Part shown: one piece after another, positions 1-31,309 of the stretch
Numbering within the stretch: the first letter of the stretch is position 1
How the letters are laid out: each line of letters begins with the position of its first letter
DNA from: a virus
Direction: 5' to 3' (one strand)
IMG/VR virus record: IMGVR_UViG_3300030118_001431
Location: 1-31,309 of that record
Length of the DNA stretch: 31,309 nt
Position numbers and translations under genes: made by a program
Notes under the pieces: generated by a model
Database searches by the model: none
Seen by the model: the letters and a program-made list of their open reading frames with translations, nothing else
What the model was told of the DNA's origin: nothing

Positions 1-2
1 AT

Positions 3-293
3 CTAAAGATTAACTTTCTCCATTTTTATAATACACCCCCTGGGAAATACATTTCGATCAGAGAATAATTCATCACCTTTTTCATATGATGCAAAAGTTC
101 TAATGTTATGCTTATCCTTACTAAATAAGTAGGCTTGAGTAACCATGATACTAGGTTTAAATTTCATAAATTCTTCTGCTGTACTGTGCCCCGAATCGCC
201 CGTGATATCCGCCCATGTAATAGAATAGAAATAATATTTCTTATTTCTAATAACAACATGTCGATATTTAGATTTCTTTCGTTTTGCAGGCAT
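3..293 (-). CDS. conserved-type phage hypothetical protein, 96 aa
   Basis: This is a complete small basic protein. It begins with a lysine/arginine-rich stretch (PAKRKKSKYRHV), followed by aromatic-rich segments (KKYYFYSITWADI) and a GDSGHSTAEEF segment. I recall similar short proteins from marine phage contigs, but I do not know a function. The stop codon TAG lies at the extreme left edge, so the gene is whole. It is the last minus-strand gene in the window and is separated from the preceding gene by a 243-base gap, so it probably has its own promoter (candidate boxes at 322-350). No clear Shine-Dalgarno sequence precedes the ATG. There are no predicted membrane segments and only one cysteine. 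Confidence 0.7.
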   Translation of the reverse strand: MPAKRKKSKYRHVVIRNKKYYFYSITWADITGDSGHSTAEEFMKFKPSIMVTQAYLFSKDKHNIRTFASYEKGDELFSDRNVFPRGCIIKMEKVNL

Positions 294-321
294 ACACTAA
301 ACTAGCACACAATACCCCCTC

Positions 322-350
322 TATATAGTGGGAATATTTGACTAACCCAA
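322..350 (-). promoter_or_regulatory. weak candidate promoter for the leftmost gene
   Basis: Read on the minus strand, a -35-like TTGGGT (345-350), a 17-base spacer and a -10-like TATATA (322-327) sit about 30 bases upstream of the ATG at 293. Both boxes match the sigma-70 consensus only partly. The position is right for a transcript covering 3-293. Confidence 0.3.
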
Positions 351-512
351 TTTTTATATAAAAAAAACACTACGCGCGTGACGGACTTTGTCTATTTTTG
401 TTACCAAATCTACCATGAATCTACCAAAAAATTACCATATTTTTGTACATAAACCACTGATATTACTACACTTTTTGCAGTATGGTAACAAAGGTAACAC
501 AAAATATTTCAA

Positions 513-531
513 ATTTTTTTTTCAAAAAAAT
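513..531 (-). terminator. A/T-only hairpin after the short basic gene
   Basis: A run of nine T (514-522), one C and seven A (524-530) can fold back on itself right after the stop codon of the gene ending at 537. A stem with only A-T pairs is weak, so this is a tentative transcript end. Confidence 0.25.
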
Positions 532-536
532 ATCAC

Positions 537-749
537 TCAGGATTTCCCACTATATGTATCCATCCTATCTGCCACAATTTTGACATAATTGTACCATTTA
601 TTTTTATAAACCTCTTTCATTCCCTTGTCATTTGCTTTATCATACGCCGTTTTAAAGTTGTTGAGTTTCCGCATATCCTCTTGCCATTCACCGTCCCCGA
701 ACCCCGAATCTTTACTGATCTGCTTTATCGCCGTTATCTTTATCGCCAT
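537..749 (-). CDS. small basic hypothetical protein, 70 aa
   Basis: I chose the ATG at 749 (MAIKITAIKQISKDSG) rather than the upstream start at 833. It has GGAG seven bases before it, and the longer version would overlap the exonuclease gene by over 120 bases. With this start the overlap with the preceding gene (ending at 712) is 38 bases. The product is lysine-rich and probably helical (FKTAYDKANDKGMKEVYKNKWYN region), with no recognised domain. It is the last gene of the unit that starts at the regulator (2345). Its final codons carry one arm of a 12-base inverted repeat whose partner lies at 323-334. Confidence 0.6.
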   Translation of the reverse strand: MAIKITAIKQISKDSGFGDGEWQEDMRKLNNFKTAYDKANDKGMKEVYKNKWYNYVKIVADRMDTYSGKS

Positions 750-1440
750 AATATTGCTCCAATCTCCGTTGCCATTTGTCTTTAAAGTCCATGAATCTCT
801 GACCACTGACAGTGAATCGTTGATACATGCCATCTTTTGAACACATTAAGATCACTCCTTGGTTAATCTTTGTATCATACACCTTATTATGTGCTATTGC
901 ATAAGCTGCTAGTTGTACGAAGTAATCATCTATCCACTCCTCTCTCTTAGGTTTATTGGTTTGTTTAAAGTCTATAATACTATCTTCACCCATGTATCTA
1001 CCGCAAACATCTGTAGTTCCTGCGTATTTGCCAGGGTAATACATAGTAGCTTCACATCCCCATATCTCATTTAAATCTTCAAATCCGTACTTTATAATCT
1101 CCATAGCCATTTTCTTGGCCTGTACCCCTATGTCAGTTAAATCCTCGCGTTTAAGACCCGTTTTTAGGCTAATAAGATAGTGTTCTAAGTAACTATGCAT
1201 AGCTGTTCCTCTTTTAGATGCATCATTCATTATAGAATCTGCCTCTTTTTCGCCAACATTCTGCCGCCATCTAGCCAAACTTGCTTTCTTTTCTTCTGAT
1301 TGAGTTTGTGCTATAATTGTAGTTACAGATGGTAGCTTTGATAAAAAAGGATTATTATCTATTTCGTAGTACCTTTGACCCATGACTAAACTTCTACTAC
1401 TCCTTGGGTATTTGTACCTCTCGTTCCATCTAGTTTTCAT
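712..1440 (-). CDS. RecB/Cas4-type PD-(D/E)XK exonuclease, 242 aa
   Basis: The motifs of the RecB-like nuclease family appear in order: RGTAMH (His82), GTTD (Asp144), IIDFKQ (Asp157, Lys159), and Gln176 to Tyr180 of the QxxxY motif. This set coordinates metal and cleaves DNA. In phages of this size such enzymes act in host DNA degradation, recombination or processing of replication intermediates. I prefer the ATG at 1440 (MKTRWNERY), preceded by AGG at suitable spacing and overlapping the previous gene by 11 bases; a start at 1479 would add 13 residues and overlap it by 50 bases. Whether it acts as a recombination exonuclease or as a host-DNA nuclease cannot be told from sequence. Confidence 0.8.
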   Translation of the reverse strand: MKTRWNERYKYPRSSRSLVMGQRYYEIDNNPFLSKLPSVTTIIAQTQSEEKKASLARWRQNVGEKEADSIMNDASKRGTAMHSYLEHYLISLKTGLKREDLTDIGVQAKKMAMEIIKYGFEDLNEIWGCEATMYYPGKYAGTTDVCGRYMGEDSIIDFKQTNKPKREEWIDDYFVQLAAYAIAHNKVYDTKINQGVILMCSKDGMYQRFTVSGQRFMDFKDKWQRRLEQYYGDKDNGDKADQ

Positions 1441-1687
1441 TATTCCTATTCTCTCTAATAATTCTTGCCATTTCTTCATCTAAAGGCAACTTAACCGTAA
1501 AAATTTTTTTCTCACTAGTTATACCTTTTTCTCTGAAATAGATTGTATTTTCATCACATTCTGTAATTCTAAAATCAATCCAACAACATTCATCTTTGGA
1601 GTGGCTCATTAAACAAAGTTTAATTTCTTCATCTAAGTCGTGACAACCATCCTCTAATAATTTCATTATCAACTCTCTAACTGTCAT
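1430..1687 (-). CDS. small acidic hypothetical protein, 85 aa
   Basis: The protein starts MTVRELIMKLLEDGCHDLDEEI, resembling small acidic phage proteins that begin with a helix followed by a D/E-rich turn and beta strands (ITECDENTIYFREKG). It has four cysteines (C15, C25 and the pair C34-C35) with no evident metal-binding spacing. AAAGGA sits a few bases before the ATG. It lies between the two PD-(D/E)XK nuclease genes, so it may modulate them; that is a guess from position only. Confidence 0.65.
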   Translation of the reverse strand: MTVRELIMKLLEDGCHDLDEEIKLCLMSHSKDECCWIDFRITECDENTIYFREKGITSEKKIFTVKLPLDEEMARIIRENRNNEN

Positions 1688-1689
1688 AT

Positions 1690-2010
1690 TTAATCCTTTC
1701 TTTTGTTTTTGAACTTTCTTTTAATTGGTAAAAAAAATTTTTCTTTCTTTGTATCATAATAAATTAGGTTTATGACCCTATTCCCAACTCTCTTTCTTCT
1801 GGGCAGTCTGGATATCGTAGTCCCATCTTTTCTAAAATTTTGTGTTTTAACGTCCCATAGTTTAAGTTCACCCGTATCCATATTGATAGTAACCATATCG
1901 ACCGCGCCGTGACTCTGACAAGATTTAAAAACAAAATGATTAGTCTTTTGGAAATATGCGATGGCAGCGTTTTCACTGTAGTCCCCCGTTAGTCTTATGC
2001 TTTTTGGCAT
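1690..2010 (-). CDS. Hjc-like PD-(D/E)XK endonuclease (putative Holliday junction resolvase), 106 aa
   Basis: The residues Glu13, Asp38 (GAVDMVTI) and Asp53-x-Lys55 (LWDVKT) match the E-D-(E/D)xK active-site spacing of archaeal Hjc-type resolvases and related small nucleases. The length (about 106 aa) fits a single-domain enzyme. The tail is very basic (KRKFKNKRKD), as expected for DNA binding. The role would be resolving branched DNA before packaging. I chose the ATG at 2010 because AAGGGA lies seven bases upstream; an ATG at 2043 in the same frame has no good ribosome site. A related type II restriction-like or nicking activity is possible. Confidence 0.65.
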   Translation of the reverse strand: MPKSIRLTGDYSENAAIAYFQKTNHFVFKSCQSHGAVDMVTINMDTGELKLWDVKTQNFRKDGTTISRLPRRKRVGNRVINLIYYDTKKEKFFLPIKRKFKNKRKD

Positions 2011-2179
2011 GACCATTTCCCTTGTTAATTGTATCACGCCCATAATTCACTGTTTCTTCTGTAATGTCAACCTCTCCTTGATTATTGCAATAATCACAAT
2101 CTGTTTGAGTATCTGTATCCCTAGACCCCCCAAGGTATCCATTGCCCCTACACTTTGGACACACTATTTTTCCCGTCAC
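1973..2179 (-). CDS. DnaJ-like zinc-finger protein, 68 aa
   Basis: The sequence has CPKCRGNGYLG followed by CDYCNNQGEV, that is two CxxC knuckles with the glycine pattern of the DnaJ central zinc domain, so one zinc is likely bound. The rest (NYGRDTINKGNGHAKKHK) looks disordered and basic. It starts with GTG and overlaps the regulator gene by 32 bases and the nuclease gene downstream. Small proteins of this type are common in phages and probably mediate protein or nucleic-acid contacts; the exact role is unknown. Confidence 0.7.
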   Translation of the reverse strand: MTGKIVCPKCRGNGYLGGSRDTDTQTDCDYCNNQGEVDITEETVNYGRDTINKGNGHAKKHKTNGGLQ

Positions 2180-2345
2180 TTAGTTTTCCATTTTTTCTAT
2201 TATAGTTTTGTTTATTTTTTTCAAGCAACCAAACAATTGTTTTTGAAACTGATAAAGGTACTTCAAATATTTGACTAGTTCCCAATGTTTTAATTTCATT
2301 GTAAGCAGCTAATGGTATTGTTACACTTTTGAAATTTTTTCTCAT
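2148..2345 (-). CDS. ribbon-helix-helix-like DNA-binding regulator, 65 aa
   Basis: The N-terminus has a short beta-like strand (FKSVTIP), then a helix (AAYNEIKTLG), a loop and a second helix (SVSKTIVWLLEKN), the order seen in MetJ/Arc-type ribbon-helix-helix repressors. The tail is basic and probably flexible. I chose the ATG at 2345, preceded by AGGGAG; a TTG at 2396 opens a longer frame but sits inside the likely -35 box. The gene is first in its unit and has a promoter overlapped by a short palindrome (2371-2386), which suggests self-repression. The domain call rests on pattern, not on a search. Confidence 0.55.
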   Translation of the reverse strand: MRKNFKSVTIPLAAYNEIKTLGTSQIFEVPLSVSKTIVWLLEKNKQNYNRKNGKLSDGKNSVSKV

Positions 2346-2368
2346 AACTTTCTCCCTAAATTTAACGC

Positions 2369-2396
2369 AAATTACCATACCGTAATTTTTAGTCAA
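2369..2396 (-). promoter_or_regulatory. promoter of the regulator-nuclease unit
   Basis: On the minus strand, TTGACT (2391-2396) is followed after 16 bases by TAATTT (2369-2374), with TGG just upstream as an extended -10. The predicted start is near 2362, giving a leader of about 17 bases that holds AGGGAG before the ATG at 2345. Confidence 0.55.
2371..2386. promoter_or_regulatory. palindromic operator candidate
   Basis: ATTACCATACCGTAAT has arms ATTAC and GTAAT and lies mainly between the -35 and -10 boxes, touching the -10. A repressor bound here would block RNA polymerase. The adjacent first gene encodes a ribbon-helix-helix-like protein, a family that binds short inverted repeats. Confidence 0.45.
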
Positions 2397-2461
2397 GTTT
2401 TATTTTGACAATGTGGTGCTTTTATGGCATTGTGAACTTTCCCATAGAAGAACGTTTAGTT

Positions 2462-2510
2462 CCACCCTCGCTCATTATTTTAGTTCCCTCTCTCAATCAA
2501 GCGGGGGTGG
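2462..2510. terminator. GC-rich 10-bp stem after the exported-protein gene
   Basis: CCACCCTCGC (2462-2471) pairs with GCGGGGGTGG (2501-2510) over ten positions with one wobble pair and a 29-base loop. It begins one base after the stop codon of the gene ending at 2512 (minus-strand direction), at the end of the long replication unit. No T-run follows, so it may be an mRNA 3'-end stabiliser or a factor-dependent stop instead of a classic intrinsic terminator. Confidence 0.4.
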
Positions 2511-2511
2511 T

Positions 2512-2763
2512 TTATGTTAACAATCCTTTTGTAGGTTTTTTTTCAGGTATGATAATTTCTTCAGGTATACAATCAAACTTAATGTATATATTAAATTCAT
2601 TTACTTTATCCTCTCCCATCTCTATGATTTTTGCATGAGCTTCCTCATATCCCATGACCATGCAATCATACGAAGATTTAAATTGATCAGGCCACTGATA
2701 CGGTGGTATGCATGTGTTAGCTGCCGCCGAACAAATGTAAAGGACTAAGGTAAATACTTTCAT
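2512..2763 (-). CDS. exported cysteine-containing small protein, 83 aa
   Basis: The start (MKVFTLVLYICSAAANTC) is a typical signal peptide, with likely cleavage after Ala15, leaving a mature protein of about 68 residues with Cys18, Cys34 and Cys65. It should be located in the periplasm or outer envelope of the host. There is no clear lipobox. It begins with a TAATG overlap with the small basic gene upstream. I recall similar short exported proteins in marine phages, without a known function; a role in lysis or superinfection exclusion is conceivable but not supported by a motif. Confidence 0.7.
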   Translation of the reverse strand: MKVFTLVLYICSAAANTCIPPYQWPDQFKSSYDCMVMGYEEAHAKIIEMGEDKVNEFNIYIKFDCIPEEIIIPEKKPTKGLLT

Positions 2764-2891
2764 TATCTGCCCTGACCTCTACTTTTTTTCTTGTCAAATT
2801 TTTTGTTTGGTTTTTTTGAGTGTCTCTTTGGTCTTTTCTTACGTGTAGATCCTTTGTAATTGTTTACCCCAAACTTCGGTTTTTTAGCCAT
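2763..2891 (-). CDS. very basic 42-aa protein
   Basis: The frame opens with ATG at 2891 (MAKKPKFGVNNYKGSTRKK) and closes with TAA at 2763-2765, overlapping the next start as TAATG. About 18 of the 42 residues are Lys or Arg, with two RPK/KPNK stretches, so it should be disordered and bind nucleic acid or an acidic partner. It overlaps the preceding gene by 28 bases. It is too short for routine gene finders, but the translational coupling at its end and its composition make it credible. Confidence 0.7.
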   Translation of the reverse strand: MAKKPKFGVNNYKGSTRKKRPKRHSKKPNKKFDKKKSRGQGR

Positions 2892-3076
2892 TCAGTGTCA
2901 TCCTTTGTTAATTTTAAGTATCGTATTGAACCATTGATGTGTTGTTTAGTATCCTCACCACAAGTAGTGCAACGATAAAATTCTTGAACAACAGCAATTA
3001 ACAAAGTGCTCTCTTCACAGTGCGGACAAACGCCTGTTGCCGTATCGATGTAGAAACCCATTTTTCCAAAAGTCAT
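2864..3076 (-). CDS. zinc-ribbon protein, 70 aa
   Basis: CPHC (Cys17, Cys20) and CTTC (Cys36, Cys39) are separated by about 15 residues, forming a four-cysteine zinc ribbon. The remainder (GSIRYLKLTKDDTEWLKNRS) looks like strand plus helix. The start ATG overlaps the stop of the 57-aa gene upstream as ATGA. The function is unknown; zinc ribbons of this size often contact nucleic acid or RNA polymerase. Confidence 0.7.
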   Translation of the reverse strand: MTFGKMGFYIDTATGVCPHCEESTLLIAVVQEFYRCTTCGEDTKQHINGSIRYLKLTKDDTEWLKNRSLG

Positions 3077-3246
3077 AATTCAACTTTATCTAATTTTTTT
3101 CTATCATACAATTTTTTATTTTTACGTATTCTCTGCTTATATTGCGGAGTGCGAACTTCTTTCGCATACGGATTTAATTTAAAATCTCTTAGCTTTTGTG
3201 CAAATTTATTTAGATAGGATAAGTTTTTTAATACTTTTTGATCCAT
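3073..3246 (-). CDS. basic 57-aa protein
   Basis: ATG at 3246 (MDQKVLKNLSYLNKFAQKLR) runs to TGA at 3073-3075, which overlaps the next ATG (ATGA). GAGG lies nine bases before the start. The product is Lys/Arg-rich with a C-terminal basic helix (YKQRIRKNKKLYDRKK). Its first 41 bases overlap the end of the 71-aa gene in another frame. It fills what would otherwise be a hole in a tightly packed unit. No family recognised. Confidence 0.7.
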   Translation of the reverse strand: MDQKVLKNLSYLNKFAQKLRDFKLNPYAKEVRTPQYKQRIRKNKKLYDRKKLDKVEL

Positions 3247-3421
3247 CGATATTGTCCTCTAATTCTGCTTGACTACGAATACATTTGTAAGAAACAGATT
3301 CAGAAAAATTTCTCTCAGCTTCACGTTTGCCACGTAAACAAACGGCCATCGACGGTTGCAAACGAGCTTCCTTGATCTCTCCGTTTACAAACATAAGTAG
3401 GGCTATAACAGTTTCAATCAT
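3206..3421 (-). CDS. conserved small protein with hydrophobic N-terminus, 71 aa
   Basis: The start (MIETVIALLMFVNGEIKE) holds a short hydrophobic stretch that could be a signal or membrane anchor, followed by two cysteines (Cys28, Cys47) and a charged helix (CLRGKREAERN). I recall proteins of nearly this sequence in many marine phage contigs, all without function. It overlaps the upstream coiled-coil gene by 8 bases, suggesting coupled translation. Together with its neighbour it might form an envelope complex. Confidence 0.65.
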   Translation of the reverse strand: MIETVIALLMFVNGEIKEARLQPSMAVCLRGKREAERNFSESVSYKCIRSQAELEDNIDGSKSIKKLILSK

Positions 3422-3839
3422 TATATTTTCCGTTCTTGTATCCTAGATCTCTATTAGCATCTTTTAGTTTTTCAATATCAACTAATACTTTATCCATCTG
3501 ACCTCTTAAAAATTCTATATTAACTTTGTTTAATGCCATGTTTTCTATGTGTGCATTTAACTTATCCGTAGTTTTATAAAGATCCTCGATCATCATAAAT
3601 TGCTCAGAATCGGCGGGTAATGAACCAAGTTGCCCACGTGGCCATTTGATTCTAAACTCTGTATTCTCTTCAAGATCTTTTTCCATGATCTGTATACGAG
3701 TGTCTGCAACATTAAGACGTTCTATTATTTGAAAATAGCCCATGGTGCCAAGCGCTACGATGACGATCAGCGAGGCAACCGTCTTCATAGGCATCTGCAC
3801 GGCTGCCTCTTCTGATATATTGAGTGGTTTTTTGTTCAT
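3414..3839 (-). CDS. membrane-anchored coiled-coil protein, 141 aa
   Basis: One transmembrane segment lies at about residues 19-41 (KTVASLIVIVALGTMGYF), followed by a long charged helical region (RIQIMEKDLEENTEF and residues 85-130) with coiled-coil character. The topology, a short cytoplasmic N-terminus and a large periplasmic part, resembles inner-membrane spanins, which bridge the envelope in lysis, but here the gene is about 10 kb from the endolysin. A structural or membrane-organising role in replication is equally possible. It is followed by two small genes, one with a hydrophobic start (3206-3421) and one exported (2512-2763). Confidence 0.65.
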   Translation of the reverse strand: MNKKPLNISEEAAVQMPMKTVASLIVIVALGTMGYFQIIERLNVADTRIQIMEKDLEENTEFRIKWPRGQLGSLPADSEQFMMIEDLYKTTDKLNAHIENMALNKVNIEFLRGQMDKVLVDIEKLKDANRDLGYKNGKYND

Positions 3840-3842
3840 AAA

Positions 3843-3935
3843 TTACTTTGGTAATGAATTTGTTAGCCATTCATGTGCCTTCTTAAACGGCCAGCAAATG
3901 ATATTCCAAATCCATTTTACAATTTTCTTTACCAT
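3843..3935 (-). CDS. nested 30-aa amphipathic membrane-type peptide (internal start)
   Basis: AAAGGAGG five bases before the ATG at 3935 is one of the strongest Shine-Dalgarno sequences in the window, while the full-length gene depends on a GTG. The resulting 30-residue peptide is cationic, with four Trp, and probably associates with the membrane. It shares frame and stop with the 72-aa protein. Either the short form is the main product or both are made; the sequence cannot decide. Confidence 0.45.
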   Translation of the reverse strand: MVKKIVKWIWNIICWPFKKAHEWLTNSLPK

Positions 3936-4061
3936 GTTGTCCTCCTTTATAGTTTTAACTTCGTCTTGAAGTATTAAAGGTTCTAAACTACATCCACATA
4001 TGGCACATACTATCGAACCACGATGTGCGTGTCCACATAAATTACAAAGATTTAAACTCAC
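3843..4061 (-). CDS. zinc-knuckle plus amphipathic tail protein, 72 aa
   Basis: The start is GTG, overlapping the previous stop as GTGA. The N-terminal part has CNLCG and CAICGC, a two-knuckle zinc site. The C-terminal 30 residues (MVKKIVKWIWNIICWPFKK) are Trp-rich, cationic and amphipathic, suited to lying on a membrane. A second, strong ribosome site (AAAGGAGG at 3941-3948) lies inside the gene before an in-frame ATG at 3935, so the C-terminal part may also be made alone (separate entry). Confidence 0.65.
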   Translation of the reverse strand: MSLNLCNLCGHAHRGSIVCAICGCSLEPLILQDEVKTIKEDNMVKKIVKWIWNIICWPFKKAHEWLTNSLPK

Positions 4062-4705
4062 TTTTTCTTCTCCTCTATTTCGTAAAAGAAATTGTCAGTG
4101 TCCTCTGTTCGCCACTGTTGCGTATCTTCTACGTTCCAATAATTAGTTTGCACTTTCCAATCTGGCACTTGGTCTTTCACCGTAAATGATGGTATATCCC
4201 AAATTAACCTATTGTTTGGTTGTGCTGCATAGTTACCGTCGTTTAATGCCAATATGTGAGCACATTTATGCTCATGCGGTATCTCTGAATGATCAGTGTC
4301 TAGTATATTAGGTTCTGGATGTGCAAAGTCAACAGTAAATAAATACTTTCCGTGATGCCATTTTTTATCTTTTCCTCTGTATTTTCCAGATTGTGATTCT
4401 AAGATATCCCAAGAAGTGACAGCAGGATAATAAGAAAAAGAATTCCAAAGCTGAAGTTCATCAAGCCTTCGCTGGGGGACGTCGGTGATCTTAAATCCTC
4501 TTTGAATAAACGCGCTAATAGGTAAGCGATAAAATATTGCGCCGTTTTCCATGATAGCATGAAATAATAATGCACGACCTGTAATACAAGTGACACCAAA
4601 GATAATACAGTCTTCAACTTCTCCATGATGTTTTTTAAGATCATAGAGATATTCTCTCCTGATCTGTGCGTACTCTACGGGTATATTTGCATTTAAATAA
4701 GCCAT
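4058..4705 (-). CDS. conserved marine-phage hypothetical protein, 215 aa
   Basis: No family recognised. The protein has no signal peptide or membrane segment. It contains aromatic-rich blocks (LWNSFSYYPAVTSWDIL; WHHGKYLFTVDFAHPEPN) and a His-rich stretch (EIPHEHKCAHILALND) which could hold a metal but lacks a recognised motif. The acidic C-terminus (FFYEIEEKKK) overlaps the following GTG start. It follows the DNA polymerase gene by two bases, so it is probably a replication-phase protein. Confidence 0.6.
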   Translation of the reverse strand: MAYLNANIPVEYAQIRREYLYDLKKHHGEVEDCIIFGVTCITGRALLFHAIMENGAIFYRLPISAFIQRGFKITDVPQRRLDELQLWNSFSYYPAVTSWDILESQSGKYRGKDKKWHHGKYLFTVDFAHPEPNILDTDHSEIPHEHKCAHILALNDGNYAAQPNNRLIWDIPSFTVKDQVPDWKVQTNYWNVEDTQQWRTEDTDNFFYEIEEKKK

Positions 4706-4707
4706 AA

Positions 4708-6576
4708 CTATCCCTTATCATAAATATCTCCCCAAGTTTTTCCATGCTCATAATCAACTTTGTTGGGAACTTCTAGACTAACAGCATTCTCCATAATTTC
4801 AATTATCTTTTTTGCCTGTGATTCTGATTCAACTGACACATCTAATTCATCATGTATTTGGATATGTGGTATGATTCCTTCATTATATAAATCAATCATA
4901 GATTTTTTAGTCATGTCTGCTGCTGATCCTTGTATTAATCTGTTCAATGCTTTGTAAGTCATTGCTCTTTTGATACCTGGGCCATACTCTCTTTGTGCAT
5001 CATCATGTGGTAAAGGTTTATGTAGGCCAAAATGATTTGGCTCCCATAAATGAAAACGACAACGTCTACCCAATAACGTTCTAATCTTACCAGAATTCTG
5101 TGCTCTTCTCGATACAGCATCCATGAGTTCTCTAACAAAAGGAACTTTGTTATGATACTGTTGAAATAATTCTTCTGCTCTGCCTTTACTTACACCTAAC
5201 TCTGCTTGAAGTTTGTTTTTACCCATACCATAAAACAAACCAAGATTTATAGTCTTGGCTTGTTCTCTTGGTATCTCTGCCATTTCAGCAACGATGGTAT
5301 GAAAGTCTGCATCACCATCTTTGTATGCCTCTAGCACATCTTCAACTCCCAATAATTTTTGTAACGATGCATAGTGAACCACTAACCTCGGCTCTTGTTG
5401 CGAGTAGTCAAAACAACCCCACGTATGTCCCTCTTCGGGTATAAATAACGATCTAATCAAAGGCCCAAGATCTTTGTTTCTTGCAGGTATCTGCTGTAAG
5501 TTTGGATTAGAATAACTAAATCTACCCGTAACTGTCCCGCCTTGATCAGATCTAAGTTGATTTATATCAGCGTGTATTCTTCCTTTGTGTTCATGTTTTA
5601 ATATCGTATCTATAAAAGTTGTGTGTGCTTTGTTTATCTCTCTAGCCTGTGCTATCTGTTTGACTAGAGGATTAGAATGATTCTGTAAAAAATTTTTAGT
5701 AAATGATGGAGCCTTAGATTTTTCTGTTCTATCATATGGTAATTTTAATTTATCAAATACTTTAGCAATAGAAGCTGCTGCCCATATTTCCACATCAATA
5801 CCTGTTTCTTTCTTTAAATTTTGAAGTATCTGTTTTTCTTTCGTTGCTAATTGATTCTTGGTTTGATTCGCTTTTTCAACGTCTACGCGAACTCCTTTGA
5901 ACTTCATATCCACAAGACAAGGAAATATACTTTTTTCTAAATCAAATACATTTTGTAGATCTTGTTCTCTTATCTCATGTTTAAATCTATCCCATAATTT
6001 AAAAGTTAGTTCAGCATCTTTCTCTGCATACTTACCAACATATATTGCAGGTAGTTTCCACATCTCCGCCTTTGCATCGAGACTCCATTCTTTTGCTGCT
6101 GCGTTTAATTCTGTTTCACTTTTTCTTTCTTTTAAAAATTCATACGATATTGCATTTAAATTATAAGAGTATCTATTCTCATCAATCAGACTAGCAGCTA
6201 TCATTGTATCAACTATCTCACCATTGATCGAGTAACCCATGGATCTTATCCAACAAACATCATACATTGCATTGTGAAATATTTTAGTTGCAGGTGTTTT
6301 TAATACATCTTTAAACCAACCAAGGACTCTATCCTTATCCAAGTTACCACCACCCAGGTGATCAAATGGAAAGTATCCACACCAATCGTTTGTTGCAATT
6401 GCAATACCCACGACCTTTCCGTCACCAACCACTGACCCCGAACCACGCGTCTTGATGTTTGGATCGCAGGTTTCTAAGTCAATGGCTATTTCATCGTAGT
6501 TACTTAGATCTTTAAATTCAGATGGAGGCACCCACTCTGTTTGCGGTGCAAATAAAGGTTGTTGTAATCCTTTCAC
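4708..6576 (-). CDS. family A DNA polymerase with 3'-5' exonuclease, 622 aa
   Basis: This is the replicative polymerase. Exonuclease motifs: Asp33/Glu35 (IDLET), Asn102/Asp106 (HNAMYD) and Tyr183/Asp187 (YAEKD), so proofreading should be active. Polymerase motif A is DYSQQEPR (Asp390, Glu395), motif B is REQAKTINLGLFYG (Arg437, Lys441, Leu445, Tyr449) and motif C is IHDE (His575, Asp576). Leu445 (codon at 5242-5244) aligns with E. coli Phe762, placing it in the Leu762 group common in marine viruses. There is no 5'-nuclease domain. The start is GTG, overlapping the DUF3310 gene as GTGA. The length is in the range of phage PolA proteins lacking the 5' nuclease. Confidence 0.95.
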   Translation of the reverse strand: MKGLQQPLFAPQTEWVPPSEFKDLSNYDEIAIDLETCDPNIKTRGSGSVVGDGKVVGIAIATNDWCGYFPFDHLGGGNLDKDRVLGWFKDVLKTPATKIFHNAMYDVCWIRSMGYSINGEIVDTMIAASLIDENRYSYNLNAISYEFLKERKSETELNAAAKEWSLDAKAEMWKLPAIYVGKYAEKDAELTFKLWDRFKHEIREQDLQNVFDLEKSIFPCLVDMKFKGVRVDVEKANQTKNQLATKEKQILQNLKKETGIDVEIWAAASIAKVFDKLKLPYDRTEKSKAPSFTKNFLQNHSNPLVKQIAQAREINKAHTTFIDTILKHEHKGRIHADINQLRSDQGGTVTGRFSYSNPNLQQIPARNKDLGPLIRSLFIPEEGHTWGCFDYSQQEPRLVVHYASLQKLLGVEDVLEAYKDGDADFHTIVAEMAEIPREQAKTINLGLFYGMGKNKLQAELGVSKGRAEELFQQYHNKVPFVRELMDAVSRRAQNSGKIRTLLGRRCRFHLWEPNHFGLHKPLPHDDAQREYGPGIKRAMTYKALNRLIQGSAADMTKKSMIDLYNEGIIPHIQIHDELDVSVESESQAKKIIEIMENAVSLEVPNKVDYEHGKTWGDIYDKG

Positions 6577-6806
6577 TTTTTATCTCTCAATCTTTTCTTT
6601 TCTAATTCACAGTAATGAATGATCTTATCTAAATCTTTTATACCATCTTTCATCAAATATCTTACAACGTATTTAATAATTACGCCCTGAAAGAATGAGA
6701 GTCCGTTTTTAGATATAAACTCATAGGGTTGTATTACATAATTTTTGTAATGCTTTGGCCCTTTTTCCTGTGGAAATATATCTTTGAAATCGTCTGGATG
6801 TGTCAT
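6573..6806 (-). CDS. DUF3310-type small protein, 77 aa
   Basis: The core KHYKNYVIQPYEFISKNGL followed by FFQGVIIKYVVRYLMKDGIKDLDKIIHYC matches the DUF3310 family (often labelled nucleotide kinase-like, without proof) that accompanies phage replication genes. It is highly helical in its second half. It sits between helicase and polymerase genes with ATGA and GTGA overlaps, so the three are probably translated together. The biochemical role is unproven. Confidence 0.8.
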   Translation of the reverse strand: MTHPDDFKDIFPQEKGPKHYKNYVIQPYEFISKNGLSFFQGVIIKYVVRYLMKDGIKDLDKIIHYCELEKKRLRDKK

Positions 6807-8305
6807 AGCGGATAACTCATGTCAAATGATTTTGGTTCAACAACATGTAACTGTTTCTTTGTTCTTGTTGCTCCAACGTAAAATAATCTATTCTCATCGT
6901 CTGGAGTTTTTTCAAAGTTACGCATTGTGTTTTCTGTTAAGTCACTTAACAATACAACGTTATCACATTCACCTCCCTTCATGCCGTGTATAGTTGATAA
7001 TTTTATTCTAGGCTCTCGTCTCAATAATTCTCCATTTCTTCTCATTGCTCTTATATACTCTTTAGTTTTAAAATCAATCTCATCTAATGATTCGTACCAA
7101 ACATTATTTGTTTTCAATCCATAATTATCTAGACAATCTTCTATTGTGTATGTTTGTTCTTTCAGTAATGTCTTACCTAACTTATGTGCTTGGTTGATTT
7201 TATTAGAACTCATGTGTCCATAAATATTTTTTACAGAATCATAATTAAGTTGTTGTCCTTTTCTCCACTGCTCCCAATCAATGATCGCTTTAAAAGTATC
7301 TTCATTTATTGATTTCTCATTTTTAAAATTGTAATACCATCCTCTCTCTTCACAAAAATCTTTGGTGTCTTCTAATAAATATTTTGTTCTAGCTAATACT
7401 AACCACTCGCCAGATGACATGTCAACTTGTTGTATATCACCATGATATCTTAAAACACCTTCGGATGTTTTTGGTTGCCACATCTTTTCTCTTCTATTAG
7501 TTATTCTATTTGCTAGGCCAATTGATAAGTTATGTATATCTCCAGACGGAACTCTGTAAGATTGATCAAGAGTTATTGTTTTACCTTTCAATGCAATAAA
7601 TGAATCAACATCAGCACCTGCCCATCTAAATATTGCTTGATCGTCATCACCAGCAACAAAAACCTGGTCACATTTCTGCCACATTTGTTTTACCATCTTC
7701 CATTGCAACAAGCTAAGATCCTGTGCTTCATCTATAAACATTACATCTAATTTTGGTGCTACATCTTTTTCTGTAAATTTTAAAATCATATCTGTGTAAT
7801 CGATCAAACCTATTTCTTTTTTATATCTTTCAAGTTCATGGGCTATGATAATTAGTTTATCTCTTTCTATGTCTGCTTCATGTTCATTCAAATCAAATTG
7901 TTCCTCGACAGGTATACCTCTGACTCTTGCAAGAGATATTAAATTAAGATAGTCACTATCAGATGAGAAGTATCCACCGAAGTCATCTTGATATGATGCG
8001 TAAGCCACTGAAAAACCTAGCTTTTTTCCAAGGTCTTGATAGTGAAATTTTTTCATAACTTGATTTTTATTTATAGATAGTCTTCTAAATGCTAGTGAGT
8101 GTAAGGTTCTGAAGTATGGCAGATCATCTTCTGACAAATTAAATTTTTGCATGGCTCTTGATAAGGCTTCGTTTGCAGCTTTCTTGGTAAATGCAAAGTA
8201 ACCTATACGACTCGGATGTATTTTCTTTGACAGATACTCTTCAACCAAAGACAAAAGTTTTTCTGTCTTACCTGTTCCAGGTGGGCCAAGTATAATTGTA
8301 ATCAA
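6803..8305 (-). CDS. UvrD/Rep-like superfamily 1 helicase, 500 aa
   Basis: The helicase motifs are complete: Walker A GPPGTGKT (residues 7-14), Ia-like YFAFTKKAANE, motif II DEAQD (192-196), motif III GDDDQAIFRWAGAD, motif IV LDQSYRVP, motif V TIHGMKGGE and motif VI RLFYVGATRTK. It would unwind DNA 3' to 5' at the phage fork or in repair. At 500 residues it is shorter than UvrD (about 720), so the accessory subdomains are reduced. The start is TTG at 8305, overlapping the primase stop as TTGA; there is no better start nearby, because the Walker A motif follows at once. Confidence 0.93.
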   Translation of the reverse strand: MITIILGPPGTGKTEKLLSLVEEYLSKKIHPSRIGYFAFTKKAANEALSRAMQKFNLSEDDLPYFRTLHSLAFRRLSINKNQVMKKFHYQDLGKKLGFSVAYASYQDDFGGYFSSDSDYLNLISLARVRGIPVEEQFDLNEHEADIERDKLIIIAHELERYKKEIGLIDYTDMILKFTEKDVAPKLDVMFIDEAQDLSLLQWKMVKQMWQKCDQVFVAGDDDQAIFRWAGADVDSFIALKGKTITLDQSYRVPSGDIHNLSIGLANRITNRREKMWQPKTSEGVLRYHGDIQQVDMSSGEWLVLARTKYLLEDTKDFCEERGWYYNFKNEKSINEDTFKAIIDWEQWRKGQQLNYDSVKNIYGHMSSNKINQAHKLGKTLLKEQTYTIEDCLDNYGLKTNNVWYESLDEIDFKTKEYIRAMRRNGELLRREPRIKLSTIHGMKGGECDNVVLLSDLTENTMRNFEKTPDDENRLFYVGATRTKKQLHVVEPKSFDMSYPL

Positions 8306-9822
8306 AACGCATCCTCCTCTTTGTATTTTGGTTTTTCAAAAGATGTATTTTGTTTTTCCATGGCTTTCATAACCCATACTCTAACTCTTTTACCTTCTAT
8401 GTTTAATGTCTTTTCTGTTGTGCTAAATATATCTTCAATCATTGATCCTGTTTTTCTAATATCAAATGACCACTTCTGTCTTTCTAAAAACTTTTTTAAA
8501 TCTTTCCATCTAAACATTGTTTCACCATCTGCTGTGTAAGGAACACCTCTTAATATATCGCTCTTCTGTCTACCCTGTGCTCTTCTCACAGCAAAGTCTT
8601 CTATTAAATCTTCGAGTTGATTTTTAATTAATAAACTTTCAGGTGGCTCTATGATTTGTATTGCTGAAAATAAAACTCTTAATAAAGTATCCCATTGTCT
8701 ATCTGATACTCTTGGTATAATCATGTTTAATTGTTCCATGCATGCCTTTTTAAATCTAGCTTGTATTTGTAAATCGTCTGTTTCTAATTCTAATCTTTCT
8801 CCATCCACGTTTACAAACCACTGTGGTTGTGGTTTATGATTTATTTTTGTTAAATTACTTATCTCTGGCAAAGAAGTATTACCATACCCAATACCGTGTT
8901 TTCTTGTTCTACATACTTCTCTATTACAAAAAGAATTTATAGGTTGATCATTACACCCATAGTTATAATCTTTTTTACGTAGAGATTTTTTCACATTTTC
9001 TACTTCTGCATTACTCAAAGGAGGGCTAAGATATTTTCTATTGTAGTCCTCGATCAACGTCTCCCAATCATCGGGTGATGATTTTTTTAAGAACACTCCT
9101 ATGTTGTATAGTCCGTTGTTTCGTGTGCCTTGTGGAAAACCCTGTGAGCATAATACCTCTAAACATGGTGGGCCATTTGATATAGCCTTGGCATTATCAT
9201 TTAATTCAACTTTTATTTCAGATAATTTCGAAGGTTCTACTGCATACTTATCATACATAGAATAGAATGATTCTAAACTAGCCGCAGATCCATCGTCATT
9301 TATTGCGTATTTTGTGCCTGTTTTGTGTTTATAATATGGCAAACTACAGAAGTTACCCCTGTCATTTGTCTCAACATTGATTCTAGTTTGTTGTGGAAAT
9401 ATTTTATCTTTTCTAGTTACAAGTCCAAGTGATGCTGTAAGACTCAATAGTATCTGCCTCATATCTTTTGCCTCTACAAAATCTTTTGTAAATAAATATA
9501 GGTGAGCACCACCACTCGTTGATCTGCAAACTATGAGAGGTATTTTTAAATCTCTCATCTTCTTAGTAAATTCTTTATGATTAAATGTATATTCGTCTAT
9601 ATCTATTGCACCCCACTTACACTTGTTATCTTCGTTGATTGGTACAATACCCAAGTTATCACCTGTGCCATCTAAGTGATCTTGAACAACTTGTTTGGTA
9701 AGTTCTTTTTCTATCCAACGATGGCTAGACTCAACCTTACCTCTTTCAGATACGTTGCCTCGTTTAGTTAATCCATATCCTAAACTAAGCCCTCTGAATA
9801 TTTCTATAAATTTTTCTACCAT
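8302..9822 (-). CDS. archaeo-eukaryotic primase (TOTE-like AEP), 506 aa
   Basis: The first 190 residues form an AEP catalytic core: DxD at Asp74/Asp76 (WGAIDIDEY), the STSGGAHLYL segment with His107 (sxH motif) and IFPQQTRINVETNDRGNFCSLPYY, as in TOTE-type primases and PrimPol-like enzymes. Residues 215-310 contain GTRNNGLYNIGVFLK and PPLSNAEVENV, a PriCT-like helical domain, with Cys220, Cys290, Cys299 and Cys304, which could hold a zinc or iron-sulphur centre. The C-terminal 190 residues are of unknown fold. It would make primers for the adjacent polymerase. It starts 53 bases after the SSB-like gene, with a GC-rich hairpin between. Confidence 0.85.
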   Translation of the reverse strand: MVEKFIEIFRGLSLGYGLTKRGNVSERGKVESSHRWIEKELTKQVVQDHLDGTGDNLGIVPINEDNKCKWGAIDIDEYTFNHKEFTKKMRDLKIPLIVCRSTSGGAHLYLFTKDFVEAKDMRQILLSLTASLGLVTRKDKIFPQQTRINVETNDRGNFCSLPYYKHKTGTKYAINDDGSAASLESFYSMYDKYAVEPSKLSEIKVELNDNAKAISNGPPCLEVLCSQGFPQGTRNNGLYNIGVFLKKSSPDDWETLIEDYNRKYLSPPLSNAEVENVKKSLRKKDYNYGCNDQPINSFCNREVCRTRKHGIGYGNTSLPEISNLTKINHKPQPQWFVNVDGERLELETDDLQIQARFKKACMEQLNMIIPRVSDRQWDTLLRVLFSAIQIIEPPESLLIKNQLEDLIEDFAVRRAQGRQKSDILRGVPYTADGETMFRWKDLKKFLERQKWSFDIRKTGSMIEDIFSTTEKTLNIEGKRVRVWVMKAMEKQNTSFEKPKYKEEDAF

Positions 9823-9829
9823 AACTTAA

Positions 9830-9863
9830 CGTGGGCGAGTCCACTCTCGCTTCACCGCCCACG
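9830..9863 (-). promoter_or_regulatory. GC-rich hairpin with two overlapping alternative stems
   Basis: CGTGGGCG (9830-9837) and CGCCCACG (9856-9863) form a perfect 8-bp stem. Inside, GCGAG (9835-9839) and CTCGC (9846-9850) form a second stem that shares bases 9835-9837 with the first, so full formation of one excludes the other. The element fills most of the only sizeable gap within the replication unit, directly before the primase ATG (no T-run). Candidate roles are translational control of primase, RNA processing or a replication signal. Confidence 0.5.
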
Positions 9864-9875
9864 ACCTAGGATTCC

Positions 9876-10685
9876 TTAGTATGGTGAATCAGATGATTCA
9901 TTGACTTTTTCTTCGTCATACTTTGCACTAACTGCACCCTTAGAGACACCCTCTGAGAATTTTTTAGCAGTTTGATAAGTATTCGGATCCGTCAATGGCC
10001 CAACCTTTGTAATGCTCCAATTGTAAAACTCACCCTTACTGTTTGTTTGTAAGACAGTTTTTAAATTGTAAACATGACTAAAAGCAGGCGGTTTAATGAT
10101 TGTGCCATCTTTTTTCATATGCTTGTTACTAGTGATCATGGTGTTCCATTCTCTACTTTTAACAAGTTGTGAAAATGACATTGCTATCAAAGCACTTTCA
10201 GTAACCTTATTATCATCAATCATCAACACATAGTGATTAGCTGTGTTGGCTAGATAATTACCATTTGGCAATCTATCTTTACCTAACTGATCTCTATTCG
10301 TCGTATGAATGATGTCATCGTTGGCAGAGTAAGTTGCAACTGGTGCACTCTCTCCTTTACCTCTGTCCTTCCATTCTACATACTCTCTCTTGTAGTAACA
10401 ACGTAGGACATTGATGCCTTTTCTCCCATCATAGAGTTTCTTTGAAACAGAGTTGATGATCATACCAGGTTTAGCACCTTGTACGTATTCACCCTTACCC
10501 TCTTTCACTTGTGGAGATAGATCTTGTAAGATTCTTATAAATGGAATCTTTACATCATCTGCCCCCATGTTTTCTAAACCCATGCCTGCATCTGCTTCAA
10601 ACATAGCAGTAAGTTCGCTAGGTAGGTTCGCTTCTTTTTTCACTAGTTTCTTTTCACTATTATCGGTCATTGCTTCTCGACTCAT
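9876..10685 (-). CDS. putative single-stranded DNA-binding protein, 269 aa
   Basis: The N-terminal third is acidic and flexible. The core has IPFIRILQDLSPQV and strands such as VLRCYYKREYVEW and FYNWSITKVGPL, consistent with an OB-like beta fold of phage SSB type. The C-terminus is acidic and ends in an aromatic residue (DEEKVNESSDSPY), as in T7 gp2.5-type proteins, whose tail contacts polymerase and helicase. Position just upstream of primase supports the role. No signature motif proves it. GAGGAG six bases before the ATG fixes the start at 10685. Confidence 0.5.
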   Translation of the reverse strand: MSREAMTDNSEKKLVKKEANLPSELTAMFEADAGMGLENMGADDVKIPFIRILQDLSPQVKEGKGEYVQGAKPGMIINSVSKKLYDGRKGINVLRCYYKREYVEWKDRGKGESAPVATYSANDDIIHTTNRDQLGKDRLPNGNYLANTANHYVLMIDDNKVTESALIAMSFSQLVKSREWNTMITSNKHMKKDGTIIKPPAFSHVYNLKTVLQTNSKGEFYNWSITKVGPLTDPNTYQTAKKFSEGVSKGAVSAKYDEEKVNESSDSPY

Positions 10686-11269
10686 TATTTACTCCTCTTT
10701 ATTTTTGTTTGGTTTCCAACAAACAGATTGAATAGTTCGGGAGGCACCTCTTGTCCTTTTTCAAGGCGCTCCCTAAAAGCAGCAACAAGGACTCGGTTAT
10801 GTACATCTACCTTTTGAGTAGGTAAATAACCTTTTTGCTGTGCAAGGCTAGCGTATTCCACTGCCTTGTTATCTTCGCCACGACCAAAGGAAACAGTGAT
10901 ATCGTTTTTAATGATATCGCCATGGCCGTTATCTCGAAGCCATTGAAATGCTTTTTCTCTACCTTCGGGATCTCGATCCGCTTTAGGTAGATAAGCATTA
11001 ATAACTTTCTTCACTTCAACTACAGTACCATCACTAAGTTTTAGTGAAGCTAAACCTTTTTCAGCTAGAAGATCTGGTATCTCTTCATAAGAGATCTTTT
11101 TGATATTTGACTTTAGTGTGTCAACCTCTTCCATTAATTTTTCTAATCTACTTTCACATGCTTCTAACTTTTTTACTTTCTTATTTAACTCTGCTAGATC
11201 ACCACCGCCTTCCTGCAGAGTATCACTTTGGTCTTGTTCCCAAAGATTTTCCATTTTCTCTTTACTCAT
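10685..11269 (-). CDS. coiled-coil replication-module protein, 194 aa, unknown function
   Basis: Residues about 22-65 form a coiled coil (LNKKVKKLEACESRLEKLMEEV). The middle (SLKLSDGTVVEVKKVINAYLP) looks like a compact beta domain, followed by REKAFQWLRDNGHGDIIKND and a basic tail (QTKIKRSK). The order, coiled coil then a small domain with a helical end, suggests an oligomeric accessory protein. It overlaps the SSB-like gene at TAATG and the upstream gene by 8 bases, so it probably acts with the SSB-like protein. I recognise it only as conserved in marine phages. Confidence 0.6.
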   Translation of the reverse strand: MSKEKMENLWEQDQSDTLQEGGGDLAELNKKVKKLEACESRLEKLMEEVDTLKSNIKKISYEEIPDLLAEKGLASLKLSDGTVVEVKKVINAYLPKADRDPEGREKAFQWLRDNGHGDIIKNDITVSFGRGEDNKAVEYASLAQQKGYLPTQKVDVHNRVLVAAFRERLEKGQEVPPELFNLFVGNQTKIKRSK

Positions 11270-11663
11270 TTATATCACCTCTATCGTGTATGTTAATTGA
11301 AATAGGATAGTATTGTCTTTCTTGTCTGTCCCATTTCAAAAGTTTATATTTACCGTTGTTTGTTTCAGAAACAACAGAACAAGCTACACCTATTAAAGCA
11401 GGATCACCTGTTAATAACAAGTAATCATCATCAGAAAAATCTTTTAACATTCTTTTCATCTTTCTAACCATAGGTGCAGGACTAAACATTATTTGTTTGT
11501 CCTCATCTAGCATTACCTTAATTTCACCAAACTCTTGTGCTCCAACAATATTTATTTTAGGTGCACCATCACGTGTACCTGGAACAGCTTGAATTACATA
11601 AACAGTAGATTTACTTTTATGTCTTTCAGATAATGCTTTCGCTATGTTAAAACTTTCTGTCAT
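11262..11663 (-). CDS. conserved hypothetical protein, first gene of the leftward replication unit, 133 aa
   Basis: The protein has beta-rich stretches (STVYVIQAVPGTR; KINIVGAQEFGEIKVML; DYLLLTGDPALIGVACSVV) and ends QYYPISINIHDRGDINE. No motif known to me. No Shine-Dalgarno sequence is visible before the ATG, and the proposed -10 box of the divergent promoter lies only about 11 bases upstream, so the message may be nearly leaderless. Being first in the unit, it may be made early. I recall similar proteins in uncultured marine phages, without function. Confidence 0.6.
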   Translation of the reverse strand: MTESFNIAKALSERHKSKSTVYVIQAVPGTRDGAPKINIVGAQEFGEIKVMLDEDKQIMFSPAPMVRKMKRMLKDFSDDDYLLLTGDPALIGVACSVVSETNNGKYKLLKWDRQERQYYPISINIHDRGDINE

Positions 11664-11668
11664 TTCTG

Positions 11669-11703
11669 CTTGACATAATAATCATTAATAATTATATGTC
11701 AAG
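11669..11703. promoter_or_regulatory. palindromic divergent promoter
   Basis: CTTGACATA (11669-11677) and TATGTCAAG (11695-11703) are perfect inverted arms, each holding TTGACA. On the plus strand TTGACA (11670-11675), 17 bases, then TATATG (11693-11698) points to the SNF2 gene. On the minus strand TTGACA (11697-11702), 17 bases, then ATTATG (11674-11679) points to the replication unit. Each -10 overlaps the other's -35, so the two directions should compete. Confidence 0.6.
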
Positions 11704-11717
11704 TTAAGAAAGATAAA

Positions 11718-13178
11718 ATGTTTAAATATAAATTTAAGACGAAACCGTTTCAGCATCAATTGATTGCATTAGAAAGAAGTGCATTCGAAAAAAATTTCGC
11801 GTTGTTTATGGAGATGGGTACAGGTAAATCTAAAGTATTAATAGATAACATAGCTGTGCTCTATGACAACGGAAAGATTGATGGTGCTTTAATAGTTGCA
11901 CCCAAAGGTGTATATAAAAATTGGTTCTCAGAAGAGATACCTACACACATGCCTGATCATGTAAAAAAGAAAGTTGTTATGTGGAAAGCAAATCATACTA
12001 AAAAATTTAAAAAAGAATTTGAGTCTTTATTAAAAATAGATGATGATCTTCATATTTTTATTATGAACGTTGAAGCATTGTCTACACAAAAAGGTGTTGA
12101 TGCTGCACAAAAATTTTTAAGAACACATAAAGCTATGATGGCGATTGATGAAAGCACCACTATTAAAAACCCTGGTGCTGCTAGAACTAAAAATATAATT
12201 AAGATAGCTGATGGTGCCTTATATCGTAGAATATTAACAGGATCACCTGTAACTAAATCACCTTTAGATTTGTTTAGTCAGTGTTATTTTTTAGATCCGT
12301 TTTTATTAAACTTTTTTTCTTACGTATCTTTTAGAAATAGATATGCGATTATGCGTAGAGTGTTAATTAATGGTAGATCTATACAATTAGTTTCGGGATA
12401 TCAAAGACTAGAAGAGTTAGAAAAGAGTATTAAACCATTTTCATTTAGAATATTAAAGGAGGATTGCTTGGACTTACCAGATAAAATATTTATAAAACAT
12501 AGAGTAGAACTAACCAAAGAACAAAGAGAATTATACGATCAAATGCGAACCACGGCCCTCGCACATCTGAACTCTAAGGTTATGTCTACCAGCACTGTAT
12601 TAACTCAATTAATGAGGCTACATCAAATAACTTGTGGACATATGAAAACAGACGATGATGAGGTGATAGAGTTAAGTAATAATAGAATTAAAGATTTATT
12701 AAACTTAATAGAAGAAGTAGATGGTAAAGTTATTATATGGGCTAATTATGTTCACGATATTAGAAATATTATAAAGGCCATATCTCACATGAAAGATGAG
12801 GAAGGTAAAATAAAATATGGAAAAGATTCTATAGTAACTTATTATGGTGCTATCAGTGCTGATCAAAGACAAGAAAATATTAAAAAGTTTCAAGATCCTA
12901 ATTCTAAGGTTAGATTTTTTATAGGTAATCCTCAAACAGGTGGGTACGGTATTACACTAACAGAGGCAAAAGCTGTAATATATTATTCTAACAGTTATGA
13001 TTTAGAAAAAAGATTACAATCTGAAGATAGAGCACACAGAATAGGTCAAAAAAATAATGTAACCTATATTGATATGTTAGCGGATGATACTGTAGATGAA
13101 AAAATAGTAGAGTCTTTGAGAAACAAAGTTAATATCGCTACAGAAATAATGGGTGAAGACCTAAAACAGTGGATCTAA
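11718..13178 (+). CDS. SNF2-type superfamily 2 helicase/translocase, 486 aa
   Basis: Motifs in order: Q-like PFQHQ (10-14), Walker A MGTGKS (33-38), motif II DEST (144-147), motif III LTGSP (173-177), motif IV region VIIWANYVHDI, and motif VI QSEDRAHRIGQ (434-444), the hallmark of SNF2 ATPases. It uses ATP to move on double-stranded DNA and in phages is thought to remodel DNA-protein complexes or assist replication and recombination. It is at the short end of the family, with only the two-lobe motor and no accessory domain. It is one of only two plus-strand genes and is driven by the divergent palindromic promoter. Confidence 0.92.
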   Translation: MFKYKFKTKPFQHQLIALERSAFEKNFALFMEMGTGKSKVLIDNIAVLYDNGKIDGALIVAPKGVYKNWFSEEIPTHMPDHVKKKVVMWKANHTKKFKKEFESLLKIDDDLHIFIMNVEALSTQKGVDAAQKFLRTHKAMMAIDESTTIKNPGAARTKNIIKIADGALYRRILTGSPVTKSPLDLFSQCYFLDPFLLNFFSYVSFRNRYAIMRRVLINGRSIQLVSGYQRLEELEKSIKPFSFRILKEDCLDLPDKIFIKHRVELTKEQRELYDQMRTTALAHLNSKVMSTSTVLTQLMRLHQITCGHMKTDDDEVIELSNNRIKDLLNLIEEVDGKVIIWANYVHDIRNIIKAISHMKDEEGKIKYGKDSIVTYYGAISADQRQENIKKFQDPNSKVRFFIGNPQTGGYGITLTEAKAVIYYSNSYDLEKRLQSEDRAHRIGQKNNVTYIDMLADDTVDEKIVESLRNKVNIATEIMGEDLKQWI

Positions 13179-13375
13179 TAATCTTAAATGATGGAGTGTA
13201 TAGTTTAGTTCCTGTAACTAAAGCTATGCTATCTGACCTTGCTCTGCACACAGAAGTAAATTGTTTTGATCTTTGTGATATTTTAAGATTAAAACTAACC
13301 ACGTACCACGATTTTATTAATAGACATGTGATGAATGATGGTAGTGGAGATTTTTTTGGTTGTATCTGTCGTTAG
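13169..13375 (+). CDS. small hypothetical protein after the SNF2 gene, 68 aa
   Basis: It starts with GTG at 13169 and overlaps the SNF2 gene by 10 bases in another frame, which supports coupled translation. The sequence (MDLIILNDGVYSLVPVTKAML) looks like strand then helix, with four cysteines (Cys32, Cys36, Cys65, Cys67) but no standard zinc spacing. Its stop codon overlaps the stop of the opposing endolysin gene. No family recognised. Confidence 0.6.
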   Translation: MDLIILNDGVYSLVPVTKAMLSDLALHTEVNCFDLCDILRLKLTTYHDFINRHVMNDGSGDFFGCICR

Positions 13376-13848
13376 ACTAGATCTACAGCATTACCTATGA
13401 CAGGTTTGTATTTTGTTTTACCGTCTTCTTTGTATGCTCTTAATAATTGTTTACGAGGATTTTCCGCTACCCAAGAGCAGTGGATCCATCCGCTGTTAGG
13501 TTCACCTGGAGTGAAGAACTCTAAGATCATTTGATCCCACTCTAGGTTTGCTTTGATCCAATCAAAGACTTCAGCGTTGCTTGTGCCTAGACATTCGAAG
13601 TCGACCGCTTCAGCTTTGGTATGTTGCGAATTTAAACTGCTACCTATTTTTACACACAGCTCTGGTGAACGAAAGCAGCTCGTTACCGTGACTCTGCCGA
13701 AATGATCACGTACTGGCTGCAAAATATTTTCGCATAATAATTTTAATTTTTCCATTTGATCAGCGTTTGGGTTATTATCTATACCCAACCTAATTGCTGT
13801 GTCTGATTTAATAAGCTCTGAAAGGCTAAAGTTACGTGTGAGTTTCAT
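13372..13848 (-). CDS. M15-type peptidoglycan peptidase (endolysin), 158 aa
   Basis: The fold and metal ligands of peptidase M15A (D-Ala-D-Ala carboxypeptidase/L,D-endopeptidase type) are visible: His76 and Asp83 in QHTKAEAVDF, and His123 in WIHCSW, with the TSCFRSPELC segment typical of the family. It would cut peptide bridges in the host wall at lysis. The length fits a one-domain enzyme. No signal peptide, so it needs the holin-like neighbour for release; the two genes overlap as TAATG. Some M15 proteins act as virion hydrolases, but the holin pairing favours lysis. Confidence 0.88.
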   Translation of the reverse strand: MKLTRNFSLSELIKSDTAIRLGIDNNPNADQMEKLKLLCENILQPVRDHFGRVTVTSCFRSPELCVKIGSSLNSQHTKAEAVDFECLGTSNAEVFDWIKANLEWDQMILEFFTPGEPNSGWIHCSWVAENPRKQLLRAYKEDGKTKYKPVIGNAVDLV

Positions 13849-14066
13849 TATTTAAATAATAATCCTAATGCAAATAGTGCAGCAGATCCCGCAGCTGCTA
13901 AGAGAACCCAATAGATCTTGTCTATTTTACCACCCAACTTCTCGACGTCTGCATGTATGTGTTTGAGATGATTATTTTTTATTTGAGTAATATCTTTTCT
14001 TACACCTGTTATATAACCATACAGTGCTAAGATGTGTTCTCTAGTTGTTTTCGGGTCTATTGCCAT
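13848..14066 (-). CDS. holin-like membrane protein, 72 aa
   Basis: The N-terminal 50 residues are helical and charged (REHILALYGYITGVRKDITQIK), followed by one transmembrane segment near the C-terminus (IYWVLLAAAGSAALFALGLLF, about 51-71). A single C-terminal membrane helix and small size fit class III-like holins or haemolysin XhlA-type proteins, which have the same coiled N-terminus. GAGG stands nine bases before the ATG. Its place directly upstream of the endolysin supports the lysis role. Confidence 0.7.
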   Translation of the reverse strand: MAIDPKTTREHILALYGYITGVRKDITQIKNNHLKHIHADVEKLGGKIDKIYWVLLAAAGSAALFALGLLFK

Positions 14067-14068
14067 AA

Positions 14069-17000
14069 TTACTTACCTCTTACCATATTATCGTATTCTA
14101 TCTTCTGTGCAATAGTCATTTGATCATAAGGTATATTCATATTTGTTGCTGTACCTCCTATATTTGTAGGCATTGCAGTGTTTAATTCTTGTTTAAATAC
14201 ATTAGGGATTAAAGAACTTTCTCTTACGTTTCTAGATCTAACATCATTTATGAAATCATCAACATCAGTTGCTTCTTCTAATGGAGCCTCCAATAAAGGT
14301 ATTGCAGTTACATCACCTATAAATCTATTAATTTGTGTTAAAGATGTAGGAAGTGGATTTTTAAAACCTTTTTCATTTGCATTTAAAATTATAGCTTGAA
14401 TATCTGCTTGAGTTAATACTACAGGATTAAACAACCCTGTTCTTAAAAATGATTTTTGTCTTTGACCTCGTATTCTATCAAACTGTTTTTCATATTTAAC
14501 TGTATCTACACCTAAAGTTTTTAATGCTTGTAGTTTTTGATAAAATTCTCTATCTAATTTAAATTTTGCTTTATTAGCGTCTATTACTGCCTCTGTTAAA
14601 TCCACTGGGTCTATTTCACCACCTCTATAAACTAAAGTATTTATGGGGCCTTTTGCTCTGTCAATTGTTTTTCTATATGCAGTTACTATGTATGGAAGAG
14701 CTCTATTTGTATCAGCGGTGACAACTCTAAATCCTGCTATACCTGGAAGTTCATCTCTTAAAAAATACTCATTACCATACTTATCAAATTGTTTTAATAT
14801 ATCTCTTTCACCATCTGCTGTAGCCCGTAATATTCTTTCTAAAGCAGCGACACTACCTGGTGCTTGTGTTTGTATAGTGTGTAGGGCTACTTTTCTTACT
14901 ATATCACCGACACTGTCTGCATCTCGATCATATATAATTTTACCTGTTCTAGTTCGTCCACCTCTAGATATGATGTCATTTGCTGCCTCAAAGAATATGG
15001 ATTCACTTACAAATGGTTGAGTTACTTCTGCCATTGCTTGTAGTAAACCTTTTGTTAAAGACACTGTTATTTTTTCAGCATCTTCTTCACCAGAAATGAC
15101 TGCATTTCTAACCGTTGTAAGAGGTCTTATTAAAGTATCGTATGCATTTGCATGACTAAAATCTATATATTTTAATTTATTATTTTTATCTCTGCCCATA
15201 GGTAAGAGAACTGAATTTTTTGACCAATCAGGAACTATTTTTCTAAGCGCATTCATTTCGTCTTCTGTTACATTATGAAGTGCTTTCATTCCTTCGTATA
15301 ATCCGTACGGAACACCTGCAAACACCATTGAAGAATTAAGTATTCTGCTAAGACCTATACTAAAAGTAGGAGATTTAATAGATATTTTACCTGTTGTAGG
15401 ATCTATCATTTCGTCAATACCTTGTTTAATTATATTGCCTCCTGTTCTTATTATTTCTGCAGGAAAGGATACAAAGTTACCAAAAGGTAAACCCCTTAAA
15501 CCTCTTACAAAACTTCCTACGTAATCATAATTAGGAACTGTATTTCTAACAATTCTAGCTGCTCTTTGATTTAACGTTTCAGCTGCACCTGTAAAAGGAT
15601 TTTTAAATTCATTTGTTTTACCTTTAAAAGCTCTTTGCAATTTTGCCCTTTCAGATGCAAAGTTTACCATTTTCCATATATCATCTTCTGCTACATATAA
15701 ACCTTCCATAAATTTATAACCTTTTTTAAAAGGATTAAATGCTCTACCAAAGCCTCTATCGGTTAATATTCCTTTACCAAGTTGTAAATCTTGTAAAAGA
15801 CCCGATAAGTCTCCTAGCCTTACGTTTGAGTTTACGACACCCAATTCTAATAATTCATCATAAAATTGTTTTGCTTGTAATTTATTTTTGCCAACCAAAG
15901 GCCCAAAAGCCTCTTTTAGTGATTTAGCAAAAATAGCATAATCACCTGGTCTTGCTGGTATTAAAGGTAGTACACCATTCGCTGCTGAAAACGCACCTGC
16001 ACTAATTAAATTTCTAGCGTGTGTAATAGGTGATAAAACTGTTTTAGCTATTTGAGATGTTGCCTTTGGAAATAACAACATGTTTCTATATAAACTTAAA
16101 GTAACTCCATCCTTCATGTACCATTTTTGAGTGCCTGCTAATTCCTCGGCAACTTCTTTTCTAAAATACATTTTATAAAAAGGATCAAACATTTCTGAAT
16201 CTTTTCCTTTTCTTTTCCCAGTTAAACCTATTAGATTTTGTAATCCAGTATCTGTCATTGATGGAACTTGTTGAAGAGTTAAAGCAACTTCATCCCCTAA
16301 TATAGCTCTTGCACTTGCAAGACTAGAAAAGCCAAGTGGTAGATTTCTATTTTTTGTAAATTTTACATTTGATACATTATCTCCTACTACACCAAAATCA
16401 GCCTCTGCTTTTCTTATAGCGTTCGTTAAACTTCTACCTAAATTTAATTTAGTATTATAGTTGGTTAGTGTTTCTATGGTGTTAAAAAATCTAATTCTAA
16501 TATCACCTTCGTCTCCTAATATTTTTCTTAAATTAGGATTACCTAAAAATTCTTTTTGTAAAGTTGCTTTTGATAATTGTGTAGGTGCTCTAAAATTAGC
16601 AGTAAGTATTTCTGCCTCTTCAAAAGGTCTTACTCTTCTTATATCTATTGGTTTTTCTGCTTGTGCAAGAGCTCTTGCTCTTTTTGGATCAGTTTCTCTT
16701 GATATTTTTTTAGTTAATTGTGTTAATACATCATCTTCTACACTTCCATCTGGTAATTTTTTGGGTTGTGTTTTAAATCTACCTAACGATATGTCTCTTG
16801 CACTAACAATATCATCTATTATAGCCTCTGCTTGTGGCCCTGTCATCTGACCACCATAGTCTCTTCTAAGATTTGGATTAGACTTGCTAACTTCTATTAA
16901 TTCTTTTTTTACAGACTCAATAGTTTCTCTAGTCGGTTGATATCGTAAAAATTTAGGTAAATTTTTAGTTTGTAGTAATGGAAAAGCTGTTTCAAAAAAA

Positions 17001-18268
17001 GATCCTATTTTACTTTCTACTAATTTTTTATACTCAGGGCCTGCTGCTTTTTGAACTAAATCAGTATTATAAAATGTATTTCTAACATCATCAGCTATTA
17101 CCCTAGTATAATACATACTACCATATAACTGATCAAAATATTTTTCTCCTGGTAGACCTTTTAATAATCCTTTTAATTTTGTAACTTCTTTTTTATCAAA
17201 TCCCTCTAAAGGTTTTTTAATACTACCACCAAATTCTAATAAACTTTTACCTGTTTCATCTTTAACTAATTTAGATTCACCTGACATAACAGTTCTACCA
17301 ACTTGTTTTATTATTTTTGCTCTTTGTTCTTTTTCTGCTGCAGATAGGGTAAATCTCCATCTACCAAATAATAAATCTATACCTCTGTTTAGATTGGTAA
17401 CTGCTCTACTAGCTTCTTGTCTTGTTCTAGATGCTTTACCTATTGCTTGTCTTTCTAATTCAAATTGTTCAGGTGTTTTTTTACCAGTGGATACAAAAGG
17501 TTCTCTTATATATTTATTTATAAATTGAAGAAATTTATTATTAGATAAATATAACTGTTGACCATGATTAGATAATAATTTTGCTGTTGTGCCTACACCA
17601 CCTATAATACCTGTTAAAAATATACTTTCTAAACCAAACTTACTTCTATTGATCAATGACTGTAATGCATTTTCTCTGCCCTCTAAATCATCATCAGTGC
17701 CTAACTTAGTTATACCAAAATCAAACGTAGATCCAAAAGTTCCTATGTCATCATCAAATACTGCAATTTCTGCTGCTGTACCACCAGCCACGCCTGCATA
17801 AAAACTTTTTCTATTATATTGTTTCTGTACTTTTTGTAGTTCTTCTAATGCTTTTTTACCATTGTTTCTTTCTAAATATTTATTATTCTTTTTTGCTTTG
17901 ATAGCTTTGCTTGCCATTTTTGAACCTTTGACCCCTGCACTCGCTAATTTAAAACCTGCTGTTCCAGGTATTGCTAATTGAGATAATACTTCGGTTACTT
18001 TACCTGCAGTTGTTGCTTCTGCTTTTTCATCAAATGGATTTATTTTATCAAAGTATGCCTCTACTTCAGCCGCTTTATTTGTGTCAGCACCAAGATCTAT
18101 TAATTCTGCGCCTAATGATACAGTATTACCAACAGCCTTAACTAAACCAGAACCTATACCATTTAGTATAGATTCCCATGTTGCTACATCATTTTGTTCT
18201 TCTGCTTGATTTAAAGGTATTTGTGTATTACCTAAATATTCTTGATTTATTTGGTTGAGACTAACCAT
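14069..18268 (-). CDS. giant internal/ejected virion protein, 1399 aa
   Basis: This is the largest gene in the window. The protein is mostly helical, with alanine/glycine hydrophobic patches near residues 40-110 and 155-225 (SIFLTGIIGGVGTTAKLL) and again around 990-1020 (SRILNSSMVFAGVPYGLYEG), and many basic segments. This pattern, its length and its place between other internal-type proteins and the lysis genes fit the large T7 gp16-like proteins ejected into the host to carry DNA across the envelope. I see no lytic transglycosylase motif. The C-terminal end (IPYDQMTIAQKIEYDNMVRGK) resembles ends of other marine-phage internal proteins. A tape-measure role is an alternative if the phage has a long tail. 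Confidence 0.65.
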   Translation of the reverse strand: MVSLNQINQEYLGNTQIPLNQAEEQNDVATWESILNGIGSGLVKAVGNTVSLGAELIDLGADTNKAAEVEAYFDKINPFDEKAEATTAGKVTEVLSQLAIPGTAGFKLASAGVKGSKMASKAIKAKKNNKYLERNNGKKALEELQKVQKQYNRKSFYAGVAGGTAAEIAVFDDDIGTFGSTFDFGITKLGTDDDLEGRENALQSLINRSKFGLESIFLTGIIGGVGTTAKLLSNHGQQLYLSNNKFLQFINKYIREPFVSTGKKTPEQFELERQAIGKASRTRQEASRAVTNLNRGIDLLFGRWRFTLSAAEKEQRAKIIKQVGRTVMSGESKLVKDETGKSLLEFGGSIKKPLEGFDKKEVTKLKGLLKGLPGEKYFDQLYGSMYYTRVIADDVRNTFYNTDLVQKAAGPEYKKLVESKIGSFFETAFPLLQTKNLPKFLRYQPTRETIESVKKELIEVSKSNPNLRRDYGGQMTGPQAEAIIDDIVSARDISLGRFKTQPKKLPDGSVEDDVLTQLTKKISRETDPKRARALAQAEKPIDIRRVRPFEEAEILTANFRAPTQLSKATLQKEFLGNPNLRKILGDEGDIRIRFFNTIETLTNYNTKLNLGRSLTNAIRKAEADFGVVGDNVSNVKFTKNRNLPLGFSSLASARAILGDEVALTLQQVPSMTDTGLQNLIGLTGKRKGKDSEMFDPFYKMYFRKEVAEELAGTQKWYMKDGVTLSLYRNMLLFPKATSQIAKTVLSPITHARNLISAGAFSAANGVLPLIPARPGDYAIFAKSLKEAFGPLVGKNKLQAKQFYDELLELGVVNSNVRLGDLSGLLQDLQLGKGILTDRGFGRAFNPFKKGYKFMEGLYVAEDDIWKMVNFASERAKLQRAFKGKTNEFKNPFTGAAETLNQRAARIVRNTVPNYDYVGSFVRGLRGLPFGNFVSFPAEIIRTGGNIIKQGIDEMIDPTTGKISIKSPTFSIGLSRILNSSMVFAGVPYGLYEGMKALHNVTEDEMNALRKIVPDWSKNSVLLPMGRDKNNKLKYIDFSHANAYDTLIRPLTTVRNAVISGEEDAEKITVSLTKGLLQAMAEVTQPFVSESIFFEAANDIISRGGRTRTGKIIYDRDADSVGDIVRKVALHTIQTQAPGSVAALERILRATADGERDILKQFDKYGNEYFLRDELPGIAGFRVVTADTNRALPYIVTAYRKTIDRAKGPINTLVYRGGEIDPVDLTEAVIDANKAKFKLDREFYQKLQALKTLGVDTVKYEKQFDRIRGQRQKSFLRTGLFNPVVLTQADIQAIILNANEKGFKNPLPTSLTQINRFIGDVTAIPLLEAPLEEATDVDDFINDVRSRNVRESSLIPNVFKQELNTAMPTNIGGTATNMNIPYDQMTIAQKIEYDNMVRGK

Positions 18269-18278
18269 GATAAATTCC

Positions 18279-19841
18279 TTATCTTATTTTAATACCTACT
18301 GGAGATTGATATAGATCAAATGCTTTGGAGTCATCTTTTACATCACTGTAAACTTTTTCTACACCTCCTGTGTATTTATATATCTCTTTTCCACCTTTTA
18401 ACCCTTTACTAAAATAATACTTACCTGGTTCTATTACAAAACTTTCATCTATTTTTCCTTTAGAATTTAAAGGTAACTCAACTAAGTTTGTAGTTACATC
18501 CACAATTGGATCTGCAAATGCAAATTTTGCTATTGAATTGATATACTGAGGTGGGTTTTGTCCTGTTTTATAATCAGCTGTGTTTCTAGAAAACAAAGTA
18601 ACAGCATCTCTATTAATAGCTTTACCCACAGAAGTATCATAAGTTCCTTCAGTTGCTCTTATATCAGCAGCAAGAATATCTAAATAACCTACGTTAGCAG
18701 CTAATTCAGGATATATAGATATAATTCCCTGTTTAAATTCTCTTAATTTTTTATCATAATTATCTGCTTTGCCCATCTTTGCTAATGATAATCTTAATTT
18801 TTTATCTGCAAGTACAACATCTTTTTCATAATCTAATCCCTTCATTGCAGCTAGTGCTCTTAACTGACGTTTTTCTTTGCCAATTTTCTCAAAATCTTCT
18901 ACCGATGCTAAACCTGCTTCACCAACAGATTGATTCATCAATCTAAATCCTAATTTGGCAACTGCTAAAAACGCATCTCTTTTAACTTCAGCTGCTTGTG
19001 GTGATAAATATTTTTCAAACATAGGTATAAATTTGCCTGTTAGACCACTTTCAGCTTCTTTATTTGCTAATTTTAATTCTTCCTCATCTAACGCTTTAGC
19101 AGGATTATCATCTGCTAATGCTTTTAACCCATTTGCTTCTAGATCATTAGCAATTTTTTCATCCTGTGCTGATCCTAAAGTAATGTCCGCAAACTCATCA
19201 GCTACATTTGTTTCTTTTAATGGAGCTTTAAAGTCTTTTTCTGCTTGAGTCACTGTTTGTTTAAAGTCTCTTTCCGCTTTTATTTTATCTTCTTGTTTTT
19301 GTCTCTCTGACTTTTGTTTTTCTAAAATTTGTTGATATTCTTGTTGAGAAATAATTCCTAAATTAGCTTTTGCTAAATCACTTAATTCTCCTTTTGGTTT
19401 TGTTACAAATTGTGTTTCTCCACTTGGTAAAGTAATTTTTTCAGTTGTATCAAAATCAGAGCCTAATGGATCTTCTCCTAAATCTTCACTCATTTCAGTC
19501 ATTTTTGGTTGACGTATATTTGACTCCATGGCCATAGTTTCGGCTATTGTAGCATCACCCGTATTTGCAGTTGATAATGGTTTTTTAAAAATTGAATCTA
19601 AATAAGAAGAATCTAAACTGCCTCCACTTATGGCAACATTAGGTTGTTTCATTTGTAAACCTTGTGCTATACCTTGGTTCATAACATTAAAACTAGTGGG
19701 TGCTTGTGATTCAAAAATATCTTTAGCAAAAGCACTGCCTGTTTTATTTGGATTAGTACCAGCACTAAAGTTTGTTCTAACTGTTTGCTTTATACCTTCG
19801 GCTTGACCGCCGTATTTAAAACTGGGTCTTTTAAAAAACAT
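18279..19841 (-). CDS. internal virion-type protein, 520 aa
   Basis: The start (MFFKRPSFKYGGQAEGIKQT) carries the aromatic-basic RPxFxxGG signature I associate with internal structural proteins of marine podoviruses. A long charged helix follows (about residues 160-250, QQEYQQILEKQKSERQKQED), then a helical domain and a beta-rich C-terminus (VIEPGKYYFSKGLKGG). It overlaps the upstream gene by one base and lies in a run of five long structural genes. Assignment to the virion is by position and style. Confidence 0.6.
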   Translation of the reverse strand: MFFKRPSFKYGGQAEGIKQTVRTNFSAGTNPNKTGSAFAKDIFESQAPTSFNVMNQGIAQGLQMKQPNVAISGGSLDSSYLDSIFKKPLSTANTGDATIAETMAMESNIRQPKMTEMSEDLGEDPLGSDFDTTEKITLPSGETQFVTKPKGELSDLAKANLGIISQQEYQQILEKQKSERQKQEDKIKAERDFKQTVTQAEKDFKAPLKETNVADEFADITLGSAQDEKIANDLEANGLKALADDNPAKALDEEELKLANKEAESGLTGKFIPMFEKYLSPQAAEVKRDAFLAVAKLGFRLMNQSVGEAGLASVEDFEKIGKEKRQLRALAAMKGLDYEKDVVLADKKLRLSLAKMGKADNYDKKLREFKQGIISIYPELAANVGYLDILAADIRATEGTYDTSVGKAINRDAVTLFSRNTADYKTGQNPPQYINSIAKFAFADPIVDVTTNLVELPLNSKGKIDESFVIEPGKYYFSKGLKGGKEIYKYTGGVEKVYSDVKDDSKAFDLYQSPVGIKIR

Positions 19842-20701
19842 TATCCTCTTAGTGCTCCTATAATACCTGCACTAGCGATACCTGCTCCTAAAGCCTGTTG
19901 TAAAGGACTTTGTTGTGGTTGTTCTTGAAATCTTGTTCCATATCCACCACCATATTGTGCAGATAAAACGTCTTGTGCAAAACCTAATCTTTGGAAAGGT
20001 TCAAAAGCTGCTGTTCTTGCAGCATCTGCCTCTGCATCTTGAATTGCTTGTCTAAATGCAAAACCCTCAGAACCTAGTCTACCTATTTCTGCAGCTGTTG
20101 CTGATTCTAAACCTGGAACCATTTGAGCTAAACTTGTTTGTTGATCAAAACCTTGTGATGCTAATGCCTGTGCCTGTTGAAAGTTTTGTTGTCTTAAACC
20201 TGCTTCTAAAGCTGCTCTTTGAAATAAAGATTCTTTATCAAACTCACCTAACGCAACACCCTCTCTACCACCACCAAAGGCACCTTTTGATAGTGCAGCT
20301 TCTCCTATTTGACCTCTTTGTATTGATTGTTGTCTATCAAAACCTTCTAATGTTGTGTCTATTACTTCTTGTTGATAGGGTGATAAAAATTGTTTGTAAG
20401 CATCAGGCCCTGTCATTTCTTGGGCTTTATCCATAAACGGTTGATAAGCCGCGATCCCCGTACCAGCACCAACTCCTGTTGCAGCACCTGTTTTAGGATC
20501 AAATGTTACTTGACCAAGACCAGCAGCTGTTGCTCTTCTTTGTATGGCTTGTTGTGTAAAAGGATCTACATTAACTATTTGTGGTGCAAATTTACTAGTA
20601 TCTATAGGTGTACCTATTTGCTTTAAAACTTGATCTGTAAGTGATTTGCCAAACGCTTCTACGTATGGCGATGGTCTATTTATCTGTGTAGTTGTAGACA
20701 T
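19841..20701 (-). CDS. Gln/Ala-rich helical structural protein, 286 aa
   Basis: The central part has QFLSPYQQEVIDTTLEGFDR followed by GEAALSKGAFGGGREGVAL and long Gln/Ala helices (LRQQNFQQAQALASQGFDQQ), a combination seen often in marine phage structural proteins. The C-terminus (LGAGIASAGIIGAL) is hydrophobic and could be membrane-active. It shares one-base overlaps with both neighbours. It probably sits inside the capsid or at the tail base with the neighbouring long proteins; no enzymatic motif. Confidence 0.6.
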   Translation of the reverse strand: MSTTTQINRPSPYVEAFGKSLTDQVLKQIGTPIDTSKFAPQIVNVDPFTQQAIQRRATAAGLGQVTFDPKTGAATGVGAGTGIAAYQPFMDKAQEMTGPDAYKQFLSPYQQEVIDTTLEGFDRQQSIQRGQIGEAALSKGAFGGGREGVALGEFDKESLFQRAALEAGLRQQNFQQAQALASQGFDQQTSLAQMVPGLESATAAEIGRLGSEGFAFRQAIQDAEADAARTAAFEPFQRLGFAQDVLSAQYGGGYGTRFQEQPQQSPLQQALGAGIASAGIIGALRG

Positions 20702-22101
20702 TACGCTTTCCTAGCCTCCAAATTCTTCATTAAATTATACATTCTTTGTGCGCCTTTGTTAATGCTACCATTTCCTGCGCCTCTGACAGCGTCAGCTGTA
20801 AAGACAAATTCGTTTTTAGATAACATGGCAGGGACGTCATCTGCTTTTTCTTTGACACCAATAGGTACAAAGCCTCCAGATTTCCTGTAATCTAACTCTT
20901 TTACACCATATTTATTGCTTCGTATAGGGATTTTTTTAGGGTTTGTGCCATCCTTTTGATTTATTCTTTCACCTAATTTTTGACCAAAGTTAAAAATAGC
21001 CTGCACGGGTTGAGTGCCAGCAATTCCTCCTTGATTTATAAAATCAGTAACAGGGTTAGCTCCTGGTGTAAAATCATAGGTATCACCCGTAATATTAACT
21101 TTACCTGTTTTTGGATTTGTTGTAAATCCTCCTGCTCCAATAGTGAGGGCTAAAGAAGCATCCAAAGGACTCATACCTCCAACACCACTAAATGTTTTAG
21201 TGGGACTACCATAATCACTATAATCAAATTGTCCTGATGGAGTCCCTTTGCTTTCTATAATATCATTTAATTTAGCTAATTGTGCAGCAGTTAGTTTGGC
21301 TCTTATTTTTGAACCTGGACTTTTAAGATTACCTACAAAAGCCTTTCCAAATTGAATTGGAACATTTGTTAATGCTTTTACTGTTTGAGTTATAGTGGAT
21401 CCTCCTCCACCACCCTTACTTTTTTTAGTTGTGGTTTTTGGTCTACTAGATGAAGATCCTCTTGGACTTTGACCTTGTCTAGAAGGAGCACTAAAACCTG
21501 GTCTTTGCACACCACTTGCTCTGCTACCTTGATAACCACGGCTACCGAATCTAAAATCTTCTCTTCCATCATCTAACATAGTTACATTTTTTAATCCATC
21601 TGTGTATGTTGGATTTATACCCCCTGTGTCTGTATCTACGATTGATATTAATTCATCTTGAATAGATTTATCTTTTATAATTGGAATTGCTTTTTTAACA
21701 GTATTAAATGTTCTAAATAGTCCTATTCCTTTTCTTACATTAGATGGAATTGGAGCACCAAAAAGGACAGCTGTTTCAAAAAAAGGTCTTGCAAAATTTA
21801 CAAAACTTTTAGCTTTATTACTAGCTCTTTTAAAAATACTAGGTTTAACAAAGGACGGAGTGTATCCAGAAAATCTGTCATCATCTCTTTGATTTTTTGA
21901 TTTAGGATTTAAAGAAGGATCACCAGTCTTTTTAATATCAAATATAGTTGGTGCATCTTTTATGTTTATTGATGTGACTTGCGACGGGCTATCATTTTCA
22001 AATCCTGCATCTGAAGTTCTTTCACCTGGCCCTGGACTAAAATCAGATTGAGATGCATCCCTACCACCTCTAAGTTTAACACGTTTTACTTTCTTTGACA
22101 T
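20701..22101 (-). CDS. virion-associated protein with C-terminal DDVPAMLS motif, 466 aa
   Basis: The N-terminal half is low-complexity and basic (RGSSSSRPKTTTKKSKGGGGG near the middle). The C-terminus has SGGFVPIGVKEKADDVPAML followed by SKNEFVFTADAVRGAG. This C-terminal block recurs in tail and internal proteins of many marine phages. The protein is otherwise poorly structured, which fits an ejected or scaffold-like part. It overlaps both neighbours by one base. Confidence 0.6.
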   Translation of the reverse strand: MSKKVKRVKLRGGRDASQSDFSPGPGERTSDAGFENDSPSQVTSINIKDAPTIFDIKKTGDPSLNPKSKNQRDDDRFSGYTPSFVKPSIFKRASNKAKSFVNFARPFFETAVLFGAPIPSNVRKGIGLFRTFNTVKKAIPIIKDKSIQDELISIVDTDTGGINPTYTDGLKNVTMLDDGREDFRFGSRGYQGSRASGVQRPGFSAPSRQGQSPRGSSSSRPKTTTKKSKGGGGGSTITQTVKALTNVPIQFGKAFVGNLKSPGSKIRAKLTAAQLAKLNDIIESKGTPSGQFDYSDYGSPTKTFSGVGGMSPLDASLALTIGAGGFTTNPKTGKVNITGDTYDFTPGANPVTDFINQGGIAGTQPVQAIFNFGQKLGERINQKDGTNPKKIPIRSNKYGVKELDYRKSGGFVPIGVKEKADDVPAMLSKNEFVFTADAVRGAGNGSINKGAQRMYNLMKNLEARKA

Positions 22102-23468
22102 TATTTCATTCCTCTCATAAAACGAGACATGTAATCTTCAACTGCAAACTTAGCTTTATCTTCTGGTATACCTAAAAGTTGTCTTTGATTTTCTAACATT
22201 TCAATCATAAGATCTTTATCCATACCTCCTCTTATGCCTTGTATTGCATTACTAATTTTTCCTTCAAATTCGTCTAAAGGAACTATTGTATTTTCTTCTG
22301 TTTGTTCTGGTCTTTTAATCGGAACAACTACACCTCGTTTAGTGAAAGGATTAGAATCTGCTGTTGCTATAATCTCTGCATTTGACATATTAGGAAAATC
22401 TGCTTCTAAAGTATCTTCTTCTCCAACTATAATTGGCCCTGCTAATATTTTTTCTGCCATTAGGTTTCTACCACCAACTTTTTTACCAAGAGTTTTTTCT
22501 GCTACTTTGTTAAATAATCCAGAGTTAACTAAAAGTTTTCCAAGTCCACCACCACTTTCTAATTTAACTCTGCCGCCTTTTGCATATTGTTTAAGTATTA
22601 AACCTATCTCTTGATCTAGTTCTATAACTTTATCGTCATCACCTTTTTCTATAGCTTCTTCTCTTAAAGTATATAATTGTTTTAATCTGTTACCACTTGG
22701 GCCACCGCTGCCATATTCTTCTCTAGTCTGTGCTATGCCACCTGTTTTAGCAAAGCCTCTTTCAAAATATGGTTGATATTGAGTGTAATATTCGTTTACA
22801 GCTGCATTATAATCTTCTTCAGTAAATTCTAAACCTTTATCTTCTAACTCTTGTTTTTTAGCATCTATATAACTTTTTAAACCTATACCTGCAGAAGCTA
22901 TATTTCCAGGATCTGTTATTTGTTCTAAAGCTACTTCTTTTATACTAGCTTTTTTTCCTTTACCTTTAGCAAGAGCATCAAATTGTTTGTCACTAAATTT
23001 ATCAACTTGATCTGCTATACTAGTTCCTCTTAATTCTCCAGCTGGTACAACATCATCACCTAATAAGAATTCTTGTGAGGGATCTATGTTTCTTGCTCCA
23101 AACCCTATCTCTTCTCCACCAAATACTCCAAATTTAGATCCACCATAACCAACTGGTTTGATGCCTTCAAATTTTACATATGGCGCTGCAGACAATGCTA
23201 ACTTTAATGGATCAATTCCACCTGTTGCTTTTGCTGAACCTGCTGCATAGATTAGTGGAGCAGCTGGGCCAAGAAATGGTGCAGCTAACATCATAGGTCT
23301 AGCTAATTCTTTTGGAACTAATTTCTGTGATATTTTTACAAAAGGTTTTGTAATTTTTTTAAAAGTTTTTTTAAGAAAGCTACCAAGGCCATATTGTTCT
23401 CTAGGAACTAACCCCAGGCCACCGCCCTCGTACATTTGTCTTTTCATCATCATTCTATTAATCGCCAT
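22101..23468 (-). CDS. virion-associated protein, 455 aa
   Basis: The start (MAINRMMMKRQMYEGGGLGL) is followed by LVPREQYGLGSFLKKTFKK, a basic amphipathic stretch, then a hydrophobic segment (PMMLAAPFLGPAAPLIYAAG, about residues 77-96). A second GG element (YAKGGRVKLESGGGLG) lies near residue 295. These features point to a membrane-interacting internal virion protein. No catalytic motif is seen. It belongs to the same run as the four long genes to its left. Confidence 0.6.
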   Translation of the reverse strand: MAINRMMMKRQMYEGGGLGLVPREQYGLGSFLKKTFKKITKPFVKISQKLVPKELARPMMLAAPFLGPAAPLIYAAGSAKATGGIDPLKLALSAAPYVKFEGIKPVGYGGSKFGVFGGEEIGFGARNIDPSQEFLLGDDVVPAGELRGTSIADQVDKFSDKQFDALAKGKGKKASIKEVALEQITDPGNIASAGIGLKSYIDAKKQELEDKGLEFTEEDYNAAVNEYYTQYQPYFERGFAKTGGIAQTREEYGSGGPSGNRLKQLYTLREEAIEKGDDDKVIELDQEIGLILKQYAKGGRVKLESGGGLGKLLVNSGLFNKVAEKTLGKKVGGRNLMAEKILAGPIIVGEEDTLEADFPNMSNAEIIATADSNPFTKRGVVVPIKRPEQTEENTIVPLDEFEGKISNAIQGIRGGMDKDLMIEMLENQRQLLGIPEDKAKFAVEDYMSRFMRGMK

Positions 23469-23470
23469 GA

Positions 23471-23716
23471 TTATTCATCAGATGCTGCGCCTATTGCAGG
23501 TATATCTGCTACCATTATTTTTACAGATCTTGTGATGTCCTCTTTTTTTGTATCAGTGTTTGGATCGTTGATATCATCTTCTGCTTCTTTATCTGAACCA
23601 TACTCTTTATTTGTTTTTATATTTTTTAAAACTATCTCAGCTTCACATTCAACTATAGGTACTTTTTTGCCATCTATAGTTTCATATCTTACTGAACCTT
23701 CTTCTTTAAATGCCAT
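23471..23716 (-). CDS. small acidic hypothetical protein, 81 aa
   Basis: The N-terminal half is beta-like (VRYETIDGKKVPIVECEAEI). The middle is very acidic (SDKEAEDDINDPNTD), and the end is a short strand (VKIMVADIPAI). It may be a small head or connector component or an assembly chaperone, since it lies among structural genes, but no family is recognised. The ATG is close behind the stop of the 109-aa gene. Confidence 0.6.
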   Translation of the reverse strand: MAFKEEGSVRYETIDGKKVPIVECEAEIVLKNIKTNKEYGSDKEAEDDINDPNTDTKKEDITRSVKIMVADIPAIGAASDE

Positions 23717-23719
23717 AAT

Positions 23720-24049
23720 TTAGTCTCTATTCAATTGTAACATAGATAAAATAACATGCAATCTATCTGCAGTGGTTGCTTGTACTTTTATCTGTTCTCC
23801 TTCTGTCAATACTAACGGATTTGTTAGTAATTCAACAGTAGAATTTGCAGCTATAGACTGACTTTTAAACAAGTTATAAGTAGCGTCTGCCGTGTCTACT
23901 ATTTCAACCTGAATAGGATCTGCCGAAATTGAATCATTAGATACTAAAAAGGACTTAACAATAGCGGTTGTAGCCGTCGGTACTGTGAAAATACTAGTAT
24001 TTCCGTTAGTTGTCAAATCTGCTTTTACGTTTGTATATATATTAGCCAC
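23720..24049 (-). CDS. small beta-sandwich structural protein, 109 aa
   Basis: The sequence alternates beta strands (NTSIFTVPTATTAIVKSFLV; DPIQVEIVD; STVELLTNPLVLTEGEQIKV) as in small virion decoration or tail-associated proteins, and proteins of this kind are frequent in marine phages. It starts with GTG inside the end of the 55-aa gene (8-base overlap), indicating coupled translation. The exact place in the virion is unknown. Confidence 0.65.
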   Translation of the reverse strand: MANIYTNVKADLTTNGNTSIFTVPTATTAIVKSFLVSNDSISADPIQVEIVDTADATYNLFKSQSIAANSTVELLTNPLVLTEGEQIKVQATTADRLHVILSMLQLNRD

Positions 24050-24209
24050 CTAAAAACCAGGTAAATCGCTCCTGCTCCTCTTTTAATTCGTTTAAATACG
24101 TAGAATTTAGCTGTTCTACAATACTAGCCAAAGACCTATTTATTTGTTTTTGGTTAGAAAACTCATATGTAGGTTTGGGTTCTGGTACTCTTACTATAAT
24201 TTTAGCCAT
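24042..24209 (-). CDS. small helical protein between tail genes, 55 aa
   Basis: ATG at 24209 (MAKIIVRVPEPKPTYEFSNQ) shares its A with the TAA of the 634-aa gene, and the frame ends in TAA at 24042-24044, inside the start of the 109-aa gene. The product has a Pro-rich beginning and then a charged helix (LASIVEQLNSTYLNELKEEQ). The overlaps at both ends make it a genuine gene although it is too short for default gene finders. Function unknown; probably a small virion or assembly protein. Confidence 0.75.
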   Translation of the reverse strand: MAKIIVRVPEPKPTYEFSNQKQINRSLASIVEQLNSTYLNELKEEQERFTWFLGG

Positions 24210-26113
24210 TATCTTCTTCCATCTGGTTGTATATCTATCTTAAATGTGCCAAATCTCCAAGACTCACTAGCAGCATCATTCTCTATCTTAATGTTTACGT
24301 ATCTTCCTCTGGCACGAGTATCCTTTTTATTGGTAGTAGCTGTTATTGTAAAGGGACTTAATGATGTTGTAGATTGAGATTGTTGAGGAAATCTTTTTAC
24401 AGCTAAAGTAACTTTTGCATTACCTAATAAATTTTTAAAATCAGGTATAAATCTTCTAACTGCTAAGAAAAACTCTCCTTCTCCCATCTGTGGATTAGCT
24501 ATGTCAAAGTCAAAAGATTGTATAAAAGAAGTAACAGTGGTTGTTGTACCGTCAGGGTTTACCTGATCAGTTCCTACTTCGTGTTCAAAATAGGTTGTTT
24601 GACCTAGACCTGACTCTCCAACAATTACAGGAAATGTACCACTTGAATTAGAATCATATTTAGTTGCAAAAGGATTTTGATAAACAGTTGCATCTATCCA
24701 TGTTGTTCTAGCTTCTGTTCCTGTATACCAAGTGCCTTCTCCATAATTATAAACAACGTATTTATCATTATACTCTGATCCATTCGAAGGATAATACCAA
24801 ACTATTTCAGTGTACAAATTATTTAAACCTGCATATACTTGTTGTCCTTTTGTTGTATCAAAATTATCATAAACAAAATCTTCTACAGAACACGGTAAAG
24901 ATTTAACAGTACCATCGTATAAAAAGAATCCTTTTGAGCTCATCCAAAAAGCAGCACCATCTATTTGAATCACAGCATTTTTACCAATGATACCACAGTT
25001 TGTACCAACTTGTTCAAATCCAAAAGTAAAAGGAGCACCTACGAATTTCATAAGATATAGAGAGTTATCTGTCCAAACCAATATGTTTTCTTTAGATCTT
25101 ATTGCAGACATAATTTTAGTACCGTCTTGTAGTCTTTGTGATCCTGCAGTATTGGTAGCTGTTGGTGTGTAAACATTTATAGCTTCTCTGTCAGAGAATC
25201 TTATGAACATATCATCTTGTGTACTTGTATTACCGATTGTTGTTTCTGTACCTAAATGAATTAAGTGACGAGTAGTTGGTGATGTTAAAGTAATTCTAGT
25301 GGCTGTTGGATTATTATTAGTTTGAAAATTTGATGTTGTAGTTGATGCTCTTGTTGTCAAAGGTGAACCTGCTCCAGCGTTCCATGTAAATGTTTTACCG
25401 TTTCCTATAGTTGCAATTAACACTTCACCAAAGTTACTTAATGACCATAAACCTGGCTCTAGTGATATATCAGAAGCTGATGCAGCCTCTCCCCAGTTAC
25501 CTGTGCCCCAAGTATCAATACCCCAACCATAACCATACGATTGCGCTCTTGGGCCAACGGGTTCAAAAGGTTTTATACTTAAACTACCACCAGTTGATAC
25601 TGTAGCAGTTGCATTAGATGATTGTGTTATTGTAAATGTACTTGTTGTTGGAACTGTTATTACTTGAAAGTTTTTATCTTCGAAGTCTGAATTACTAAAT
25701 CCTGTACCACCTGGTAGGGTAACGTTATCTAATTGTATTATATCTCCTGCAGATAAACCATGTGCAGTTTTTGTAATCGTACAAGTTGGTGATCCATTTG
25801 TTGTTGCAATAGTTGCAGAGGTTAAAGTAGTTTTTAAAGGTGTAATATCGTGAAGTTTTCCTTCAAAGTATATCAACAAAAACTTATCTGTTCCTATGGC
25901 TACATATCTATTACCATCTAAGTCTACAAAAGCATGTTGTGCTCTAGCTACACCCACTATTGTATCTGTTACAAGTGAAGCCCAGCCACCAACTTTTTCA
26001 GGTAGACCATATCTAAATCTTACATTGTCAGAATCAACCCATCTATTTTCTGCACCAACAGATGTATTTTGTTTATCAATTCCAGCTTGAAATTTAAAAT
26101 CAATGAGAGCCAC
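24209..26113 (-). CDS. tail nozzle/hub-like structural protein, 634 aa
   Basis: The start (MALIDFKFQAGIDKQNTSVG) and RWVDSDNVRFRYGLPEKVGG are a signature I know from podovirus-type tail proteins in marine phages. Repeated strand blocks with W-x-G and D-x-x-Y elements (LSNFGEVLIATIGNGKTFTW; DGAAFWMSSKGFFLYDG) suggest a beta-propeller, the fold of tail tubular protein B/P22 gp10-type nozzles that open the tail at infection. The start is GTG with GGAG seven bases upstream. A distal hub role in a long-tailed phage is an alternative. Confidence 0.65.
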   Translation of the reverse strand: MALIDFKFQAGIDKQNTSVGAENRWVDSDNVRFRYGLPEKVGGWASLVTDTIVGVARAQHAFVDLDGNRYVAIGTDKFLLIYFEGKLHDITPLKTTLTSATIATTNGSPTCTITKTAHGLSAGDIIQLDNVTLPGGTGFSNSDFEDKNFQVITVPTTSTFTITQSSNATATVSTGGSLSIKPFEPVGPRAQSYGYGWGIDTWGTGNWGEAASASDISLEPGLWSLSNFGEVLIATIGNGKTFTWNAGAGSPLTTRASTTTSNFQTNNNPTATRITLTSPTTRHLIHLGTETTIGNTSTQDDMFIRFSDREAINVYTPTATNTAGSQRLQDGTKIMSAIRSKENILVWTDNSLYLMKFVGAPFTFGFEQVGTNCGIIGKNAVIQIDGAAFWMSSKGFFLYDGTVKSLPCSVEDFVYDNFDTTKGQQVYAGLNNLYTEIVWYYPSNGSEYNDKYVVYNYGEGTWYTGTEARTTWIDATVYQNPFATKYDSNSSGTFPVIVGESGLGQTTYFEHEVGTDQVNPDGTTTTVTSFIQSFDFDIANPQMGEGEFFLAVRRFIPDFKNLLGNAKVTLAVKRFPQQSQSTTSLSPFTITATTNKKDTRARGRYVNIKIENDAASESWRFGTFKIDIQPDGRR

Positions 26114-26123
26114 GTCTCATCTC

Positions 26124-26843
26124 CTATATTTTAGTTTTATAAGCCCAGCCTCTAGTTGCGTTTACAAATACTAGAGTAAAAGCTGCACCATTTGTACTGA
26201 CAACTAAATTGGTAGCCGCACCTAAAATGTTTGAACCGTTTCGAGCAATAGTTAAATTATTTGAATTTAAATTATTACCACTATCGATAAAATGAACTTC
26301 ATTTCCAATAGCTGGAGAGGATGGAAGTGTTATAGTTACAGAACTATTAATACCACCTGCAGATGTATCTACTAATAACTGATCACCGTTAACAGCTGTG
26401 TAAGCACCTGGAACAGTGTAATAACCTTTTGTCTGTAGTTTCCCTGTAATATCTGTGCCATCAGAAAATAATAGCGTCGCTGATCCAGCAGGTAATGTAA
26501 CCCCTGTCCCCGAAACAGTTTTAACTGTTACAGTGTAACTACTAGATGATCTATTTGTAGCATCCTCTACAACAAAAACTCTCTCTGCTGAATCTGGCAT
26601 GGTTACTGTTACGTTTCCAGATAGAGTTCCAGTTAATTTATAATAAAAACTTTTACCAGTTGCTGTAGCATGGTTTGCTAAAGATAATGCTACTGTGCCA
26701 GATGATACTCCTATAATTAAAACACCTGTTGCTGCTTGTTCTAATATTTGTAAATTTGTATTTGTAATTGTGCCCCAGGTACCAGACTTTTCACCTGTGG
26801 TAATTAACTCCAATTTTAAATCACTTGATGTGCTCGATGCCAT
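26124..26843 (-). CDS. fibre-type structural protein, 239 aa
   Basis: The N-terminus SSTSSDLKLELITTGEKSGT followed by WGTITNTNLQILEQA is a recurrent attachment module of marine phage tail proteins. The rest is beta-rich with Thr/Ser/Val (SVTITLPSSPAIGNEVHFID; NNLTIARNGSNILG), as in thin fibres or tail-tip sheaths. AAGGAGAAAT precedes the ATG. It lies directly before the nozzle-like gene, so it probably joins the tail machine. Confidence 0.7.
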   Translation of the reverse strand: MASSTSSDLKLELITTGEKSGTWGTITNTNLQILEQAATGVLIIGVSSGTVALSLANHATATGKSFYYKLTGTLSGNVTVTMPDSAERVFVVEDATNRSSSSYTVTVKTVSGTGVTLPAGSATLLFSDGTDITGKLQTKGYYTVPGAYTAVNGDQLLVDTSAGGINSSVTITLPSSPAIGNEVHFIDSGNNLNSNNLTIARNGSNILGAATNLVVSTNGAAFTLVFVNATRGWAYKTKI

Positions 26844-26851
26844 ATTTCTCC

Positions 26852-27097
26852 TTATGGGTTAAGTGGATCAATAGGTATCCACGTTCCCGTTGCATTTGGA
26901 TCTATTTCACTCCATGATATCACAGAAACGGTACCTGTGGCAAGTTTAAATCTTTGACCCGTTACATTAGCTCCAAAACTAACTGAAGTATTTCCTACAT
27001 TAATATTAAACCTATTTCCACTAGGTAAAACAACTACATTTTGAATGCCTACTCCAGCAAAAGTTGTTGACGCGAAAGGTGTTGCTCCAAAAAACAT
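26852..27097 (-). CDS. short two-repeat paralogue of the 22-residue repeat protein, 81 aa
   Basis: It shares the N-terminal cap FFGATPFAS and the C-terminal cap W-x(5)-NATGTWIPI with the 217-aa neighbour but has only two repeat units (PSGNRFNINVGN and VTGQRFKLATG). Its ATG overlaps the neighbour's stop (TAATG). The pair looks like a tandem duplication followed by repeat expansion or loss. Predicted to be a virion surface protein because it lies among fibre genes. Confidence 0.75.
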   Translation of the reverse strand: MFFGATPFASTTFAGVGIQNVVVLPSGNRFNINVGNTSVSFGANVTGQRFKLATGTVSVISWSEIDPNATGTWIPIDPLNP

Positions 27098-27750
27098 TAC
27101 GGTATCTCCACCCAGGTTTGAGTTGCATTAGTAGGAACAGCCTCCCACATTCTTAAAGTAACGTCATTTGACTCTACTTTTAATTTTTCACCAGAAGGCT
27201 GAATAACAGCTTTTGCAAATACATCAAAATTACCAGTTCCAAAAGCAGTTGTTGATATATTAAATCTATTGCCTGAAACCACAGCTATTGCATTAGCTTT
27301 TGCAACTGCATTTCCTAATGATATATTTAATCTGTTTCCTGTTACAGAAACATTAGCCTTACCTATTACTGTAGTGTTACCTATTCCTACATTGTACCTA
27401 TTACCAGTTATTGTAGGTTTAGCTCCTGCTTTTATAGTTACACTATTTACAGAAATATCAAATTCTTCACCAGTTACTGGTACGTCGATAGGTATGGATG
27501 CTTGAGCGTTACCATTCGCTACATTAAATCTGTTACCTGTTAAAGCTACAATTGCTTTTGCAACTATTGTAGGATTGCTTGTAGCAATATTTAATCTTTC
27601 TCCTGTTACAGATACTTCTGCTTTACCTACTACTACAGAATTACCAACGGCTACGTTTAACCTTATACCTTGTAAAGATACAAATGCATTAGGATTGAAG
27701 CCTACATCTGAGAATGCGGCTGATGCAAAGGGTGTTGCACCGAAATACAC
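27097..27750 (-). CDS. eight-repeat beta protein of the tail region, 217 aa
   Basis: After the cap MYFGATPFASAAF come eight units of about 22 residues with the pattern A-x-V-x-V-(T/S)-G-x-R-(L/F)-N-(V/I)-x-x-x-N-x-x-V-x-x-K (for example VSVTGNRLNISLGN). One unit near the C-terminus has an insertion of about five residues. The protein ends with a cap ATQTWVEIP. Regular beta repeats like these would form a solenoid or a rod, suited to a host-contacting spike. The start is GTG with GAGG six bases upstream. No enzymatic motif. Confidence 0.75.
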   Translation of the reverse strand: MYFGATPFASAAFSDVGFNPNAFVSLQGIRLNVAVGNSVVVGKAEVSVTGERLNIATSNPTIVAKAIVALTGNRFNVANGNAQASIPIDVPVTGEEFDISVNSVTIKAGAKPTITGNRYNVGIGNTTVIGKANVSVTGNRLNISLGNAVAKANAIAVVSGNRFNISTTAFGTGNFDVFAKAVIQPSGEKLKVESNDVTLRMWEAVPTNATQTWVEIP

Positions 27751-27753
27751 GGA

Positions 27754-28812
27754 TTACCTCGCCGTTGCTGGGATGTTATTAGATCCTACCAGGGTTTGAC
27801 CAAAGGCTACATAAAAATAAGTGCTACCTGCACCACAAACATCATCACTACTTCCTCTAAATTTAAAACCATTACTTAGAAAATCTAAAGATCTTGAAGT
27901 CGAACTATCTTCTTGGTTAGCTGCTTGAGGCATTAAAAATTTACTAGCATAGTTATAAAAATCTCTTGATCTATCAAATATGAACCAACCTGTGCCTGAC
28001 GAATTAGTTTTTTTGACCATGAGCCATTGAGGAGCAAAACCAGTATAAATAAAGCTATCATCCATTGAAGCCTCAGTACCACTATCAGTTAGACCTGTAT
28101 ATTTTCCAATTTGGCTAAAACCATTTTTTTGTGCAAAACAGTAAGCTATAAAATCAGAACCACTAGCATTAGTATTATTAGCTGTACCAATTGAAAATAC
28201 AGTATTTGTTGGAGCTGTTGTTGGAAATGGTGAACTATCTCCATAAGAACCTAAAGCACCAGTCTCATTTAAATACAGTATGCCGCCTTGAGATCTATCA
28301 TCTACAGGCCATGCCTCAGTACCACCAGTTAATCTTTTTACTATTATTAATTTTGGAGCTGCGCCTAATCCATGGCCAACTGTTGTAACAGATCCACTGC
28401 CTGTATATTTAACAATACTTATACCTGCTGTTTGATTTACAGAAACTGTTGATGCTAAAGTTCCATCTGAATTAGCTGAACCTGCACCACCTGCTTTCCA
28501 ATTCCAACCAACATAAGTTCCACTATTTGCATTTACATCATTATAACTACCTAGTGAAAAACCATCACTATCAAAAGAGGTTACTCCTCCTGTACCACTA
28601 CTCGTTTCAACATTAGTTGCGTTTGAATAAACTGCATTTGCTGCACCTCTAATTACATTTTGTAAATAATGCCAACCACTGCTATCTCGTCTTTTTGTCC
28701 ATAAAAAATCTGGTTGAAAACCAACTCCTGTAATAGATTGTGTTCCTCCATTACCAGTATAAAGAACTGTGTTCATGTTGCTTTTTGATTTATCAACTGA
28801 AGTATATGCCAT
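27754..28812 (-). CDS. three-fold repeat adhesin-like tail protein (DUF7483-like), 352 aa
   Basis: The protein contains three related blocks: YTGNGGTQSITGVGFQPDFL (about residue 18), YTGSGSVTTVGHGLGAAPKL (about 136) and FIYTGFAPQWLMVKKTNSSG (about 255). Each continues into V/T-K-(R/K) and W elements. This pattern is that of DUF7483-type tail proteins in marine phages. Gly/Ser-rich aromatic composition suggests a cell-surface binding protein. GGAG with good spacing precedes the ATG. There are no catalytic residues. Confidence 0.7.
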   Translation of the reverse strand: MAYTSVDKSKSNMNTVLYTGNGGTQSITGVGFQPDFLWTKRRDSSGWHYLQNVIRGAANAVYSNATNVETSSGTGGVTSFDSDGFSLGSYNDVNANSGTYVGWNWKAGGAGSANSDGTLASTVSVNQTAGISIVKYTGSGSVTTVGHGLGAAPKLIIVKRLTGGTEAWPVDDRSQGGILYLNETGALGSYGDSSPFPTTAPTNTVFSIGTANNTNASGSDFIAYCFAQKNGFSQIGKYTGLTDSGTEASMDDSFIYTGFAPQWLMVKKTNSSGTGWFIFDRSRDFYNYASKFLMPQAANQEDSSTSRSLDFLSNGFKFRGSSDDVCGAGSTYFYVAFGQTLVGSNNIPATAR

Positions 28813-28824
28813 TTATTATTTCTC

Positions 28825-30168
28825 CTATTGGTTCAAATTTTTAGTACACCATGCTAAATAATTAGTTGGTGGTTGATATTTAAAAACTCCAAAACCTGCA
28901 CTATCGGTGTAAGTAGTACCAGTTAATTGTGTATTTGCAAATGCACCATTACCAAAATTAAGTTCTGTTCTGTTATCATTATTACTTACTGAATACCAAT
29001 TTACTGAAGGTGTTATCCAATGACCTCTTGATTTTTTAATACTGCAATTTGTAAAGCCTGATAAACTTAAAGCATTTACATTAGATATAACTGTTCCATT
29101 TTTATAAGCTGTAACAGTATCACCATCTATATCTATGGCTAAACCAATGTAGTCGCCAGTTGTAAAAGTTACACCTAACGCAGTAGAATCTGGGTCATAT
29201 CCATTATAACCATTAACACCACCTCTTATATATCCATCTGTTGAAATATTAAATCCACTATAATAAGTATCAGCACCATTATTAGGATTATCAGCACTAT
29301 CCCAACCTAGTCTTATAGGTCTACCAGATGTAGTAGCTTGAATATAAGCCTCATAATACCATTTACCACTTTTAGCCGCTAAACTTGCATTTGCTCTCAT
29401 CCAAGCAGAACCATTGCCTCTTACTCTAGTATTAGCGTAATCTATATCAAGAGTTCCACTGCCAAAACTTTGCAAAGGATTTATAGTTGCAAAATTATTA
29501 GAAGGATTATCTTTTGTTGATGTAAGTGTACCTGTATCAACTGCCCAGTTATTTGTATTAGGTGATTGGTCTGTTAATGAATTGCTATCTTTTAAAATAA
29601 AAAAACCATTGTTTCCATAAGTAACACTAGGACTAGCATTTATTCGCCACTCACCAGTTGTTGCATCTGTTGCACCAAATGATGATGCTTGATAAGTATA
29701 ACCATCTGTAAAGTGTATATGGCTCATACATCCATCAAATTGATTACCACCTCCATTATCACCAATGTAGTGAGCAACTGCACTATTCATAGAGTTTGTT
29801 ACATCTTGTGAAGCATGAGTTGCAGCATCAAAATTTGTAACTCTTGTGCCATTTACATAAATTTTAATCCTATCTGAATTTGTGCCTAAGGTGCTATCAT
29901 AAGCGAAAACAATGTGCATCCACGCATTACTATCTCTATAAACAGCACTTGTTTCATACTGCCATATCATAGAGCCACTATTTAAATAAAAGAAATAAAG
30001 TTTATTATTACTATTGAATCTAAAAGTTACATTTACTGAACCTGCATTATTTGCATTAAATAATACTTGGTCACCACCAAGTTTTGCTCTTTTTACCCAA
30101 GCACTCCAAGTAAATTTTTTTCCGTTTGTTGGTGTTCCTAAAGTTTTTAATAATCTTGTACCAGCCAT
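28825..30168 (-). CDS. LamG/SPRY-like lectin tail protein, 447 aa
   Basis: Residues 1-165 match a concanavalin A/LamG jelly roll (FTWSAWVKRAKLGGDQVLFN; WMHIVFAYDSTLGTNSDRIK; IYVNGTRVTNF). Residues 250-420 resemble a SPRY domain (GKWYYEAYIQATTSGRPIRL; DYIGLAIDIDGDTVTAYKNG). Both folds bind glycans or proteins, so this is a likely receptor-binding protein. Its ATG overlaps the stop of the upstream gene (TAATG). Double-lectin proteins of this type occur in marine phage genomes near other tail genes. Confidence 0.8.
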   Translation of the reverse strand: MAGTRLLKTLGTPTNGKKFTWSAWVKRAKLGGDQVLFNANNAGSVNVTFRFNSNNKLYFFYLNSGSMIWQYETSAVYRDSNAWMHIVFAYDSTLGTNSDRIKIYVNGTRVTNFDAATHASQDVTNSMNSAVAHYIGDNGGGNQFDGCMSHIHFTDGYTYQASSFGATDATTGEWRINASPSVTYGNNGFFILKDSNSLTDQSPNTNNWAVDTGTLTSTKDNPSNNFATINPLQSFGSGTLDIDYANTRVRGNGSAWMRANASLAAKSGKWYYEAYIQATTSGRPIRLGWDSADNPNNGADTYYSGFNISTDGYIRGGVNGYNGYDPDSTALGVTFTTGDYIGLAIDIDGDTVTAYKNGTVISNVNALSLSGFTNCSIKKSRGHWITPSVNWYSVSNNDNRTELNFGNGAFANTQLTGTTYTDSAGFGVFKYQPPTNYLAWCTKNLNQ

Positions 30169-31309
30169 TAGTTAAATTGTGCTCCTCCACTTGATCCATG
30201 AGATATAGTAATACTAAACGCACGATCTGCTGTTTGACCCTCTGCATCCGTTGCTCTTATTGTAAAGTTAAAAGTAGTCGTTTGCGTTGAGCCTGATTCA
30301 GTACCAGTGATTGCACCCGTACTTGTATTTAAACTTGCACCACCTGGAAGTGCTCCAGATTGTACTGCAAAACTTGTAGCATTTGTAGCTGCCACTGTAA
30401 AGTTGATAGTTCCGCCACTTGCAACCGTTCCCAAACTTCCTGCAGAAGTTGTCCACGCAGGTGCATCTGATACTGTAAGTAAAGCTGTTCCAGATCTACA
30501 TGCAATACCATCGTTATTCTCTAATCTTAAAAAATATGTGCCATCAACTGGTAAAGTAAAGTTTGCAGTTACAGAAGTTGCACTTGTAAATGTTACAGAG
30601 TTTGCAGTTACAATAGCACCAGTAGATGCGTTGATTGCATCAACAAAAGGTGGTGTAGAGCTATCTTTAAAATTTGTACCAGTAATTACAACGTTTGCTG
30701 CATTATTATCAATAACAGTTGGACTGATAGATGAGATAGTTGGAAAAAGAACACTATCAGAAAAAGTTAAAGTTCCTGATCCATCAGTAGATATAACTTG
30801 ATTCGCTGTACCATCAGTTGTTGGTAATTTTAAAAACACACCAGTATTAATTGTTGGTGAATTATGTATTGTGTGATTACCCATGTTAGCATGTACTGAA
30901 CATTGATAATATAAAATGCTTGGTGTATCTTTATCTACAGCAATTGTTGTATGTGCCCCTGCTTGTCCTGGTGTTCCAGATGTAGTTACACCTGTAGTAA
31001 ATTGTGTAGTTTTACCTACGTTGTTATAAAATCTTAATGGGTGTCCAGAGTTAGATGCATCTGATTGATCAAACTTATAATAGTATGGCTTTGCTGTATC
31101 ATTACCTTTTAATTCTATAATTGGTGCTTCAATGCCATTTATAACATACGCATTAGAACTACCAACGTTGTGATATGGATGACCAGTAGTTTTAGTTGCA
31201 ACAGTAACTGTGTATACTATTGGAGCAGAAGCAGATGCATAAGGACTAAGAAATCCTCCACCACCAGAATCTTTACTGATGATTAGATTACCTTGTTGGT
31301 CTTGTATTG
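30168..31309 (-). CDS. tail-fibre-like protein with cupredoxin-like and Ig-like domains (partial, cut by the right edge)
   Basis: The reading frame is open from the window edge to the stop at 30168; the ATG at 30884 is internal, since the frame upstream encodes GHPLRFYNNVG and ILYYQCSVHANMGNH without a stop. Three parts follow: a cupredoxin-like segment (about 31080-30882) with His, Cys, His and Met at the four type 1 copper ligand positions; an IPT/TIG-like Ig domain (about 30745-30465, PTISSISPTVIDNNAANVVI); and a putative-Ig (He_PIG-like) domain (about 30465-30190, ALPGGASLNTSTGAITGTES). The real start is beyond the window. Probably a long adhesive fibre. Confidence 0.8.
   Translation of the reverse strand, partial: IQDQQGNLIISKDSGGGGFLSPYASASAPIVYTVTVATKTTGHPYHNVGSSNAYVINGIEAPIIELKGNDTAKPYYYKFDQSDASNSGHPLRFYNNVGKTTQFTTGVTTSGTPGQAGAHTTIAVDKDTPSILYYQCSVHANMGNHTIHNSPTINTGVFLKLPTTDGTANQVISTDGSGTLTFSDSVLFPTISSISPTVIDNNAANVVITGTNFKDSSTPPFVDAINASTGAIVTANSVTFTSATSVTANFTLPVDGTYFLRLENNDGIACRSGTALLTVSDAPAWTTSAGSLGTVASGGTINFTVAATNATSFAVQSGALPGGASLNTSTGAITGTESGSTQTTTFNFTIRATDAEGQTADRAFSITISHGSSGGAQFN

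What the first reader, a model, noticed from the sequence alone, without database searches (positions are those of the whole stretch)
26852..27750. Tandem paralogues built from 8 and 2 copies of a 22-residue repeat
Both proteins share N-terminal and C-terminal caps and differ mainly in repeat number. This suggests length change by recombination between 66-base units, a possible way to vary a host-contacting rod. The unit A-x-V-x-V-TG-x-R-(L/F)-N-(V/I) does not match a repeat family I can name.
Basis: partly seen in the sequence, partly recalled or inferred. Interest (0 to 1): 0.65.

Follow-up and report, generated by a model that had tools for sequence, protein, structure and literature searches.

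The report
Repeat-built twin phage tail-locus proteins
Two neighbouring genes of an uncultured ocean phage, probably of SAR11 bacteria, encode proteins built from 8 and 2 copies of a 22-residue unit; the copy number is fixed in the phage's near relatives but changes by whole units, often three at a time, across the wider family, so the proteins probably form virion rods whose length evolves in steps.

Summary
On the minus strand, protein A (27097-27750, 217 aa) has 8 units of about 22 residues and protein B (26852-27097, 81 aa) has 2, between related N- and C-terminal caps; the period is far beyond chance. The window is a lytic podovirus related to SAR11 phages HTVC023P and HTVC027P. A and B lie between lectin/DUF7483 proteins and tail genes. 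Homologues, including HTVC023P gp68, occupy the same slot next to the same tail protein. They match no named Pfam or PDB family.

Length change is partly supported. B has two units wherever it was read. A has 8 units in every relative down to about 53% identity, and 9 or 11 only in deeper lineages. The window's units are only about 50% identical as DNA, so they are not slippage substrates now. In the HTVC023P sister clade, however, proteins 81-90% identical elsewhere differ by exactly three units, with three breakpoint layouts.

Best reading: beta-rich virion appendage or tail-fibre parts whose unit number sets length. The fold is unresolved (two failed AlphaFold runs) and receptor contact is inference. 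Most interesting: the three-unit step.

The parts
27097..27750 (-). Protein A, 217 aa, 8 units of the 22-residue repeat between caps
   Evidence: ORF, periodicity test, segmentation
26852..27097 (-). Protein B, 81 aa, 2 units between related caps; start overlaps A stop by one base (TAATG)
27679..27750 (-). A N-terminal cap (residues 1-24, MYFGATPFASAAFSDVGFNPNAFV); MYFG, TPF and FSDVGF invariant or nearly so in relatives
27202..27678 (-). A units 1-7 (27613-27678, 27547-27612, 27481-27546, 27415-27480, 27349-27414, 27283-27348, 27202-27282; unit 7 carries a 5-residue insertion)
27097..27201 (-). A unit 8 merging into the W...W C-terminal cap, and stop
27029..27097 (-). B N-terminal cap (MFFGATPFASTTFAGVGIQNVVV)
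26852..27028 (-). B units 1 and 2 and the W...W C-cap
26124..26843 (-). Syntenic tail-locus protein (phrog_31104-like; homologues are HTVC023P gp69 'putative tail protein' and the 'tail fiber like' protein of 023Pt_psg01), directly downstream of the repeat genes
27754..28812 (-). DUF7483 protein, upstream neighbour; matches virion structural and tail fiber PHROGs
28825..30168 (-). Laminin_G_3 (concanavalin-like lectin) protein with sub-threshold SPRY similarity; same virion structural PHROG (19943) as the DUF7483 protein
30168..30884 (-). Protein with a putative Ig domain (He_PIG), first gene of the cluster as seen in the window
24209..26113 (-). Virion structural protein (phrog_3287), downstream

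Best explanation
A and B are a conserved long/short pair of beta-rich virion appendage (tail-fibre locus) proteins. Each has an N-terminal cap, a stack of 22-residue strand-turn-strand units and a C-terminal W...W cap; the number of units sets the length. A and B arose by duplication and differ by loss or gain of the middle units. Unit number evolves by in-frame recombination between units, or exchange of long and short alleles, rarely in the window's lineage and often in the HTVC023P-like sister clade, commonly in steps of three units. Shown: the repeats, homology, synteny, counts and unit-exact indels. Inferred: the beta structure, presence in the virion, the rod shape and any role in host contact.
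For: Periodicity and unit count. Position between DUF7483/lectin proteins matching virion structural and tail-fibre PHROGs and tail structural proteins. The same slot beside the same gp69-like tail protein in HTVC023P (gp68), 023Pt_psg01 and, with WG-rich inserts, DSL-LC04. Profile match of A to gp68 over 208 columns, E 4.5e-13, and to the DSL-LC04 protein, E 9e-9 (repeat proteins can inflate such scores). Hydrophobic alternation along the unit, with G at 4 and 12. Unit-exact length differences between close homologues. B directly after A, with 2 units, in every locus examined where both could be read; two loci have a broken frame there.
Against: No direct structural or proteomic evidence. AlphaFold2 gave no confident fold in two attempts (pLDDT 58.7 and 51.5). 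No significant PDB match. Homologues in isolates are annotated only as hypothetical proteins. Genome neighbourhood does not prove virion location.
Confidence: 0.6

Rival explanations
1. The units are a trimeric beta-helical needle or spike, like the C-terminal part of T4 gp5 or VgrG: three chains intertwine, each V-x-G... unit adds a fixed length, and the proteins are tail-tip or fibre shafts. (A specific form of the best explanation.)
For: The unit begins V-T-G-x-x-L-x-I, like the VxGxxxxx octapeptide of gp5C. Weak matches to gp5C: phrog_430 best E 1.4e-4 in 4-6 members and PDB 4jj2 E 0.13. A monomer prediction would be expected to fail for an intertwined trimer.
Against: Matches are marginal and could be composition. 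The unit is 22, not 8, residues, with a second G at position 12. No trimer could be modelled here.
Confidence: 0.25
2. A and B are curlin-like (CsgA/CsgB) amyloid fibre subunits; HTVC023P-type phages are reported to carry type VIII secretion genes with curli-repeat proteins (PMC9599517).
For: Similar unit length of about 22 residues, strand-turn-strand pattern, long and short paralogues; the paper reports curli repeat genes in related phages.
Against: No curlin match in Pfam for A, B or 62 relatives; the unit has no conserved Gln ladder; no CsgG or CsgF domain among the window proteins scanned; neighbours are lectin and tail proteins. The paper's curli genes lie with a histidine kinase and CsgF/CsgG, a different setting.
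Confidence: 0.05
3. The 8/11 forms in the sister clade are ancient alleles exchanged between phages, and repeat number itself has no functional meaning (neutral variation).
For: On the tree of the neighbouring tail gene 8- and 11-unit forms are nearly intermixed (8 changes in 36 rows), unlike in the window's clade (4 in 69). No 10-unit form was established among complete proteins (some 293-aa proteins show only 10 units above threshold, but have the 11-unit length).
Against: At least three breakpoint layouts exist (22+44, and 66 at two places), so probably more than one event occurred, and all give +3 units.
Confidence: 0.3

Closest known systems
HTVC023P gp68 and relatives (hypothetical proteins of HTVC023P-type pelagiphages; 023Pt_psg01 URG13121.1)
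   Same: Same 22-residue unit class, related N-cap and W...W C-cap, same position before the gp69-like tail protein; full-length profile match
   Different: One gene in place of the A/B pair; 5 units (psg01 clade, constant 149-150 aa) or 8/11 units plus 2-4 C-terminal 11-residue W units; about 22-31% identity
Phage DSL-LC04 WJZ48131.1 (hypothetical protein beside an intramolecular-chaperone-domain protein and a putative lectin)
   Same: 22-residue V-x-V-T-G units, tail-fibre locus, gp69-like next gene, W-rich C-terminus
   Different: 376 aa with WG-rich inserts; lake-water phage with a gammaproteobacterial host as recorded; outside the close family
T4 gp5 C-terminal triple beta-helix (VxGxxxxx repeats)
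   Same: V-x-G strand motif; weak sequence matches
   Different: 8-residue repeat; matches not significant; structure not shown
CrAssphage BACON-domain tandem repeats (PMC6949934, title and abstract only)
   Same: Phage protein with domain tandem repeats, described as hotspots of evolution
   Different: Whole carbohydrate-binding-associated domains in gut phages; no sequence relation was looked for

Membership tests
HTVC023P gp68-like repeat protein family | Full-length sequence homology, with the 22-residue units in register | tested here: met
   hhalign of A1 against gp68: probability 97.9, E 4.5e-13, 208 columns; joint alignment A3
HTVC023P gp68-like repeat protein family | Same gene position before the gp69-like tail protein | tested here: met
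   phrog_31104 hits in window, HTVC023P and DSL-LC04 proteins
HTVC023P gp68-like repeat protein family | Single gene in the slot | tested here: not met
   window clade has two genes, A and B; treated as a variant of the family, since homology and position are met
Curlin repeat (CsgA/CsgB) | Pfam curlin repeat match with a Gln/Asn ladder | tested here: not met
Curlin repeat (CsgA/CsgB) | Neighbouring CsgG/CsgF secretion genes | tested here: not met
   no such domain in the 16 window proteins scanned against Pfam; other ORFs not scanned
T4 gp5C / VgrG triple beta-helix | Significant profile match or matching solved fold | tested here: inconclusive
   E 0.13 in PDB, 1.4e-4 best in PHROGs for a few members; no usable model
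Phage tail fibre or virion appendage protein | Present in the virion | not testable with these tools
   only genome neighbourhood
Phage tail fibre or virion appendage protein | Elongated, beta-rich, usually trimeric fold | tested here: inconclusive
   two AlphaFold2 monomer runs failed

The most novel reading that the evidence does not exclude
The 22-residue unit is an undescribed beta-fibre building block whose length is adjusted in steps of three units (2, 5, 8, 11 dominate; 9 is the exception). This would mean that three units make one structural turn and that these abundant ocean phages tune appendage length in quanta.
Probability: 0.2. Interest if true: 0.6.

Novelty: new variant of a known kind. 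Interest (0 to 1): 0.42.

Why it matters
[quoted passage not shown] A conserved repeat protein pair in the tail locus, with unit-exact long and short forms among natural phages, is a concrete candidate for a length-tuned appendage, and an isolate with a homologue (HTVC023P) exists in which it can be tested.

Tried and rejected
Ongoing slippage in the window's own gene: rejected, units share about 50% DNA identity and at most 9 nt exact at unit spacing. B missing in some relatives: a regex artefact; direct translation of 11 representative loci shows B in place in nine, with broken frames in the other two. Curli: rejected (see membership test). Bacterial genome hits: none. AlphaFold of A with 28 and with 62 sequences: both unusable, so no fold search was run. 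PHROG, Pfam and PDB searches of A: nothing significant and consistent. The rule 'counts are 3n+2' was considered; 9-unit forms break it, so it is kept only as a tendency. Literature search found no description of this repeat.

Full report
Observation. A (217 aa) and B (81 aa) are adjacent, and A's stop and B's start share one base. The 22-residue period in A is real: identity at shift 22 is 0.292 against 0.088 +/- 0.024 in shuffled controls (none of 5000 as high), with another peak at 44. A has 8 units and B has 2; A's eighth unit in the window's own near-identical clade falls below the automatic threshold and is assigned by alignment to relatives, where it scores. The caps of A and B are related. 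A DNA-level tandem repeat search does not find the array, since adjacent units share only 35-61% DNA identity.

What the window is. It is most of a 35.9-kb virus record with DNA polymerase A, primase, helicases, an M15 peptidase and a 1399-aa structural protein whose nearest phage relative is Pelagibacter phage HTVC027P, 29% identical over 97%. So it is probably an uncultured pelagiphage-like podovirus; the host and the lytic lifestyle are inferred. The repeat genes follow an Ig-like protein, a Laminin_G_3 lectin and a DUF7483 protein (the last two match one fused virion structural PHROG) and precede a gp69-like protein and a 634-aa virion protein.

Relatives. Three groups of homologues were gathered from viral contigs: the window clade, an HTVC023P gp68-like clade and an 023Pt_psg01-like clade. 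No bacterial genome matched. HTVC023P gp68 aligns along its whole length with the profile of A (E 4.5e-13) and lies directly before the homologue of the window's next gene, as does the 149-aa protein of 023Pt_psg01. A protein of lake-water phage DSL-LC04 with the same unit class lies beside a gp69-like protein and a putative lectin. The isolate and genome records call all three repeat proteins hypothetical.

Repeat number. Among the first 73 relatives with a complete A (53-99% identical), A is 211-217 aa (8 units) and B is 81-83 aa (2 units). Across the enlarged set of unique sequences A has 8 (58), 9 (5) or 11 (18) units, and B has 2 in the 60 that were scored, with 69 unique sequences all of 78-84 aa. 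The 11-unit count for the later-added sequences rests on their length class (276-282 aa). On a tree of the neighbouring gp69-like gene these states need 4 changes in 69 rows, so number is a lineage trait. In the psg01 clade 57 readable proteins were found, all of 149-150 aa. In the HTVC023P-like clade proteins are mostly 8 or 11 units, with 9 in a few, and the states are intermixed on the tree (8 changes in 36 rows). The searches keep only the best 80 loci each, so the sampling is biased to the query.

Unit-exact changes. L309 (226 aa) and L323 (292 aa) are 90% identical over 226 residues and differ by one block of 22 and one of 44 residues. L349/L350 have the same first and last 45 residues and differ by one 66-residue block, partly offset by a single residue. 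L331/L324 differ by one 66-residue block at another place. One 8-unit unit reads like the start of 11-form unit 6 joined to the end of unit 8, as expected for recombination inside homologous units. Close relatives (L355/L361, 96%) also differ by one 11-residue C-terminal W unit. In the window's A, by contrast, the longest exact unit-spaced repeat is 9 nt, against up to 34 nt in the sister clade, and units are 60% identical to their positional counterparts in other phages against 32% to other units. Length change is therefore real in the family but is not an active switch here.

How it most likely works. The unit's pattern suggests two beta strands joined by a G-N turn; stacked units would make a rod, with the caps for attachment and closure, and B a short version of A. 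Steps of three units could mark a structural turn. All of this is inference: AlphaFold2 monomer runs failed (pLDDT 58.7 with pTM 0.27; 51.5 with pTM 0.24) and PDB searches gave only a non-significant lead to the T4 gp5 triple beta-helix (PHROG echo).

Verdict. Observation confirmed; interpretation partly supported. The repeat family lacks a name in Pfam and a significant PDB match, but relatives sit unannotated in known pelagiphages, so this is a new variant of a known kind (repeat-built phage appendage proteins), of moderate interest, chiefly for the three-unit step and the conserved long/short pair.

Noticed in passing
L303-L370 (HTVC023P-like clade): 8- and 11-unit forms with three different breakpoint layouts all differ by exactly three units; overall counts 2, 5, 8 and 11 dominate, with 9 as the exception.
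   Followed up: partly
L355, L361, L304, L328, L346 C-termini: A second, 11-residue repeat (W-T-x-V-N-x-G-V-S-N-T) at the C-terminus varies from 2 to 4 copies between relatives.
   Followed up: partly
window 27754-30884: Ig-like, lectin and DUF7483 domains lie in three separate genes here; the lectin and DUF7483 parts match consecutive regions of one fused 1227-aa virion structural family, phrog_19943.
   Followed up: no
window 11718-13178 (+): An SNF2-type helicase gene lies on the plus strand, opposite to the other large genes of the window.
   Followed up: no
L230 and L240, after or within A: The B reading frame (L230) or the end of A and start of B (L240) is broken by a frameshift, possibly an assembly error.
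   Followed up: partly
L172 5982-7865 (HTVC023P gp65-gp67): 2OG-Fe(II) oxygenase and putative ferrochelatase genes sit directly upstream of gp68, where the window has the lectin and DUF7483 genes.
   Followed up: no
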